From NCBI RefSeq assembly GCF_025950095.1, contig NZ_JAPDDR010000006.1, positions 310,001 through 374,000 on the forward strand: 64,000 bases of DNA, given 5' to 3'. The position numbers and the translations under genes are program-made. The notes beneath the pieces are model-generated. The model did no database searches and was not told the origin of the DNA. It worked only from the letters and a program-made list of their open reading frames with translations. Positions 1 through 64,000 of the stretch are shown piece by piece; positions within the stretch are counted from its first letter, which is position 1, and each line of letters starts with the position of its first letter. The stretch is from Luteolibacter rhizosphaerae. Lineage in GTDB: Bacteria; Verrucomicrobiota; Verrucomicrobiia; Verrucomicrobiales; Akkermansiaceae.

Positions 1-1
1 G

Positions 2-256
2 CGTCTCGGTCCGAAGGTGGCGCGGATCATCATCTGGCTGGAGGTCAAACTCGCCGTCTTCCTCGGGCTGGCATGGTTCGCCTTCAAGCTGCCTTGGTTG
101 GTGCTTGCGGTGCTGCCGCTGTTGACCCTCGGTCTGCGGATCATCTGGGGTGCCTTCACCATGCCGGAAGGGCGGGGGATGAACAAACTCCTCGCGCTCT
201 CCGCGCTCCAGTTGGTCGCCTTCGCTACCCTCTTCCACGTACTCGCCCGCCTCTGA
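2..256 (+). CDS. menA: MenA-type membrane prenyltransferase, C-terminal end (partial)
   Basis: Only the last 84 codons are inside the window; the frame is open from base 2. The visible part is very hydrophobic, with about three membrane segments separated by short charged loops (LGPKVAR at the edge, MPEGRGMNKLL before the last helix), as in the C-terminal third of UbiA-superfamily prenyltransferases. The name rests mainly on position: menC and menE follow on the same strand, and MenA (1,4-dihydroxy-2-naphthoate polyprenyltransferase, which adds the isoprenoid tail of menaquinone) is their usual companion. The catalytic Asp-rich motifs lie outside the window, so another UbiA member is possible. 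The GTG at 17 is an internal Val codon. Confidence 0.6.
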   Translation, partial: RLGPKVARIIIWLEVKLAVFLGLAWFAFKLPWLVLAVLPLLTLGLRIIWGAFTMPEGRGMNKLLALSALQLVAFATLFHVLARL

Positions 257-272
257 AAGCCGCCGCTCCTTT

Positions 273-307
273 CGATTGGCACTTGGAACTTCTCACTTGG
301 AACTTTC
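273..307 (+). repeat. Heptanucleotide repeat leader upstream of menC
   Basis: The 55 bp between menA and menC contain imperfect 7-nt tandem units. CACTTGG occurs at 280 and 294, and the related AACTTCT and AACTTTC follow at 287 and 301; a weaker first unit starts at 273. The array ends 4 nt before the ATG at 312, and no Shine-Dalgarno sequence is present. Leaders with the same period occur before genes of the respiratory operon. The function is unknown. Confidence 0.65.
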
Positions 308-311
308 CCCG

Positions 312-1301
312 ATGGGCATCACCGATCTCACCACCGCTTCCGGCCGTATCATCTGGTACTGGCACTATCGCCTGAAGAGCCGGAAGGATCTCAACTCGCG
401 CTCCACCCGCCGCGAATTCGAGGGTGTCTTGCTGAAAGACTCCGAAGGCGGCCATGCCTGCATCCAACCGTGGCCGGAGCTCGGCGATCCGAGCTTGGCG
501 AAGTGCCTCGAAGACCTTGCGGGTGCTCGCCGTTGGCCGATCGTTCGCCGGGCATTGCGTTGCATGGAGATGGATGGCGCCGCCCGCTCGGTGGAGGATC
601 CCTTGTTCGAGGACTTGGAAGTTCCGCTCAGTCACGCCACACTGGTCTCGCGCGACGAGTTAGAAGTGGCCCGCGCGGTGGAACTCGGATTCACCGTGGC
701 CAAGCTGAAATGTGCCAGCGATTTGGTCGGCACGGGGGCCTTTCTCGATGCCATGATAAAGGCTCACCCGTCCCTCAAGTGGCGTCTTGATTTCAACGAA
801 AGCGGAACGGCGGAGGACCTCGTGGCATGGATCGCCGCGCTACCGGCGGAGACGCGTGGTCACATCGAGTTCATCGAGGACCCCTGCGAATATTCGGAGC
901 CCAAGTGGCGCGAGCTCCATCGAAAGACCCGCATGCCATTGGCGGTCGATCGCGAAGCTGCGCCAAGTGCGGCGGATGCTCAGGTAATGGTCATCAAACC
1001 GGCCATTGATGAGCCGTGGCTTCTAGCGGAAGCTGCCCAAGGGATGGGTCAGCGCGTGGTCGTCACCAGCTATATGGACCATCCTCTCGGTCAATCCTTC
1101 GCCGCTTGGGAGGCCGGACGTCTGGCGCTCCCGTTTCCCGGCTTGGTCGGAACATGCGGCTTGCAGACGCATCATCTTTTCGAGCCGGATGCTTTCTCCG
1201 AGGCTCTCGGACCTTGGTCGCCGGATTTTCATGCAGCACCGGGCACCGGGCTGGGTTTCAATGATCTGTTAGCGAAGCTGCCATGGAAGCGTCTGCCCTG
1301 A
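312..1301 (+). CDS. menC: o-Succinylbenzoate synthase (MenC)
   Basis: Enolase-superfamily enzyme of menaquinone synthesis, converting SHCHC to o-succinylbenzoate by dehydration in the cytoplasm. The superfamily residues are visible in order: the KxK base pair in TVAKLKCA, the metal-binding Asp in RLDFNES, Glu-Asp in FIEDP, Asp in AVDREA, and the second catalytic Lys in VIKPAI. At 329 residues the length is normal. I chose the ATG at 312 rather than an upstream TTG in frame at 276, because the upstream stretch is repeat leader sequence. The gene lies between menA and menE in one transcription direction, and its stop codon overlaps the proposed menE start (TGATG). Confidence 0.88.
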   Translation: MGITDLTTASGRIIWYWHYRLKSRKDLNSRSTRREFEGVLLKDSEGGHACIQPWPELGDPSLAKCLEDLAGARRWPIVRRALRCMEMDGAARSVEDPLFEDLEVPLSHATLVSRDELEVARAVELGFTVAKLKCASDLVGTGAFLDAMIKAHPSLKWRLDFNESGTAEDLVAWIAALPAETRGHIEFIEDPCEYSEPKWRELHRKTRMPLAVDREAAPSAADAQVMVIKPAIDEPWLLAEAAQGMGQRVVVTSYMDHPLGQSFAAWEAGRLALPFPGLVGTCGLQTHHLFEPDAFSEALGPWSPDFHAAPGTGLGFNDLLAKLPWKRLP

Positions 1302-2392
1302 TGGGTCCGGGATTCTGGACGGAGGATCGGCCCGTATTGATGGGCTTCTCCGGCAGCGTACCCGAAGGCATCCCGGGTCTTGTCTATTTCAAGACCTCCG
1401 GCAGCACCGGCGAGCCGAAGTGGATTGGCCTGAGCCGTGAAGCTCTGCTCGCCTCCGCGACCGCGGTGAATGCTCATCTGCACGTCAGTCGCGGGAGTTG
1501 CTGGGTGCTCACCCTGCCGCTGCATCATGTTGGGGGCTTCGGCGTTGTTGCACGGACCTATCAGGCCGGTTGTCGCATGGAGCATTTCGCTGACAAGTGG
1601 CACGCGGAGAACTTCGCGAGCTGGCTGGCGGATACGGGTGGGACGCATCTCTCGCTCGTGCCGACCCAGGTTCATGACTTGGTGGCTGCTGGCGCGAAGG
1701 CTCCGGAAAGCTTGAAGGCGGTCGTCGTCGGTGGTGGTCGCTTGCCGGAGCATGTCGGACAAGCCGCGCGCGATCTCGGTTGGCCGGTGCTGGCCAGCTA
1801 TGGCATGACTGAAGCCTGCTCGCAGATTGCTACCCAGGATCTCGAATTACTAGGTCAGCCGTATGTCACCCGGCCAATCAACCTGTTGTCATGCTGGGAT
1901 GCCGCGACGGACGCAGACGTCCGCCTGATGATCTCGGGTCCGGCGCTCTTCAGCGGAACACTCCGGACACATGGCGGGGAATGGAAGTACGAGGAACGTC
2001 GTGGCAAATGGTTCACCAGTTCCGACCTCGGAAAAGTGGAGGGCCGGCAGCTCTGGATCGAAGGTCGCGCCGACACCTTTGTGAAGATTCTGGGCGAGCT
2101 GGTAGATCCGGTGGCGGTCGAAAACGAATTGCTAACAATCGCAGCTGCCGCGCCCGGAAGTGCCGTGGTTGTAGCGATTCCGGACAAGAGAGCGGGCTTC
2201 AAACTCGTGCTGATTCACGAGAACCTCACGCCTTCTTCGTTTTGGGAGGAAGTGATCCGGCGCTATCATGAGTCTTGTGCAGGCTACCGTCGCATCGCCT
2301 CGATCAAGGGCATCGCATCGATCCCTAGAAGCGAGCTCGGCAAGCCGCAGCGCGCCTTGCTGTCGCGATTTGCGGAGCAGGGGAGTATTTGA
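1301..2392 (+). CDS. menE: o-Succinylbenzoate-CoA ligase (MenE), AMP-forming
   Basis: ANL-superfamily acyl-CoA synthetase that activates o-succinylbenzoate with ATP and CoA in menaquinone synthesis. The adenylate-forming core motif is FKTSGSTGEPKW near the N-terminus, followed by SYGMTEACSQ (A5-type motif) and the hinge region GRADTFVKILGELVDP. The protein has 363 residues, somewhat shorter than typical MenE because the N-terminal subdomain is reduced. I prefer the ATG at 1301, which overlaps the menC stop as TGATG and has GGAAG about 11 nt upstream; an in-frame ATG at 1283 is possible. Translational coupling with menC is likely. Confidence 0.88.
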   Translation: MGPGFWTEDRPVLMGFSGSVPEGIPGLVYFKTSGSTGEPKWIGLSREALLASATAVNAHLHVSRGSCWVLTLPLHHVGGFGVVARTYQAGCRMEHFADKWHAENFASWLADTGGTHLSLVPTQVHDLVAAGAKAPESLKAVVVGGGRLPEHVGQAARDLGWPVLASYGMTEACSQIATQDLELLGQPYVTRPINLLSCWDAATDADVRLMISGPALFSGTLRTHGGEWKYEERRGKWFTSSDLGKVEGRQLWIEGRADTFVKILGELVDPVAVENELLTIAAAAPGSAVVVAIPDKRAGFKLVLIHENLTPSSFWEEVIRRYHESCAGYRRIASIKGIASIPRSELGKPQRALLSRFAEQGSI

Positions 2393-2456
2393 GTGTTGCC
2401 ATTCCAGTGAGGATGGTGATTATTCAGGAGTCTTGATTAAAAGACCCTACCATTTG

Positions 2457-2473
2457 CCGCCGCGTGGCGGTTT
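2457..2473 (+). terminator. Possible weak terminator after menE
   Basis: The menE-phoH gap (2393-2545) holds a short GC-rich hairpin: CCGCC at 2457-2461 pairs with GGCGG at 2466-2470 over a 4-nt loop and is followed by only three T. A second small inverted repeat, GTCTT...AAGAC, lies at about 2430-2446. Both are weak; nothing else is seen in the gap. Confidence 0.3.
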
Positions 2474-2545
2474 GACGGAGCCCGGTGGCGGACCGGTTCT
2501 TCGCTCCCCGTGATCCGCCAGGTAACTAACCACCCCACCTGCCCT

Positions 2546-4084
2546 ATGATCCACCGTGCCGAGGATGTCCAAGCCCGACTTTTCGAAGAAATCCAACACG
2601 GTGGAGGAGTCGGTCGAAGGACGAACGGAACGGGGAAGAAAGCGCAGCCGAGCGACTTCGGCCTGCGTGCCCCGAACCAGGCCGTGAAGAATTTCGTGCT
2701 GGATACGAATGTGCTGCTGCACGATCCCGCATGTCTCTCCCGCTTCACGGATAACCATATCTGCCTGCCGGTGGATGTGCTGGCCGAACTCGATCGCTTC
2801 AAGACCGAGCAAACCGAGCGCGGCGCGAATGCCCGTCGTGTTCACCGCGTGCTCACCGAGATGTTCTCCTGCGCGCGCAAGGTCACCAGCGGTGTGCCCA
2901 CGGAAGGTGGCGGCAGCATCCGCCTTGTCATTTATGATCCCCAGCTCTGCCCGAAAAACTCGGACATGCTCACCCGCTTCCACCGGATCTTCCCGGATAA
3001 GGAGCGTGTAGACCATCGCATCCTCGCCTGCACCCTGCTATTGATGAGCCATAACCAGGCCCCCGTGGTGCTGGTGACGAAGGATATCAACATGCAGCTC
3101 AAGGCCCGGGCCGTGGGCATCGAGTGTGAGGACTACCTCAACGACAAGGTCGATCCCCGCGAAGTCTCCAGCTACGATGTTCGTCGTATCGAGGTGGACG
3201 GCAACGAGCTCCAACGTTTCGCCAGCACCGGCGAGCTTTTGATGGAGCGCGAACTCCGCCCCGAGGTCTGCGTGAACGAATACGTTCTCCTTGAGGCCGG
3301 TGAGCGCCAGACCATGCCCGCGCGCATGACGGCGGATGGCCGCTTGGTTCGCCTCCTCATTCCGGAGGCACTCAAGATTCAGGACGGCACCGCCCTCAAG
3401 CCGATGAACCTCGGCCAGCGCTGTCTCATCGATGCGCTCCTCAATCCGGATATCTCGCTGGTGACCTGCTTCGGCCAAGCCGGAACGGGCAAGACCCTGG
3501 TGGCGGTCGCCGCCGGTCTCCACGAGATGTTCAACCGCCGCTACAATGGTCTCACGGTGAGCCGCCCGGTGGTGGCCATGGGCGATCAGCTCGGCTTCCT
3601 GCCCGGGACTTTGGATGAAAAGATGCGGCCATGGCTGCAACCCATCCATGACGCCTTGGATCTCCTCATGCGTCCGTCCACCCCGCTCGGCCCGCGCCGC
3701 AAGCAGGCCAAGAAGGAGGGCGGTAACGAAGGTGGAGCACCGGTCAAAAAGCCTTGGGAGCACCTCATGGAGCAGGGGATCATCGAGATCGAGGCCCTTT
3801 GCTATATCCGCGGCCGCTCGATCCCGAACCGCTTCTTCGTGCTGGATGAAGCCCAGCAGCTCACCCCGCAGGAGGCCAAAACCGTGGTGACCCGCATGTC
3901 CCGCGGGTCGAAGCTGGTGATGTTGGGCGATCCGGCACAGATCGATAACCCCTACGTGGACAGCCGCAGCAATGGCCTCGTTTACACCCGGAACCGTCTC
4001 AAGGGCCTGCCCTTCGTCGCTCACGTCTCGCTCAGCCGCGGCGAGCGCTCGGAGCTGGCGGATGCCGGCGCCCAGATGATGTGA
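2546..4084 (+). CDS. PIN-domain PhoH-family ATPase (PhoH2 type)
   Basis: A two-domain protein. The N-terminal PIN ribonuclease domain starts at FVLDTNVLLHDP, with the first catalytic Asp in LDTN. The C-terminal PhoH ATPase has Walker A GQAGTGKT at about 3474 and a Walker B region FFVLDEAQQLT at about 3835, followed by the PhoH signature MLGDPAQID. PIN-PhoH proteins are described as RNA helicase/ribonucleases. The start is uncertain: this frame is open from GTG 2510 and has ATG 2546, but codons before about 2625 in this frame are poor in GC-ending triplets, while ATG 2565 in another frame encodes a Lys/Ser-rich start typical of the family. A missing base near 2613-2640 is suspected. Confidence 0.85.
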   Translation: MIHRAEDVQARLFEEIQHGGGVGRRTNGTGKKAQPSDFGLRAPNQAVKNFVLDTNVLLHDPACLSRFTDNHICLPVDVLAELDRFKTEQTERGANARRVHRVLTEMFSCARKVTSGVPTEGGGSIRLVIYDPQLCPKNSDMLTRFHRIFPDKERVDHRILACTLLLMSHNQAPVVLVTKDINMQLKARAVGIECEDYLNDKVDPREVSSYDVRRIEVDGNELQRFASTGELLMERELRPEVCVNEYVLLEAGERQTMPARMTADGRLVRLLIPEALKIQDGTALKPMNLGQRCLIDALLNPDISLVTCFGQAGTGKTLVAVAAGLHEMFNRRYNGLTVSRPVVAMGDQLGFLPGTLDEKMRPWLQPIHDALDLLMRPSTPLGPRRKQAKKEGGNEGGAPVKKPWEHLMEQGIIEIEALCYIRGRSIPNRFFVLDEAQQLTPQEAKTVVTRMSRGSKLVMLGDPAQIDNPYVDSRSNGLVYTRNRLKGLPFVAHVSLSRGERSELADAGAQMM

Positions 4085-4099
4085 TCCTCTGTTTTTGAA

Positions 4100-4123
4100 G
4101 GGCGCGGGACCTTTCCCGCGCCC
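4100..4123 (+). terminator. Hairpin terminator after phoH
   Basis: GGGCGCGGG at 4100-4108 pairs perfectly with CCCGCGCCC at 4115-4123 across a 6-nt loop, 16 nt after the phoH stop. There is no T-run after it, so it may act as an mRNA 3' stabiliser or a weak terminator. Confidence 0.5.
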
Positions 4124-4162
4124 TGATTGACAGGCTCGGTAGCCCGTCGTTTACTGCTGGCG

Positions 4163-4741
4163 ATGTCGCTTTGGTCGCGTGGATTCCTGCTCTTTGCCCC
4201 GGTTCTGATGGCCGGCTGCGGGATGATGCCCGAGACGGGCGGTTGGCGTGATGCGCTGATGACCCATACTTCCCAGCTCGGCTACCGGAATTGGATCGTC
4301 GTCGCGGAGGCCTCCTTCCCCGCCCACAGCCGTCCCGGCGTCCGCCAGATCACGGCGAATGACGAGATCCCGGCCGTCGTGGACGAAGTCCTGAAGCGGC
4401 TTGAACAGACCGAGCACGTCACCCCGCACATTTTCGTCGCCCGGGAGATGGGTGCGGTTGAGAACGACTACGCTCCGGGCATCGACGAGTTTCGCAAGCA
4501 ACTCGGCGTTGCCCTCCACGCCCGCGAAACCACCGAGCTGGAGCAGCAATCGCTCATGACGCTCATGGAAGATGCGAACAAGAGCTTCGAGGTGCTCGTG
4601 ATCCGCACGAATACGGCCTTGCCCTACACCAGCGTCTTCATGGAGCTGCAGCCGGGCTACTGGAATTCGGACTCGGAATCCCGTCTGCGTGAGCAACTCG
4701 AGCGCCAGCGGATGGAAAAGCTCGCCCGCCCCATCCCCTGA
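4163..4741 (+). CDS. Lipoprotein with RbsD/FucU-like domain
   Basis: 192 residues. The N-terminus is a lipoprotein signal peptide with lipobox LMAGC, so the mature protein should be anchored to a membrane by its Cys. The body resembles the RbsD/FucU fold family (D-ribose pyranase and fucose mutarotase): LGYRNWIVVAEASFPAHSRP near the start, a conserved-looking APGIDEFR segment, and a LPYTSVFMELQPGYW ending. Known RbsD/FucU enzymes are cytoplasmic sugar mutarotases, so an exported lipidated version suggests a different role, which I cannot name. The ATG at 4163 was chosen because it begins the signal peptide; an upstream TTG at 4127 would spoil it. Confidence 0.6.
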   Translation: MSLWSRGFLLFAPVLMAGCGMMPETGGWRDALMTHTSQLGYRNWIVVAEASFPAHSRPGVRQITANDEIPAVVDEVLKRLEQTEHVTPHIFVAREMGAVENDYAPGIDEFRKQLGVALHARETTELEQQSLMTLMEDANKSFEVLVIRTNTALPYTSVFMELQPGYWNSDSESRLREQLERQRMEKLARPIP

Positions 4742-4760
4742 GGGCACTCTCCCCGCGGCG

Positions 4761-5045
4761 ATGAACAAGACCGAAGAAATCCGGCTGGAGCGCGAATCCG
4801 CGTGGATCGGAGATGCCGTACTGGCCCTCTTTGCCCGCAGTTGGGTCCTGCGCGAGCGCGGCACCATGGATGGCGAGTGGTTCACCCGCATGACCTCGAA
4901 CGGTTTCCTCAGCGCTTTCGGAGCTCCGACCTCTGTCGAGGCGAAGATCGGCCGCATCTACCGCGATCAGGGCCTCGAAGCCGCCTTCGCTTGGATCGAC
5001 TCGGAGTTCGTGCCGCTTTTCCGCAAGCAGATGGCGAATCGCTGA
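4761..5045 (+). CDS. Small RNase III-like domain protein (Mini-III-like)
   Basis: 94 residues. The sequence AWIGDAVLALFARSWVL matches the RNase III signature (consensus LGDAVL, with a metal-binding Asp), and VEAKIGRIYRDQGLEAAFAWI matches the second conserved stretch (consensus FEALIGALYLDGGLEAA, with the catalytic Glu). There is no double-stranded RNA-binding domain, as in Mini-III enzymes that mature 23S rRNA, and the chain is even shorter than those. It starts 19 nt after the lipoprotein gene and converges with modB, 16 nt away. Assignment is by motif only; nuclease activity is not certain. Confidence 0.6.
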   Translation: MNKTEEIRLERESAWIGDAVLALFARSWVLRERGTMDGEWFTRMTSNGFLSAFGAPTSVEAKIGRIYRDQGLEAAFAWIDSEFVPLFRKQMANR

Positions 5046-5061
5046 ATGACGCCAGGTGGCC

Positions 5062-5730
5062 TCACTTGAAAGCCCGCCCCCGGGTCAGATACCCCGCCAG
5101 AGCCAAGGCTACAAAGGCGATTCCTCCCGCCACGCCGGTCAGCATCCATACCCGGGAGTCATCTCCGGCTTGGAATCCGCGGTAGATCGCCAGCGGCAGG
5201 GTCTCCGTCACCCCGGGAATGAGACCCGCCACCATCATCGTGGCCCCGAATTCGCCAAGCGCCCGCGCGAAGCCGAGTACCAACCCCGCCGCGATGCCTC
5301 GCCGCGCCAGCGGCACGCTTACCCGTGTGAAGACTTGCCACGGCGTCTTGCCCAGCGTCGCCGCCGCCTCTTCCAAATGTCGGGGTACCTCCTCGAATGC
5401 AGTCCGCACACAGCGCAGCAGCAGCGGGAAAGCCATCACCGCCAGCGCGATCACCACGGCCTTCCACGTGAAGATCACCTCGATCCCGGCGCTCTCCAGC
5501 ATCGGACCCAGCGGGCCCTTACGGCCAAAAAGCTTCAACAGCAGCAGACCTGTCACCACCGGCGGCAGCACCAGCGGCAGCATCGCCAGCGTCTCCACCA
5601 GCGCCTTGCCCGGCCACTGCTTGCGTGCCAGCCACCAGCCCAGCGCCAGGCCGAATGGCAGCGCCACCAGCACCGCGAGCGCGGACATGCCCAGCGTGAA
5701 AAGGATCAGCCTCAGATCGTCCGCCGTCAT
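5062..5730 (-). CDS. modB: Molybdate ABC transporter permease (ModB)
   Basis: 222 residues with about five membrane helices. The permease signature that contacts the ATPase (EAA loop) is visible as EEAAATLGKTPWQVF followed by VSVPLARRGIAAG, and ARALGEFGATMMVAG matches the conserved molybdate/sulfate permease segment. It lies in the cytoplasmic membrane downstream of modA, 59 bp away, with a GGGAAGAA ribosome-binding site just before the ATG. No modC ATPase gene follows: the next gene is convergent. The ATPase must come from elsewhere or a shared subunit. Confidence 0.9.
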   Translation of the reverse strand: MTADDLRLILFTLGMSALAVLVALPFGLALGWWLARKQWPGKALVETLAMLPLVLPPVVTGLLLLKLFGRKGPLGPMLESAGIEVIFTWKAVVIALAVMAFPLLLRCVRTAFEEVPRHLEEAAATLGKTPWQVFTRVSVPLARRGIAAGLVLGFARALGEFGATMMVAGLIPGVTETLPLAIYRGFQAGDDSRVWMLTGVAGGIAFVALALAGYLTRGRAFK

Positions 5731-5789
5731 GATTTCTTCCCGGGAGCGCGGTCTTTAGTCCGCTAGATTCCCGGCAACGGCAAGTTTGT

Positions 5790-6530
5790 TCACTTCCCCG
5801 CGATTCCGAATCCTCGCGCCTTGAAGATGGCCCTCGCCTTCTCCGACTTCAGGAAGGCCGTGAAACGCTTCGCTTCCTCCTCGTGCTTCGTCCCCGTACA
5901 CACCGCCAGCGGATAGATGATCGGCGGCAGGGCGTCATCCGGCACGGTCCAGGCCACTTTCGCCTTCTTCGCCACCGCCGCATCGGTCTTGTAGACGATC
6001 GCCGCATCCACGTTGCCGGAATCCACCGCCGCCAAGGCTGCCCGCACATTCTCGCTCGCCATGCACTTCGGCTCCACTTGCTCCCATAGCCCGGCCTTCG
6101 TCAGCCAGGTCTTGGCATAGACCCCGGCGGGGACCGCGGCCGGATCGCCGATCGAGATCCGCTTGAGTTTCAGTAGATCTTCCGCCGAGCTCACCGTGGC
6201 GGATGAGTCCGTCGGGATCACCACCACCAGCGCGTTGGTCAGCAGGGGGGTTGGCTCCTTCACCAGCTTTGCCTTCAGCATCTTCTCCATGGTCGCCTCG
6301 TCCGCGGAAATGAACACATCCAGCGGCGCGCCTTCTTCAAGCTGGCGCGCCAGGACATTGGACCCGGCGAAGACCGGCGTGGCCTTCTCGCCGTGCTCTT
6401 TCTCGTACGCGGCAGAGATCTCAGTCACCGCCTCGGCCAAGCTGGCGGCGGCGGCGACACGGATTTCATCGGCGCGGGCGATCCAACCTAGACCGACGAA
6501 GAGGGTGGTGCGGAGAAGTGTGGCTTTCAT
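5790..6530 (-). CDS. modA: Molybdate-binding periplasmic protein (ModA)
   Basis: 246 residues with a signal peptide ending near ARADEI. The mature chain starts with IRVAAAASLAEAV and continues to FAGSNVLARQLEEGAPLDVF, the conserved oxyanion-binding regions of ModA. It should capture molybdate (or tungstate) in the periplasm and deliver it to ModB. The gene follows the Mo-cofactor-type protein with a 4-bp gap and precedes modB, so the three are probably co-transcribed from the promoter near the palindrome at 8978-9004. Confidence 0.9.
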   Translation of the reverse strand: MKATLLRTTLFVGLGWIARADEIRVAAAASLAEAVTEISAAYEKEHGEKATPVFAGSNVLARQLEEGAPLDVFISADEATMEKMLKAKLVKEPTPLLTNALVVVIPTDSSATVSSAEDLLKLKRISIGDPAAVPAGVYAKTWLTKAGLWEQVEPKCMASENVRAALAAVDSGNVDAAIVYKTDAAVAKKAKVAWTVPDDALPPIIYPLAVCTGTKHEEEAKRFTAFLKSEKARAIFKARGFGIAGK

Positions 6531-6534
6531 GAGC

Positions 6535-7026
6535 TCATGGTGCAGGTGGAGTGGCCCGGGTCAGGATGATCTGCTTCACTTGCCGGATCCAGCGGGAGTG
6601 GCGCAGGTCATCGCCCGCCACTACCATGCGCGATCCTTCGAATTCATCCAGCGGCTTTCCATCCACCTGGTCGGCCAGGATGATGTTCTGTTTGCCGAAG
6701 CTCGGGTCCAACTCGGCCAGCGAATAGACCGTCTGATAGTTGTCCGCCGCGGTGAAGAGCACCACCCGGTTCATCTCGCCGCCACGCAGGGCATCCCCCA
6801 GCGGAGCTCCGGCAAATTTCAGGATTTCCACCATCGGCACGCCGGAGAAGCGCTTCTCCGTGCCGTCGCGTGCCTTCCCGATCAACTCCGCACGCGGCAG
6901 CTTGTCCCACGCGGCTTGGTCGAGTTCCTTCCACTCCTTGCCATCATGGATCCGCAGCACCGCATCGGCATGCGCGGGCGCGATCAGGCAAGGGATCGCG
7001 GCGAGGAAGAGCAGTTTAGAATTCAT
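6535..7026 (-). CDS. Small periplasmic molybdopterin-dependent oxidoreductase-like protein
   Basis: 163 residues with an N-terminal signal peptide (MNSKLLFLAAIPCLIAPAHA). The body resembles the small stand-alone sulfite-oxidase-type Mo-cofactor domain: FSGVPMVEILKFAG, a YSLAELDP segment and a C-terminal SRMVVAGD plus RWIRQVKQI. Such short proteins are annotated as molybdopterin-dependent oxidoreductases, though many lack the Cys ligand; I see no obvious Cys in the mature part, so it may not hold a classical Mo centre. The start ATG (7024-7026) overlaps the end of the TonB receptor gene by 11 bp and modA follows 4 bp later. Confidence 0.65.
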   Translation of the reverse strand: MNSKLLFLAAIPCLIAPAHADAVLRIHDGKEWKELDQAAWDKLPRAELIGKARDGTEKRFSGVPMVEILKFAGAPLGDALRGGEMNRVVLFTAADNYQTVYSLAELDPSFGKQNIILADQVDGKPLDEFEGSRMVVAGDDLRHSRWIRQVKQIILTRATPPAP

Positions 7027-8956
7027 GGCGGATATCGACGAAGAGGCTGCGGACGGGCTCGGGGAAGCCCTCGTCCAGTTGTTGGTTGCGATCGAGAAGG
7101 TTGGTCGCACCGAAGCCCAGCGTGCAGTCGCCGGGCAAGCTGAGTTCGGCCTTGAAGTCCACGCTGGCATAGATGCCCACCCGCTTGCCGATGCTGCTCG
7201 CATTCCGCGAGTCGGCCCAAGTGAAGGAGGGGATCAGCTTCAGCTCCTCATGCACCTGAAGCTTCGAGAAGAGCAGCACCTCATGCTCCGGCGTGCCGAT
7301 GATGTGGATGCCCGGATTGCTGCGGTTCTCCGCATTGATCCAAGCGTATCGCAGTCCTGTCTCGATGCAATCGGTCCACTTGGTGCCGAGTGCCAGCTCG
7401 AAGCCGCGGTGCTCCGCCTCGCCCACATTGCGGAGCTGGAAGAGTCCCGCGCCCCCCGGGGTGAAGGCTACATTGTCCACTCGCTGGATGGCATCATCGA
7501 TCCGTGAGTAGAAGAGCCCCGTCTCCCACTCGAAGCGTCCATCCCATGCCGTGCCACCGATTCCGAAATCGATGTGGTTTGCCGTCTCCGGCTTCAGCGA
7601 TGGGTTCGGGATCGCTTGGCCCAAGCGGTAGGAGTAGCGATCCTTGATCGTTGGGAAGAGGCTCTTCTGTGCCCAGCCGAGATGCGCCTCGATGTCTTCG
7701 GTGATGTCGTGCTTCCACACCACCTGGGGATTCCACGATGAGGTTTTCCCTCCGAAGAGCGGCGTGCCGGTATTTGTGTCCACCGCATCGATCACCTCGC
7801 GCCAGTCGTGGCTCACGCCTGCCGTCAGGCTGCTACCCCAGGCGAAGGAATGCTCCGCTTCGAAGCCGATCGAAGCTGTCTCGTCCTCGAAGGTGAACTT
7901 CGGGTCACCGATGTCCATCTTCTCGTGGTGGTCCCGCTTGTAGTGGAAGGCCGCGGCCAAGCGCGTGTCCTTGATCGAGCGGTTCTCCAGCAGGATCGAG
8001 CCCCCTGCCGTCCAATCGTCGTAGAAGGAGGTGAAGGAAGAGCCGAGATTCTGGCTGGAGTAGCTTGCGTTGTCGAAGGCCTGCAGCGTGTTCTCATGGC
8101 GGTCGTAGTGCAGCGTCGCTTCCAGCTTGGTGTCTTTACCGAGCGAAATACGGGAGAGATAGTAGTAGGTGTCCTTGTCCCACTGCGGCCATTGCCAGAA
8201 GCGGGAACGCACCGTGGGATCGTAGCCCACGTAGGTCGGGTTCCCTTTCTCCCCGCGTTGGATCCAGAATCCCAGCACGTGTTCGTCCTCCGGTGCCGGG
8301 GTCCAAGCGATGCGGCCGGAGGCCCGCCAGTCCTGCCGGTAGGAATTGTCGCGCCGTCCGCCATTCTCGCGTGGTCGCGGCACGAAGTCGTCCGAAAGAC
8401 GGAAGGCCGCCTGTTCCAGATAGGAGAGATCGAATTGCCAATACCACTTCTCCTCCTTGCCACCCGCGCTGATGCCGCCTTCCCAGCCATCGCCGGTGAA
8501 GGTGCCGGCATGCACGCTGCCTTCCAGCTTCTCGGTTGGGCGCCGGGTGTAGACATTCACCAGCCCGCCAAGCGCGTTCGGGCCCGCCAGCACCGGGCTC
8601 AGCCCCTTTGCCACCTCGATCTCCCCCGCAGCGGGCACGCTGAAGCGCCCCAGGTCCGCATAGCCGTCATAGGGGACATACACCGGGATGCAATCGACGA
8701 AGACCGGCACCTGCCGCAGATCGAAGCCGCGGATGGTCACCATGCTCTCGGCGCGTGCGCCCGTCTTCTGCAGGCTTACGCCGGGCAGCAGCGTCAGTGC
8801 TTCGGCCAGATCGCGGCGCTCGAGATCCTCCGCCTCTTCGCTGCTCACGTTCTCGAGCAAGCCGGGCTTCGTCGCCCGCACGATGATTTCGCCCAGTTCG
8901 TCGGACTGCGCAAAGGCCGTCAGCGGAGCAAGGGCGAGGAGGGAAGCAATCTTCAT
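7016..8956 (-). CDS. TonB-dependent outer-membrane receptor
   Basis: 646 residues. The signal peptide MKIASLLALAPLTAFAQS is followed by a plug domain (IIVRATKPG, LTLLPGVSLQKTGARAES, VTIRGFDLRQVPVFVDCIP, GPNALGGLVNVYTRRP) and a 22-strand-type beta-barrel with a terminal aromatic residue in FVDIRHEF. It imports an unknown ligand across the outer membrane using TonB energy. It lies between modE and modA and overlaps the next gene by 11 bp, suggesting a molybdate- or tungstate-related ligand; this is inference. An in-frame ATG at 8977 lies inside the operator palindrome, so ATG 8956 is preferred. Confidence 0.9.
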   Translation of the reverse strand: MKIASLLALAPLTAFAQSDELGEIIVRATKPGLLENVSSEEAEDLERRDLAEALTLLPGVSLQKTGARAESMVTIRGFDLRQVPVFVDCIPVYVPYDGYADLGRFSVPAAGEIEVAKGLSPVLAGPNALGGLVNVYTRRPTEKLEGSVHAGTFTGDGWEGGISAGGKEEKWYWQFDLSYLEQAAFRLSDDFVPRPRENGGRRDNSYRQDWRASGRIAWTPAPEDEHVLGFWIQRGEKGNPTYVGYDPTVRSRFWQWPQWDKDTYYYLSRISLGKDTKLEATLHYDRHENTLQAFDNASYSSQNLGSSFTSFYDDWTAGGSILLENRSIKDTRLAAAFHYKRDHHEKMDIGDPKFTFEDETASIGFEAEHSFAWGSSLTAGVSHDWREVIDAVDTNTGTPLFGGKTSSWNPQVVWKHDITEDIEAHLGWAQKSLFPTIKDRYSYRLGQAIPNPSLKPETANHIDFGIGGTAWDGRFEWETGLFYSRIDDAIQRVDNVAFTPGGAGLFQLRNVGEAEHRGFELALGTKWTDCIETGLRYAWINAENRSNPGIHIIGTPEHEVLLFSKLQVHEELKLIPSFTWADSRNASSIGKRVGIYASVDFKAELSLPGDCTLGFGATNLLDRNQQLDEGFPEPVRSLFVDIRHEF

Positions 8957-8977
8957 GGTGGCGACAGACCGCCACAT

Positions 8978-9004
8978 CCGATATGTTTTTTTAAAGAATA
9001 TCGG
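8978..9004 (-). promoter_or_regulatory. 27-bp palindrome, putative ModE operator
   Basis: Perfect inverted repeat CCGATAT (8978-8984) and ATATCGG (8998-9004) separated by 13 bp of A/T-rich sequence. It sits in the 62-bp gap between modE and the TonB receptor gene, 22 bp before the receptor ATG. The arm-and-spacer layout, with TATA-like inner ends, resembles molybdate-responsive ModE boxes. The T-rich centre is inside the repeat, so it is not a terminator. Confidence 0.55.
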
Positions 9005-9018
9005 GGTGGGTCCCGACC

Positions 9019-9381
9019 CTACACCGATGAATTCGCCTGATCGCTCGCAAGCATCGCGCGCATCTTGTTGAGCGCCGGCAGCGCCGCCTTCTCCGCCGCG
9101 GCCACCGCATCGCGATAAAGCTGCACCGCCGCTGCTCCCGTCTTCGTGAGCTCAGCGCCGCCCTTGTCCTTGCCGCCGCGATGTAGGATCAGCACCGGCT
9201 CGCGGAAGCCTTGGTTCATGTCCCGCACCAGCTTCCACGCCTTCGAGTAAGACATCCCCATCGCATTGGCCGCATCCTGCAGACTGCCGAGATCCCGGAC
9301 CGTCTCCAGCAGCTCCGCCTTACCCGGCCCGAAGCTCAGGTCTCCTTGGAGGTGAAGGCGGATCAAGTGGTTTTCGCGCAT
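9019..9381 (-). CDS. modE: ModE-type winged-helix regulator (DNA-binding domain only)
   Basis: 120 residues that match the N-terminal DNA-binding domain of ModE: FGPGKAELLETVRDLGSLQDAANAMGMSYSKAWKLVRDMNQGF is typical in its parts (GSLQDAANAMGMSY is the helix-turn-helix). The C-terminal molbindin domains that sense molybdate in E. coli ModE are missing, which is also seen in other single-domain ModE proteins. It is the first gene of the mod locus and probably controls it through the palindrome directly downstream. How it would sense the metal is not visible. Confidence 0.8.
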   Translation of the reverse strand: MRENHLIRLHLQGDLSFGPGKAELLETVRDLGSLQDAANAMGMSYSKAWKLVRDMNQGFREPVLILHRGGKDKGGAELTKTGAAAVQLYRDAVAAAEKAALPALNKMRAMLASDQANSSV

Positions 9382-9430
9382 GGCGATCCATGCTGGTCAA
9401 TCCCGGAGCTGTCCGGCAAGAAGATGGTGG

Positions 9431-10483
9431 ATGGAAGATTGGAGCCGGCACCCCTTGAACCAGGACTTCAGCGTGGAGATGAAGCTGGACATGCTGCGCA
9501 CCATGCTGCGCATCCGGCGCTTCGAGCAGGAAGCTTTGAAATACTACACCGCGGGACGGATGGGCGGCTTCCTCATTCTCAGCATCGGTCAGGAGTCGAT
9601 CGCGGCCACGGTTCGCTCCCTGATGGGGCCGCACGACCATGGTCTGAGCGGCGCGCGTGGCTTGGGGCACGCGATCGCAGCGGGAATGGAGATGAATCCC
9701 TGCATGGCCGAATTTTTTGGCAAGGCAAGCGGCTGCTCGCAAGGTAAGGGCGGCTTCGCCGCATTCTATGCCCCGGACAAGAATCACTGGGGCTGCTATC
9801 CCATTGCCGCGGCACACACGCCGCTCGCAGCGGGGCTTGCATTCGCGCTCAAGCAACGCGAGATCCCCGGCGCGGTGGTCTGTTTCCTCGGTGAGGGCTC
9901 GGTCAATCAGGGTGTCTATCACGAGTCATTGAATCTCGCGGGCCTCTTCAGTCTCCCCGTCGTCTATCTGATCGAGAACAATGGCTATGCCATGGGGATT
10001 TCCGTCTCACGGTCCTCGCGGTTCAAGGAATGCCTCGCCCGCCGTGCGGAAGGCTACGATATCGAATGGGACAGGACCGGCGATGGTGATCTCTACGAAC
10101 TCAGAGCCCGGGTTGGGGTCGCGCTTCAAAGGGCGCGAGTGTAATCGCGCCCCACGGTAATCGAGGTCCCCACCTACCGCTACTACGGCTTCACCGTGGC
10201 GGATGCGAACCATAAGAAATACCGCACGCCGGAGGAGGTGGAGTTCATGAAAGAATCGCGTGATCCGATCACGAGATGGAAGGCAACTCTCTTGGCAGAG
10301 GGATGGATCGATAAGGATCGCTTTGAAATCATGGACGCCGCGGCCAAGCTCGAAGCAGCGGCTTCGGTCAGGTTCGCCGACCAAGCCAGTCCTCCCGAGA
10401 TCGTCGATATCATGAAGCACGTCTATTGGGAGACCGACAATCAGACCCCGGCCTCGAAGATCGGACGCCACTTCTTCCACTGA
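9431..10483 (+). pseudogene. Decayed pyruvate dehydrogenase E1 alpha subunit, in-frame stop
   Basis: The frame matches the E1 alpha chain of pyruvate/2-oxoacid dehydrogenases from start to end, but a TAA at 10142-10144 interrupts it; the same frame continues to 10483 with family sequence (VPTYRYYGFTVADANHKK, GRHFFH). Catalytic positions are changed too: the RDHGH-type motif reads RGLGH, GGSMH reads GGFAA, the Mg-binding GDG reads GEG, and the GHS loop reads GFT. No E1 beta or E2 gene is nearby. It is best read as an inactive paralogue. The part before the stop could still make a 237-residue protein with no expected activity. Confidence 0.8.
10131..10152. repeat. Perfect short palindrome at the stop of the E1 alpha pseudogene
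   Basis: GGGCGCGA (10131-10138) and TCGCGCCC (10145-10152) are perfect inverted copies around the 6-nt loop GTGTAA, whose last three bases form the in-frame stop. Flanking protein sequence aligns to the family without a length change, so this looks like substitution rather than insertion. Confidence 0.6.
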
Positions 10484-10496
10484 CCTCGCCCCACGC

Positions 10497-10916
10497 TCAC
10501 CTCAGCGCTAGCCACCCATAGAACACCGTGAAGCTGAAGAACAACAGGGTCAGCAGGTGATACCCCGCCCGCAGCCACCACTTCGTTAGGAAAGGCTCGG
10601 CAGCCATCACCCACTGCAGGCACACCCGCACTCCCCAGAACAGCGCGTTCGCTCCCGCCACCATCCGTGCCAGCCGGCTGTCTCCCGCCAGATCATCCGC
10701 AGCCAGCAGGCTGAATAGCCCTAGTGCCAGGATCGCCGCCGCCGTGTAGATGCCGTAGGTCCAGTACATCTGCCGGTGAAGCTTCGGCAGCAGCGCGAAG
10801 ACCTCCTTCCAATTCAACTGCTGCGGCACCAGTGCCGAGGCGATCAGAATCGAAACCTGCAAGGCGCCCATCGCTTGGATCGCGAGGGGCAGGGGAATCT
10901 CAAAGGGCAAGTTCAT
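10497..10916 (-). CDS. Small multi-pass membrane protein, unknown
   Basis: 139 residues with about four hydrophobic helices (IQAMGALQVSILIASALVP, YGIYTAAAILALGLFSLLA, and two in the C-terminal half). I do not recognise a family. Its ATG at 10916 overlaps the end of the MBOAT-like gene by 17 bp, so the two are almost certainly translated together and may work together in the membrane. Confidence 0.65.
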   Translation of the reverse strand: MNLPFEIPLPLAIQAMGALQVSILIASALVPQQLNWKEVFALLPKLHRQMYWTYGIYTAAAILALGLFSLLAADDLAGDSRLARMVAGANALFWGVRVCLQWVMAAEPFLTKWWLRAGYHLLTLLFFSFTVFYGWLALR

Positions 10917-11793
10917 GGAGAAAATCGAGGAAGGGTAGAATGATCCGCAGCACGAAGGGTGGAGGGAAAAGCAAAGCCACTGTCGCAAGCAGCAGTCCCT
11001 GGGTGAACAGCCAGCCGCGCCAGCCCTTTCCGAGTCCCAGCCGCTTGCCCGCCTTCGAGCGTTCCACCAGGGCTGCACCTCCTTGCAGCAAGAAGAATAG
11101 TAAGGGCCCGCCATAGCCGCCACCCGCAGGCACCGTGATTGCCAGTTCGTGGATCGAGCCGCTGAAGACAAAGCCTCCCATCAATGCGGTCCTCGCACCG
11201 CTCCTGCGCAGCAGCGGTTGGAAGACCATCCGGTGTGTCAGATCCCGGAAGGCCACATTCCAGTGCCGTCCCCAGAAAGCCGAAACCGAGGTGGCAGCCA
11301 TCGGCCGGTGCATCAGCGGCGGAGCATCGATCCCCCGCGAACGCCAGAAGCAGCTCAACAAATGAAAGCTTCCGAAGTGCAGCGTGAAGATGATTCCCAC
11401 CATCGCGATCCATCCCGCCAGCAGCGGAGCGTCTGCCACTCGTGACAGCCCGAGCAGTCCTATCCCGACCAGGGTCTTCACCGCCGCCGCTAACCACTCG
11501 CTTGGTTCGGGAGGGTGCCGCGGTGTTCCTGTTAGGAAAGCCCGGGCATCCATCCCCGGCCATAGCAGCAGATAGGCGATCCTTCGCCCGCTTGTTGCTT
11601 CCACTCCTCTTGCCCATCGCAAGCTCAGCCCCTTCAGCGCGCAGAACATCGCCACGGCGATCGCCCACATCAGAGCCCAGCGCGGGATCTCCCATGTCAG
11701 CAGCGGCACGCTTTCCACCACGCGGTGATTCCACAACCCGGGCCACTGCGAGAAAAGCCAAATGGAAACTTTCACCGCTTCTTCACTCCGCAT
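10900..11793 (-). CDS. MBOAT/wax synthase-like membrane acyltransferase
   Basis: 297 residues with about eight membrane helices. FWGRHWNVAFRDLTHRMVFQP and GGFVFSGSIHELAITVP resemble the conserved regions of wax synthase-type MBOAT proteins, including the putative active-site His in SGSIHE. Such enzymes transfer acyl groups to alcohols, sugars or sterol-like acceptors in the membrane. The substrate is unknown. It is 40 bp from the divergent gene at 11833 and overlaps the small membrane protein downstream. Confidence 0.65.
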   Translation of the reverse strand: MRSEEAVKVSIWLFSQWPGLWNHRVVESVPLLTWEIPRWALMWAIAVAMFCALKGLSLRWARGVEATSGRRIAYLLLWPGMDARAFLTGTPRHPPEPSEWLAAAVKTLVGIGLLGLSRVADAPLLAGWIAMVGIIFTLHFGSFHLLSCFWRSRGIDAPPLMHRPMAATSVSAFWGRHWNVAFRDLTHRMVFQPLLRRSGARTALMGGFVFSGSIHELAITVPAGGGYGGPLLFFLLQGGAALVERSKAGKRLGLGKGWRGWLFTQGLLLATVALLFPPPFVLRIILPFLDFLHELAL

Positions 11794-11832
11794 CTTCTTT
11801 CCTCCCGACTACCGGCTCATCAGGATGCATTC

Positions 11833-12213
11833 ATGACCCGTCGTGAGGAGAAGATCGGAAAGCGCGCCGTGAAGGCCGGCGTCAAGGCCGTGAAGCGCAA
11901 GCACCACCTGCTCTCGGAAGAGGAACTCCGAGGCCTCAAGGTCCAGATTCTTTCGAATCCCCTGCGGATCACTCTGTTTCTCCTCTCCCTCGGCTGTGGT
12001 GCCTGTGCTGCCCTCGGCTGGCCGAATGATTCGAATGCCACGCAGGGTGCCTTCATCTGCATCGGTATCCTGCTCCTCGTCTTCTCGATTTTCGGCATCC
12101 GCCGCACATTGGGGAGTATCCTCGATGCCATGCCGGCGGATGGCGCGATCGAGTTGGTCGGCAATGTCCTGGGTGGCATCGCAGACCTCGTTGGAGGAGC
12201 GGTCGATCTCTAG
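11833..12213 (+). CDS. Small membrane protein, unknown
   Basis: 126 residues. The first 45 are basic and cytoplasmic-looking (MTRREEKIGKRAVKAGVKAV, then KRKHHLLSEEEL), followed by two hydrophobic helices (ITLFLLSLGCGACAALGW and GAFICIGILLLVFSIFGI) and a Gly-rich amphipathic tail ending LGGIADLVGGAVDL. I do not recognise the family. The ATG at 11833 starts the basic region; an upstream in-frame ATG at 11725 lies inside the divergent gene and is less likely. Confidence 0.6.
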   Translation: MTRREEKIGKRAVKAGVKAVKRKHHLLSEEELRGLKVQILSNPLRITLFLLSLGCGACAALGWPNDSNATQGAFICIGILLLVFSIFGIRRTLGSILDAMPADGAIELVGNVLGGIADLVGGAVDL

Positions 12214-12291
12214 GTCCCGAGCTCTTCCGCGGTTGAATTTCCCGCCCAATCTGGAATGGCCCCGAGGCCGATCCCTTGCTAAAAGCCTCCA

Positions 12292-13518
12292 ATGAATCCC
12301 GCCCGATACCTCTGCCGCGCGGTCTTGGTCTTCACTCTTCTGCTGCTCTCACCGCTTCATGCCGAATCGGTGGAAGCGGAAAAGCCCGCGTCCGCCGCTC
12401 CGGCGAAGCAGGAGCAGTATCTGCCCGGCGTCGCCCTCAGCCAAGGCATCACGGAGATTACTGGCGTTGCCATTTCGCCTCTGCTCGGCGTCAGCTCCGT
12501 CGGTGCCTGGCGCTACTGGCATAGCCCTGCGGAGGTCCGTTCCGCTCTGCCATGGTTTTGCCAGCCATGGGCTTGGGGCACCGGATTCGTGCTGCTCGGC
12601 CTCTGTTTCCTGAAGGACTCGCTCGGCACCGCCGTTCCCGGCGTGCTCAAGAAGCCCTTCGATATGGTCGAGCTGTTCGAGAACAAGCTCAGCGCCACCG
12701 TCGCCAGTGCCTCCTTTGTCCCCGTCGTCGCCACCCAGATGGCAGAGCATTTCAAGGCGGAGCACCCCGAGGTGGTCGTCCCTACGGCTGCCCTCATCGG
12801 CGCCTCCTTCGCCGGTATCGATGTTCTGTGGCTCTTCGTTCCGCTGTCCATCCTCGCCTTCCTCCTCGTCTGGATCTGCAGCCACGCGATCAACGTGCTG
12901 ATCATCCTTTCGCCCTTCTCTACCGTCGATGCCGTCTTGAAGGTGGCTCGAGCCTCGCTCCTCGCCTCGGTCGGATTGGTCTATGCTATTGCCCCATGGC
13001 TCGCCGCTGCGCTCTGCCTTGTGATCATCGCCATTGCCGCGTGGCTCGCTCCCTCGGCACTGCGCCTCGCCATCTTCGGCGCCCGCTTCTCGGCGGACAT
13101 CCTTCTCCCTTGGCGTGGCAAACGCCGCGCGACTCCCGAAGCGCCACATGCCTTCACTCTCGGCAGCCTCGGTGGCCTGCCCGCCCGCACCGGTGGCCGC
13201 CTCATCGTGTTGGAGGATGGCAGCACCGTCTTCCGCTACCGCCGCTGGTGCATCCTGGATGAACGCAGCGTCTCGCTCCCCGAGGGCAGCCGGGTGGTGG
13301 CAAAGGGAATTTTGTCGCCCTCCTTGGTCCATCGCCACGACGACACCACCGAGAGGGAGATGCTCCTCTTCCTCCCGCGCTATCGCGGTCACGAGGACGC
13401 CATCGCCGGTCACATGAAATGCCACGGCGTCCGCGATCACGCCCTCACCCGCGGCTTCGCGGCCGTGAAGGCGTGGCTCAAGGAGATTCTCCGCCGCGGG
13501 AAGGCGATTTCGGCCTGA
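12292..13518 (+). CDS. Conserved membrane protein with signal peptide, unknown
   Basis: 408 residues. A signal peptide (cleavage near PLHAES) is followed by a short exported segment, about six membrane helices, and a C-terminal soluble domain of some 130 residues rich in Arg and His (LGGLPARTGGRLIVLEDGS, RYRRWCILDERSVSLPEG). I do not recognise a family. A secretion signal before a multi-pass membrane region is uncommon but seen in this phylum. The gene stands alone, 78 bp after the small membrane protein gene. Confidence 0.65.
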   Translation: MNPARYLCRAVLVFTLLLLSPLHAESVEAEKPASAAPAKQEQYLPGVALSQGITEITGVAISPLLGVSSVGAWRYWHSPAEVRSALPWFCQPWAWGTGFVLLGLCFLKDSLGTAVPGVLKKPFDMVELFENKLSATVASASFVPVVATQMAEHFKAEHPEVVVPTAALIGASFAGIDVLWLFVPLSILAFLLVWICSHAINVLIILSPFSTVDAVLKVARASLLASVGLVYAIAPWLAAALCLVIIAIAAWLAPSALRLAIFGARFSADILLPWRGKRRATPEAPHAFTLGSLGGLPARTGGRLIVLEDGSTVFRYRRWCILDERSVSLPEGSRVVAKGILSPSLVHRHDDTTEREMLLFLPRYRGHEDAIAGHMKCHGVRDHALTRGFAAVKAWLKEILRRGKAISA

Positions 13519-13592
13519 CCGGGTGGAAATGCTGTCGGACAAATTTGCGTGATTCTGAAATACGTTTCGCTGGCAGAACGTTTTCGCCGCCG

Positions 13593-13631
13593 AACCCGGC
13601 GCGCACCCCCAAGGTCGGCTTTTGCCGGGTT
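13593..13631 (+). promoter_or_regulatory. Inverted repeat in the leader of the beta-strand repeat protein
   Basis: AACCCGGC (13593-13600) and GCCGGGTT (13624-13631) can pair in the leader RNA, 22 nt before the ATG at 13654. The 135-bp gap contains no other clear signal; the AT-richer part at 13540-13590 probably holds the promoter. Confidence 0.25.
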
Positions 13632-13653
13632 TGAACCCAACCCGTTGAAATCC

Positions 13654-16600
13654 ATGACCCGTCGTCAAACCCTGCTTGCTCTGGCCGCCGCCACTTCGTT
13701 CCACGCCACCCCCGCTTTCGCCATTTCCCATTACTGGGACGGCACCGATGCCACCGCCGATGCCGACGGCGGCTCCGGAACTTGGGAGACAGCCACCCCC
13801 ATGAATTGGGATAGCGCCGCGACCGCAGGCACGGCCATCGCATGGCCCGGCGCCGGCACGGACAATGACGCAGTCTTCGCCGGATCCGCAGGCACGGTTG
13901 CTATCGCCGCCGCAGGTGTCACTGCAAATGACCTCGCCTTCCAGACCACCAGCTACGCCGTGACGGGTGGTGCCCTCACGCTGAACAACACGGGCAATAA
14001 CACGATCTCGATCCTGAGCGGCCTCACCGCCTCCATCTCGGCACCTATCACCGCCACCTCGGGTGCTGTCACCATTGCAGGGCCGGGCACGCTTAATCTC
14101 AGCGGCGACTACACGGGCACGGGACGGAACTTCACCGTCTCCGGAGCCACGCTGAATCTTTCCTCGCCCGCCTTCGCCATCAAGAAGTTCATCGTCGGCG
14201 CGGGCGTGGGTTCTGCCCCTGCCACCTTGAATCTCACGAGCGGCACGGTCACCACCACCGGCGACTATGTCGGTGTGGGCGATGGCATCAATGGCACCAT
14301 GAATGTTCAAGGTGGGTCGCTTGTGCTGGCCACCGGAGCCACCGCGCTTTTCCTCGGCACGAACGCCAATACCACCGGCACGCTCAATATCACTTCCGGC
14401 AGCGTGACGGTGAATGCCGGGCCGCTCCAGATCGGCTCGGGCTACAACGGTACTCAGACCACCAATTCCACCGGCATCCTGAGCATCTCCGGCACCGGCA
14501 CCTACAGCCACAATAGCGGCAGCCCGGTGAAGCTCACCAATGTTGTCGACCAGGCCGGCACCGTGAACCTGCTCACAGGCGGAACTTTCAACATCAACGG
14601 CCAGGCGATCACCAAGGGTGGTGGCAATGCCACCTTCAACTTCGACGGTGGCACCTTGCGCTCGACCGCGGGCACCGGAAACTACTTCACCGGCGGCCTG
14701 AATCCGGTGATCAACGCGGGCGGGGCGAACATCGACACCAACGGCTTCAACGCCACCATCTCGACCAATCTCATCGCGGGCACTGGCAACGGCGGATTGG
14801 TAAAAAAAGGCAATGGCTTCCTTGGTCTGGGGGGCGCAAACACTTTCAGCGGCGACGTCCTCGTCCAAGGTGGTCAACTCATCGCGAATGCCGTGAGTGC
14901 GATCCCACATCCGGAGAAGGTTCAGGTCTCTACCGGCGCCGGCTACGGAGTGCGCCTCACCGGCACCGCCCTCACCGAGGCCGAGGTCGTCAGCTTGATG
15001 GATGCGGCGGACTTCTCGATCGGAACCTTCTTCGCGGTCGATACCGGTGGCGGCAATACCACTCTCACCACCAACGCCGGAACTCTCACGAATCAGGGCA
15101 ACGCCATCGGTTTGGCGAAGGTGGGTGGAAACTCGCTCATCCTCGACCTCGCGGGCCAGACCTTCACCGGCGGCATCTCCGTGGCGGGTGGACCCTTGGT
15201 GCTCGATACAACGGGCAGCAAAACATATCCCGGCACCATCACGGGTAACCAGACCCTGAACATCCAGGGAGCAGGCAATCTCACTCTCACCGGCACCGCG
15301 AATATCGGCCAGTTCAACAAATTCGGCACCGGCATCTTCACGGTGGCGGATGGCGCGCTCACCCTCGCGGCCAACCAGAACTTCTTCGTCCATGATGGAC
15401 TCTTCCAGCAGACAGGCGGCAGCGTGAATAGCGGGGCCTACACGGTCATCGGCCGCACTGCCGGACAGACCGGGGAATACGCCATCAGCGGCGGCACGCT
15501 CAATGCCAGCGGCACCGCCGGGGTGCAGCGGAATGCGGTGATCGCCGAGCAGGGCAGCACCGGTATCCTCACCATCAACGGCGGCACCGTGAATGCCACG
15601 AACAGCACCGCGGGCAGCAATATCGGCGGCTTCTTCTACGGCATCATCATGGCGGCTACAGCGGCCGACAATGCGACCCTGAATCTCAACGGCGGCACCC
15701 TTCTTCTCAGCCGTGTCGGCACGACCTTCACGCCGGGCACCTCCACCTTCAACTTCAACGGCGGCACCCTGAAGGCGAACAACGGCTTCCTGAACTTCAT
15801 GCAGGGTCTCACCCGCGCCAATGTCCGCAATGGCGGCGCGGTGATTGATACGAATGGCAACAGCCTCGTGCTGAACCAAGACCTCAAGCATTCTAACATC
15901 CCGGGTGATGCCGCCGTCGATGGTGGCCTGACCAAGCTCGGTGCCGGACTCCTGGAATTGGGCGGCTTCGATAGCGACTACACCGGCAAGACCACGGTGG
16001 GCGAGGGGACCTTGCTCATGTATTCGCCCACGCTTGCCGATGGCTCGGATCTCAGCATCGCGGCCGGAGCTACCCTGGACCTCCAGACCGGCTCCACCGA
16101 TACCGTTCGCGGCCTGATCATTGCCGGAGTGCCTGCCGCCGTGGGCACCTGGGGCGCCTTGGATTCCTTGGATGCCGACTTTACCACCGGGGCTATCACC
16201 GGCTCCGGCTTGATTGAGGTTACCCAGCTTGCCACCGCCTCGAAGTTCGATACCTGGGCCTCCGCTGCAGGTCTCGCCGGCCCGAATGCACTGCCCTCCG
16301 CCGATCCGGACAAGGATGGCGCGAGCAATCTTCTGGAATTCGCGCTGAAGGGTGACCCGACCGCAGGCGGCAATCCAGGCCTGACCCGCGCGATCATCCA
16401 GGATGTCTCCGCGCCCGCGGGCAATGAGCTCACGCTCGTCGTGGCGGTTCGCGATGGCGCGGTCTTTGCTGCTGGAAGCGGCGGTGCGCAGACCGCCACC
16501 GTGGATGGTATCGTCTACCGGGTGGAGGGATCGCTCGCCTTGGGAAGCTTCGATAGCCCGGTGGCCCATCTCTCTAAGTCGGATACCGCGCCCGGCATGC

Positions 16601-16707
16601 CCTCGCTCGCCGGCACGGACTGGGAGTACCATACCTTCAAGCTGACGAACTCCGAGAATCTACCCGGAAAGGGCTTCCTCCGCGTTAAGGTCGATGCGGC
16701 TCCCTGA
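13654..16707 (+). CDS. Secreted autotransporter-associated beta-strand repeat protein
   Basis: 1,017 residues. The signal peptide (MTRRQTLLALAAATSFHATPAFA) is followed by a long Gly/Thr/Asn-rich region of repeated beta-strand units with motifs such as TLNLNGGTLLL, TFNFNGGTLKA and GGLTKLGAGLLELGG, typical of autotransporter passenger repeats forming a right-handed beta-helix. The last 150 residues carry DPDKDGASNLLEFALKGDP, a Ca-binding-like tail frequent in Verrucomicrobiota secreted proteins. There is no outer-membrane beta-barrel, so it is not a type V autotransporter; export of the finished protein must use another route. The ATG at 13654 begins the signal peptide. Confidence 0.85.
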   Translation: MTRRQTLLALAAATSFHATPAFAISHYWDGTDATADADGGSGTWETATPMNWDSAATAGTAIAWPGAGTDNDAVFAGSAGTVAIAAAGVTANDLAFQTTSYAVTGGALTLNNTGNNTISILSGLTASISAPITATSGAVTIAGPGTLNLSGDYTGTGRNFTVSGATLNLSSPAFAIKKFIVGAGVGSAPATLNLTSGTVTTTGDYVGVGDGINGTMNVQGGSLVLATGATALFLGTNANTTGTLNITSGSVTVNAGPLQIGSGYNGTQTTNSTGILSISGTGTYSHNSGSPVKLTNVVDQAGTVNLLTGGTFNINGQAITKGGGNATFNFDGGTLRSTAGTGNYFTGGLNPVINAGGANIDTNGFNATISTNLIAGTGNGGLVKKGNGFLGLGGANTFSGDVLVQGGQLIANAVSAIPHPEKVQVSTGAGYGVRLTGTALTEAEVVSLMDAADFSIGTFFAVDTGGGNTTLTTNAGTLTNQGNAIGLAKVGGNSLILDLAGQTFTGGISVAGGPLVLDTTGSKTYPGTITGNQTLNIQGAGNLTLTGTANIGQFNKFGTGIFTVADGALTLAANQNFFVHDGLFQQTGGSVNSGAYTVIGRTAGQTGEYAISGGTLNASGTAGVQRNAVIAEQGSTGILTINGGTVNATNSTAGSNIGGFFYGIIMAATAADNATLNLNGGTLLLSRVGTTFTPGTSTFNFNGGTLKANNGFLNFMQGLTRANVRNGGAVIDTNGNSLVLNQDLKHSNIPGDAAVDGGLTKLGAGLLELGGFDSDYTGKTTVGEGTLLMYSPTLADGSDLSIAAGATLDLQTGSTDTVRGLIIAGVPAAVGTWGALDSLDADFTTGAITGSGLIEVTQLATASKFDTWASAAGLAGPNALPSADPDKDGASNLLEFALKGDPTAGGNPGLTRAIIQDVSAPAGNELTLVVAVRDGAVFAAGSGGAQTATVDGIVYRVEGSLALGSFDSPVAHLSKSDTAPGMPSLAGTDWEYHTFKLTNSENLPGKGFLRVKVDAAP

Positions 16708-16730
16708 TCCGCGGTGTCATCTCTTGCGCT

Positions 16731-16756
16731 AGGGGCCTCCTTCCGTGGGGGCCCCT
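16731..16756 (+). terminator. Hairpin after the beta-strand repeat gene
   Basis: AGGGGCC (16731-16737) pairs with GGCCCCT (16750-16756) across 12 nt, 24 nt after the stop codon. Only a short CTTC follows, so termination may be weak. Confidence 0.4.
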
Positions 16757-16824
16757 CTTCGCGTCATCCGGGCTTCGTGGCGTATGAAAGTCCCTCGCGG
16801 GTCCGTTTCTTTTCCCCGGACCCC

Positions 16825-18771
16825 ATGAAGCTCATTCTCCGCTCCACCCTCGTCGCCGCCGCCACGATCTCGCTCTCCAGCGCGGCCGATCCCTTCCTCA
16901 GCCCGCTTTTCACGGACCACATGGTCCTGCAGCGCGATCAGCAGGACTCGGTCTGGGGCTGGACCCAGCCGGGTGCCAAGATCACCGTGACCCTCGCCGG
17001 GAAGTCTGCGGACGCCGTGGCCGGGGCCGATGGCAAGTGGAAGGTGACGCTCCCCGCCCTCCCGGCTGGTGGTCCTCACACCATGACCGTCAGCGGTCCG
17101 CAGTCGGTCACGCTCAATGATATCCTGATCGGGGATGTCTGGATCTGCTCCGGTCAGTCGAACATGGAGTGGAATGTCGCGAACTCCGGGAATGCCGCCG
17201 AGGAGATCGCCGCCGGGACCCACCCGCAGGTCCGCTCGATCAATCTCGACCACGTCACCTCCGCCACCCCGCAGAAGACCTTCTCCGGCAGCGCCTGGAT
17301 GCAGTGCACGCCGCAGACGGTCGGCAGCTTCACCGCTGTCGGCTACTACTTCGGTCGCAAGCTGAACCAGGATCTCGGCGTGCCCATCGGCCTCATCCAC
17401 ACCTCATGGGGCGGCACCATCGCGGAGGCCTGGGCCAGCAAGGAGTCGCTTTTGCCCCTGCAGGATTTCAATGCCGCCATGGAAGCGCTCGAAGCCCAGT
17501 CGCGGCCATCTACCGGCGAGACGCCGCAGCAGGCCTGGCTCAAACGCCACGACGCCGGCACCATCGGCAATTGGGCCAATCTGAGCGAAGTCGATGCCTC
17601 ATGGTCCAAGGCTCCCCAGCCCCTCCAGTGGTCCGGTTCCGCCTTCGCTGATCTCGCGAATCTGGATGGCGTCGCGTGGTTCCGCCGCACCGTGGAAGTC
17701 CCCGCTGCCGATGCCGGGAAGGAAGCCGAGCTCAATCTCGGCGCCATCGATGACGACGACACCGCCTGGGTCAACGGCCGCGAGGTTGGCAACACCGCCG
17801 GTTTTGCCAAGCAGCGCTCTTACAAGATCCCGGCAGGCGTCCTGAAGGCAGGCAGCAATGCCATCTCGGTCCGGATCATCGACCACTCGGGCAATGCCGG
17901 TTTCAATAGCGGACCGGAGAGCATGAATCTCAGCGTCCCCGGCTCCGCCGCGCTGCCGCTGGCCGGTGAGTGGCATTATAAGGTGAGCGCGGACCTCACC
18001 AAGACCGGTGCCTACCCGCGCCTGCCAAACGACAATCCGAATGTTCCTACCGTGCTCTACAATGCCATGATCGCTCCGCTCCTGCCCTACGGCGTCAAGG
18101 GCGCGATCTGGTATCAAGGGGAAAGCAATGCCTCCCGCGCCATGCAGTACCGCCGCGTGCTTCCGGCCATGATCGGGGATTGGCGCAAGGCCTTCGGACA
18201 GGGCGATTTCCCCTTCTACATCGTGCAACTCGCCAACTTCACCCAGACCCAGCCGCAACCCGGTGAGGCGGAGTGGGCGGAACTCCGCGAGGCCCAGACC
18301 CTGACCTCCAAGAACGTCAAGAACGCCGGCCTCGCCGTCACCATCGACATTGGCGAAGCGGGCGATATCCACCCTCGGAACAAGCAGGACGTCGGCAAGC
18401 GCCTCGCCCTTCAGGCCCTCGCGAAAACCTACGGCCAGAAGATCGTCGCCGCCGGTCCCGAGTTCAAAAGCTCGAAGGTCGAGGGCTCCTCGATCAAGCT
18501 CAGCTTCGATAGCACCGGCACCGGCCTAGTCGCCAAGGGCGGCCCGCTCAAAGGCTTTGCCATCGCCGGAGCCGATAAGAAGTTCGTCTGGGCGGATGCG
18601 AAGATCGACGGCATCAACGTCGTTGTCTCCTCGGCCCAAGTCCCCGCGCCCGTCGCCGTCCGCTATGCATGGGCCGCGAATCCGGAGGCCAATCTCTTCA
18701 ATCAGGAAGGCCTCCCCGCAGGTCCCTTCCGCACCGACGAGTGGCCCGGCGTGACCGACGCCCGCCGCTAA
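16825..18771 (+). CDS. Sialate O-acetylesterase family protein
   Basis: 648 residues, exported (signal peptide MKLILRSTLVAAATISLSSA). SGNH-type esterase of the sialate O-acetylesterase family: the nucleophile block reads CSGQSNMEW at about residue 110, then GGTIAEAW, WYQGESNASR and the catalytic Asp/His block DIHPRNKQDVGKRLA. A galactose-binding-like beta domain sits between the two halves (VAWFRRTVEVP, VRIIDHSGNAGFN). It should remove acetyl groups from sialic acids or plant/animal glycans outside the cytoplasm. The ATG at 16825 starts the signal peptide. It stands between two hairpins and is probably monocistronic. Confidence 0.9.
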   Translation: MKLILRSTLVAAATISLSSAADPFLSPLFTDHMVLQRDQQDSVWGWTQPGAKITVTLAGKSADAVAGADGKWKVTLPALPAGGPHTMTVSGPQSVTLNDILIGDVWICSGQSNMEWNVANSGNAAEEIAAGTHPQVRSINLDHVTSATPQKTFSGSAWMQCTPQTVGSFTAVGYYFGRKLNQDLGVPIGLIHTSWGGTIAEAWASKESLLPLQDFNAAMEALEAQSRPSTGETPQQAWLKRHDAGTIGNWANLSEVDASWSKAPQPLQWSGSAFADLANLDGVAWFRRTVEVPAADAGKEAELNLGAIDDDDTAWVNGREVGNTAGFAKQRSYKIPAGVLKAGSNAISVRIIDHSGNAGFNSGPESMNLSVPGSAALPLAGEWHYKVSADLTKTGAYPRLPNDNPNVPTVLYNAMIAPLLPYGVKGAIWYQGESNASRAMQYRRVLPAMIGDWRKAFGQGDFPFYIVQLANFTQTQPQPGEAEWAELREAQTLTSKNVKNAGLAVTIDIGEAGDIHPRNKQDVGKRLALQALAKTYGQKIVAAGPEFKSSKVEGSSIKLSFDSTGTGLVAKGGPLKGFAIAGADKKFVWADAKIDGINVVVSSAQVPAPVAVRYAWAANPEANLFNQEGLPAGPFRTDEWPGVTDARR

Positions 18772-18784
18772 GGCTCTCGAAATG

Positions 18785-18850
18785 GCAAGGACCGTGGTCC
18801 GGCGGGGCAAGGCTCAAACCTTTGCAATCCCGCCCCGCTGCGGTCCTTGC
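18785..18850 (+). terminator. Long nested hairpin terminator after the esterase gene
   Basis: GCAAGGACCG (18785-18794) pairs with CGGTCCTTGC (18841-18850), and inside it GCGGGGC (18802-18808) pairs with GCCCCGC (18832-18838). The 3' side runs into TTGTTTTG. This is a strong structure 14 nt after the stop codon. Confidence 0.7.
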
Positions 18851-18888
18851 TTGTTTTGGCATGCTGGGAGCTTCATGGTCGCCGATCC

Positions 18889-21800
18889 ATGGCAATCCGC
18901 GTCGGCCTCCACCATCTTACCGAGTATCGCTATGACCGAGAGGTCGGCCTGACTCCGCATGTCATCCGGCTCCGGCCCTGCGTCCATTCAAGAACCCCGA
19001 TTCTCGCCTATTCGCTCAATATCGAGCCGGCCAATCACTTCCTGAACTGGCAGCAGGATCCCTTCGGCAATTGGAACGCCCGCGTCGTCTTCCCGGAGAA
19101 GACCACCCACCTGAAGATCGTCGTCGATCTGGTGGCGGACATGACCGTTATCAATCCCTTCGATTTCTTCCTGGAGGAATACGCCGAGGAGTGGCCCTTC
19201 GATTACCCCGCCGCCCTCAAGCACGAGCTCTCGCCCTACCTGAAGATCCGCGAGAGCGGCCCGCGCCTGATGGAGTGGCTCGGCACCATTTCCCGCGAGA
19301 AGCGCCGCACCATCGATTTCCTCGTCGATGTGAATTCCCGCCTGAACCAAGCGCTCGGCTACGTTATCCGCTTGGAGGCCGGCGTGCAGTCCTGCGAGGA
19401 GACCTTCGAGGTCGGCAAGGGTTCCTGCCGCGATTTCTCCTACTTGTTGGTCCAAGCCCTCCGCCACCTCGGCCTCGCGGCCCGCTTCGTCTCGGGCTAC
19501 TCGGTGCAGCTCACGCCGGATGAGAAGTCGCTCGATGGTCCTTCCGGCGTCGCGGAAGATGTCACCGATCTTCACGCTTGGGCGGAGGTCTACATCCCCG
19601 GTGCAGGCTGGGTCGGCCTCGATGCCACCTCCGGTCTCTTCGCCGGGGAGGGGCACATCCCGCTTTCCTGCACCCCGGAGCCCGCCAGCGCCGCCCCTGT
19701 CGTCGGCGGGGTGGATCCCTGCGAGAGCGAGTTCATCTGGGCGAACGAGGTCACCCGCGTCCACGAGGACCCCCGCGTCACCAAGCCCTATTCGGACACC
19801 GAGTGGGAAGCCATCGACGCCCTCGGTGCGAAGGTGGATGAGGTCCTTGAAGCGGGCGATGTCGCCCTGACCATGGGTGGTGAACCGACCTTCGTCTCCA
19901 TCGATGACATGGAAGGCGCGGAGTGGAACGTCTCCGCCGATAGCCCGGCCAAGCGCAAGCTGGCCTTGAGCCTGTTAGGCCGCCTGAGGAACTACTTCGG
20001 CCCGAGCGGCCTGCTCCACTACGGGGAAGGGAAGTGGTATCCCGGCGAACCCTTGCCCCGCTGGGCCTACACTGTTCTCTGGCGGAAGGACGGCCAAGCA
20101 CTCTGGAAGGATGAGCGCCTGCTCGCCGATCCCAACTCGGACCCGGGCCACGGCATCGAGGATGCCCGCCGGTTCGCTTCTCAGGTGGTCGATCAACTCG
20201 GCTGCAATCAGTCCCATCTCATCGCAGGTTTCGAGGACGCCTTCTACTACGCATGGCGGGAAAGCACCCTGCCTGCGAATGTCGATCCCTACTCGGCGGA
20301 TCTCGATGATCCCTTGGAGCGCCGTTATCTCGCCACGCTTCTTGACCGTGGCCTGTCGAAGCCGACCGGTTTCGCGCTGCCGCTGGAGTGGGATGCCGAG
20401 CGTGACATTTGGCAGAGCTCGCTCTGGACCTTTCGTCGCGGCCGCATGTCGCTCGTTCCCGGCGGCTCGCCAATGGGCTTCCGTCTCCCGCTCGATTCCC
20501 TCCCGAAGGCTCCTGATGACCAAGACACGCGGCAGGCGATGTTGGAATCTTCTCCGCTCGAGCCGAAGTCCGACCTGCCTGCCCATGGCGCGATCCTCCC
20601 GGCGGGCCGCACGCTCCAGAGTGGCATCGGCTTCACTCCGGCGCCCCCGGAACCGGCAGACTCTGGCAAGCCCGTGCCGCAGACCGCCATCGTCTTCGAG
20701 CCGCGCCATGGCAAGCTCCACGTCTTCTTCCCGCCCGTCACCCATCTCGAGCACTACCTCACCCTGTTAGAGGCGGTCGAAAACGTCGCTGCCAGGCTCA
20801 AGCTGCCCGTCATCATCGAGGGCTACGAGATGCCTTGGGACCGCCGCATCGAGCGAATCAAGGTGACTCCGGATCCCGGCGTGATCGAAGTGAATGTCCA
20901 TCCTGTTACCAACTGGCGCGACCTCGTCGAGAACACCACCACACTTTACGAGGCCGCCCGTCTTTCGCGTCTGGGCACCGAGAAGTTCATGCTCGATGGG
21001 CGCCACACCGGCACCGGCGGCGGCAATCACGTCACCCTCGGCGGCGAGACGCCGGACCGCAGCCCCTTCTTGCGCAAGCCCGGCCTGCTGCGCAGCCTCA
21101 TCACCTATTGGCAGCACCACCCCGGCCTTTCCTATCTCTTCTCCGGCCTTTTCCTCGGCCCCACCAGCCAGGCTCCGCGTGCCGATGAAGGCCGCGATGA
21201 CCGTCTCTTCGAGCTGGAGATCGCCTTCAGCCAGCTTCCGGAAGCCGGCGATCCGCCTTGGATGGTGGACCGCGTTCTCCGGAACATGCTCACCGATCTA
21301 ACCGGCAATACCCACCGCGCCGAGTTCTGCATCGACAAGCTCTACGCCCCGGGTGCCGCCAGCGGCCGTTTGGGTATCCTTGAGCTCCGCGCCTTCGAGA
21401 TGCCGCCGCATGCCCGCATGAGCTTGGTGCAGATGCTCCTCGTGCGCTCGCTGGTGGCGAAGTTCTGGAATGAACCGTACCATGGCAAACTGGTTCGCTG
21501 GGGCACCGAGCTCCACGACCGCTTCATGCTGCCGCATTTCGTTCGGCAGGATCTCATCGATGTCGCGCTGGATCTCAAGAACTCCGGCATCCCCTTCGAG
21601 GCCGCGTGGCTAGAGCCTTTCCATGAGTTTCGCTTCCCCGTTTACGGCCGCGTCTGCCATGACGGAGTGGAAATGGAGATCCGCGCCGCGCTCGAGCCGT
21701 GGCATGTGCTCGGTGAGGAAAGTAGCTCCACCGGCACCGCCCGTTATGTCGATTCCTCGGTCGAGCGCGTGCAGGTGAAGATCCGCAACATGGTCGAGGG

Positions 21801-22245
21801 CCGCCACGTGCTCGTCTGCAATGGCCGTCGCATTCCGCTCCAGCCTACCGGTCGTCGTGGCGAATACGTTGCCGGTGTCCGCTACAAGGCTTGGGACCCG
21901 TGGTCGGCCATGCACCCGACCATCGGCGTCCACACCCCGCTCACCTTCGATGTTGTCGATACCTGGAACCGCCGCTCGCTCGGTGGTTGCGTCTATCACG
22001 TCGTCCACCCGGGCGGTCGCAGTTACGAGAGCTTCCCGGTGAATGCCTACGAGGCCGAGTCGCGCCGCGTGAACCGCTTCTGGCAGCATGGGCACACCCC
22101 CGGCGTCATGGAACCCGCCTCCACCGGCGGCTTCGGCTACCATCGCGTGGTGGATCGTGCCGGCGGCCCGCTCGTTGCGTATACCGAAGTCCCCATGGAA
22201 GACCCTTCGATGGATTTCCCCGTTACCTTGGACCTCCGTCGCTAG
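18889..22245 (+). CDS. Transglutaminase-like protein with DUF2126 domain
   Basis: 1,118 residues, the normal length of the transglutaminase/DUF2126 family. The N-terminal region (RVGLHHLTEYRYDREVGL) is the bacterial transglutaminase N-domain; the catalytic triad is visible as Cys in GKGSCRDFSYLL (about residue 180), His in TDLHAWAEVYIPG (about 229) and Asp in GLDATSGL (about 244). The remaining 800 residues match DUF2126 (ALTMGGEPTFVSIDD, GRHTGTGGGNHVTLGG). No signal peptide is seen, so it is probably cytoplasmic. In other bacteria the gene goes with alpha-E (DUF403) and circularly permuted ATP-grasp genes, which are absent here. The ATG at 18889 precedes the domain directly. Confidence 0.88.
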   Translation: MAIRVGLHHLTEYRYDREVGLTPHVIRLRPCVHSRTPILAYSLNIEPANHFLNWQQDPFGNWNARVVFPEKTTHLKIVVDLVADMTVINPFDFFLEEYAEEWPFDYPAALKHELSPYLKIRESGPRLMEWLGTISREKRRTIDFLVDVNSRLNQALGYVIRLEAGVQSCEETFEVGKGSCRDFSYLLVQALRHLGLAARFVSGYSVQLTPDEKSLDGPSGVAEDVTDLHAWAEVYIPGAGWVGLDATSGLFAGEGHIPLSCTPEPASAAPVVGGVDPCESEFIWANEVTRVHEDPRVTKPYSDTEWEAIDALGAKVDEVLEAGDVALTMGGEPTFVSIDDMEGAEWNVSADSPAKRKLALSLLGRLRNYFGPSGLLHYGEGKWYPGEPLPRWAYTVLWRKDGQALWKDERLLADPNSDPGHGIEDARRFASQVVDQLGCNQSHLIAGFEDAFYYAWRESTLPANVDPYSADLDDPLERRYLATLLDRGLSKPTGFALPLEWDAERDIWQSSLWTFRRGRMSLVPGGSPMGFRLPLDSLPKAPDDQDTRQAMLESSPLEPKSDLPAHGAILPAGRTLQSGIGFTPAPPEPADSGKPVPQTAIVFEPRHGKLHVFFPPVTHLEHYLTLLEAVENVAARLKLPVIIEGYEMPWDRRIERIKVTPDPGVIEVNVHPVTNWRDLVENTTTLYEAARLSRLGTEKFMLDGRHTGTGGGNHVTLGGETPDRSPFLRKPGLLRSLITYWQHHPGLSYLFSGLFLGPTSQAPRADEGRDDRLFELEIAFSQLPEAGDPPWMVDRVLRNMLTDLTGNTHRAEFCIDKLYAPGAASGRLGILELRAFEMPPHARMSLVQMLLVRSLVAKFWNEPYHGKLVRWGTELHDRFMLPHFVRQDLIDVALDLKNSGIPFEAAWLEPFHEFRFPVYGRVCHDGVEMEIRAALEPWHVLGEESSSTGTARYVDSSVERVQVKIRNMVEGRHVLVCNGRRIPLQPTGRRGEYVAGVRYKAWDPWSAMHPTIGVHTPLTFDVVDTWNRRSLGGCVYHVVHPGGRSYESFPVNAYEAESRRVNRFWQHGHTPGVMEPASTGGFGYHRVVDRAGGPLVAYTEVPMEDPSMDFPVTLDLRR

Positions 22246-22275
22246 GTCGCTGGCAAGCGGTCCGTATCGCAGCAT

Positions 22276-24024
22276 GTGAGAATCCTTTCCCTGCTGTTGG
22301 TCCTCTTGGCGATGGCGAAGGCCGACCCGCATCCGCGCCTGCTTTTCCCCGCCTCCGCCGAGGAGAAAGTAAAGCAGCGCATTGCCGCGGATCCGCTTGC
22401 CGCCAAGCTCCAGGCCCACATCCTGAAGCGCGCGGAAAAGGTGCTCACCGAGCGCACCTGCGAGCATCGCATCCCGGATGGCAAGCGCCTGCTCTCCGAA
22501 TCGCGCATGGCACTTCACCACCTCCTCTTCTGTGGCTGGGCATGGCGGACCACCTGGGAAGAACGCTTCCGCGAGCGGGCGATCCGCGAGCTGGATGCCG
22601 CCTGCGCGCTGAAGGACTGGAATCCATCCCACTTCCTCGACACCGCCGAGATGGCCACCGCCGTTGCGATCGGTTACGATTGGCTCCATCCCTCGCTCAC
22701 CCCGGAGCAGCGACGCCGGTATGAGGATACCCTCCTGCGCCTCGCCCTTCCGGAGGTGGAAAACCGCCACGCGAAAGCCGGTTGGTGGACCGGCCCGTCT
22801 AACAACTGGTCCCAGGTCTGCGGCACCGGCATGGCCCTCGCTGCGGAAGCCATCCGCGAGCGTGATCCCGCCCGCTGCGAGGCGATCATCCGCCACGGCA
22901 GGGAGTTGATCGAAAGCTGCCGCTCTTTCTACGCTCCGGACGGTGCCTACCCGGAGGGACCCTCCTATTGGCACTACGGCACCAATTATCATACCCTCCT
23001 CCTTGCCGCGCGCGAAGCCCTGGGCCAGCCGGTGGAGGTTCCCGCGTTGCTCCATCGCAGCGGCGACTTCATGCGCCACATCACCGGTCCCACGCGTGTT
23101 TCCTTCAGCTTCGCCGATGGCGACCCCTACACTGAGATCCCGACCCCGGCCCAGAACTGGATCGCCACCCGCTTCAAGGATCCCGCACAGGCCCGGCATG
23201 TGAGAAGCCTCTTGGAGAAGGCCCTTCAGAAAGACCTCGGCACCGGCTCGACCGGGAATCTCCGCTTCTTCCCTCTGCTCTTGCTGTGGCTTCCGGAAGA
23301 GCCCGGGGAAGACAAGGCTGCACCGGCCGCCACCTCCGCCGCCTTCAAGGGCGAACAAGCCTTCGCGTTCTTCCGCACCGCATGGAGTCCGGACGCCGCA
23401 TGGCTTGCGATCAAGGGCGGTACCGGTGCCGCCAGCCATGGCCATCTCGATGCCGGCGTCTTTGTCTACGAGGCCGCGGGCATCCGCTGGTTCCACGACA
23501 TGGGGAAGGACGACTACAACATGCCCGGCTACTTCGGGAAACAGCGCTGGGACTACTTCCGTCTCACCAATCTCTCGCACAATACCCTCGTGATCGGCGG
23601 CAAGCTTCAGGCGGCTCCCCGCGTCGGCTGCCCGGTTGAAATGTCCGAAGCCGGGAACCAAGCCCGCATTGATCTCACCAGCGCCTACGCCTCTCAAGCG
23701 GAGTCGGTCATCCGCACCGCGACCTTCGATCCCACCACGGGTGCCGTATCTCTCTCGGACCGCATCGGTAAGCCGTCCGGTCCCGTCCGCTGGGCCGTCA
23801 TCACCAAGGTTCCGCCGAAGTTCGATGGGCCGCGGGTGACGATTGAGGAATCAGGCAAGCGCCTCGTCCTCACCCGCAGGGACCAGTCCGGCGGCCAGTG
23901 GGAAAGCTACTCCCTCAAGCCTCCCACCGGGCGCGAGAACCAGAATCAGGGCTACCACTTGTTCGGCTTCACCGCGCCTGTTGCGGATCGCCTCGCCCTT
24001 GAAGTCGGCTGGCAGCTTGAGTAG
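22276..24024 (+). CDS. Heparinase II/III-family polysaccharide lyase, exported
   Basis: 582 residues. It starts with GTG (22276) and a signal peptide MRILSLLLVLLAMAKA. The first half is an (alpha/alpha) toroid with WWTGPSNNWSQVCGTGMALAAEA and DGAYPEGPSYWHYGTNYH, the conserved heparinase II/III active-site regions; the second half is beta-sandwich-like and contains the family HxHxD-type block ASHGHLDAG. It should cleave uronic-acid polysaccharides outside the cytoplasm; the substrate (heparin-like glycan, alginate or other) cannot be read. The gene follows DUF2126 by 30 bp and GNAT follows by 11 bp. Confidence 0.8.
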   Translation: MRILSLLLVLLAMAKADPHPRLLFPASAEEKVKQRIAADPLAAKLQAHILKRAEKVLTERTCEHRIPDGKRLLSESRMALHHLLFCGWAWRTTWEERFRERAIRELDAACALKDWNPSHFLDTAEMATAVAIGYDWLHPSLTPEQRRRYEDTLLRLALPEVENRHAKAGWWTGPSNNWSQVCGTGMALAAEAIRERDPARCEAIIRHGRELIESCRSFYAPDGAYPEGPSYWHYGTNYHTLLLAAREALGQPVEVPALLHRSGDFMRHITGPTRVSFSFADGDPYTEIPTPAQNWIATRFKDPAQARHVRSLLEKALQKDLGTGSTGNLRFFPLLLLWLPEEPGEDKAAPAATSAAFKGEQAFAFFRTAWSPDAAWLAIKGGTGAASHGHLDAGVFVYEAAGIRWFHDMGKDDYNMPGYFGKQRWDYFRLTNLSHNTLVIGGKLQAAPRVGCPVEMSEAGNQARIDLTSAYASQAESVIRTATFDPTTGAVSLSDRIGKPSGPVRWAVITKVPPKFDGPRVTIEESGKRLVLTRRDQSGGQWESYSLKPPTGRENQNQGYHLFGFTAPVADRLALEVGWQLE

Positions 24025-24035
24025 TCCATCACGAC

Positions 24036-24482
24036 GTGAGCTCCTCCTTTGAACTCCGCGCCGCGACCCCCGACGACCACAATGCAGTCTTCGCCCTCTA
24101 CGAAAATCTCTTCCGCCACCACGTCGAGCGGATCTGGGGTTGGGACCCGGCTTGGCAGACCGCCAACTTCATCAAGGAATGGCAGACCACCCGCACGGAC
24201 CTGATCCTCATTCCCCATGGTCTTTCCGGCTACCTTCAGGTGAAGTCCGAGCCGGATCACGACTACATCCTGTCGCTCGGCATTCTCCCGGAGAGCCAAG
24301 GGCAGGGGATCGGCCGCCGGATCGTCGCCGATCTCATGCAGGCAGCAGCCTCGCGCGGTATGCCCCTCCGCCTCTCCGTCTTCCGCACCAATTCCCGGGC
24401 TCTCGAATTCTACGAATCACTGGGCTTCCAGACCACCACGGAAACCCCCGAGTTCCACCGCTTGGAGTGGACGGCCAACTAG
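24036..24482 (+). CDS. GNAT-family N-acetyltransferase
   Basis: 148 residues with the GNAT fold: the acetyl-CoA pyrophosphate loop is ESQGQGIGRRIVADLM, after the beta-strand LSLGILPE, and the C-terminal block reads NSRALEFYESLGFQ. The acceptor is unknown. It starts with GTG at 24036, 11 bp after the lyase stop, and is 37 bp before pyrF, so it is probably part of a short operon. Confidence 0.85.
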   Translation: MSSSFELRAATPDDHNAVFALYENLFRHHVERIWGWDPAWQTANFIKEWQTTRTDLILIPHGLSGYLQVKSEPDHDYILSLGILPESQGQGIGRRIVADLMQAAASRGMPLRLSVFRTNSRALEFYESLGFQTTTETPEFHRLEWTAN

Positions 24483-24519
24483 GAATTGCCCCCCGGCTCC
24501 GCCCTGCTAAAACCGGCCC

Positions 24520-25299
24520 ATGCGCTACCGCGAACGCCTCCAAGCCCGTATCGAAGCCACCGGTTCCCGTCTCTGCGTCGGGCTCGACCCCCGGCCCGGC
24601 GATGGCGGCATCGAGGCCGTCCCGGATTTTCTGAAGCAGGTGGTCGACGAAACCTGGGAACACGCCGCCGCCTTCAAGCCGAACATCGCCTACTTCGAGG
24701 CCATGGGCCTTCGCGGCCTCCACATCATGGAGGATCTCCTCGCGGACATGCCGAAGGAAGTCCCCGTGATCCTAGATGCCAAGCGCAGCGACATCGGCGA
24801 AACGCAGAAGTACTACGCGCATAGTTACTTTGCCCACTGGAAGGTGGATGCCGTCACCCTCAATCCCTTCCTCGGCTACGATTCCATCGAGCCCTTCCTG
24901 AACTGGGAAGGGAAGGGGATCTACCTCCTCGCCGTCACCTCGAATCCCGGCTCCGCCGATTTCCAGCGCCAGACCCTCGCCGATGGCCGCTCGGTCTTCG
25001 AGCTCGTCACCGCCCTCGGCGAACGCGCCGCCGGCCTGCCCACCGATGTCGGCTACGTCGTCGGCCTCACCAATACCTCAGGCGTTCTGCAACGCATCCC
25101 GGATGCCCCGCTCCTGATCCCCGGTCTCGGGGCCCAAGGGGGGGATTTGGCCGAGTTGGCCGCCGCCGCCCGCACCGCGCCGGATGTCATCAATGTCTCA
25201 CGCGGAGTGCTTTACGCCGATGATGGCCTCTCCTTCGGCGAGCGCGCCCGGCTTTGGGCGGAGCGGATCTCGAAATCCTATCAAGAACCGGTCGCGTGA
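24520..25299 (+). CDS. pyrF: Orotidine 5'-phosphate decarboxylase, group II (PyrF)
   Basis: 259 residues. Decarboxylates OMP to UMP, the last step of de novo pyrimidine synthesis. The catalytic Lys/Asp network is the motif DAKRSDIGET at about residue 86, preceded by CVGLDPRPGD and FKPNIAYFEAMG, and followed by VTLNPFLGYDS. The length and motif version are those of the longer group II enzymes. Neighbouring genes are unrelated. Confidence 0.93.
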   Translation: MRYRERLQARIEATGSRLCVGLDPRPGDGGIEAVPDFLKQVVDETWEHAAAFKPNIAYFEAMGLRGLHIMEDLLADMPKEVPVILDAKRSDIGETQKYYAHSYFAHWKVDAVTLNPFLGYDSIEPFLNWEGKGIYLLAVTSNPGSADFQRQTLADGRSVFELVTALGERAAGLPTDVGYVVGLTNTSGVLQRIPDAPLLIPGLGAQGGDLAELAAAARTAPDVINVSRGVLYADDGLSFGERARLWAERISKSYQEPVA

Positions 25300-25328
25300 C
25301 CGCGTAACCACGTTACTTTGGCCCGTTC

Positions 25329-26258
25329 ATGTTGGAGAAAGAAGACTATCCCAAGACCGGCCAAGTGAATGCCCACTACTCGGGCCTTCTCCCGCAAAAG
25401 GGCTGGCCGGGGCGGAACTACAAATTCTTCCGCCACCGGATCGTACCGGGCATGTTCCAGAAGCGTGGCGGCCTCGCGCAGGATCCGGTCCTCACCGTTC
25501 CGGATTCCGGTCTCGTCCGCGTCACGTGGATCGGCCATGCCTCCTTCCTTCTCCAGTTCTCGGATCACTCGGTCATCGTCGATCCGAATTGGGCCCGCTG
25601 GCACGGCTTCGTGAAGCGCCTCCGCGAGCCCGGCCTGCCGCTCAAGTCGATCCCGGAGCTCGACCTCGTTCTCGTGAGCCACGCCCACTTCGATCACCTC
25701 CACAAGCCGAGCCTGAAGGTGCTCCAGTCCCGCGGCGGCATTGTCGTTCCCCGCGGTAGCGCGAATCTCGTCCGCCGCCTCGGCTTTCCCGCCGTCCACG
25801 AGATGCGGATCTGGGAGAACATCGAGTACAATAGCATGAACGTGGTCCACACCCCCAGCCATCACTGGGGAGCGCGTTACCTTCATGATACCCATCGTGA
25901 CTACGGCGGCTACATCATCGAGTCCGGTGGCAAGAGCGTCTTCCACTGCGGCGATAGCGCGTGGTTCGATGGCTTCGCCGAGATCGGCCGCCGCCACCAG
26001 AATATCGATGTCGCCCTCATGCCCATCGGTGCCTACGAGGCCCCCAGCGGTCGCGACGTCCACATGAATCCGGAAGAAGCCGTCCGCGCCTTCGCCGAGC
26101 TCGGGGCCAAGGTCATGATCCCCATGCACTACGGCACCTTCCCCCTCGGGAATGAGCCGATCGGCGAACCGGTCGAGCGCCTTCTCATGGAAGCCGACCG
26201 CCTCGGCATCTCCGAGCGCATCCTCATCCCGGAGGAAGGCGTCGGCATCGAGTGGTGA
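25329..26258 (+). CDS. MBL-fold metallohydrolase (NAPE-PLD/UlaG-like)
   Basis: 309 residues with a metallo-beta-lactamase fold. The metal-binding HxHxDH block reads SHAHFDHL at about residue 117; other ligands are in TPSHHWGAR, CGDSAWFDG and the C-terminal MHYGTFPLG. WIGHASFLLQF and VIVDPNW before the first motif and MPIGAYE later are typical of NAPE-PLD-like and UlaG-like hydrolases, so a phosphodiester or lactone substrate is likely. No signal peptide is seen. The gene starts 29 bp after pyrF. Confidence 0.87.
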   Translation: MLEKEDYPKTGQVNAHYSGLLPQKGWPGRNYKFFRHRIVPGMFQKRGGLAQDPVLTVPDSGLVRVTWIGHASFLLQFSDHSVIVDPNWARWHGFVKRLREPGLPLKSIPELDLVLVSHAHFDHLHKPSLKVLQSRGGIVVPRGSANLVRRLGFPAVHEMRIWENIEYNSMNVVHTPSHHWGARYLHDTHRDYGGYIIESGGKSVFHCGDSAWFDGFAEIGRRHQNIDVALMPIGAYEAPSGRDVHMNPEEAVRAFAELGAKVMIPMHYGTFPLGNEPIGEPVERLLMEADRLGISERILIPEEGVGIEW

Positions 26259-26342
26259 TCCCCCGGGTGCGCGCCCACCGCTTCGCTTGAACGGGCAGGC
26301 CCGTGTAAGCCCTCTTCCATGTTGCCCGTATCCTTCCGGCCC

Positions 26343-27347
26343 ATGGAAGCCTTCTCCTCAAATCCCGTGACCCGCCGGTCCGCCCTTAAAACCGGCCTCA
26401 TCTTTAGCAGCGCCTTCCTCACCGCCGGCTGGCAATCCCGCCTCCATGCCGCCGGTCCCCGCACGGATTTCGGCAAGAAGGGCATGCACTTCCTCGCCGT
26501 CGGCGACTACGGCACCGGCAAGGGCGGTCAGGTGAAGGTGGCCCAGCGCATGAATGAATTCGCCGGCAAGCTTGACGCCCCGCTCACCGCCGTCCTCGCC
26601 TTGGGTGATAACTTCTACAACATGCTCGAGCCTGCGCGCTTCGACCGCCACTTCGAGCGGATGTATTCCAAGGAGCATCTCGATTGCCCCTTCTACGCCT
26701 GCCTCGGCAATCACGACTACGGCCCGGACTACGATTCCAAGCAGGGCCGCGTGAAGGCGGACATGCAGCTCGATTACGCCAGGAACAACCCGACCTCACG
26801 CTGGAAAATGCCGGCCAAGTGGTACGCCGTTGAGTTCCCGAGTCCCGCCGCTCCTCTCGTCAAAATCATCTACCTCGATGGGAACTACGCCCTCGGTGCC
26901 CTCACCCCGCAGGAACGGCTCGATCAGAACCGCTGGCTGAAGGCCGAGATGAAGAAGCCCACCCGCGCCCGCTGGACTTGGGTCATCAGCCACTTCCCGC
27001 TCTTCACCGACGACAAGAAACGCAAGGACAACCAAGGCCTGATCAAGGACTGGGGGGAACATCTCAAGGGCAACGACGTGTCCCTCTACCTCGCTGGTCA
27101 CGATCACAACCTCCAGCATCTCCAGATCAAGGATTACAAGCCCTGCTTCCTCGTCTCCGGCGGCGGAGGTGCCTCCACCTATGAAACCGAGAAATCCGAA
27201 CGCGGCTTCTCGAAGGAGGTTTTCGGCTTCAATCACATCCACGTCGATGACGAGCGCATCACCGTCCAGCTCCTCGACATGGATGGCAACTGCATGCACG
27301 CCTTCGAGCGTAGCCGTGCCGGCAGAGTGAAGGTCCGCAAGGCCTGA
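26343..27347 (+). CDS. Tat-exported metallophosphoesterase (purple acid phosphatase-like)
   Basis: 334 residues. The N-terminus has a twin-arginine signal (TRRSALKTGLIFSSAF) with cleavage near LHAAG, so the folded protein should be exported. The calcineurin-like metal sites are all present: VGDYGTG, LGDNFYN, GNHDYG, SHFPLF and AGHDHNLQHL. It should hydrolyse phosphomonoesters in the periplasm. An in-frame ATG at 26319 would add eight residues; neither start has a clear ribosome-binding site. Confidence 0.87.
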   Translation: MEAFSSNPVTRRSALKTGLIFSSAFLTAGWQSRLHAAGPRTDFGKKGMHFLAVGDYGTGKGGQVKVAQRMNEFAGKLDAPLTAVLALGDNFYNMLEPARFDRHFERMYSKEHLDCPFYACLGNHDYGPDYDSKQGRVKADMQLDYARNNPTSRWKMPAKWYAVEFPSPAAPLVKIIYLDGNYALGALTPQERLDQNRWLKAEMKKPTRARWTWVISHFPLFTDDKKRKDNQGLIKDWGEHLKGNDVSLYLAGHDHNLQHLQIKDYKPCFLVSGGGGASTYETEKSERGFSKEVFGFNHIHVDDERITVQLLDMDGNCMHAFERSRAGRVKVRKA

Positions 27348-27364
27348 TCCCTTCTCCTGGGTAC

Positions 27365-27380
27365 GCCGACCTCAGTCGGC
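27365..27380 (+). terminator. Short hairpin after the phosphatase gene
   Basis: GCCGAC (27365-27370) pairs with GTCGGC (27375-27380) around CTCA, 18 nt after the stop codon, followed by CCGTTTGG. It may be a weak terminator or a dispersed palindromic element. Confidence 0.4.
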
Positions 27381-27438
27381 CCGTTTGGAAAAGAAACGAT
27401 TCGCCTTCCAAGCTCTTCGCGGATCAACGACGGAAATC

Positions 27439-27463
27439 TTGACTGAATGAATCATTCAGTCAA
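27439..27463. promoter_or_regulatory. 25-bp perfect palindrome, TetR-family operator
   Basis: Arms TTGACTGAATGA (27439-27450) and TCATTCAGTCAA (27452-27463) meet at a single central base. The site ends 9 bp before the ATG of the TetR-family gene. TGAATGA-N-TCATTCA is the typical size and form of a TetR-family operator, so the regulator very likely represses its own operon here. TTGACT within the left arm could serve as a -35 box. Confidence 0.8.
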
Positions 27464-27472
27464 ATTTCCTCC

Positions 27473-28174
27473 ATGCCCGTCCTCAAGGCCGACATCTCCG
27501 GCAAACGTCTCCGTGAACTCGCCGAGGCCGGTCTCGCCGTCTTCTGCCGCCAAGGCTTCGAACGTTCCCAGATGGCGGACGTCGCGAAGGCCATGGGCGT
27601 CGCCGTTGGCACCGTCTACCTCTACGTCGAGAGCAAGGAGGCCCTCTTCGACCTCGTCATCCGCTACGGATCCCATGAAGACCACGCGTGGCTGGATGCT
27701 CTCGAGATTCCGCTCGCCACCCCGGCCCCCGGCAGCACCATGGCCTATCTGCGCGAGGTCTTCGAGCGCACCGAATGGCCCGTTCTTGTCGCCGCCCTCG
27801 CCCGCAAGAAGGCCAAGGACCCCGCCGCGGAACTCGGGGAAGTACTACGCGAGCAGTATCACCTGATCCGTCGCCATCGCCGCGGCCTCCTCTTGCTCAT
27901 GCGCTCCGCCTTGGAGTTTCCCGGTCTCGCGGAGATCTTCGTCCTCGGCCTCCGCGAGAAGCTCCTCGAACACCTCGTCCGCTACATCACGCTTCGTGCG
28001 AAGTCCGGCCAGTTCCGCCTTCCCTCGGATCTCCGCGCCACTGCCGCCGTGATGGTCCAAGCGATCACCTGGGCGAATCTCCAGCGCCCGCTCGATCCCG
28101 GACTCGCCACGCTCGATGAAGCGACGGTCGAAACCTCCACCCTGGAAGTCCTCGTTCACTCACTCATCCCATGA
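27473..28174 (+). CDS. TetR-family transcriptional regulator
   Basis: 233 residues. The N-terminal helix-turn-helix reads GLAVFCRQGFERSQMADVAKA, MGVAVGTVYLYVESKEALFDLV, the normal TetR pattern. The C-terminal ligand-binding domain is helical and has no recognisable ligand signature. It overlaps the SGNH hydrolase gene by 4 bp (ATGA), so both are one transcript. The palindrome at 27439-27463 points to autorepression. The ligand may be linked to the esterase or to the P450 that follows. Confidence 0.9.
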   Translation: MPVLKADISGKRLRELAEAGLAVFCRQGFERSQMADVAKAMGVAVGTVYLYVESKEALFDLVIRYGSHEDHAWLDALEIPLATPAPGSTMAYLREVFERTEWPVLVAALARKKAKDPAAELGEVLREQYHLIRRHRRGLLLLMRSALEFPGLAEIFVLGLREKLLEHLVRYITLRAKSGQFRLPSDLRATAAVMVQAITWANLQRPLDPGLATLDEATVETSTLEVLVHSLIP

Positions 28175-29388
28175 AGAAACTTCTCCTCTTCCTCGCTCTC
28201 GTCACCGGAGCTCGCGCCGAGTATGAACTCCGCGATGGCGATACCCTCGCCTTCATCGGCGATAGCATCACCGCTGCCCGCGGTTACACCAAGATCGTCG
28301 AGCATTATACACTCATGCGCTTCCCGGATCGCAAGGTCCGCTTCGTGAATGCGGGCCAAGGCGGCGATACTGCCTTCGGCTGTCTGGAACGACTTGATCG
28401 CGATGTGTTCTCGAAGGGGGCCACCGTCGTCACCGTCGCCTTTGGCATCAATGATATCGGCTGGGGCACCAAGGCCGACGACGAGCACAAGCAGCGCTAC
28501 CTCGATGGCATCCGCACCATTGTCACCCGCTGCAAGGAGAAGAAGGTCCGCGCGATCATTTGCTCCCCCGCGATTCTCCATCAGGACCCGGATGAAGGCG
28601 AGACCGGTTATCTCCAGAAGATGACCGATGAAGGCATGGCTCTGGCGAAGTCCCTCGGTGCCGAAACCATCGACCTCCAGCGCGGCATGCGTGCCATCCA
28701 GCGCAAGATCGTGGAGTCGAACAAGAACAAGAAGCCGGAGGATTCCGACATCCGCATGCACACCAGCGATGGCATCCACCTCGATGACCTCGGCCAGACC
28801 GCGATGGCCTATGCCATGCTCAAGGGGCTCGGCGCTCCGGAGGACGTTTCTTCCGCCGTGATCGATGCGAAGGCTCTGCAAGGCGGCTCTAGCCAGAACT
28901 GTCAGGTCAGCGATGTCGGCGCGGTCGATGGCGGCATCAAGTTCACCCGTCTCGATCAGGCCCTGCCGCTCAATCTCGGCCCCTTCACGCATTTCCAGTT
29001 TCGCTGGGTGCCTCTTGCCGATGGGCTCAATCGCTACATGACCACCATCAGCGGGCTGCCTGATGGAGACTATGAGATCCGTGCCGATGGCAAGCTACTC
29101 GGCAAGGAGAGCGCCTCTTCACTAGCCCGCGGCGTGAACATCGGCTCGATGACCACGAACGGCTGGGAGCCGGGCGGCACCTGGGATGTCCAGTCCTGCA
29201 TTGTGAAGGAGCTCGTCGATGCCCGCGACAAGCTCTGGATGGCGGGCGTCCTCCAGCAGCGCCACTTTCCGGGGCCGTCTCCGATTACGGATTCAGTCGA
29301 GCGTCAGGATAACGCGCTCGTCGATCTCCAGAGGGTCGCGGCGAAGCCCCGTCCTTACGAGTTCACCATCACCCGTGCTCCGAAGTGA
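28171..29388 (+). CDS. Exported SGNH/GDSL hydrolase
   Basis: 405 residues, signal peptide MKKLLLFLALVTGARA. The four SGNH blocks are visible: AFIGDSITAARGY (nucleophile Ser), VNAGQGGDTAFG, VAFGINDIG and DGIHLDDLGQT (catalytic Asp/His). The last 150 residues form an extra domain of unknown role. It should act as an esterase or acetylesterase on a carbohydrate or lipid outside the cytoplasm. Its ATG overlaps the TetR gene stop, so it is the likely target of that regulator. Confidence 0.87.
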   Translation: MKKLLLFLALVTGARAEYELRDGDTLAFIGDSITAARGYTKIVEHYTLMRFPDRKVRFVNAGQGGDTAFGCLERLDRDVFSKGATVVTVAFGINDIGWGTKADDEHKQRYLDGIRTIVTRCKEKKVRAIICSPAILHQDPDEGETGYLQKMTDEGMALAKSLGAETIDLQRGMRAIQRKIVESNKNKKPEDSDIRMHTSDGIHLDDLGQTAMAYAMLKGLGAPEDVSSAVIDAKALQGGSSQNCQVSDVGAVDGGIKFTRLDQALPLNLGPFTHFQFRWVPLADGLNRYMTTISGLPDGDYEIRADGKLLGKESASSLARGVNIGSMTTNGWEPGGTWDVQSCIVKELVDARDKLWMAGVLQQRHFPGPSPITDSVERQDNALVDLQRVAAKPRPYEFTITRAPK

Positions 29389-29444
29389 ATCGCGCCGCGG
29401 CATCCCTTGGTGATTGGCAGACTAGTCCTTGATGATTTCTCCTT

Positions 29445-30782
29445 ATGATCCAGCTTGCTCCAGCCGCCGATGCACCCCGTCACTGGTTGATGGGGCCCGC
29501 CTACTACGCGCAGCGTGACCCGCTGACATGGATCCCCCGTTGGGCGGAGAAATACGGGGACGTCTTCACCATCGGTTCGCCCATCGGCAGTGCCACGGTG
29601 GTCGCCAGCCCGGAGCTAGCCCGCCAGGTTCTTGCCGACCGCTACTCGCACTACATTGAGAAGGGCCGCTCTTACGCGGTGCTCCGTATCCTCATGGGGA
29701 ACGGCCTGGTCACCAGTTCCGGCGAGTTCTGGCGCGGCCAGCGCAAGCTCACTCAGCCCGCGTTCCACCGCCGCCGTCTCGATGCCATCTTCGCGATGAT
29801 GGTCGAGCGCTCCCGCCACTTCGCGGAGGAGCTGGTTGAGGCTCGCGAGCCGGTGGACATCTCGCCTCTTTTCTCACAGCTCACCCTGGAGATCATCTCC
29901 CGGGCGATGTTCAGCACGGATGTCGATGCCTCCGCCGGTTCCGTGGGCCGGCACGTCGCGACCTTGAATGAAACCGCCCTGCGCATGCTGCGGCAGCCTT
30001 GGCGCTTCTTTCTGCCCCGCACCTTCCCCACGCCTTTCACCAAGACCGAATTCCACGCCCGCGCCACCCTTGATGCCATAGTTCACGGCATCATCGACCG
30101 CCGCAGGCAGGGTGGGGAAGATCACGATGACCTGCTCTCCATGTTCCTCTCCGCCTGCGATGAGGAGACCGGTCGCGGCATGACCAATGAGCAGCTTCGA
30201 GACGAAGTCATGACCATGTTCGTCGCCGGTCACGAAACCACGGCGAATGCCATGTGCTGGCTGCTCCACCTCATCGCCACCCATCCGGAGATCGAGGCAA
30301 AGCTCTTGGACGAAATCACTGCCGCCGGGGATGCCCTCGATACCGGCAGCCTGGCCGCCTACCCCTATACCCGGCGGGTGGTGGAAGAATCCCTCCGCCT
30401 CTACCCCACAATCTGGTCCGTCGGCCGGCGTTGCACCAAGGAGGACGAACTCGGCGGCTTCCATATTCGCCCCGGCACCACGCTCCTGATCCCTATCTTC
30501 CATTTCCACTGGGGCGAGCGCTGGTGGGATGAGCCGCGGAAGTTCGATCCCGATCGCTTCCTTCCGGATCGCCGTCCTTCTCCCGAGATCTATTTCCCCT
30601 TCGGTGCCGGTCCGCGTACCTGCATCGGGAATCAGTTCGCCCTGCAGGAACTGGTGATCATGATCGTGGTCTTCCTCCGGCGCATGCGATTCCAGCCGGT
30701 TGCGGGTTTCCCGGTCGAGCCGGATGCCCTCATCACCCTGCGTCCCAAGCACGGCATGAAGCTTGCCGTGGAGGGTCGCTAG
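29445..30782 (+). CDS. Cytochrome P450
   Basis: 445 residues. P450 hallmarks are present: the I-helix oxygen-activation motif AGHETT (about residue 260), the K-helix ExxR in EESLRLYP, and the haem loop FGAGPRTCIGNQFA with the thiolate Cys near residue 393. There is no membrane anchor, so it is a soluble bacterial P450 that resembles the CYP102/CYP4-type fatty-acid or terpene hydroxylases in its haem loop. No ferredoxin or reductase gene is adjacent. The substrate is unknown. It is 56 bp after the SGNH gene and could belong to the TetR-controlled unit. Confidence 0.92.
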   Translation: MIQLAPAADAPRHWLMGPAYYAQRDPLTWIPRWAEKYGDVFTIGSPIGSATVVASPELARQVLADRYSHYIEKGRSYAVLRILMGNGLVTSSGEFWRGQRKLTQPAFHRRRLDAIFAMMVERSRHFAEELVEAREPVDISPLFSQLTLEIISRAMFSTDVDASAGSVGRHVATLNETALRMLRQPWRFFLPRTFPTPFTKTEFHARATLDAIVHGIIDRRRQGGEDHDDLLSMFLSACDEETGRGMTNEQLRDEVMTMFVAGHETTANAMCWLLHLIATHPEIEAKLLDEITAAGDALDTGSLAAYPYTRRVVEESLRLYPTIWSVGRRCTKEDELGGFHIRPGTTLLIPIFHFHWGERWWDEPRKFDPDRFLPDRRPSPEIYFPFGAGPRTCIGNQFALQELVIMIVVFLRRMRFQPVAGFPVEPDALITLRPKHGMKLAVEGR

Positions 30783-30855
30783 CCGCGGACTGCGCAACTT
30801 CCCGGGCAGGGAATGTTATCTCGACGCTTTGGCCGGATTGTGGATTCTCCGTCCA

Positions 30856-33195
30856 ATGATCCGCCGAATCGCCCTCTCGTCTTTGGCCCTCTTGCTGGTA
30901 GCGCCCGCCCGGGCCGATAAGGATCTGATCCGGAGCAGCCGCATCACCCCGCTGGAGATCCGTCGCAAGCATGACAAGGCTGCTGAAACCGCCGCGAAGG
31001 ATGGCTTTGGCCCTCTCCCTCGTGCGCCCAAGATCATCGGTGGCGGCAATGCCTCGCCCGGCGAGTATCCATGGATGGCTGCCCTCGTGATTGCGGATGA
31101 GCCAGACAACTTCCAAGGCCAATTCTGCGGTGGCTCCCTGATTCATCCCCGCTGGATTCTCACCGCTTCCCATTGCGTCAGCGGTTCAAAGGCATCCGAC
31201 ATCGAGGTGGTGCTCGGAACCAACGATCTCGATAGCAACTCCGGGTTCCAGCGGATCGCCGTGGCGGAGATCGTGATGGCTCCGAAGTACAACGATTTCA
31301 CCCTTGATTCGGATTTCGCCCTCCTGCGCTTGGCCGAGCCCGCCTCGGCTTCGATTCCGACCATTCCTCTGATCGATGACCTTGCTTTGGCGGCACCGGG
31401 TATCGAGGCCGTCATCACTGGTTGGGGCGACATGAGCAACGGCGAGCGCGACTACCCGGCCTTGCTTCAGGAGGTGGAAGTCCCGGTGGTGGATCTCGCG
31501 GTTGCGAATGCCACTCCCTCCTACCTCGGCTCGCTCACCGCGAACATGCTCCCCGCCGGGTATCCGGAAGGGGGGAAGGATTCCTGCTACGGAGACAGCG
31601 GCGGTCCCATGATCGTGCCGTCGCCGGTCGGCCCCGGATGGATGCAGGCCGGCATCGTCAGCTTCGGAGCCGGCTGCGCGGAGCCGGGAGTCTACGGAAT
31701 TAATGCCCGGGTCTCCCAATTCCGCCGCTACATCCTCGGCCACGTCCTGCCGAACTACACGGCATGGGAAATCGCCAACAACCGCACCGGCGAGTCCCGC
31801 GATCCGGACACTAACGGCTTCACCAACTTCGAGGACTTCGCCCTGCCGGACCATACCCTGAACCGCACCACCACCTTGGACTCGGTGCGTTTGAGCTACA
31901 CCCGGCCAGCCAGTGCCTCCGAGGTGGACTACATCATCGAGAATGCTCCGACCGCCGCGGGTCCGTGGACGGTGAAGTCCCCGAGCTTCGTTTCCTCCAC
32001 GGTGGCCGGCGCTGGCTTGGTGCTTTGGACGGTGGAATTGCCCCTCATCGAGAACATCGGCGTGTTCCGGGTCCGGGCGGCGATTTCTTCCGGCCACGCC
32101 ACTGGGCCGCGGCCGTTCACCTTCACCAGTGGCACCCGCGGAACCTTGGATTCCACCGACGCGGGCTTCTCCCGCGCCTACCGGCTTGAAGGCCTACCCG
32201 TAAATCAACCGGTTTCAGTGAGTCTCCGCTCGACGGATTTCGATGCGGTCCTCTCGGTTGAGGTGGCTGCGACCGGCGCGAATGTCGGCACTTCCGCTTC
32301 GGACAATGCGGAAGGTCTCTCCGGTACCGATGAGCGCCTCACCTTCACCCCGCTGGCGGATACCACCTATATCGTCCGGGCTTCTGGCGGGGCAGGGGAC
32401 TTTGAGCTGAATCTATGGTCGCCCGTCGAATTTGCCGCCCAGCCCGCCTTGGTGATCCCCCAGACTCGCAAGGCCACCCTCAAGGGTTCTCTGGCCGCCA
32501 CCGATGTCTACGATCCCTTCTTCCAGCCCGGCGGTGAATACTTGAAGGACGATTTCCTCCTCGATCCCACCGCCGTTCCGACGCTGGGTCTCGTGGAGTT
32601 GCAAATGAACTCCAAGGGCATGGGCGCCAGCGGCATCAACGATTTCCTCGGCCTGATCGACGCGGAAAGCGGACGTCTGATCGGCTCCAACGATGACCGT
32701 GCGCTCCGGAACAACAATTCCCTCCTCCGCTTCGCGCCCGTTCCCGGCAAATCCTACGTGCTGCGAGCCTCTTCGGCGCTCGAGAATGATACGGGCAACT
32801 ATTCGGTAACCGGTTTGCTCCCGAAGATCGCCCCGAAGACCCCGGTCGCGCCTCTGGCGCTCGGTTCCAGCGTGAAGGGCAAACTGGCCAAGGGCGGCGA
32901 GCGGGACGAACGCTCCTTCACGGCGAAACGGGACTTCCTATTGGATCAAGTCTCGGCGGATACGGCTGTCAGCTTGAACCTCAGTTCCTTTGCCTTCGAT
33001 GCCTATCTGGTCGTTCTGGACGCGACCGACCTGAGCATCGTGGCGGAAGCGGACCAAGGGGCTTCAACCGGCGGGCTTGATGATGCCGCCCTGACCTTCA
33101 CCGCCAAGGCCGACCGCCGCTACCTGGTGCGCGCTACGACCTACCTTGACACCCAGTCGGGAGCCTATGTCCTTTCCGCGGAAACTGCTCCCTGA
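30856..33195 (+). CDS. Secreted trypsin-like serine protease with C-terminal repeats
   Basis: 779 residues. A signal peptide (MIRRIALSSLALLLVAPARA) and a propeptide lead to the zymogen cleavage site KIIGGGNASPGEYPW. The catalytic triad is His in LTASHCV (about residue 104), Asp in LDSDFALLRL (about 152) and Ser in YGDSGGPM (about 247). The remaining 450 residues form beta-sandwich domains of the bacterial pre-peptidase type, with LTFTPLADTTYIVRAS and LTFTAKADRRYLVRAT as two related repeats. It should digest protein outside the cell. The ATG at 30856 begins the signal peptide; the in-frame start at 30763 overlaps the P450 gene. Confidence 0.9.
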   Translation: MIRRIALSSLALLLVAPARADKDLIRSSRITPLEIRRKHDKAAETAAKDGFGPLPRAPKIIGGGNASPGEYPWMAALVIADEPDNFQGQFCGGSLIHPRWILTASHCVSGSKASDIEVVLGTNDLDSNSGFQRIAVAEIVMAPKYNDFTLDSDFALLRLAEPASASIPTIPLIDDLALAAPGIEAVITGWGDMSNGERDYPALLQEVEVPVVDLAVANATPSYLGSLTANMLPAGYPEGGKDSCYGDSGGPMIVPSPVGPGWMQAGIVSFGAGCAEPGVYGINARVSQFRRYILGHVLPNYTAWEIANNRTGESRDPDTNGFTNFEDFALPDHTLNRTTTLDSVRLSYTRPASASEVDYIIENAPTAAGPWTVKSPSFVSSTVAGAGLVLWTVELPLIENIGVFRVRAAISSGHATGPRPFTFTSGTRGTLDSTDAGFSRAYRLEGLPVNQPVSVSLRSTDFDAVLSVEVAATGANVGTSASDNAEGLSGTDERLTFTPLADTTYIVRASGGAGDFELNLWSPVEFAAQPALVIPQTRKATLKGSLAATDVYDPFFQPGGEYLKDDFLLDPTAVPTLGLVELQMNSKGMGASGINDFLGLIDAESGRLIGSNDDRALRNNNSLLRFAPVPGKSYVLRASSALENDTGNYSVTGLLPKIAPKTPVAPLALGSSVKGKLAKGGERDERSFTAKRDFLLDQVSADTAVSLNLSSFAFDAYLVVLDATDLSIVAEADQGASTGGLDDAALTFTAKADRRYLVRATTYLDTQSGAYVLSAETAP

Positions 33196-33200
33196 CTCTG

Positions 33201-33515
33201 ATGCTTGAGAATCCTTACTTCATTCCCGCCCTCGTTGGCTCGATTCTGGTCTTTCAGCTCCTGCTCCTCCTTCAGGTCGCCCGGCTTTCTGGAAAGGTCG
33301 GACGTCTGATGCGGCAGCTTGCTTCGCGGGAATCGTTCCCTGTCCACGGCGCTGATGCGGATCTGGCGGGGAGAAAGGAGGCGGTTTCCGATCAGAAGAA
33401 TTGGTTCGAGGTCTTCCTTAACGAAGATCCGCAGCGCCGGGAATTGCCTAAGAAAGAGCAGTTTGCGGCATTTCGCCAGTGGCGGGAGGAGCGGGGGATG
33501 AACTGGAAGGCCTGA
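33201..33515 (+). CDS. Small single-pass membrane protein, unknown
   Basis: 104 residues. One N-terminal membrane helix (PYFIPALVGSILVFQLLLLLQVA) is followed by a charged cytoplasmic tail (KVGRLMRQL, then NWFEVFLNEDPQRRELPKKEQFAAF). I do not recognise a family. It starts 5 bp after the protease gene, so it is probably co-transcribed with it. Confidence 0.55.
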   Translation: MLENPYFIPALVGSILVFQLLLLLQVARLSGKVGRLMRQLASRESFPVHGADADLAGRKEAVSDQKNWFEVFLNEDPQRRELPKKEQFAAFRQWREERGMNWKA

Positions 33516-33718
33516 GCCTGATCCGGCGAAGCCGAGCGGAGTCCGCCTCTGCTGGCTCGCTTGGCGCAAAACGCCCTTCCCCACACGGAATCCCTGCAAC
33601 GCAAGGGGTACCCCGGGGAAATTTGGTTAGTGGCCCCTTTTTCCGGTTGCCACCCGCTAGGCCGGTTTGCAGACTCCGCGCCCGCGCCGGATTTTACACT
33701 CCGGTTCGACCACGAAAG

Positions 33719-33742
33719 AGCTTGTGAAAAATTTCACAAGCT
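33719..33742. promoter_or_regulatory. 24-bp palindrome of CRP/FNR type upstream of the ACIII operon
   Basis: AGCTTGTGAAA (33719-33729) and TTTCACAAGCT (33732-33742) are perfect inverted arms around AA. The core reads TTGTGA-N6-TCACAA, the spacing and half-sites of CRP-family operators. It lies in the 267-bp gap between the small membrane gene and actA, 40 bp before the actA ATG. No other gene or clear structure is seen in that gap. Confidence 0.6.
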
Positions 33743-33782
33743 ACCAAAATTTCTCCGCCGAGCACTCCGTCGCAGCACCGTT

Positions 33783-34496
33783 ATGGCCAACTTCTTTCCG
33801 CGCTGGACCAACTTTCTGCCCCTGAAAATCGCCATTTGTGCAGGTGCTGTGGCAGGCGGCGCGGTGCTGGCGTTCACTTACTACGCCACCCCGAAGACTC
33901 TTGCGGTCGGTTATCAGCCCTCTCAGCCGATCCCGTTTTCACACAAAATTCACGTCGATCAGCTCGGGCTGGATTGCCGTTACTGCCACTCCTTCGTGGA
34001 TGTTTCCGGTACTTCGAACGTCCCGGGTAACAACACCTGCTGGAACTGTCACCAGCACGTCGCCAAGGATAGCCCGAAGCTCCAGCCGCTGCGCGATCGC
34101 ATGGATCCGGCCCTGAAGAGCCCGGACTTCGGCAAGCCGATCGAGTGGGTCCGCATCCACAAGACCCCGGATTACGTTTACTTCAACCACTCCGCGCACG
34201 TGAACCGCGGCATCTCCTGCCAGAGCTGCCACGGCCGCGTCGATCAGATGGAGGTGGTCTATCAGGAGAACAGCCTGTCCATGGGCTGGTGCCTCGATTG
34301 CCACCGCGCTCCCGAGAAGCACATCCGTCCGCTCGAGGAAGTCTACAACCTGAAGTACGACCCCGAGAAGTACATCGCCGCCAATCCGGAGCTGATGTCC
34401 AAGCTGGGCGTCAAGACCACCGAGGATCTCGGCAAGAAGCTGGTGGAACACTGGCAGATCAAGGCGCGCGAGTCCTGCGCGACCTGCCACCATTGA
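33783..34496 (+). CDS. actA: Alternative complex III pentahaem cytochrome c (ActA)
   Basis: 237 residues. One N-terminal membrane helix (KIAICAGAVAGGAVLAFTYYA) anchors a periplasmic domain with five CxxCH haem sites: CRYCH, CWNCH, CQSCH, CLDCH and CATCH. This is the ActA subunit of alternative complex III, which passes electrons from menaquinol through the Fe-S/haem wire to a soluble or bound cytochrome c. It is the first gene of the operon. The ATG at 33783 has no Shine-Dalgarno sequence; an open frame continues upstream to 33561 but crosses the palindrome and is not used. Confidence 0.92.
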   Translation: MANFFPRWTNFLPLKIAICAGAVAGGAVLAFTYYATPKTLAVGYQPSQPIPFSHKIHVDQLGLDCRYCHSFVDVSGTSNVPGNNTCWNCHQHVAKDSPKLQPLRDRMDPALKSPDFGKPIEWVRIHKTPDYVYFNHSAHVNRGISCQSCHGRVDQMEVVYQENSLSMGWCLDCHRAPEKHIRPLEEVYNLKYDPEKYIAANPELMSKLGVKTTEDLGKKLVEHWQIKARESCATCHH

Positions 34497-34554
34497 TCCC
34501 TGTCGTTTCCTTTCTCCCGTCCCTTTTTCGCATTCCCCGTTCGTTTCTTCGCCC

Positions 34555-37500
34555 ATGAGCAAGCGCATCTGGCAACATCCCGAGGTTCCCGCCGACGAAA
34601 CCACCGTTTCCTGGCGCAGCGTCGGTCAGCTTGAGGACACCCCGGAATTCCGCACCTGGATGGAGCGTGAGTTCCCGCAGGGCGTCGCCGAGATGGTGAA
34701 CGAGGAAGATGCCGAGACCTCGCGCCGTTCCTTCCTGAAGCTGATGGGTGCCTCCACGGCCCTTGCCGGTTTCGGACTCGCCGCCTGCCGCCGCCCGGAA
34801 AGCTATATCGTCCCCTACAACAAGGCTCCCGAGTGGGTGATCCCGGGTAAGGCGACCTACTACGCTTCCAGCATGCCCCGCTCCGGCGGTGCCACCCCGC
34901 TGGTCGTGACCACTTTCGAAGGCCGCCCGACCAAGGTCGCGCCGAACGCACTCCACCCGGACATGACCGGCACGGACGCCTTCGTCCAAGCCTCCATCCT
35001 CGACCTCTACTCGCCCTCGCGCTCGCGCAAGGTGCTGAACAAGGCCCAAGCTTCCAGCCGCGCCGAGTTCGAGAAGGTTCTCGCCGGTCTCGCCGCCGAT
35101 CCTGCCGCCAAGATCGGCTTTGTCTTCGGTCACGATGACTCGCCGACCCGCTCGCGCCTCCTCAAGAAGCTCACCGAGAAGTTCGCCTCCGCCAAGTTCT
35201 ACGCCTACGAGGCCCTCGAGGGCACCCAGGTGCTGGCCGATGGCGTGAAGCTGGTCGCCGACTACTCCCAAGCCGACCGCATCCTCTCGCTCGATAGCGA
35301 TTTCCTTTGCCTCGATGGCCAAGGCTCGACCGTTCCCTTCTTCAACCGCCGCAAGCCGGAAGGCGCGGCCTACGACAAGAAGGCCGATCCGGCCTCGATG
35401 AATCGCCTCTACGCCGTCGAGAGCACCTACTCGATGACCGGCGGCATGGCCGATCACCGCCTCCGCGTGGCGCCAAGCATGCTGCTCCGCGTCGCTGCCC
35501 AGATCGGCCGCGCCTTCGGCGTGACCTCGGGCGTCGAAGCCGTCACGGACGAGAAGCACCTCAAGTGGATCGAGGCTCTCGTGGCCGATCTCCAAGCCTC
35601 CGGCTCCAAGTCGCTGGTCCTCGCCGGCCCCCGCCAGCCGGAAGCCGTGCAGCTGCTTGCTCTCGCGATCAACCAGAAGCTCGGCAGCATCGGCGAAGGC
35701 AAGCCGCTCAAGGCGGTCCAGACCGACGCCACCGGCCTCGCGAACTTCTCGCAGCTTGTCACCGACCTGAATGCGGGCGCGATCGATACCCTCTTCCTGC
35801 TGACCCCGGCCAACCCGGTCTATGATGCTCCGGCAGACGGCGGCTTCATCCCGGCCCTCGCCAAGGTCAAGACCGTGATCCATCTCGGTGCCCGCACCGA
35901 TGCTACCGCGCACGCCGCCACCTGGCACGTCCCGGTCAGCCACTACCTCGAAAGCTGGGGTGACGCCCGCACGATCAACGGTGTCTACACCGTCGTGCAG
36001 CCGATGATCCTGCCGCTCTACAACGAGTGCGCCAGCGAACTTGAGATCCTCGCCGCCTTGCTCGACAAGGAAGGCAAGCTCGTCACCGGCGAAACTGCCG
36101 ATGGCAAGCCCTCCCCGGCCTACGACGCGGTCCGCGAGACCTTCGGCGTGATCGGCGGGGAAGGGGAGGACGCTTGGAAGAAGCTTCTGCGCGATGGCTT
36201 CCACGCCGGCACCGCCTACACGCTGGTCGAGCCCGCCGCCAGTGAGGCCACCATCAAGGCTCCGGTCACCAGCGAAGGCCTCGAAGTGATTTTCTCCACC
36301 GACGGCTCCGTCTACGACGGCCGCTGGATCGACAACGGCTGGCTTCAGGAAGCCCCCGATCCGGTCTCCAAGCTCTCGTGGGACAATGCCGCGCTGATCG
36401 CCCCGGAAACCGCCAAGAATGTCGGCATCTACGAGGAGATCGTTAAGCTCGAAACCGATCGCGCCGCCAAGGCCCCGGAAGGTGATGCCGAAGGCCCGCA
36501 GCGCACCGGCCCGATGATCAAGGTGAAGGTGAACGGCGCGGAGCTCGAGCTCCCCGTGATGATCGCTTTCGGTCAGGCCGAGAACACCATCGTCATCCCC
36601 CTCGGCTACGGCCAGGGCTTCGACAAGGAAGACAAGTTCGACCGCAACTCGAAGGGCTTCACCCCCGCCAGCCACGTCGGCCAGGTTGGTGTGAACTCCG
36701 GCTTCAATGCCTACCCGCTCCGCACCGGGGAAACGAAGTACTTCGCTACCGGCGCCAAGATCGAGAAGACCGGCCGCCGCTACCCGCTGGCCCTCGTGCA
36801 AGAGCACTTCGCCATGTATGGCCGCGCCCTCGCCCGCGAGATCTCGACCATGACGGACGAGAAGAGCGGCAAGGACTTCGCCACCCAGCTGCACGACGCA
36901 AAGCTGCAAGGCAACGACAGCCACGCACCGCCGAACATCTCGCTCTACAAGCAGGAAGACAAGAAGGGCAACTCGCACCTCAGCGACCCGCTTCACCAGT
37001 GGGGCATGACGATCGACCTCTCGTCCTGCATGGGCTGCAACGCCTGCCTCATCGCCTGCCAGGCCGAGAACAACATCCCGATCGTCGGCAAGGAGCAGGT
37101 CATGAAGGGCCGCGAAATGCACTGGATCCGCATGGACCGCTATTTCGCGATCGATAAGGACAACGACTTCGACGCCGGCAGCCCGGCCCTCATCCCGCAG
37201 CCCGTCGCCTGCGTGCAGTGCGAAAGCGCTCCCTGCGAAACCGTCTGCCCGGTCAACGCGACCATCCACACGGAAGACGGCCTCAACGCGATGGCCTACA
37301 ACCGTTGCATCGGCACCCGCTACTGCGCGAACAACTGCCCGTATAAGGCCCGCCGCTTCAACTTCTTCGATTACAACAAGCGCAACCCGCTCATCGCCGA
37401 CAACCTTTACAAAGGTCCCTTCGGCGAGAAGCAGGTCGGCACCGCCCCGCACCTCCAGCGCAATCCGAACGTCTCCGTCCGCATGCGCGGCGTGATGGAA

Positions 37501-37872
37501 AAGTGCACCTACTGCGTGCAGCGCCTGAAGGACGCCAAGATCCGCCAGAAGCGCGGCCAGAAGCAGGAAGCCCTGCTCGCCGGCAAGGCCTCGGTTGATT
37601 CCTCCGTCAGCACTCACACCCTCCGGATCCCGGTGGATTCCGTGAAGGTCGCCTGCCAGGAAGCCTGCCCCGCAGGTGGCATCGAGTTCGGCAACCTTCT
37701 CGATGGCGACAGCGCCGTGATGAACCGCGCCAAGAAGAGCGAGCGCAACTACGACCTGCTCCACTACATCGGCACCAAGCCGCGCACCAGCTACCTGGCC
37801 CGCGTCAAGAACCCGAATGACAAGATGCCCGACGCCAAGTTCGTCGGCAAGGCCACCATCCACATGCACTGA
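34555..37872 (+). CDS. actB: Alternative complex III iron-sulfur subunit (ActB)
   Basis: 1,105 residues. A Tat signal ([12 protein letters not shown]) near residue 56 indicates export of the folded protein. The first 800 residues are a molybdopterin-oxidoreductase-like domain that in ACIII holds no Mo cofactor. The C-terminal part carries four ferredoxin-type clusters: [11 protein letters not shown] (about 824), [24 protein letters not shown] and CTYCVQRL with CQEACPAGG (about 1033). This fusion of the NrfC- and molybdopterin-type parts is the normal ActB form. It faces the periplasm and receives electrons from the quinol site at ActC. It starts 58 bp after actA behind a pyrimidine-rich leader. 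Confidence 0.95.
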
Positions 37873-37880
37873 TCACCCGG

Positions 37881-37915
37881 TGTTTCGTCATTAGTGCTTA
37901 GTCATTAGCAATTTC
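37881..37915 (+). repeat. 35-nt heptad-type leader element, copy 1, before actC
   Basis: The core is three 7-nt units, CATTAGT-, GCTTAGT- and CATTAGC-like, from 37889 to 37909. The same element, differing at four of 35 positions, precedes ccoO at 44590-44624. The units place a TAG in each of the three reading frames. It ends 6 nt before the actC ATG, and there is no Shine-Dalgarno sequence. Confidence 0.7.
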
Positions 37916-37921
37916 ATCATC

Positions 37922-39418
37922 ATGGCCACCGCCACCGAACACGCCCCGAGCCACACCCGCCAAGGACCGAAGCTTCCGGTTCTCGAGCGCGAGAAGCTCA
38001 TCCTGAACGGCCGTTCCTACCACTGGATCACCGAGCGCATCTGCGGCGTTCTGGAGAACCGCCAGCCCCTCCTCTGGTGGCTGCTCTTCCTCCCCTCCGC
38101 TCTCATCGCCATGGTCGGCGTCGGCCTCGGCCTGACCTACCTCGTCTCCACCGGTGTCGGTGTCTGGGGCATGTCGAACCGCGTCTTCTGGGGCTGGGAC
38201 ATCACCAACTTCGTGTTCTGGATCGGTATCGGTCACGCCGGCACCCTGATCTCCGCGGTGCTCTTCCTCACCCGCCAGAATTGGCGAACGTCCATCAACC
38301 GCGCGGCGGAGGCCATGACCATCTTCGCCGTGATGTGCGCCGGTATTTTCCCGGCCTTCCACGTCGGTCGTGTCTGGATGGCCTGGTTCCTCGCTCCCAT
38401 CCCGAACGCGAACGCGATCTGGCAGAACTTCAAGTCCCCGCTGCTCTGGGACGTGTTCGCCGTCTCCACCTACTTCACCATCTCGCTGATCTTCTGGTAC
38501 CTCGGCATGGTGCCGGACCTCGCGACCATCCGCGACCGCTGCAAGCCCGGCCTCCGCAAGATGCTCTACGGCATCTTCGCCATGGGCTGGCGCGGTGGTA
38601 ACCGCCAGTGGAGCCACTACGAAATGGCTTACCTGCTTCTGGCCGCCCTTTCCACCCCGCTCGTGCTCTCGGTGCACTCGGTCGTGTCCTTCGACTTCGC
38701 CACCTCCGTCGTCCCCGGCTGGCACACCACCATCTTCCCGCCCTACTTCGTCGCAGGTGCCATCTTCGGCGGCTTCGCGATGGTGCTCACCATCATGGTC
38801 CCCGCACGCCAGATCTACGGCCTGCACGACGTGATCACGATGAAGCACATCGACAACATGGCGAAGATCATCCTGCTCACCGGCACCATCGTCGGCTACG
38901 CCTACCTCATGGAGCTCTTCGTCGCCTACTACTCCGGCGCGAAGTACGAGATGGACGCCTTCAAGTTCCGTATCACCGGTCCCTACTGGTGGGCCTACCT
39001 GGCCATGATGTCCTGCAACGTCCTCTCCCCGCAGCTCTTCTGGTTCAAGGCCTGCCGTGAAAACCTCTGGGTCGTCATGGGCGTCGCCATGGCCGTGAAC
39101 ATCGGCATGTGGTTCGAGCGCTTCGTCATCATCGTCACCACCCTCGCCCGCATGTTCCTGCCGGGTGATTGGAAGTCCTACAGCCCGAGCTGGGTGGAGA
39201 TCATGCTCTTCATCGGCACCATCGGCATGTTCCTCGCGCTCTTCCTCCTCTTCCTCCGCTTCCTGCCCTGCATCAACATCGCGGAAGTGAAGTGGACCCT
39301 CAAGGAGTCCGACCCGCACCACGACGATCATCACGATCACCCGGACCACGGCACCGAACTCATCCCCGCCTACCAGCGCGAGCTCCACGGCAAGCCCATC
39401 GTCGGTCCCGACAACTGA
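37922..39418 (+). CDS. actC: Alternative complex III quinol-binding membrane subunit (ActC, NrfD family)
   Basis: 498 residues with about ten membrane helices of the NrfD/PsrC type. It should bind menaquinol at the periplasmic side and pass electrons to ActB. Conserved-looking parts are [20 protein letters not shown] and [19 protein letters not shown], with His/Asp residues in the helices that are typical of the quinol site. The C-terminus is His/Asp-rich ([12 protein letters not shown]), a common feature of the family. The ATG at 37922 follows the 35-nt leader element. Confidence 0.93.
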
Positions 39419-39458
39419 TCCCGCCTTTCCCCGGAACTTTTCACTTCGAACACAGACA

Positions 39459-40013
39459 GTGAGTACCACCCGCAAACGCGTCTACGGCTACCTCGCCGAA
39501 TTCGGAAGCGCTTCCGCCCTCTACAAGGCGGCCGAGAAAGTGCGCGACGCCGGCTTCCGCAAGTGGGATTGCCACACGCCTTATCCGGTTCACGGCCTCG
39601 ATGCCGCCATGGGCATGAAGCGCTCGATCCTCCCTTGGTTCGTGTTCTTCGGAGGTATGCTCGGTACCGCTACGGGATTCGGTCTCGCCTATATCACCCA
39701 GGTCGAAATCTACCCGACCGTGGTGCAGGCCAAGCCGGCGAACATCTTCACGGTGCCCGCCTTCTTCCCCATCATGTTCGAGCTGACCATCCTCTTCTCG
39801 GGCTTCACCACCCTCTTCGGTCTGCTGGCGCTGATGAAATTGCCCAGACTAAACCACCCGCTTTTCGCGAGCCGTCAGTTCCACAGAGCCACCGACGACG
39901 CCTTCTTCATCGCCGTCGAGGCCCGCGACCCGAAGTTCCATCCCGACAAGACCCGCTCCTTCCTCGAGGAAATCGGCGGGAAAAGCATCGAACTGGTTGA
40001 AGAGGAAGACTGA
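39459..40013 (+). CDS. actD: Alternative complex III subunit ActD (DUF3341)
   Basis: 184 residues, GTG start at 39459. A soluble N-terminal part (VYGYLAEFGSASALYKAAEKVRDAG, then CHTPYPVHGLDAAMG) and two membrane helices are the DUF3341 pattern of ActD. Its exact role in ACIII is structural; no cofactor motifs are seen. The leader (39433-39453) has weak 7-nt periodicity (GGAACTT, TTCACTT). Confidence 0.9.
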   Translation: MSTTRKRVYGYLAEFGSASALYKAAEKVRDAGFRKWDCHTPYPVHGLDAAMGMKRSILPWFVFFGGMLGTATGFGLAYITQVEIYPTVVQAKPANIFTVPAFFPIMFELTILFSGFTTLFGLLALMKLPRLNHPLFASRQFHRATDDAFFIAVEARDPKFHPDKTRSFLEEIGGKSIELVEEED

Positions 40014-40027
40014 TCTCAAACTCCTCC

Positions 40028-40055
40028 CTCGCTACCTGCTACTCGCTACCGCTAC
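40028..40055 (+). repeat. Heptad-type leader repeat before actE
   Basis: CTCGCTA occurs at 40028 and 40042, with CCTGCTA between them and a related CCGCTAC after, all at a 7-nt period. The array ends 6 nt before the GTG at 40062. Confidence 0.65.
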
Positions 40056-40061
40056 GTTCCC

Positions 40062-40751
40062 GTGAAATACTTCTTCATCGCCTACGCGATCATCGCCGCC
40101 CTCTTCATCGGCCTCATGCCGATGCGCGGCGCGAAGTCGGCCGATACCCCGATCCGGCTCCTGCCGGACATGGATGAGCAGGACAAGCTCAAGCCCCAGA
40201 AGCCGGATCCCTTTTTCGCGGATGGCCAGGGCGCGCGTCTTCCCGTTCACGGCACCCAGGCTCTCGGCTTCAATGCCGAAGGTGCCTCCGAGATCGGCGG
40301 CATCCCCGAATACGAGTTCGGTGGCGGCACCGGCTACTACGCCACCGGCGGCGTCGAGGGCTACTTCGCCAATGGCATGCCGGAAGAGCTCAAGCTCACC
40401 GCGGAGAACGTCGGTGCCTTCCTCAAGCGCGGCGAGGAGTCCTTCAATGTCAACTGCGCCATCTGCCACGGCACCTCCGGCGATGGCCAAGGCATCACCG
40501 GCCAGTTCGGCGTCCCCGGCATCGCGAACCTCACCCAGGACACCTACGGCCAGGCTGCCTATCCGGATGGTCGCCTCTTCTACGTGATCACCAACGGCAA
40601 GGGCAACATGGGCGCTTACAAGCACAACGTCTCCCTCCGCGACCGCTGGGCCATCGTCGCCTACGTCCGTGCCCTCCAGTTCGCTCGCAAGGCCCCGTAT
40701 GACGCCGTGAAGGAAGCCTACGACAAGGGCATCGCCACGCAGGCCAAATAA
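40062..40751 (+). CDS. actE: Alternative complex III monohaem cytochrome c (ActE)
   Basis: 229 residues, GTG start. An N-terminal hydrophobic segment (FFIAYAIIAALFIGLMP) is followed by the ActE-type loop KPQKPDPFFADGQGARLPVHGT and a single haem site NCAICHG at about residue 130; YFANGMPEEL contains a possible Met ligand. No lipobox Cys is present, unlike ActE lipoproteins of some species. It should carry electrons from ActA/ActB toward the downstream cytochromes and oxidase. Confidence 0.9.
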   Translation: MKYFFIAYAIIAALFIGLMPMRGAKSADTPIRLLPDMDEQDKLKPQKPDPFFADGQGARLPVHGTQALGFNAEGASEIGGIPEYEFGGGTGYYATGGVEGYFANGMPEELKLTAENVGAFLKRGEESFNVNCAICHGTSGDGQGITGQFGVPGIANLTQDTYGQAAYPDGRLFYVITNGKGNMGAYKHNVSLRDRWAIVAYVRALQFARKAPYDAVKEAYDKGIATQAK

Positions 40752-40772
40752 TCTCCCGCTTTCCCTAACGAA

Positions 40773-42158
40773 ATGTCACATCACTTCGTCACCTCAGCCG
40801 ACATCCCGGTCGACGGCGAGCGCATCTCCAGCAGCAAGCTGGACAATGTGAAGCGCATCTCGGGCGGTGTCGCCGCGATCACCGGCCTGATCAGCGCCTA
40901 CCTGCTCTTCGCTGCTCCGGACAAGATCGCCGGTCCCTTCGCCTACTCTTGGCTCTTCGCGCTGTTCTTCTTCTTCACCCTCGCCGTCGGCGGCTGCTTC
41001 TGGACACTTCTTCACAATGTCTCGAACTCGGGGTGGGGGACTTCGGTCCGCCGCATCATGGAGAACCTCGGTGCCGTCTTCCCTTGGATGGCGATCTTCG
41101 CCGCGCCGCTGCTCTTCCCTGCTGTCCAGAAGTGGCTCTATGAGTGGATGACCATCCACCAGCATGCCGCTCACAACGGAGGCTCCTATTTCAGCAGCCC
41201 CTTCATGGGCTTCTACGGTACCGAGTCGATGGAAGCCGCGCTTACCAAGGACCATCAGGCCCTGCTTGTGAACAAGCAGTGGTACATGAACAAGGTCGCC
41301 TGGTATGCCCGCTTCGCCTTCTACTTCATCGGCCTCGGCCTCGTGATCCGCGGCCTCCGCAAGCTCTCCACCGCTCAGGACAGCGATCCGAATCCCGGCA
41401 CAGCGAACCTCTTCAAGGCGCGCAAGCACTCCACCTACACCCTGATCATCTTCGCGATCACGATCACCTTCGCCGGTATCGATTGGCTGCAGGGCATGAA
41501 GTTCGATTGGTTCTCCACAATGTGGGGGGTCTACCTCTTTGCCGGTGCGGCCCTGAACTCCATGGCGGTCATCATCATCACCGCCACCCTCATGCAAAAG
41601 GGCGGCTATCTGAAGCGCGTGGTCGGTCCGGAGCACTTCCACATCATGGGCAAGCTGCTCCTCGCCTTCACCATCTTCTGGGCCTACATCGCCTTCTCCC
41701 AGTTCTTCCTCATCTGGTATGCGAATATCGCCGAGGAAACCTCCTGGTACCTCATCCGTAACACGGAAGGCTGGAACGTCGGTAGCATCGCCTTGGTCTT
41801 CGGTCACTTCGTCATCCCCTTCGTTGTCCTCCTGCAGGCTTGGCTGAAGAAGAACCCGAAGCTCCTCAGCATCGTCGCCGTCTATACTCTGGCGATGCAC
41901 ATCCTCGATCACTACCTCATCGTGATCCCGGAGCGCTCGGTTTCCCTGAAGAATATGGTGGGTGAAGCGGGTATCAATCTCCCCGCGGAGTTTGCCTCCT
42001 ACACCACCGCTGTCCCGGGTGCATTCGTCGGCGATATCTTCGCCTTCATCACCATCGGTTCTGGCTTCGTCTTCTTCTACCTCCGCGCCCTCACGCAGAA
42101 CGCGACCTACCCGCATCGCGACCCGCGCATCCTCGAATCCGCCAACGTCTCCAACTAA
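40773..42158 (+). CDS. actF: Alternative complex III membrane subunit ActF
   Basis: 461 residues with ten membrane helices, a shorter relative of ActC in the NrfD/PsrC group. FLIWYANIAEETSWYLIR in the C-terminal half is a conserved ActF stretch. It completes the ActABCDEF set. ActF is thought to contribute to the proton path of ACIII. It begins 21 bp after actE. The next gene is separated by a 93-bp repeat-filled leader. Confidence 0.92.
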   Translation: MSHHFVTSADIPVDGERISSSKLDNVKRISGGVAAITGLISAYLLFAAPDKIAGPFAYSWLFALFFFFTLAVGGCFWTLLHNVSNSGWGTSVRRIMENLGAVFPWMAIFAAPLLFPAVQKWLYEWMTIHQHAAHNGGSYFSSPFMGFYGTESMEAALTKDHQALLVNKQWYMNKVAWYARFAFYFIGLGLVIRGLRKLSTAQDSDPNPGTANLFKARKHSTYTLIIFAITITFAGIDWLQGMKFDWFSTMWGVYLFAGAALNSMAVIIITATLMQKGGYLKRVVGPEHFHIMGKLLLAFTIFWAYIAFSQFFLIWYANIAEETSWYLIRNTEGWNVGSIALVFGHFVIPFVVLLQAWLKKNPKLLSIVAVYTLAMHILDHYLIVIPERSVSLKNMVGEAGINLPAEFASYTTAVPGAFVGDIFAFITIGSGFVFFYLRALTQNATYPHRDPRILESANVSN

Positions 42159-42176
42159 AGCGGAGCCACCAGACCT

Positions 42177-42245
42177 CAAGACACAAGACGCAAGACCCGA
42201 GAACAGCTTCCACTGCTCACTGATCACTGCTCACTTGGCACTTTT
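42177..42245 (+). repeat. Two adjoining 7-nt repeat arrays before the first cytochrome c gene
   Basis: CAAGACA, CAAGACG-like units start at 42177, 42184 and 42191. After a 14-nt gap, five CACT-starting units begin at 42211, 42218, 42225, 42232 and 42239 (CACTGCT twice, then CACTTGG). Both arrays have the same 7-nt period. The leader ends with TTTCCCG at the ATG 42252. It fills nearly the whole 93-bp gap after actF. Confidence 0.75.
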
Positions 42246-42251
42246 TTCCCG

Positions 42252-43046
42252 ATGTCCTCTTCCAGCGACAATCCCCTGATCCGTTTCGCCGCCTTCTGGT
42301 GGGCGCTCGGCGTCTTCTCGCTCTTCGCGGTGATCCTCATCGCGTTGAAAATTTTCGGCGGCGGGGCTCCGGAGAATGATCCCTTGGAAGAAGCGGCCGC
42401 TACCAAGCGCTACGAGACCGCTTCCAAGATCCACGCAGCTCAGGAAGCGAACTTCGCCTTCAAGGAAGTCGAAGCCGGCAAGGTCGTTCAGGTTCCGCCT
42501 CACGCCGCTTTCGATGCGGTCGGTAAGAACCTTCTGGGCGATAAGGTGGCGAAGGTGGAAGCGGACACTCAAATCCATCCTGATGGTGACATCGCCAAGG
42601 CAAAGGCCGCCGAGCAAGGTCCTGACATGGGCCCGATCGACGCCCTCACCCCTCCCGCCGACACCCCGGTGGATCCCGCGCTCATTGAAGCCGGCAAGGC
42701 TGGCTTCATGGTCTGCATGGCCTGCCATGGTGCCAATGGCGAAGGCGGTCCCGTCGGACCTCCGCTTGCCGGATCCGAGTGGGTCACCGGCCCGGTCTCG
42801 AATCTCATCCGCATCCAGCTCCGCGGCCTGAATGGCCCGATGCACATCAAGGGCCAGCTTTACACCCCGGTCGCTCCCATGGCTCCGCTCTCCTACCAGA
42901 CGGATGACCAGATCGCCGCCGTCCTCACCTTCGTCCGCAATAGCTTCGGCAACAAGGCGGCTCCGGTGCTTCCCAAGCAGGTCGAAATGCTCCGCTCCGA
43001 GGTGGGCAAGCCGATGCTCACCGAAGCGGACCTGATCAAGCCCTGA
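42252..43046 (+). CDS. Membrane-anchored monohaem cytochrome c (first of two)
   Basis: 264 residues. An N-terminal membrane helix (FAAFWWALGVFSLFAVILIAL), a charged linker of about 100 residues, and one class I cytochrome c domain with CMACHG at about residue 156 and likely Met ligand in PMAPLS. The C-terminal tail VRNSFGNKAAPV is shared with the second cytochrome c at 45396 (VRNNFGNSSGDV), so the two are paralogues. It probably passes electrons from ACIII to the oxidase. It lies between actF and the CcoN-like gene. Confidence 0.85.
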   Translation: MSSSSDNPLIRFAAFWWALGVFSLFAVILIALKIFGGGAPENDPLEEAAATKRYETASKIHAAQEANFAFKEVEAGKVVQVPPHAAFDAVGKNLLGDKVAKVEADTQIHPDGDIAKAKAAEQGPDMGPIDALTPPADTPVDPALIEAGKAGFMVCMACHGANGEGGPVGPPLAGSEWVTGPVSNLIRIQLRGLNGPMHIKGQLYTPVAPMAPLSYQTDDQIAAVLTFVRNSFGNKAAPVLPKQVEMLRSEVGKPMLTEADLIKP

Positions 43047-43065
43047 TCCTCCACGCGACTTTCCC

Positions 43066-44583
43066 ATGTCTTCCACCACTTCCCAGACCCCGGTGAACGA
43101 TGCGGTGCGCCGCGCGCAGATCGATATTTCGCTGCGCCACCCGGTGATGTTCTTCTTCACCAGCGGTGCCGCATGGCTCGCGGTCGCCATCTTGCTCGGC
43201 ATCATCGCTTCGGCGAAGGTGCATAGCCCCGGCTTCCTCGATGGCGTCTCTTGGCTCACCTACGGTCGGGTCCAGTCCGCCCACATCAGTGCGCTGGTTT
43301 ACGGCTGGGGTTGCCAGGCTGCCTTCGGTGCCCTCGTCTGGCTCATGGCCCGCCTCTCCCGTCAGGAGTGCCGCGCCGCCGGCATCATCCTCGTCGCCGG
43401 TCACGTTTGGAATCTCGCGATCTCGCTCGGCATCCTCGCCATTCTCGGTGGTGCAGGCACCGGCATGCCGTGGATGGAGTTCCCGGCCTTCGCTTGGGTC
43501 CCCATGCTGCTCGCCTATGGTGCCATCGCCATCTGGTCGATGGTGCAGTTCAAGGTCCGCCCCGCCGGTCACGTTTTCATCTCGCAGTGGTACATCCTCG
43601 CCGCGCTGATCTGGTTCCCTTGGGTCTTCGCCAGCGCCCACCTGCTGGTCCACGGCTTCGCCGGTAACCCGGTGATGGCCGCCGCCATCAATGCCTGGTA
43701 CCGCTCCGCGCTGCTTTTCCTCTTCTTCATCCCCACCGGGATTGCCGCCGCCTACTATCTCATCCCGAAGGTCACCGGCCGCCCGGTTTACAGCTACTCG
43801 CTGTCCTCCCTCGGCTTCTGGTCGCTCGCGATCATCGCTCCATGGGCGGGCATGCAGAAGCTCGCCGGTGCTCCGATCCCGAATTTCCTGCCTTACCTCG
43901 GCGCCGCCGCCACCATCCTTTTCGCCGTTCCTGCGATTGCCGTCGGCGTGAACCTGCTCAAGACCGCGGCCGGTGCTCCGGACACCGTGGTAAATAGCCC
44001 CTCGCTTCGCTTCACCCTCGCCGGGGTGATCTGCCTGCTGGTGCTCGCTCTCGCCTGCGTCTTCCTGAACAACCCGGCCATCCTGCCCGGCACCCAGTTC
44101 TCGATGGCCGGTTACGGCTTCGATATCCTGGCCCTCTACGCCTTCTTCAGCTTCATCGCCTTCGGCATGATCTACTTCGTGGTGCCCCGCATCACCCGTC
44201 GCGAGTGGCTTTCCAGCCGCTTGATCAAGATGCACTTCTTCCTCTCCGTCTACGGGGTGGCGCTGGTCGTGATCGTCGCCCTCTTCGGCGGCGTCATGCA
44301 GGGCGTGGGTCTTGAAGCTTACAAGCAGCCTTGGGAAGACGCCTCCATGCGCGCCTACCCCTACGCCGTGGCCACCACCTTGGCCTGGTGCTTCCTCCTC
44401 TTCTCGAACGTCTTCTTCTTCTTCCACCTTACCCTCATGTGGCTCCGCCTCGGCCGTCGCAGCTCGCACCCGACGCTCCTCGGACATGCCCATCACGATG
44501 ATCTCCACGATGCCACCCACGGCCCCGAAGGCGATATCGACAATGCCGGCCCCGGTTCCGCTGCCGCCGCCCACTCCCACTAA
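43066..44583 (+). CDS. CcoN-like haem-copper oxidase subunit I homologue lacking most metal ligands
   Basis: 505 residues with about 13 membrane helices, alignable with cbb3 oxidase CcoN along its length: GRVQSAHISALVYGW, YYLIPKVTGRPVYSYSLSSL, FGMIYFVVPR. One low-spin haem His is kept (His73 in QSAH). The CuB His of the CcoN motif YGHN is Ser214 (WYRSA), the CuB His-His pair is Gln264-Lys265 (WAGMQKLAG), and the helix-X GHVHSG haem ligands are replaced in GYGFDI (349-354). It therefore cannot form the binuclear centre and is not a working oxidase. A structural or electron-transfer role in the ACIII-oxidase supercomplex is inference. The C-terminus is His/Asp-rich. Confidence 0.85.
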   Translation: MSSTTSQTPVNDAVRRAQIDISLRHPVMFFFTSGAAWLAVAILLGIIASAKVHSPGFLDGVSWLTYGRVQSAHISALVYGWGCQAAFGALVWLMARLSRQECRAAGIILVAGHVWNLAISLGILAILGGAGTGMPWMEFPAFAWVPMLLAYGAIAIWSMVQFKVRPAGHVFISQWYILAALIWFPWVFASAHLLVHGFAGNPVMAAAINAWYRSALLFLFFIPTGIAAAYYLIPKVTGRPVYSYSLSSLGFWSLAIIAPWAGMQKLAGAPIPNFLPYLGAAATILFAVPAIAVGVNLLKTAAGAPDTVVNSPSLRFTLAGVICLLVLALACVFLNNPAILPGTQFSMAGYGFDILALYAFFSFIAFGMIYFVVPRITRREWLSSRLIKMHFFLSVYGVALVVIVALFGGVMQGVGLEAYKQPWEDASMRAYPYAVATTLAWCFLLFSNVFFFFHLTLMWLRLGRRSSHPTLLGHAHHDDLHDATHGPEGDIDNAGPGSAAAAHSH

Positions 44584-44589
44584 CACTCC

Positions 44590-44624
44590 TGTTTGAACAT
44601 TAGTGCTTAGTCATTAGTAATTTC
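44590..44624 (+). repeat. 35-nt heptad-type leader element, copy 2, before ccoO
   Basis: It matches the element at 37881-37915 at 31 of 35 positions, with the 20-bp core at 44598-44617 identical. It ends 8 nt before the ATG at 44633. TAG occurs in all three frames. Confidence 0.7.
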
Positions 44625-44632
44625 CCGTTCCA

Positions 44633-45376
44633 ATGAGCTTCCGCCAATTCGCATTCGGTCTCACCGCCTCCTTCGGCATCGCCTGGCTGGCCATCGTGAT
44701 CGTGCCCTTCTTCATGATGCGCCACATCAAGCCGGTGGCCTTCGATGAAACGGCCGACGGCAAGGAAGGGGTCTACCACCCGAAGCGCACCGGTCGCGTG
44801 ATCAATGGCGCGGAAGTCTACGCCGCCAACGGCTGCTACCACTGCCACAGCCAGCTCATCCGCCCGACCTACGCCGGCAATGACCTCGGCCGCCCCGATT
44901 GGGCCGGTCTGAAGGCCGATGAAGAGCGCGGCGACACCCGCCGCGAGAGCAACATCTTCGACTACTCCGGTGAGAAGTTCGCCCAGATCGGCCAGAGCCG
45001 CCTCGGCCCGGATCTCTCGAATGTCGGCCGCCGCGTCGAGAAGCTCTACGTGAAGGACGGCGGCGATCCGAAGGCCTGGCTGCTTTCCCACCTCTACGAT
45101 CCGCGCGCCAATCCGGAGCGCCCCACCTCCAAGTGCCCGTCCTACCGTTTCCTCTTCGATACCGTCGAGATCGAGGGCCAGACGCCGAACGATGCCGTGG
45201 CCATCACCAAGGACGGTGAAGCCGTCGTCCCGGGCAATCAGGCCCTCGCCTTGGTCGATTACCTCCTTTCCCTGAAGCGCGACGACACCGTCCCCGCCTC
45301 GATGAGCCATCTGCCGCCAGCCCAGAAGGGCGCGCCGGAGAAGGCCGCCGCTCCCGCCGCCGCACCGAAAGGCTGA
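44633..45376 (+). CDS. CcoO-like membrane-bound cytochrome c
   Basis: 247 residues. The N-terminal membrane helix (GIAWLAIVIVPFFMM) and the c-type haem site GCYHCHSQLIRPTY (residues 67-80) match CcoO, the monohaem subunit of cbb3 oxidase, as do RLGPDLSNVGRR and SHLYDPRANPERPTS. The usual SxMPxY block that carries the Met haem ligand reads SKCPSY here, with Cys168 at the Met place. The C-terminal tail is Ala/Pro-rich. It pairs with the ligand-poor CcoN-like protein encoded just upstream, so its electrons must go to another acceptor. Confidence 0.85.
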   Translation: MSFRQFAFGLTASFGIAWLAIVIVPFFMMRHIKPVAFDETADGKEGVYHPKRTGRVINGAEVYAANGCYHCHSQLIRPTYAGNDLGRPDWAGLKADEERGDTRRESNIFDYSGEKFAQIGQSRLGPDLSNVGRRVEKLYVKDGGDPKAWLLSHLYDPRANPERPTSKCPSYRFLFDTVEIEGQTPNDAVAITKDGEAVVPGNQALALVDYLLSLKRDDTVPASMSHLPPAQKGAPEKAAAPAAAPKG

Positions 45377-45395
45377 ACCGAATTTCCCTTTTCCG

Positions 45396-46154
45396 ATGAT
45401 CGATCCTTCCAAGCCCGACCTCGAGGAATCGGTGAACGTCACCGAAGCCCACGAGCGCGTCCTCCGCGGTGCGGCCGCGGCGTCCCGCGAGAACAAGCTC
45501 ACCGAGAACGGTGCCGAGCCCGTTTCCATGTGGGTCATGGCCCTCTGCTTCATCCCGATGCTGGCCGCCGGCTGGACCCTCGGGAATGCGGGCACCCTAT
45601 TCTCCTACAAGGACACCCTGAAGTCGGGCTATGTCCGCGTGATCCCCGCCGATGACGAGGCGGGCGGTGCACCTCCGGGACCTGCCCTCGACATCTACAT
45701 GAAGAAGGGCGCCAAGATTTACTCGAAGTGCAGCGGTTGCCACGGCCCGGACGGTAAGGGTGATGGCAATGCCTATCCTTCCCTCGCCGGATCCAAGTGG
45801 GTTCTGGGTGAGACCGAAGTCTTCGCCATGGTGGTGCTGAACGGCCTCACCGGCCCGACCTCCTCCGGTAAGACCTACGGCGTGATGCCCGCCCAAGGGG
45901 CCGGCATGAGCGGTGAAGACCTCGCCGCCCTGATGACCTACGTCCGCAACAACTTCGGCAACAGCTCCGGTGACGTCGTCACCAAGCAGATGGGTGCCGC
46001 CGCTCTGGAGATCTCCCAGGCTCGCGCGAAGGCCGGTGCTCCGGTGACCGCCGACGAGCTCACCGCCGACCACAAGAAGAACCTGCCGGGCGATCCCTTG
46101 GAAGCGTCCCTGCCCATCGATCCGGTTACCCTCGAGCCGGTGGCCGCCCCGTAA
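45396..46154 (+). CDS. Membrane-anchored monohaem cytochrome c (second of two)
   Basis: 252 residues with a cytoplasmic N-terminal stretch, one membrane helix (SMWVMALCFIPMLAAGWTL) and a haem site CSGCHGPDGKGDG at about residue 112, with Met ligand candidates in YGVMPAQG. The tail after the haem domain resembles the first cytochrome c. It sits directly before ctaD, so it is well placed to donate electrons to the CuA centre of CtaC. Confidence 0.85.
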   Translation: MIDPSKPDLEESVNVTEAHERVLRGAAAASRENKLTENGAEPVSMWVMALCFIPMLAAGWTLGNAGTLFSYKDTLKSGYVRVIPADDEAGGAPPGPALDIYMKKGAKIYSKCSGCHGPDGKGDGNAYPSLAGSKWVLGETEVFAMVVLNGLTGPTSSGKTYGVMPAQGAGMSGEDLAALMTYVRNNFGNSSGDVVTKQMGAAALEISQARAKAGAPVTADELTADHKKNLPGDPLEASLPIDPVTLEPVAAP

Positions 46155-46172
46155 CTCTGACTTTATTCTAGC

Positions 46173-48077
46173 ATGAGCGCTCACGCCGCATCTGCCGATC
46201 ACCACGGCCACGACGATCACCACCACCACGAGCCCGGCTTCTGGTCGAAGTACGTCTTCTCCACCGATCACAAGACGATCGGTATCCAGTACGGTCTCAC
46301 CGCCATGGCCTTCCTGGCCTTCGGCTTCTACCTGATGATGGTGATGCGCTGGAGCATCGCTTACCCGCACCAGCCCCTGCCGGAGTGGATGAGCTGGATC
46401 TTCACCGATACCTGGAAGGCCCGCTGGCTCCAGGACGGCAAGGTCACGGGTGAGACTTACAACATGTTCGGTGCCATGCACGGCACCATCATGGTGTTCT
46501 TGGGCATCGTGCCCCTCGGTTTCGGTGCCTTCGGTAACTACGTCACGCCGCTCCAGATCGGTGCGGTCGACATGGCCTTCCCGAAGCTGAACATGACCAG
46601 CTACTGGCTCTACCTGCTGGGTGGCCTGGTGATGTGCGCCTCCTTCTTCATGGAGTCCGGTGCCGCCAAGTCCGGTTGGACGAACTATTCGCCGCTCGCG
46701 GGCTTCGCGGATGGCCAGATCGTGAACCAGTGGCTCGCCGGCCAGACGCAGTGGCTTCTCGGCCTCGTCCTGCTGATCTCTTCCTCGTTGCTTGGTTCGG
46801 TGAACTTCATCACCACGATCATCAACCTGCGCGCCCGCGGCATGACCTGGATGCGCATGCCCTTCTTCGTCTGGGCGATGCTCGTCACCGGCTTCCTGCT
46901 TCTCCTCGCGTTCCCGCCGCTTGAAGCCGCCGGCATCATGCAGCTCATGGATCGGGTCACGCACTCGTCCTTCTTCATGCCCTCCGGCCTCTTCTCGAAG
47001 GCGGAAGGTCTGGCCGATCTCTCCGGTGGCGGCTCCCCGCTCCTGTTCCAGCACCTCTTCTGGTTCCTCGGTCACCCGGAGGTGTACGTGCTCCTGCTCC
47101 CCGCCATCGCGTGCGTGGCGGAGATCATCCCGGTGAATACCCGCCGCCCGCTCTGGGGCTACAAGGCGATGGTCTACGGCGTGCTCGTCCTCGGCTTCCT
47201 CTCCTTCATCGTGTGGGCTCACCACATGTATCTCACCGGCATGGGTCCGGTCGTCTCGACCTTCTTCCAGACCACCACGGTGCTGATCTCGATCCCCTCG
47301 GTGATCTTGCTCACCTCGATGATCATCTCGCTCTGGGGCGGTTCCATCCGCTTCACCCCGGCCATGATCTGGGCCTGCGCCTTCCTGCCCATGTTCGGTA
47401 TCGGCGGTCTCACCGGTCTGCCGCTGGCCTTCAACTTGGTGGACCTCCACCTGCACGATACCTACTACGTCATCGGCCACTTCCACTACGTGGTGGCCCC
47501 GGGTATCCTCTTCGGCCTCTTCGCTGGCGTGTATCACTGGTATCCGAAGATCACCGGTCGCCACATGAGCAACTTCCTGTCCCATGTGCACTTCTGGCCG
47601 AGCCTGATCTGCATGAACCTGATCTTCTTCCCCATGCTCACGCAGGGCATGGCAGGCTTCCACCGCCGCTGGTACAATGGGGGTGATGCCTACTTCGCCG
47701 GGGAAAACACCGCGAACGAGTTCGGCAAGGTCGTCGCCGAGCACATCGACCTGAACATCCTCATGTCCTGGGGTGCTTGGATCATGGCTGTTGCCCAGAT
47801 CCCCTTCGTGATCAACCTCTTCACCGCATGGAAGCTGGGTAAGAAGGTCGAAAGCGACAATCCTTACAACGCGACCACCCTCGAGTGGGCCACGCCGACG
47901 CCTCCGGGCCACGGCAACTTCCTCACCGAGCCCGCCGTCTACCGCGGTCCCTATGAGTACAGCCGCCCGGATTGCGAGGAGGATTTCCTCCCGCAGTGGG
48001 AAGAGCCGAAGCGCGATGCCGCCGTGCCCGCCGCCTCGGAGACTCCCGGCAAACCGTCCACCCATCCTTCCCACTGA
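46173..48077 (+). CDS. ctaD: Cytochrome c oxidase subunit I, A-type (CtaD)
   Basis: 634 residues with 12 to 13 membrane helices. All active-site residues are present: low-spin haem His in FGAMHGTIM, CuB His and cross-linked Tyr in LGHPEVYVL, the CuB His pair in WAHHMYLTG, and haem ligands in GHFHYVV. GHPEVY with Glu is the A1-family proton channel signature. This is the catalytic subunit that reduces oxygen to water and pumps protons, the real terminal oxidase of this operon. The N-terminus is His-rich. The long C-terminal tail is Pro/Glu-rich and of unknown use. Confidence 0.95.
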   Translation: MSAHAASADHHGHDDHHHHEPGFWSKYVFSTDHKTIGIQYGLTAMAFLAFGFYLMMVMRWSIAYPHQPLPEWMSWIFTDTWKARWLQDGKVTGETYNMFGAMHGTIMVFLGIVPLGFGAFGNYVTPLQIGAVDMAFPKLNMTSYWLYLLGGLVMCASFFMESGAAKSGWTNYSPLAGFADGQIVNQWLAGQTQWLLGLVLLISSSLLGSVNFITTIINLRARGMTWMRMPFFVWAMLVTGFLLLLAFPPLEAAGIMQLMDRVTHSSFFMPSGLFSKAEGLADLSGGGSPLLFQHLFWFLGHPEVYVLLLPAIACVAEIIPVNTRRPLWGYKAMVYGVLVLGFLSFIVWAHHMYLTGMGPVVSTFFQTTTVLISIPSVILLTSMIISLWGGSIRFTPAMIWACAFLPMFGIGGLTGLPLAFNLVDLHLHDTYYVIGHFHYVVAPGILFGLFAGVYHWYPKITGRHMSNFLSHVHFWPSLICMNLIFFPMLTQGMAGFHRRWYNGGDAYFAGENTANEFGKVVAEHIDLNILMSWGAWIMAVAQIPFVINLFTAWKLGKKVESDNPYNATTLEWATPTPPGHGNFLTEPAVYRGPYEYSRPDCEEDFLPQWEEPKRDAAVPAASETPGKPSTHPSH

Positions 48078-48121
48078 CCCGCAGGGTGCAGCTTCGTAGC
48101 CTGAACTAGGAAATCCAAACG

Positions 48122-49750
48122 ATGGAAATCCCCTATATCGTCACCCCGCGCAAGGACACCGGCCTCTTCAACTCGAAGATCGCCATCTGGCTCTTCCTCG
48201 CGTCGGAAGTCATGCTCTTCGGCGGCTTCTTCTCCGCCTATATCTTCCTGCGCCTCGGTGCGGATTACCCCTGGCCGGAGCGCACGCTCCCGGTGCTCCC
48301 GGGCTTGATCAATACCTTCGTCCTGATCGCCTCCTCGGTGACCGTGGTCTTTGCCTGGGCCTCGCTCAAGCTGCGGCAGTGGGGCAAGTTCCAGGCCTAC
48401 ATGGGCTTCACCGTCATCTGCTCGATGGTGTTCATGGTGCTCAAGGGCATTGAGTACAACGTGAAGTTCCATCACCAGGCGCTTCGCACCAAGGACTTCT
48501 CGATCGTTGAAGGCCACCTCGCCTACGAACTGAAGGATGGCGTGCATCACGAGCACGGCCACGAGCCGAAGGAAGAGGATTTCGCCCTTAACCACCACGG
48601 CAAGAAGTTCGAGGAGAACGTCATCAACTTCGAGACCACCCAGGTCAGCTTCAATACCGTCCGCTTCCACAAGGACTGGGTGGAGGAGATGATTCACCAC
48701 GCCAAGGAGCGCAATTCGACCATCAAACTGGCCTCCCAGCTCGACCTGAAGACCGCTCCGGACAAGACCGTGACCTTCGCGGCCGGCACCGATCTCGATA
48801 TCGCCCTGCTGGAGTCGATCAAGAAGGCCCACCTCGCCGCCCGCGCCCACAATGCGGACCTGCGCACCGAGGAACTCCGCCGCCTCTGGAAGGAAGCGAA
48901 GAAGGCCAATCCGGAAAAGGATGACCGCGAGCTCTCCCCGGGAATCACGGTGGACGCCACCAAGCTGGCGCTCATGCCAGAAGCTCCCTCGATCTCCTTC
49001 ACGGTCCAGCCGCCCGTCACCTTCCACTACAAGCCCCGCGATATCCAGGAGTCTCCGGCCGCCGGCACCCTGCGCGATGGCACCGCCCTCGTCGGCAAGT
49101 TGCTCGAAAGCCCGATGGGCTTCCACTACGTCGACGCCATTGACTTCCGCCACCTCGTCATGAAGGCAGAGGAGAAGGGGATCGATCCCGCCGTCGCCAT
49201 CGCCAATTCCTGGCTGATGAAGGAGAACTCCGAGTTCCGCGCCATCTGGGAGAAGCAACAGAAGGCCCTCGGCCAGCTTGCCGATGCCCTCAAGGAAAAG
49301 GGCCGCGTCCCGACCGAGAAGGACAAGTACCGGATCAACTGGCAGGAAATGGCCTATTACATGGATACGGACCTCGCCGATGTGGCGATCAAGCCCGGTG
49401 CCTATGTCATGCCCGGCGTTTCTCTCAACAACAAGGAGCAGTTCCTCGGTCCGGATTACCACATCCGCCACTTCCCGCACCTGAATGTCCCGCGCGAGCA
49501 GGTTCTCTTCGCCTCCAAGTTCGCTCCGGCTTGGAACACCTATTACGCCATCTACTTCACGATGACCGGCCTCCACGGCCTCCACGTGATCGGCGGCGCT
49601 CTCGTCCTCGCCTACTACCTCTTCTGCGGCAAGAAGATGTATCTCTCTAACCCTGAGTGGCTTGCAAACCGAGTGGAAATCGGCGGCCTGTTCTGGCACT
49701 TCGTCGACCTGGTCTGGATCTTCCTGTTCCCGATCCTCTATTTGATGTAA
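48122..49750 (+). CDS. ctaE: Cytochrome c oxidase subunit III with a large internal insertion (CtaE)
   Basis: 542 residues, more than twice the normal length of about 200. The ends are ordinary subunit III: WLFLASEVMLFGGFFSAYIFL and VLKGIEYNVKF at residues 23-116, and YAIYFTMTGLHGLHVIGG plus GLFWHFVDLVWIFLF from about 475 to the end. Between them, about residues 118-465 form a charged soluble domain with no membrane helix and a His-rich stretch (HHEHGHEPKEED). Reading frame and codon use are continuous, so it is not a misassembled join. The function of the insertion is unknown. Confidence 0.9.
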   Translation: MEIPYIVTPRKDTGLFNSKIAIWLFLASEVMLFGGFFSAYIFLRLGADYPWPERTLPVLPGLINTFVLIASSVTVVFAWASLKLRQWGKFQAYMGFTVICSMVFMVLKGIEYNVKFHHQALRTKDFSIVEGHLAYELKDGVHHEHGHEPKEEDFALNHHGKKFEENVINFETTQVSFNTVRFHKDWVEEMIHHAKERNSTIKLASQLDLKTAPDKTVTFAAGTDLDIALLESIKKAHLAARAHNADLRTEELRRLWKEAKKANPEKDDRELSPGITVDATKLALMPEAPSISFTVQPPVTFHYKPRDIQESPAAGTLRDGTALVGKLLESPMGFHYVDAIDFRHLVMKAEEKGIDPAVAIANSWLMKENSEFRAIWEKQQKALGQLADALKEKGRVPTEKDKYRINWQEMAYYMDTDLADVAIKPGAYVMPGVSLNNKEQFLGPDYHIRHFPHLNVPREQVLFASKFAPAWNTYYAIYFTMTGLHGLHVIGGALVLAYYLFCGKKMYLSNPEWLANRVEIGGLFWHFVDLVWIFLFPILYLM

Positions 49751-49787
49751 GTTCAAACGACAGACATTTCCTGACCTTTTCGATCCC

Positions 49788-50159
49788 ATGGCTGACTCAC
49801 CAGAAGCTATCAAGAAAGCGACCCGCCTCTACCTGTTGATCGGTGGAGTGCTGTTCGCGGGCACCGTCATTACCGTGTTGGTCGCCACCATGCCCCAGCT
49901 CGACTTCGGCAAGCACGGTTTCGACACCGCCGACCTTGTCATCGGTCTGCTCATTGCAACCGTGAAGGCTTCCTTGGTGGCGCTGATCTTCATGCACCTT
50001 AACCACGAGAAGCGCCTGATCTACTGGCTCTTCGGCTTTGGCTTCGCGGGTGCCTTCTTCCTTCTCGCCCTTACCGCTCTAGCCGTTTGGAATCCCATTC
50101 GCTACAATGGTTTCAAGGACGGCGTCCCCGGTTCGGAAAAAGTCCACACCTGGCGCTGA
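49788..50159 (+). CDS. ctaF: Cytochrome c oxidase subunit IV family protein (CtaF/COX4)
   Basis: 123 residues with three membrane helices. The stretch VIGLLIATVKASLVALIFMHLNHEKRLIYW is characteristic of bacterial cytochrome oxidase subunit IV in its parts (TVKASLVALIFMHL). It is an accessory subunit that helps assemble the oxidase. It starts 37 bp after ctaE. Confidence 0.88.
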   Translation: MADSPEAIKKATRLYLLIGGVLFAGTVITVLVATMPQLDFGKHGFDTADLVIGLLIATVKASLVALIFMHLNHEKRLIYWLFGFGFAGAFFLLALTALAVWNPIRYNGFKDGVPGSEKVHTWR

Positions 50160-50186
50160 TCCCCGGCACCTCAACCTGATCCTGTC

Positions 50187-50387
50187 ATGTCGCTGAGAGC
50201 ATTTCACATCGTCTTCGTAACCGTGAGCACCCTGCTCTTCGTGTTTCTTGCCGTGTGGGCCTTCGCGCTCGTCGCGGATCGCAGCACCATGGTCACCACG
50301 CTCGGCGTGGTCAGCGCCATCGGTGCCGTCGTCATGCCCGTCTACGGCATCTTCTTCTACCGCAAGGTCCGCAACATCGTGCTCTGA
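50187..50387 (+). CDS. Tiny two-helix membrane protein in the oxidase operon, unknown
   Basis: 66 residues, almost entirely two membrane helices (FVTVSTLLFVFLAVWAFALV and VVSAIGAVVMPVYGIFFY) joined by a short loop with Asp and Arg. The operon position between ctaF and ctaC suggests an oxidase assembly or structural subunit. I do not recognise the family. Confidence 0.7.
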   Translation: MSLRAFHIVFVTVSTLLFVFLAVWAFALVADRSTMVTTLGVVSAIGAVVMPVYGIFFYRKVRNIVL

Positions 50388-50393
50388 ACCGCC

Positions 50394-50609
50394 ATGTTCG
50401 ATTCCCTACTCGCCTGCTCCACCTGCGCCGTCAATTTCCAAGACGACACGACCAATGCCGCCGGCTGGTCGATCTTCTTCATGCTCGGGATGATCCTTCC
50501 CGTGCTTCTCGGTGTGGTCTTCTTCATGGTCCGCCTCGTCCGTCGCAGCAATGTCGAGCTTGAGCCCGAGTTCCGCGACGAACTGCCCGCCGCCACCCCT
50601 TCCCGCTGA
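50394..50609 (+). CDS. Tiny single-helix membrane protein in the oxidase operon, unknown
   Basis: 71 residues, 6 bp after the previous gene. It has a short N-terminal part with a Cys pair (LLACSTCAVNF), one membrane helix (WSIFFMLGMILPVLLGVVFFMV) and a charged tail. The CSTC motif could bind copper or haem, but this is a guess. It is 15 bp before ctaC. Confidence 0.65.
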   Translation: MFDSLLACSTCAVNFQDDTTNAAGWSIFFMLGMILPVLLGVVFFMVRLVRRSNVELEPEFRDELPAATPSR

Positions 50610-50624
50610 CGCCTGCCCCTTTCC

Positions 50625-51413
50625 ATGAGTCCTTCGAAATTCCTCAGCATCCCGGAAAACTTCTCCGCCCACGGCGGCCGGGTGGATCACCTCATCGATG
50701 TGGTCCACTGGTTCATGATCGCTCTCGGCGTCGGCTGGTTCCTCTTCTTCGCCTTCTGCCTGATCCGCTTCCGCGCCTCGGTGCATCCGCGTGCTTCTTA
50801 TCATGGCGTGCGCAACCACATCTCGAGCCACCTCGAGATCGCGGTGGTCATCATCGAGGCCGTGCTGCTCCTCGGTTTCGCCTTCCCGCTCTGGAAGGAG
50901 CGCACCGATACCTGGCAGCAGGTCCAGAAGCTCGATCCGGTCCGCGTCCGCGTCATCGGCTGGCAGTTCGGCTGGACCTACCACTACCCCGGCGCTGACG
51001 GGAAGTTCGGCCGCATCGATCCGCTTCGCATCACCAGCAACTCGGATCCTGGCATCGACCTCGACGACCCGAATGCCCAAGACGACTTCATCGCTCCGAT
51101 GCTCAAGATCGCCAAGGGCCGCCCGGCGATCCTGAACATCACCTCGAACGATGTGATCCACAACTATGCCATCGTCCCGATGCGCATCCAGCAGGACGCC
51201 ATCCCGGGCAAGGAAATCCCGATGTGGTTCACGCCGAACAAGACCCTCGAAACCTCCGTCGTCTGCGCCCAGCTCTGCGGTGAAGGTCACGGCAACATGA
51301 TCGGCCAGCTCGAAGTGGTGGAAGACAAGGCCTTCCGCACCTGGGCCGAAACCGAGTCCGCCAACGCGCTCAAGTCCCGCGCTCCCAAGCCCGAGTCGAC
51401 CGCCAGCCGCTGA
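50625..51413 (+). CDS. ctaC: Cytochrome c oxidase subunit II (CtaC)
   Basis: 262 residues. Two membrane helices (HWFMIALGVGWFLFFAFCLI and IAVVIIEAVLLLGFAFPLW) anchor a periplasmic cupredoxin domain. The CuA site is complete: His in NDVIHNYAIVPM and CAQLCGEGHGNM with Cys, Glu, His and Met ligands. No c-type haem domain is fused, so this is an aa3-like rather than caa3 enzyme. It is the last gene of the operon, unusual because ctaC normally precedes ctaD. Confidence 0.93.
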   Translation: MSPSKFLSIPENFSAHGGRVDHLIDVVHWFMIALGVGWFLFFAFCLIRFRASVHPRASYHGVRNHISSHLEIAVVIIEAVLLLGFAFPLWKERTDTWQQVQKLDPVRVRVIGWQFGWTYHYPGADGKFGRIDPLRITSNSDPGIDLDDPNAQDDFIAPMLKIAKGRPAILNITSNDVIHNYAIVPMRIQQDAIPGKEIPMWFTPNKTLETSVVCAQLCGEGHGNMIGQLEVVEDKAFRTWAETESANALKSRAPKPESTASR

Positions 51414-51431
51414 GGCCAAGATCTCTTTCCA

Positions 51432-51465
51432 AAGCGGGAAGCCTTCGCGGGCTTCCCGCTTTTTT
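51432..51465 (+). terminator. Strong terminator at the end of the respiratory operon
   Basis: AAGCGGGAAGCC (51432-51443) pairs perfectly with GGCTTCCCGCTT (51450-51461) across a 6-nt loop, followed by more T. It lies 18 bp after ctaC and ends 7 bp before the convergent VOC gene, so it can serve both strands. Confidence 0.9.
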
Positions 51466-51472
51466 CGTACCC

Positions 51473-51964
51473 TCAAGCCGCGGCTTCCAGCAACAGCTTC
51501 TCCAGATCCAAGGGCTGCGTGACCATCGCCAGCGAGCCATCCGGATTGCGCGGCCATTCTGCCATCGGCCGGTCGCGATAGAGCTCCACGCCATTCTGAT
51601 CCGGATCGCGGAGGTAGAGCGCTTCACTCACCCCATGGTCCGCCGCTCCGTCGAGACGGATGCCCGCGGATACAAGGCGCTTGAGCGCATTGCCCAGAGC
51701 CGCGCGGTCGGGATAAAGGATCGCGGTGTGGTAGAGCCCGGTGCTACCCCGCGGCGGCGGCGAGCCGCCGAGGCTTTCCCAAGTGTTGAGCCCGATGTGG
51801 TGGTGATAACCTCCCGCCGAAAGGAACGCCGCCGAGTCGCCGAAGCGCTGCATCAACTGGAAGCCTAGTATATCCCGGTAGAAACCGATCGCCCGCTCGA
51901 GATCGGCGACCTTCAGATGGACGTGACCGATGCGGACTTGGGGATCGATGGCAGTGCTGCTCAT
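51473..51964 (-). CDS. VOC-superfamily (glyoxalase/dioxygenase-like) protein
   Basis: 163 residues with the VOC fold: RIGHVHLKVADLERAIGFYRDILGF starts the first beta-alpha-beta-beta-beta unit in two parts, YHHHIGLNTW, GLYHTAILYP and DPDQNGVELYRDRP carry likely metal ligands (two His, one Glu). The pattern resembles catechol-2,3-dioxygenase-like and CatE-like proteins. The substrate is unknown. It is convergent with the respiratory operon. Confidence 0.85.
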   Translation of the reverse strand: MSSTAIDPQVRIGHVHLKVADLERAIGFYRDILGFQLMQRFGDSAAFLSAGGYHHHIGLNTWESLGGSPPPRGSTGLYHTAILYPDRAALGNALKRLVSAGIRLDGAADHGVSEALYLRDPDQNGVELYRDRPMAEWPRNPDGSLAMVTQPLDLEKLLLEAAA

Positions 51965-52019
51965 GCCTCGATCCTATCCCGGCCTCCCGGCGCCGCCCAA
52001 TGCCGTCTCCTGATGCCCA

Positions 52020-52038
52020 GCATGTTCTCGGAACATGC
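52020..52038. promoter_or_regulatory. 19-bp palindrome between divergent genes
   Basis: GCATGTTC (52020-52027) and GAACATGC (52031-52038) are perfect inverted arms around TCG. It lies in the 153-bp divergent gap between the VOC gene and the DUF4870 gene, 80 bp before the latter. It resembles a LexA box but with a spacer one base shorter than the TGTTC-N4-GAACA form I recall for Verrucomicrobia. Confidence 0.45.
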
Positions 52039-52117
52039 CCGGCGGTTTGAAACCCGCCCCGGATTTGGAATGCGGTTTCCTTTTGCCCTCCCGGAACCTG
52101 TGCTAATGAGAGACGCC

Positions 52118-52531
52118 ATGAATGATCCTTACCTTCCACCGTCGGTTCCCGAAGTGGCCCCGCCCGCGGTCCTCTCCAGCGAGGAGCGCAACTGGGCCAT
52201 GGCCGGTCACCTGTCCGCCCTTTCCGGCTGGCTCACCGGCTTCGGTTACATCGCCGGACCCCTGATCGTCTGGCTGATCAAGAAGGACACCATGCCATTC
52301 GTCGCGCGAGAAGCGAAGGAAGCGCTCAACTTCAACATCTCCTGGACCATCTGGCTCATCCTCCTCGCCATCGTCGCCTTCATCCTCACCTTCTTCGTCA
52401 TCGGAGTCCTTCTCTGGCCGGTTGTCGCTCTCATCCCCGTCGGGATGTCCGTCCTCAGCATCGTCGGCGGCGTCCGTGCCAACGAAGGGAATGGCTATCG
52501 CTATCCACTCACGCTGCGCTTCATCCAATGA
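52118..52531 (+). CDS. DUF4870-type small membrane protein
   Basis: 137 residues. SSEERNWAMAGHLSALSGWL, GFGYIAGPLIVWLIKKD, FVAREAKEALNFNISW and the three membrane helices are the DUF4870 pattern. Its role is unknown; such proteins are common and often stand alone. ATG 52118 is chosen; an in-frame ATG at 52106 would add four residues. Confidence 0.85.
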   Translation: MNDPYLPPSVPEVAPPAVLSSEERNWAMAGHLSALSGWLTGFGYIAGPLIVWLIKKDTMPFVAREAKEALNFNISWTIWLILLAIVAFILTFFVIGVLLWPVVALIPVGMSVLSIVGGVRANEGNGYRYPLTLRFIQ

Positions 52532-52548
52532 TGGAGCGTTGCCTTTCG

Positions 52549-52575
52549 CGCCCCGGACATGAAGTCTCCGGGGCG
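52549..52575 (+). terminator. Hairpin between DUF4870 and P-loop genes
   Basis: CGCCCCGGA (52549-52557) pairs perfectly with TCCGGGGCG (52567-52575). It ends at the first base of the proposed GTG of the next gene, so it could both end the upstream transcript and hide that start. Confidence 0.45.
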
Positions 52576-53075
52576 TGAGGAGCGATCGCTGCCACATCGT
52601 GACCGGTCCCGCAGGGGCGGGGAAGAGTGCCTATGCCCGCCGCCTCGCCGCGGAACTCGGCGCCTGCCTCATCGATAGTGACATCGCCACCGAGCGTCTC
52701 GTCCGCGCCGGACTCGGTCTCGCAGGGCTCGATCCGGATGATCGGGATTCCCCGGCCTACAAACGCGCCTACCGCGATGCGGTCTACGAGGCCATGTTCG
52801 ATCTGGCCTTGTCCAACCTCCCGCACATCCCCGTTGTCATGGCGGGACCATTCACCCGTGAAGGGGGCGAGCCGGATTGGCCGGATCGCCTGGAAGCCCG
52901 TCTCGGCGTCCGCCCCACGCTCCACTTCGTCTGGTGCCAGCCCGAAGAACGCCGCCAGCGAATCTTAAAGCGAGGTGAGGAAAGGGATCGTCCGAAGCTG
53001 GCTGATTGGAATACCTACGCCGCTTTCTGTCGTGAAGAGCGCCCCGTCTGGGAGCATGTCTTCGTCGCGACCTGA
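52575..53075 (+). CDS. P-loop ATP-binding protein (zeta toxin/kinase-like)
   Basis: 166 residues with Walker A GPAGAGKSAYA near the N-terminus, followed by LIDSDIATERLV and a C-terminal basic lid-like region (CQPEERRQRILKRGEERD). This is the pattern of small P-loop kinases that phosphorylate a small molecule. The substrate is unknown. The start is a GTG at 52575 overlapped by a hairpin; no better start before the P-loop is visible. Confidence 0.75.
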   Translation: MRSDRCHIVTGPAGAGKSAYARRLAAELGACLIDSDIATERLVRAGLGLAGLDPDDRDSPAYKRAYRDAVYEAMFDLALSNLPHIPVVMAGPFTREGGEPDWPDRLEARLGVRPTLHFVWCQPEERRQRILKRGEERDRPKLADWNTYAAFCREERPVWEHVFVAT

Positions 53076-53078
53076 GCG

Positions 53079-54176
53079 CTACCGCAGCAGCTCCCCGTAA
53101 ACTCCCATCGTCCCCTCCAGCATCGCATCGAGCGTGAAGGGATGCTCGCGCGGCACCTTGGGCGGATCTTCCAGCAGGCCCCGGACGAGCGCTACCGAAT
53201 CCTCGGGATCGTTCGCAGGCAGACGACCTGCCGGATAAAGCAACTTGAGTTGTTCCCCCACGCCACCGTGATCGTAGCCCGCCACCGGCACGCCTAGCCC
53301 GAGCGCCTCCAAAGTCGTGCGCCCGAAGGATTCCGGCTGGGTGGTGAGAGAGAGCACGAGCGATGAAATCGCCAGGATCTCTCGCAAGTCCGAGCGCCCG
53401 CCGGTGAAGGTCACTCGATCCGCCAGTCCCTCGGCTTTGAACAGCGCCTTGATCTCGTCGAGATAGGCCGCCTTCCGCGGATGGGCTCCACCGGCGATGA
53501 GCCCGTGGATGCTCTCATCCTCTGCCAATGCTTTTAGAATGATGGCGAGGTCCTCGTGCCCCTTCAGCCTTGTGATGCGCCCGGGAAGGGTCAGCAGACG
53601 CTTCCCACGGGTGGCCGGGAACTCGCGATGGAAATTCTCGACCCACTCCGGATCCGGCCGATAACCGTAGGGATACTCCGCCGGATCGATGCCGCGGTGA
53701 ATGACGCGCAGCCGGGTCTCATCCACGCGGGGGTAATGCTTCAGGACATGATCCCGGATGCTTTCGGAAACGCAGATCACGCGTTCACCGCAGGTCATGA
53801 TCTCCGAGTAGCGGTTCACCGAGTTAAAACCGTGAACCGTCGTAACCAAGCGAGGGCGCGTTGCCGGATCCATGCCGCGCCACGCCAGCCATGCGAGCCA
53901 CGCGGGTACCCGCGAGCGCAGATGGAGGATATCCGGCCTCTCCTGATCGAAAAGCTTGCGCAGCTTCCTAACGAAAAACAGCGAGGACAAGCGCTTGCGG
54001 CCGACGGGCATCGTGATGTGCCGCGTCCCGCAGGCTTCCAGTTGGCTCACCATCTTGCCGCCGCCGGAGATCACGAGAGATTCATGGCCGTAGCGTCCGA
54101 GATGGCGCGCCAGTTCCAGCGTGCCGCGCTCGACACCGCCGGACTCCATCTCGGGGATCATCTGCAGCACCTTCAT
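53079..54176 (-). CDS. GT4-family glycosyltransferase
   Basis: 365 residues with the GT-B fold. The N-domain starts MKVLQMIPEMESGGVERGTLELA, in pieces typical of GT4; the nucleotide-sugar site is GRITRLKGHEDLAIIL and ESFGRTTLEALGLGVPVAGYD (the E-x7-E motif). It should add a sugar to an LPS core or other envelope glycan in the cytoplasm. The ATG overlaps the stop of the ELM1-family gene (ATGA), so the genes are translationally coupled. An upstream start at 54269 lies inside that gene and is not used. Confidence 0.9.
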   Translation of the reverse strand: MKVLQMIPEMESGGVERGTLELARHLGRYGHESLVISGGGKMVSQLEACGTRHITMPVGRKRLSSLFFVRKLRKLFDQERPDILHLRSRVPAWLAWLAWRGMDPATRPRLVTTVHGFNSVNRYSEIMTCGERVICVSESIRDHVLKHYPRVDETRLRVIHRGIDPAEYPYGYRPDPEWVENFHREFPATRGKRLLTLPGRITRLKGHEDLAIILKALAEDESIHGLIAGGAHPRKAAYLDEIKALFKAEGLADRVTFTGGRSDLREILAISSLVLSLTTQPESFGRTTLEALGLGVPVAGYDHGGVGEQLKLLYPAGRLPANDPEDSVALVRGLLEDPPKVPREHPFTLDAMLEGTMGVYGELLR

Positions 54177-55087
54177 CGTTTTATCAATCGCTCGAGCACG
54201 ATCTCCGCACATCGGTCCGCCTCTCGTAGCACGCGCGGCGCTTCCGTCAAACCCGTGCGTGGCGACCACTCGGCAAATCGGGTCACGAAGCCGGCCTCGG
54301 CCAGTTTTGCGATCCCTCTCGCCACGCGCCCCGCCTTCTTGGTCGCCGGCACGGGCAGCAGGCCTACCCGTGCGCCGCTACTAAGCGCCTCGTAGATCAT
54401 CGAGATGCTCTCTTCGGTCACCCATGCTTCGGAAGCGGTGGCGAGTTTCTCCGGAAGCCAGTTGCGCCCCGTCCCGGCATGCAGATGGGCCTCCACTCCG
54501 GGCACCGCCGCGGCGATTCCGGGAAGCGTTCCTTCCGGAGATCGGCGGGAATCGGTGGCGAGCCACTTCAAGCTTCGTCCATCCTCCACGATCGCTTTCA
54601 CCGCAGTCGTCACCGCAGCCTGATCCCAGCCGTACGAAGACGAAGGCCCGCCCAAAAGAATAATGCCTCCATCCCTCCCGTCGCGCTTGGCAGGCGGCAC
54701 CCGGTTCAGGGCGCCTAGGGTTGGGATCACATGCCCGGAAGGTGATTTCCCGCCAAGATCATGTTCGGGCACGAGGCAGAGATCGAAGAGCCCGCAGGGA
54801 AGCGTCGGCTTCATCATCACCACGCATGGCACCTTGTTGCGTCGCGCCAACGCCAGCATCGCAGGATGAACTGCATGCCCTGCACCCAGGATCAGATCCG
54901 GCCGTGGCAAGAGCCCGCTCTGCTTCCACGCGTGGCGGAAGCGTGCGATGCCTCCTTTCACTTCACTCAAGGAGATCTTTGAGACTTCCACTTCCCGCAG
55001 TCGCCCGATCGCTTCCGCCAGACCATAGGACTGGTTCTCGTGCCCCGGCTTGCCGTCCGAGAGGATTTGGATGCTCAGCGGCTTCAT
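54173..55087 (-). CDS. ELM1-family (COG3660-like) protein
   Basis: 304 residues. The start LSIQILSDGKPGHENQSYGLAEAI, in parts, and TLPCGLFDLCLVPEHD, LLGGPSSSYGWD and SRRSPEGTLPGI are the pattern of the ELM1-like family (named after a plant mitochondrial fission factor; bacterial members resemble GT-B glycosyltransferases). A role in envelope glycan or lipid A assembly is suggested by the operon: it is flanked by ATGA overlaps with an LpxL-like gene upstream and a GT4 gene downstream. Confidence 0.82.
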   Translation of the reverse strand: MKPLSIQILSDGKPGHENQSYGLAEAIGRLREVEVSKISLSEVKGGIARFRHAWKQSGLLPRPDLILGAGHAVHPAMLALARRNKVPCVVMMKPTLPCGLFDLCLVPEHDLGGKSPSGHVIPTLGALNRVPPAKRDGRDGGIILLGGPSSSYGWDQAAVTTAVKAIVEDGRSLKWLATDSRRSPEGTLPGIAAAVPGVEAHLHAGTGRNWLPEKLATASEAWVTEESISMIYEALSSGARVGLLPVPATKKAGRVARGIAKLAEAGFVTRFAEWSPRTGLTEAPRVLREADRCAEIVLERLIKR

Positions 55088-56451
55088 GGCGCGGGCTTCC
55101 GGGATTTCGCGGTCAGCACCAGCTTGGTCGCGAATTCCCTCCAGCCCTCGCGGTCGGCAGGGCGGGGGATGCTGCGGGTCCACGGCTTGCCGCTTACGCC
55201 GGCCCCGATGATCGCTCTCAAGCCGAGACGCTTCGCGGCGGTGGCGAGGTGGAGGTCGCTATCTAACAAGAGGGCAAAATCCAGTGGCACGGCATGCGAG
55301 GCATCACAACGCTCCAGCAGTCCGTTCGCATGCTCCGCCGGGAAGCGGACCAGACGCGGATCTTCCGGCAGAGGGGGAAGCTTCCCGTTATCCAGCACGT
55401 CGATGCGGGCATCGGGCCGTAGCTCGAGCAGCGTCGTCAGCACTTCCACCGCGGCGCCATCGCCCGGCGGGAGGGTCACCACGGCACGCACCACCTGGCT
55501 CGCCGCCCGTGCGTCCTCGGCCGGTGCTTCCTTCGTGAAGAATCCGAAGGGCACCATCTTGTCCACGCGCCAGCGGTCGTGAAACCAGAAGACATCGGTC
55601 AACTGATCGCGCATCGCCGTTTCCAAGTGTCCCAGCACCTCGGCGGTCTTCGCCTTCTCAGGAACGGAGCGTATCGTGAGCAGCCACTTGCCGGTCTTCT
55701 GCGAGGTGATCGAAAGCGTGACCATCGCCGATCCGGTCCGCCGCGCGAGCAAGGCGGGCAGCGGAGTGCAGGATGAGAGCCTGCCGAAGAAAGGGCAGAG
55801 CTCTCCATGACCACCGGCGCGCTGATCGGTCATCACCGTCACCACGCCACCCCGGCGCAGCAGCGCGGCTGGACCGTTGAAGCCATCGTGCTTGTTGAAG
55901 AGGACCGCACCCTCTTGGGTCCGGCGCTGCACGGTTAGTTCGTCCAGCAGCGGATTCTGCAGCGGTCGGTAGATCGGCCCTCCTTCGATCGCTTCGCCGG
56001 TCTCGCGGATGAGTTGTGCCAGCACCTCCCAGTTGCCCATGTGGGACCACACCAGCACTACACCGCGCCCGGCACGGATCGGCGTGAGCAGATGTTCCAG
56101 GCCTGAGAACTCGATGTGCTTCCGCAGCTCGCCCTGCGGCAGGGTTGCCGCCCGCTGGCTGGCCAGCAGGTTGCCACCCGCGCGGCGGAAGGTCTCGCGC
56201 ACCATCGCATCCAGCCGGGCTTCATCCGGTGCCTGGGCCGCGGTCGCGATCCGCAGGTTGCGCCGCACCAGACGCCGGTGTCCCGGTGAAAGCGCCCAAG
56301 CGATCAAGCCCAGCCCGCCGCCCACCCGCGTCACCGTTGCCAGCGACATCAGTCCCAGCAGGCCCTCCACCGAGCGGAAAGCGGCATACTCCAGCCGGTG
56401 TGCCAGCGTCGGCCGCGGGGTTGCTGCCTCCTCAAGTGCTTCTTCGCTCAT
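55084..56451 (-). CDS. LpxL/HtrB-like acyltransferase with extra C-terminal GT9-like domain
   Basis: 455 residues. The first 290 match lipid A late acyltransferases: a hydrophobic N-terminus, the catalytic HX4E motif in VWSHMGNWEVL, YRPLQNPLLDEL, TDQRAGGHGELCPFFG and FWFHDRWR near the end of the domain. It adds an acyl chain to lipid A or a similar lipid at the cytoplasmic membrane. The last 150 residues are additional and look like the N-terminal half of a GT9 heptosyltransferase (TLPPGDGAAVEVLTTLLELR, IDVLDNGKLP), lacking the sugar-nucleotide half. It leads a three-gene operon with 4-bp overlaps. Confidence 0.85.
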   Translation of the reverse strand: MSEEALEEAATPRPTLAHRLEYAAFRSVEGLLGLMSLATVTRVGGGLGLIAWALSPGHRRLVRRNLRIATAAQAPDEARLDAMVRETFRRAGGNLLASQRAATLPQGELRKHIEFSGLEHLLTPIRAGRGVVLVWSHMGNWEVLAQLIRETGEAIEGGPIYRPLQNPLLDELTVQRRTQEGAVLFNKHDGFNGPAALLRRGGVVTVMTDQRAGGHGELCPFFGRLSSCTPLPALLARRTGSAMVTLSITSQKTGKWLLTIRSVPEKAKTAEVLGHLETAMRDQLTDVFWFHDRWRVDKMVPFGFFTKEAPAEDARAASQVVRAVVTLPPGDGAAVEVLTTLLELRPDARIDVLDNGKLPPLPEDPRLVRFPAEHANGLLERCDASHAVPLDFALLLDSDLHLATAAKRLGLRAIIGAGVSGKPWTRSIPRPADREGWREFATKLVLTAKSRKPAP

Positions 56452-56540
56452 CGCCACCGCGACTTTCCACGCCCGCCGCCCCCCCGGCAAGCTCCGGGGC
56501 TTGCACCCCCCGCGTTCCCCTCCTAGTCTCCCGCCGCTCC

Positions 56541-56612
56541 GCTCCCGTAGTTCAACGGATAGAACAAGGGTTTCCTAAACTCTAGATCTGGGTTCGATTC
56601 CCGGCGGGAGCA
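56541..56612 (+). tRNA. tRNA-Arg (anticodon CCT)
   Basis: The cloverleaf folds completely: acceptor GCTCCCG (56541-56547) with CGGGAGC (56605-56611), D stem GTTC/GAAC, anticodon stem AGGGT/ACTCT with anticodon CCT at 56574-56576 flanked by TT and AA, and T stem CTGGG/CCCGG with loop TTCGATT. The discriminator base is A and CCA is not encoded. Confidence 0.95.
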
Positions 56613-57007
56613 TTCTCCGACCATTGCAGGTCCTTTGCATGGCGCTGGTTCACGAGATCAGCCGAGCACCGGCTCGTCTAACAACCGGCTGCCAAGCACT
56701 TCGTTACGAGGCTTTTTGCAATTTCATGACGGAAAATGCGGAACTATTATAGGGGTATTAAAATTCCACGTCCTATTTTTGTAATCCCACGTTGACGTTT
56801 CGGAAGCCAGAGGTAAAAGCTGCGGCGTTGTTCGGTTTCTCCCACGAAGCCATCTCTCTCCTCCCAAGGACAACAAGAACTGCTGCTTCACTAACAGGTA
56901 CGTTTTCGGGAGGTTCGACCGGTGCCACAGGCCACCTCGGATGAGGGAGGGGCTGTGTCCACGGGGAAGGGAATCTGCCCGGCGCGCGCCGCCTACATTC
57001 CCCACCC
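56613..57007. other. Non-coding region between tRNA-Arg and the giant surface protein
   Basis: 395 bp without a supported gene. The part at about 56720-56790 is clearly AT-richer than the surroundings and contains TATTATAG and TTGACG at 56792, which could be promoter elements of the surface protein gene. No copy of the tRNA 3' end, integrase gene or clear hairpin is seen. Confidence 0.4.
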
Positions 57008-60000
57008 ATGAGATTCCGGACTGCCTTCGCAGGAGCCCGCGCTTTGATTCAGACCGCCCTCGTTTTCGCAGGGCTCGGTAGCGCATTCTCCCAATCGATC
57101 GTTCAGGAGTACTACGTGCCGATGCCGGAGGCTCAGATCCGCCAGTCTTTCCTGGCACTCGCGAGCAACACCGGCACCTCGATGGACACGACCATCTCCA
57201 TGGTCGCGGCTGTCAGCGGTACGAAGATCGTCTACGACCATTGGGAAGACGGCTACGAAATCAATCTCGACAGCCCGACCCAATCGACCACCCAGGTCTG
57301 GGGTGACGGCAACGATGCGAACGGAAAGCCGCCCGGCTTCGCGAACGACCCGAACGGCCTCTCGGCGGGTGCGGTGATCGCGCTACGGAATCTGATCGCG
57401 CTGCCGCGGAATCCCACGACTTTCCTTTATGATGGCCGCGACCGCGTGGGAGCGACGCGTGGCATCGTCATGTCCCGCTCCACCTGGGCGACTACGCCGG
57501 GTGCCGTACTTGCGGATGCCACGGAGGTGAACGCCACCGTCGACTGGGGCACGAACTTCATCATCCCGGTGGGCGAGAACGAGATCTTCCCCACGCCGCT
57601 GACGGCTTCCATGTTCGAGCTCTGCTCGCTGTTCGTGCAGGCCTCGCAGGCGGGCACGAACGTGCAGATCGACCGCGATGGCAACGGCACGGTGGATACC
57701 ACCGTGGTCTTGGGCCAGGGGGAAACCTACTACCTCGAGCGCGGCCTGTTGCGCGGCGCCACCGTGGTGGCCTCGAAGCCGGTGCAGACGCACATCATTA
57801 CCGGTGACATCGGCGGCAATTACGAAACCCGTTGGTACACCGTGGCCCCCACCGCCCTGTGGGGCACCCGCTACTACTGCCCGGTAGGCACGGCCTCGGA
57901 TGGCGATGACACCTACGTCTTCCTCTACAATCCGGACAGCGCGGCGATCTCGGTGAATATCACCACCCGTGTCGGTGCGAGCACGATCAGCATCCCGGCG
58001 AAGAGCAACTACATCTACCTGATGCCACAGGAGTCGGGTGCGAGCTTCATCAACACGGCGAACAAGCTCTTCTATGCGATTGCCACCGTGGGTGCCGAAC
58101 CTACGGCGAACAACGTACATGACTGGGGTTTCAGCCTCGTTCAGGAGTCGGACCTCACCACCACTCTTTCCTTGGGCTGGGGCCCCGGCAGCTCGGAGAG
58201 CGGCACAATCACCGTGAATGGGAACCCGGCATGGGTCACCGCCACCAAGAACACCACGATCTATGTCGACTACAACGGCGACCGCATCGGTTCGCTGACC
58301 GATCCCTTGGGCGGCAAGTACGATGTTTCCTACAATGTCGCCGCCTTGCAGGTGCAGCGCCTCTTCGATCCGGACAAGGACCAGACCGGCATGCGCATCT
58401 ACACCGTGGATGGCACCTTGATCGCTGGCGCTTGGGGTCAGGATCCTGCCACCGCGGGTCCGGGCAATCCCTATCTCGATGCCGGCACGACCATCCCCTC
58501 CTTTCCGGTACCGGTGATTCGCAAGGCTTCGGTCATCGCCGTGGATAACAACACCGCCGGCCTCAGCATCGGCGATGTGCTCGAATACTCGATCACCATG
58601 GACAACGCCGGCCTGGTCGCCCTCGGCAACCTGCTGGTAGTCGATTCGCTGCCGGCACAGATTTCCTACGTGGCGGGCAGCGCCACCCGCGACGGGGTCG
58701 CCGTGGCCGATAATACGGGGGCAGGCAACACGCCTTTCCCCTTCGATGCCAGCGGCTACAACATTCCCATCCTGCCGCGCGGTCAGGTCACGACTCTCAA
58801 GTATCGCGTGACGATCGTCGCCGCGGGCTCGATCGCGAATACGGTGACGACCTCTTATGCCGGTGTCACTTCCACCAATACGGTCTCCGTCCCGGGTGGT
58901 GGCACGGCGGCGCAGATCCGCTTCACCCTTTCGGATGGCACGGTGGTTACCTCCTTTGCCCCCGGGGATGGCATCTACGTAACGATGACCGATCCGGATG
59001 CGAACACCAGCGCGACCACGGTGCAGACGGTCACCGTCATCGTGAGGAACGCGACCACCGGCGATTACGAAACCATCACGCTGACCGAGACAGGCGTGAA
59101 CACCGGCATCTTCCGCAATACGACTCCGGCGCTGGCCTCCTCTGCCGCAGCAGGAACCAACCCCAACGATTCCACACTCAACGTCTTCGCCGGCAACAGT
59201 CTCACCGTCAGCTATACCGATCCGGTTTACGGCGAGACGGCCAACACGACCGCAACGGTCAGCACTCCGGCTCCCTCAAAGGTGCTCTACCTGAGCACGG
59301 ATGGAGTGGGATCTCCTGACCAAGACATGGATCGCATCGATCCGGTCGCTTTGGCGGACAACACAACCGCATTCACCGCGGATATCTCCGTACCGGTGGC
59401 CGTGGGCGCCGGCACCTCGACACTCGGTGCCTTCACGGGGCCTTTGACCGGTTCCACCGCGAGCGTGAGCATGAGCCACGCCGTGAGCGGCACCAACCGC
59501 TTGCTGCTGGTGGCGGTGAACTATGAGGACGACGGCACCGCCGGCATGACCGTGGGTTCGGTCACCTACGGTGGTACTGCGATGACCCGCATCTCCCGCA
59601 ATCCTTCCACTCAGGAAGTCGTCACGGAACTGTGGAGCCTCGTCGCTCCGGCCACCGGCACGGCGAACGTGGTGGTGAACATGACCAACTTCGCGAGCGG
59701 GGATGCCCTGCACGTTGCCGCCACCACTTTCACCGGAGTCAATCAGACCACGCCGCTTGGCACGCTGGTCACGGCGGTTGGCACTACTACTCCGACGACG
59801 ATCACGGCTGGCGGCGTGACCGGTGATCTTATCTTCGCTACCGCAGCGATCGACGATTCGCGCACCGCGACGCCGACCGGTGCCACGGCTACCGCCCTGT
59901 GGAATGCCAATAGTGGCGGCACCGGCGACGGTGTGCGTAGTGTCGGCAGTACCCGTGCCGGTGACGGTAGCAGTGCCGCCTTTGCATGGACCCTGAGTGC

Positions 60001-63000
60001 CGCGGATGCCTGGGCAGCCATTGTCATCCCGATCAAGCAAGCGACTGCCGGAACCTCTTCATCGCTGAGCTTCACGCAGACCCCGACCTTCGCCGAGAGC
60101 TTCACCCTTCCGACCGGTGCGGCCTTGAGCGCGCAGACCTATTTCACTGCCTCCAGCGGCACCCTGAGCGGCACTGTCGCGGTTACCGCTACCTTGCGCT
60201 ATGGCTCGACCACCGTGGCCACGAGCAACTCCGCCACGGTCAGCGGCTCCGCGATCAACTTCAGTTTCCCCGCGCTGGCCAGCGCCGTGACAATCCCGTC
60301 CGGGCAGGCACTCACCTTGGATATCACCACGGCTGTGCCCGGAGTTTCCTTCCGTATCGATTACGACAGCGTGACCAAGCCGTCGAAGATCACGCTTCCG
60401 ACCACGACGGTGATCCACACGGATTCCATCGGAGTCTACGATGCTCCCTTCCCCGGCGGCACTTTGGTCACCAGCCCAGCCAACGGCCAAACCCTCTATG
60501 TGCGCACCGTGGTGGGCGACCCCTTCGGCGCTTATGACATCACCAGCGTCGACCTGAGCATCGATGGTCCCGGCACCACCGATGATATCACTACCACTCT
60601 CAATGCGGCGAACGTGGTTGCCACCACCACCGCGACGAAGACCTACGAGTACGTCTGGCGCACCGGTGCCACCAATGGTCAATACTCGATCGTCGGCACC
60701 GCGAAGGAAGGCCTGGAGAATGCCATCTCTTCCTCGCGCTCGACCACGGTCAATCTCAGCTTCCTCGACCTCGGCACGCCCTCCAGCGTGGAGTTCCTGA
60801 ATGCAGGCGGCACACGCACTCAGACCTATGCGGCGAACGAGTCGATCCGCATTCGCGTGACCGATCTCGACGAGAATCGCAATCCGGCAGCGATCGAAAC
60901 CATCACGGTCACGATCACGACTACCAGCGGAGACACGGAGACCATCACGCTGACTGAAACCGGTGTGAACACGGGCGTCTTCACCGCGGTCGTGCCGGCT
61001 ACCACCACCGGTCCGGCGAATCCGGGTAATGGCACGATCTACGCCCCGACCGGCACCGGCATCAGCGTGGTCTACACCGACCCTACGGATTCCACCGATA
61101 CCTCCAGCGCGACCGCCAGCGTGCCCGCGCCGACTGCCGTCGATGGCGTGTCCTTGAGCAAGATCCTCATCTCTCCTGCCAGTGGCCAGGCCATCGTGGG
61201 TGAGACGATCCAATACCGTCTGCGGGTCGTGAACACCGGCGGCACCGCCTTGGGCACCGTGGCTCTCACCGATACCTTCCCGGTGGCGAACCTCACTTAC
61301 GTCTCCGCCACCACCACTCCGACCAGCGTCTCCGGCGGCACTATCACTTGGTCGAATGTGGGCCCGCTCGCACAGGGGGCATCCACCGAAATCTTCCTGA
61401 CCTTCACCGCGAATGCCGCGGGTACCACGGTGACCAATTCGGCCTCCGTTACCGCTGGCACCGCCAGCTCGAACAGCTCCGCGAACATCACCATCACCCG
61501 CCCGCGCGTGACCGTCACCAAGACGGTGACCAGCCCGGCCACTGGCACGGCAGGCAAGGGGGATAACGTGGTCTTCAGCATCGCGATCCAGAACTCCGGC
61601 AGCACGGCGATCCCGAATCTGCCGCTTGAAGACCTTTTCAGCAACGACACCTTCGAATACGTCAGTGCCTCGCTCGCCCCGAATGCGGTCGGCTCCGGCA
61701 CCTTGCTGTGGAACGACATCACCGGCAGCGGCAGCCTGGCGGTCGGCGCCACCCAGACGATCTCCGTCACCCTCAAGGTGAAGGGCGAGGCGAGCCCCGC
61801 GACCAACGTCGCCGCGGTGAACTACGCCACCGACTCGAACGGCAATGCCGTGCCGGCCACAAGCAGCACCGCCTCGCTGGTGACTGCCGCGGCCTCGATC
61901 AAGGGGCTCGTGCTCGAAGACAAGGGCACCTCCGGCTTCGGCGGTGGCGATACCCCGCTGGCAAACGTCCGCGTCACGCTCTACTCGGATCCGAATAACG
62001 ACGGCGATCCCTCCGATGGCACCGTGTTGGCGATTGCCAACACCCTTGCGGACGGCAGCTACGAGTTCCTCAATCTCGCGCTTGGCAACTACGTCGTGGT
62101 CGAGACCGATCCGACCGGCTTCAACAGCGTGGCCGATGTGGATGGCGCGAATGACAACCGCATCAAGGTTTCCCTCACTACCCTGACCGCCGTCACCGGC
62201 CGCAACTTCCTCGACAAATACATCGATCCCGCGCTCTACGCGAATATCGCCGGCCAGGTCCGTAACGATGTGGATGGCGATGGCGACCTCACGGATGCCG
62301 ACAGCGGCATCAGCGGTGTCACGATCGATCTTTACACCGACCCGAATGGCGATGGCGATCCGACCGATGGCACGCTCTATCTGAGCGCCGTTACGAATGG
62401 CACGGGCAACTACTCCTTCAATCTGGTGCCGCCCGGCAGCTACGTGGTGATCGAAACCGACCTCTCCGGCTACGTCAGCACGAATGACAAGACCCTGCCG
62501 AATGATAACCGCGTGCCGGTTGCCGTCGTGGCCTCGCAGACATCGACCGGGAACGACTTCCTCGACTCGAACTCGCTGACTCTTCTCGGCACCATCGGCG
62601 ACACCGTCTGGTCCGACACGAATAACAACGGCATCCTCAATGCGGGTGAGCTGGGCATCGTGAATGTCACCGTCCAGCTTTACCGCTCTACCCAAACTCC
62701 CGGCGTGGGCGCGCCTTATCGCAGCACCTTCACGAACATCAATGGTGTTTACTCCTTCGCGGGTGTTCCGGCCGGCTCCTACTACATTTACATTCCGGCT
62801 ACCAACTTCGCGGGCAATGGCGCGCTCTTCACCTCGCCGCTGTCCTCGACCCTGACTGTCACGACCGACAATCAGGTGAACAACGACGACAACGGCATCC
62901 AGACCGCATCGGGTGCCGCTGTGGTCAGCCCGCTGATCGCGATCTCCGCGAACGAGACCGAGAACACGATCGACTTCGGCTTCGTCCCGAACACGAGCCT

Positions 63001-64000
63001 CGGCAGCATCACCGGCACGGTTCTCGCCGATAACAACAACGACAACGTCGGCGATAGCGGTATCGCGGGCGTGACCCTTGCGCTCTTCACCGATCCGAAT
63101 GGCGATGGTAATCCTGCCGACGGAGTGCAGGTGGCGACCACCACCACCGCTGCGAATGGCAGCTACTCCTTCACCGGACTTCCGCCGCGGGCCTACGTGG
63201 TCGTGCAGACCCAGCCCGCCGGCTACCTCAGTGTTTCCGATACCGATGGCGGCACCATCAATCAGGTCGCCTTGGTCTTGGCTGCCGGCGGCAGCGGCGT
63301 GGCTTCCTTTGTCGAGGAACTTCCCGGCACCGTGACCGGCCACATCTACCGCGATGTGAATGGCAATGGCACGCAACAGGTCGGAACCGAGCCGAACTTC
63401 TCCGGCATCCAGGTCGTCATCAACGACGCGAACGGCGGCACCCAGACGGTGACCACCGATGCCAATGGCAATTGGACCGCTACCGCGCCGCCCGGCCTGA
63501 CCTCCGCGAATGTGAATGAGGCCGGCCTGCCTGCCGGCTGGGTGCAGACCGAAGGCATCGATCCAACCGAAGTCACCGCGAGCGCGGGCGGCACCGCCAG
63601 CGCCGGGAACGATGGTTACTTCTTCCCCGCGATCGTCAGCGGCCGTGTCTATCGCGATGTCTTGGGCAATGGCATCGAGGATGTCGCCGACACCGGAATC
63701 GCGGGCGTGATCGTCCGCGTGACCGACAGCCTCGGCGTGGTCCGGAATGTGACCACCAACGCCACCGGCGATTGGACCGTGAGCGTGCCGCCTGGCAGCA
63801 CCATTGTCGATGTCCTTGAGCTCGATGCGACCTTCCCGACGGGGGGCGTCCGCATCGAAGGCGAGGACCCGAATACCGTGACCGCGGTGGCTGGATCCAC
63901 GACGAACGGTGGCAAGGACGGCTACTACTTCCCCGCCACCGTCACCGGTCATCTCTACCGGGATGTGAATGGCAATGGCGTGCAAGACCCCGGCGAGCCG
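57008..64000 (+). CDS. Giant modular surface protein (DUF11 and SdrD-type B repeats), partial
   Basis: 2,331 codons are open to the window edge with no stop. A signal peptide ends near GSAFSQS. An N-terminal domain of about 450 residues (IVQEYYVPMPEAQI, IVYDHWEDGYEINL) is of a type found in surface proteins with DUF11 repeats. Then come DUF11-like domains (DVLEYSITMDNAGL, VGETIQYRLRVVNTGG), a duplicated domain ending ETITLTETGVNTGIF and ETITLTETGVNTGVF (about 58890-59270 and 60770-61130), and at least seven SdrD-B/CnaB-like units from about 61890 on, with DPNGDGDPTDGT-type Ca-binding loops. Probably an adhesin or matrix protein. The export route and C-terminus are outside the window. Confidence 0.9.
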   Translation, partial: MRFRTAFAGARALIQTALVFAGLGSAFSQSIVQEYYVPMPEAQIRQSFLALASNTGTSMDTTISMVAAVSGTKIVYDHWEDGYEINLDSPTQSTTQVWGDGNDANGKPPGFANDPNGLSAGAVIALRNLIALPRNPTTFLYDGRDRVGATRGIVMSRSTWATTPGAVLADATEVNATVDWGTNFIIPVGENEIFPTPLTASMFELCSLFVQASQAGTNVQIDRDGNGTVDTTVVLGQGETYYLERGLLRGATVVASKPVQTHIITGDIGGNYETRWYTVAPTALWGTRYYCPVGTASDGDDTYVFLYNPDSAAISVNITTRVGASTISIPAKSNYIYLMPQESGASFINTANKLFYAIATVGAEPTANNVHDWGFSLVQESDLTTTLSLGWGPGSSESGTITVNGNPAWVTATKNTTIYVDYNGDRIGSLTDPLGGKYDVSYNVAALQVQRLFDPDKDQTGMRIYTVDGTLIAGAWGQDPATAGPGNPYLDAGTTIPSFPVPVIRKASVIAVDNNTAGLSIGDVLEYSITMDNAGLVALGNLLVVDSLPAQISYVAGSATRDGVAVADNTGAGNTPFPFDASGYNIPILPRGQVTTLKYRVTIVAAGSIANTVTTSYAGVTSTNTVSVPGGGTAAQIRFTLSDGTVVTSFAPGDGIYVTMTDPDANTSATTVQTVTVIVRNATTGDYETITLTETGVNTGIFRNTTPALASSAAAGTNPNDSTLNVFAGNSLTVSYTDPVYGETANTTATVSTPAPSKVLYLSTDGVGSPDQDMDRIDPVALADNTTAFTADISVPVAVGAGTSTLGAFTGPLTGSTASVSMSHAVSGTNRLLLVAVNYEDDGTAGMTVGSVTYGGTAMTRISRNPSTQEVVTELWSLVAPATGTANVVVNMTNFASGDALHVAATTFTGVNQTTPLGTLVTAVGTTTPTTITAGGVTGDLIFATAAIDDSRTATPTGATATALWNANSGGTGDGVRSVGSTRAGDGSSAAFAWTLSAADAWAAIVIPIKQATAGTSSSLSFTQTPTFAESFTLPTGAALSAQTYFTASSGTLSGTVAVTATLRYGSTTVATSNSATVSGSAINFSFPALASAVTIPSGQALTLDITTAVPGVSFRIDYDSVTKPSKITLPTTTVIHTDSIGVYDAPFPGGTLVTSPANGQTLYVRTVVGDPFGAYDITSVDLSIDGPGTTDDITTTLNAANVVATTTATKTYEYVWRTGATNGQYSIVGTAKEGLENAISSSRSTTVNLSFLDLGTPSSVEFLNAGGTRTQTYAANESIRIRVTDLDENRNPAAIETITVTITTTSGDTETITLTETGVNTGVFTAVVPATTTGPANPGNGTIYAPTGTGISVVYTDPTDSTDTSSATASVPAPTAVDGVSLSKILISPASGQAIVGETIQYRLRVVNTGGTALGTVALTDTFPVANLTYVSATTTPTSVSGGTITWSNVGPLAQGASTEIFLTFTANAAGTTVTNSASVTAGTASSNSSANITITRPRVTVTKTVTSPATGTAGKGDNVVFSIAIQNSGSTAIPNLPLEDLFSNDTFEYVSASLAPNAVGSGTLLWNDITGSGSLAVGATQTISVTLKVKGEASPATNVAAVNYATDSNGNAVPATSSTASLVTAAASIKGLVLEDKGTSGFGGGDTPLANVRVTLYSDPNNDGDPSDGTVLAIANTLADGSYEFLNLALGNYVVVETDPTGFNSVADVDGANDNRIKVSLTTLTAVTGRNFLDKYIDPALYANIAGQVRNDVDGDGDLTDADSGISGVTIDLYTDPNGDGDPTDGTLYLSAVTNGTGNYSFNLVPPGSYVVIETDLSGYVSTNDKTLPNDNRVPVAVVASQTSTGNDFLDSNSLTLLGTIGDTVWSDTNNNGILNAGELGIVNVTVQLYRSTQTPGVGAPYRSTFTNINGVYSFAGVPAGSYYIYIPATNFAGNGALFTSPLSSTLTVTTDNQVNNDDNGIQTASGAAVVSPLIAISANETENTIDFGFVPNTSLGSITGTVLADNNNDNVGDSGIAGVTLALFTDPNGDGNPADGVQVATTTTAANGSYSFTGLPPRAYVVVQTQPAGYLSVSDTDGGTINQVALVLAAGGSGVASFVEELPGTVTGHIYRDVNGNGTQQVGTEPNFSGIQVVINDANGGTQTVTTDANGNWTATAPPGLTSANVNEAGLPAGWVQTEGIDPTEVTASAGGTASAGNDGYFFPAIVSGRVYRDVLGNGIEDVADTGIAGVIVRVTDSLGVVRNVTTNATGDWTVSVPPGSTIVDVLELDATFPTGGVRIEGEDPNTVTAVAGSTTNGGKDGYYFPATVTGHLYRDVNGNGVQDPGEP

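Follow-up and report, generated by a model that had tools for sequence, protein, structure and literature searches.

A CcoN homologue stripped of its metal ligands between ACIII and an aa3-type oxidase in Luteolibacter rhizosphaerae, a probably recurrent loss in Verrucomicrobiota

The window, that is, the whole stretch of 64,000 nt that was analysed, comes from Luteolibacter rhizosphaerae (assembly GCF_025950095.1, contig NZ_JAPDDR010000006.1, positions 310,001 to 374,000, forward strand), the genome of which has 6.2 Mb in 31 contigs and is 98% complete. It contains a single plus-strand operon in which the ACIII genes are followed by a CcoP-like gene, a CcoN homologue, a CcoO-like gene, a further CcoP-like gene, and the genes of an aa3-type oxidase. 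The intergenic gaps from ActA to CoxD are 18 to 93 bases long, and a stretch of 465 bases precedes CoxB. The genes, in window coordinates, are the following.

33561..34496, +, ActA, pentahaem cytochrome c of ACIII (five CXXCH; start codon uncertain)
34555..37872, +, ActB, iron-sulfur subunit of ACIII
37922..39418, +, ActC, NrfD-like subunit
39459..40013, +, ActD (PF11821)
40062..40751, +, ActE, monohaem cytochrome c
40773..42158, +, ActF (match to solved ActF chains, best E 4.2e-49)
42252..43046, +, CcoP paralogue, a second CcoP-like monohaem cytochrome c, upstream of CcoN
43066..44583, +, CcoN homologue without metal ligands, 505 aa
44633..45376, +, CcoO-like monohaem cytochrome c (FixO domain; one CXXCH, residues 68-72)
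45396..46154, +, CcoP-like membrane monohaem cytochrome c (CXXCH and Met164)
46173..48077, +, CoxA, aa3-type subunit I (all four searched His motifs found)
48122..49750, +, CoxC, subunit III (about 370 residues between the third and fourth TM-like segments)
49788..50159, +, CoxD-like subunit IV
50625..51413, +, CoxB (CuA motif; no haem c motif)

The ACIII set is complete (pentahaem ActA, ActB, NrfD-like ActC, ActD, monohaem ActE, and ActF), and by motif search the aa3 oxidase next to it is fully liganded, with the His motifs in CoxA and the CuA motif in CoxB. Two small membrane-protein-like ORFs of 66 and 71 aa (positions 50187-50609) with membrane-helix character, too short for the ORF list, lie between CoxD and CoxB, and a profile search gave no Pfam match for the first of them. 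The segment of about 370 residues in CoxC has no Pfam match of its own; the CoxC of Methylacidiphilum is 263 aa long. In the Flavobacterium johnsoniae supercomplex, CoxC is the subunit that contacts ACIII, according to PMC8361435.

The catalytic subunit of a haem-copper oxidase is normally recognised by six His ligands, and one of these six is left in the CcoN homologue of the window. The positions concerned are listed below; the relatives referred to are the best 80 of 368 confirmed in a named collection, ranked by similarity to the window, and as the most similar of the 368 they are little informative on more distant relatives.

43282..43284, +, His73, the sole canonical haem ligand left (His in all of the best 80 of 368 named relatives)
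43705..43707, +, Ser214 at the helix-VI CuB His position
43837..43839, +, Ala258 at the active-site Tyr position
43855..43860, +, Gln264-Lys265 at the CuB His-His position
44119..44127, +, Phe352-Asp353-Ile354 in place of the helix-X HxH haem ligands

The protein has lost the haem b3 and CuB ligands, the Tyr of the active site, and one of the ligands of the low-spin haem. A sequence-only reading of this locus had aligned the protein with CcoN along its length, and the predicted fold, with 12 helices, agrees, matching known CcoN structures over 447-449 residues. The same reading had reported Ser214, Gln264-Lys265, and GYGFDI (349-354) for GHVHSG, with His73 alone remaining, all of which the alignment confirmed. 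In the window protein, neither the alignment nor the predicted fold places a His in helix VI, VII, or X. Because of the lost b3, CuB, Tyr, and low-spin ligands, O2 reduction would not be expected from it, and as judged from sequence and predicted fold the CcoN homologue is almost certainly non-catalytic.

With 143.7 bits against a cut-off of 34.8 for the Pfam COX1 profile, the protein belongs to the haem-copper oxidase superfamily, and it and CoxA are the only two COX1 matches in the genome. It reaches 96.7 bits with the NCBIfam ccoN model TIGR00780 (cut-off, 583.15), a cut-off that the full-ligand ACIII-linked CcoN proteins described below also miss (224 to 254 bits). The cbb3 CcoN subunits of known structure (PDB 3mk7, 8smr, and 6xkw) have the same fold, a homologous sequence, and CcoO and CcoP as gene neighbours; they differ from the window protein in having haem b3, CuB, the Tyr, and two low-spin haem ligands, whereas it has one low-spin ligand. 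The encoded module also departs from a standard cbb3 complex, in that its CcoO is without the distal Met (Cys168 instead) and its CcoP has one haem motif, compared with two in the standard CcoP.

Of 240 genomes drawn from Verrucomicrobiota, 76 matched the window CcoN at an E value of 0.001 or better, ordinary cbb3 oxidases included. The class of the window accounts for 53 matching genomes, one of which (G078) has a remnant; among the 52 operon copies of the others, 34 are stripped and 18 have all seven catalytic residues. All 52 class CcoN genes are accompanied by CcoO, and CcoP was found in 50; within the extent of each locus, they stand behind Act genes (L049, L037, and L067 are cut off by the stretch or contig). 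ActABCDEF precedes CcoN-CcoO-CcoP in both the stripped and the full forms, with few exceptions. Three loci of family f2 (L070, L071, and L087, in genomes G186, G183, and G195) read ActE-ActF-CcoNOP-CoxA-C-D-B, with ActA-D absent from the locus. A separate contig carries ActD in these genomes, which suggests a split operon in that genus. The full-ligand operons of Nibricoccus aquaticus and Actomonas aquatica, whose proteins are identical to those of L077 and L085, also carry the complete ActABCDEF-CcoNOP, with operon order and family as in the window. The full-ligand ACIII-linked oxidase has the seven catalytic residues and no CoxA within 7-8 kb behind it, and the window differs in both respects.

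A survey of ACIII operons for the same ligand loss had been proposed with the sequence-only reading, which would have been undermined by full-ligand relatives combined with a loss in one genome. Full-ligand relatives exist (the 18 above), but the loss is neither confined to a single genome nor a single event: a single-genome loss is rejected by the 34 stripped class operons and by the nearest named loci, since all of the best 80 of 368 are stripped, with Gln264 kept in 75 and Lys265 in 73 of the 80. They include isolates of Haloferula, Luteolibacter, and Roseibacillus. No earlier report of a ligand-free CcoN was found in the open-access literature. Stripped CcoN is spread over eight family codes (f1, 4 rows; f2, 6; f4, 4; f6, 2; f9, 1; f11, 1; f3, 2 of 7; f5, 14 of 19) and full CcoN over five (f3, 5; f5, 5; f10, 3; f12, 3; f13, 2), with f3 and f5 holding both forms. 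Among the stripped rows, 7 retain none of the seven residues, 21 retain one, 4 retain two, and 2 retain three. None of the 34 has the Tyr or the initial His of the HH pair, and all 18 full rows have the Tyr. Loci L075 and L076 (G013 and G166) represent an intermediate state in which both low-spin haem ligands are present and the haem b3-CuB-Tyr site is lost, which suggests that the active site was lost first. Each of the 34 genomes with a stripped gene has at least two COX1 matches, and thus at least one besides that gene. In two small genomes, G145 (L033) and G001 (L093), the full-ligand CcoN of the ACIII operon is the sole COX1 match, an indication that the full-ligand ACIII-linked cbb3-like enzyme functions as a terminal oxidase.

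Several trivial explanations of the missing ligands were considered and rejected. A sequencing or frame error does not agree with a length of 480 aa or more in all of the best 80 of 368 named loci or with a stripped state in many genomes. Ligands hidden by misalignment do not agree with the lack of an HH pair near helix VII in every stripped form (34 of 34 in the survey and 80 of the best 80 of 368 named). An identity as NorB was also rejected: NorB is a poorer structural match to the window protein than cbb3 CcoN is, and the haem b3-FeB positions have no His or other metal ligand. That CcoN still reduces O2 or NO by means of unconventional ligands, a reading supported by the fold alone, is extremely improbable, given helices VI, VII, and X free of His in the window, the HH counts above, and an HxH near helix X in one of the 34 stripped survey rows (L038, in which the other sites are lost) and in none of the best 80 of 368 named.

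Ligand loss very probably recurred independently in Verrucomicrobiota. On a CcoN tree with the ligand columns left out, the state changes three times, with at least two changes forced, and the stripped L086 nests in a full clade under a starred branch. Some stripped CcoN rows have long branches or an odd composition, and the count of losses was therefore taken from trees of the Act genes, which should suffer less from attraction among fast-evolving stripped sequences, on the presupposition that CcoN and the Act genes share one history. A six-gene Act tree (51 rows with a state, without L049; a quick search with no mixture model) requires 6 changes, all forced by starred branches, and an ActC-F tree under a mixture model (47 rows, without L037, L049, L070, L071, L087, and the outgroup; also a quick search) requires 7, of which at least 5 are forced. 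A single origin of all losses was rejected by constraining the stripped rows to one clade (p-AU 0.0001, lnL difference 1315). All nine outgroup CcoN rows are full, and the direction of change is therefore loss. The CcoN tree groups the stripped L038, L039, and L043, from different families, with others, whereas the Act trees separate them; L043 and L039 have long branches on the Act mixture tree also.

The claim that the gene is an intact member of the middle of the operon and is maintained by selection also held, with a qualification. Stripped CcoN is 480 aa or longer, with no broken copy, in all of the best 80 of 368 named loci. Its pairwise dN/dS is 0.04 to 0.23 over 10 pairs, and that of full CcoN is 0.02 to 0.05 in three of four pairs (the fourth is undefined); because dS is frequently close to 1 or higher in these pairwise estimates, and some values are undefined, they serve only as a sign of purifying selection. 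In two Methylacidiphilum pairs, dN/dS is 0.16 and 0.23 for CcoN versus 0.01 to 0.03 for CoxA. On the CcoN tree, the end branch of the stripped L086 has a length of 0.56, compared with 0.02 to 0.10 for its nearest full relatives. On these comparisons, selection on stripped CcoN is relaxed yet purifying.

Such relaxation would be expected of a decaying relic, in which CcoN has no role of its own, persists through an essential operon and the folding of CcoO and CcoP, and is eventually lost. Two genomes are in keeping with this. G078 (L064, 9016-11182) retains a 346-aa CcoN remnant beside CcoO and CcoP with intact haem motifs, and a genome search found no ActD in it; in G008 (L181), the ACIII genes are followed by CoxC-CoxD-CoxB, with CoxA on another contig (L206), and no CcoNOP was found beside the ACIII genes, so that the module was dispensable at least once. 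A relic is nevertheless rather unlikely, because no copy is broken among the best 80 of 368 named loci, His73, Gln264, and Lys265 are kept in 80, 75, and 73 of them, 42 residue columns are conserved in the stripped and full forms alike, and stripping is seen across eight of the surveyed family codes. A further 49 columns that are conserved in the full form are not kept in the stripped one, including polar ones in helices VI-IX. This speaks against a remaining role of CcoN in quinol binding or in proton or ion movement, which the sequence-only reading had left as an alternative. The retained 12-helix fold is compatible with it, as is the finding that cofactor-free NrfD-like subunits of ACIII can interact with quinones (PMC8076601); we consider it very unlikely.

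The earlier reading had been limited to CcoN, and the comparisons here extend to the whole CcoN-CcoO-CcoP module, to the distal Cys of CcoO, and to the recurrence of the loss. The haem motif CXXCH of CcoO is present in all 34 stripped and all 18 full operons, and that of CcoP is present in 34 of 34 and 16 of 16, respectively (no CcoP was found in the full loci L083 and L090). Met164 of CcoP is kept in 33 of the 34 stripped operons, the exception presumably being L076, in which this piece is cut by the contig start. Among the best 80 of 368 named loci, 57 have the CcoP paralogue upstream of CcoN. The distal haem ligand of a standard CcoO is Met. In alignment with solved cbb3 CcoO chains, Cys168 of the window CcoO (codon 45134..45136, +) takes the place of the Met in the MPxY motif, and the distal residue is Cys in all 78 CcoO proteins found among the best 80 of 368 named loci. 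In the survey (alignment read by eye), the distal Met is present in 18 of 18 full and 25 of 34 stripped operons; the nine without it are the four f1 rows, which have Cys, and L040, L044, L046, L073, and L099, which have other residues. A normal high-potential carrier role for CcoO is less likely in these nine, given the loss of the Met. Haems c with His/Cys ligation have low potentials, and a natural prediction for the window and its named relatives is a His/Cys-ligated CcoO haem of low potential.

This Cys, found in 78 of 78 named relatives against a Met in 18 of 18 full forms, and the invariance of His73 in the same named loci would suit a module that has acquired new chemistry or sensing, namely, a redox or gas sensor or regulator using the His/Cys haem of CcoO and perhaps a b haem on His73. 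We regard this as unlikely: a CcoP with its CXXCH and Met is kept beside stripped CcoN wherever the gene was found, a profile search detected no sensor or signalling domain in CcoN, CcoO, or CcoP of the window, and in the survey the Met-to-Cys swap is restricted to f1, whereas stripping is wider.

The terminal oxidase genes next to the module differ between the two forms. Of the 34 stripped operons, 14 have CoxA directly downstream of CcoP; the 18 full ones, all of which were read for 7.0 to 8.4 kb downstream, have none there. One of the 20 stripped operons without CoxA directly behind (L076) ends there. Among the best 80 of 368 named loci, CoxA directly follows CcoP in 68; six of the other 12 end within 141 bases of CcoP, and the remaining six (L140, L144, L145, L154, L157, and L173, all stripped) have no CoxA in the 8.3 to 8.4 kb behind CcoP. 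The stripped operons that lack an adjoining CoxA, and these six loci in particular, count against the bridge explanation favoured below. In G125, CoxB adjoins CcoP directly downstream. In G166, a CcoP piece at a contig end has CoxA-C-D-B on its strand about 6.5 kb behind it, and its counterpart CcoP piece terminates the Act-CcoNO contig; an aa3 cluster of this type is about 50 kb away in G013.

In a standard cbb3 oxidase, electrons pass through CcoP, CcoO, and the haem b of CcoN to the haem b3-CuB site, as outlined in the section of PMC7876108 on this path. By the predicted ligand inventory, this path ends before CcoN in the window. The ACIII of F. johnsoniae works with an aa3 oxidase and that of Rhodothermus marinus with a caa3 oxidase, as ACIII would with the aa3 type in the window. 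The relevant part of PMC8552683 proposes a sixth ActA haem as the bridge from ACIII to the oxidase in the former and a haem c on the caa3 oxidase in the latter. The window has neither, with five CXXCH in ActA and none in CoxB, and encodes CcoNOP between ACIII and aa3 instead, which makes CcoP-type cytochromes held by CcoN and CcoO the obvious candidates for a bridge. A caa3 oxidase whose CoxB carries a haem c motif is encoded elsewhere in seven of the eight stripped f5 genomes examined (not G220), and such a CoxB is also found elsewhere in both full f5 genomes. As these genomes have their own haem c on CoxB, one bridge function need not fit all stripped operons.

The explanation that we favour, with slightly better than even confidence, is that the CcoN homologue derives from an ACIII-linked cbb3-like oxidase that was demoted and kept as an anchor for monohaem cytochromes bridging ACIII to the aa3 oxidase. 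An ancestral ActABCDEF-CcoN-CcoO-CcoP operon would have encoded ACIII together with its own cbb3-like oxidase, an arrangement that relatives such as Nibricoccus aquaticus retain with every ligand. In the window lineage, O2 reduction would be carried out by the aa3 oxidase encoded directly behind (CoxA-CoxC-CoxD-CoxB), and the stripped CcoN would be retained as a 12-helix membrane scaffold that holds CcoO, CcoP, and the CcoP paralogue. The CcoO and CcoP cytochromes may then carry electrons from the haems of ACIII to CuA of the aa3 oxidase, and the trees show the same demotion to have very probably been repeated within Verrucomicrobiota. The sequence-only reading had proposed a component joining ACIII to the aa3 oxidase; its structural part is the best-supported function, a putative link that we infer from gene order, haem inventory, and conservation. 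Since the gene is kept intact beside its cytochrome partners despite repeated loss of the ligands, its product is probably a non-catalytic part of the respiratory chain and not an oxidase as annotated.

This bears on published descriptions of Methylacidiphilum. PMC6688271 reports a cbb3 oxidase co-located with ACIII in Methylacidiphilum kamchatkense Kam1 and takes it to fit a high O2 affinity, the review PMC8498564 lists a cbb3 oxidase adjoining ACIII in verrucomicrobial methanotrophs, and PMC11102522 applies the same label to the ACIII-linked oxidase of Methylacidiphilum. The HH and HxH ligands are missing from the CcoN of Kam1 (P0123), which is identical to that of G151, and from its M. infernorum counterpart (P0125). 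In four genomes of the Methylacidiphilum genus group, no gene product came close to the ccoN cut-off, the best being a CoxA-like gene with 28.5 of 583 bits, and in three of the four the only near-full-profile ccoN matches were the stripped gene (21.6 to 23.0 bits). Of 14 control genomes, one reached the cut-off in the same search, as did 4 of the 11 searched genomes. From the co-location with ACIII and the absence of another ccoN, the printed cbb3 entry is probably the stripped gene; the printed statements appear to rest on a stripped protein, and papers that call this oxidase cbb3 may need revision.

It is also conceivable, although we hold this with less than even confidence, that the stripped proteins are recurrent respiratory pseudo-oxidases which, after at least five losses, became a cytochrome-bearing connector from ACIII to another terminal oxidase, with the Met-to-Cys change of CcoO in Akkermansiaceae-like members giving a supercomplex unlike earlier ones. 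If true, an oxidase scaffold could be reused as a connector with its gene, gene order, and cytochrome partners kept. The exit of electrons from ACIII becomes a directly testable question, because liganded and stripped forms coexist in f3 (5 full, 2 stripped) and f5 (5 full, 14 stripped). In a different class of the phylum, L066 (G176) has its ACIII genes arranged divergently beside a cbb3 oxidase with a fused CcoNO and a CcoP.
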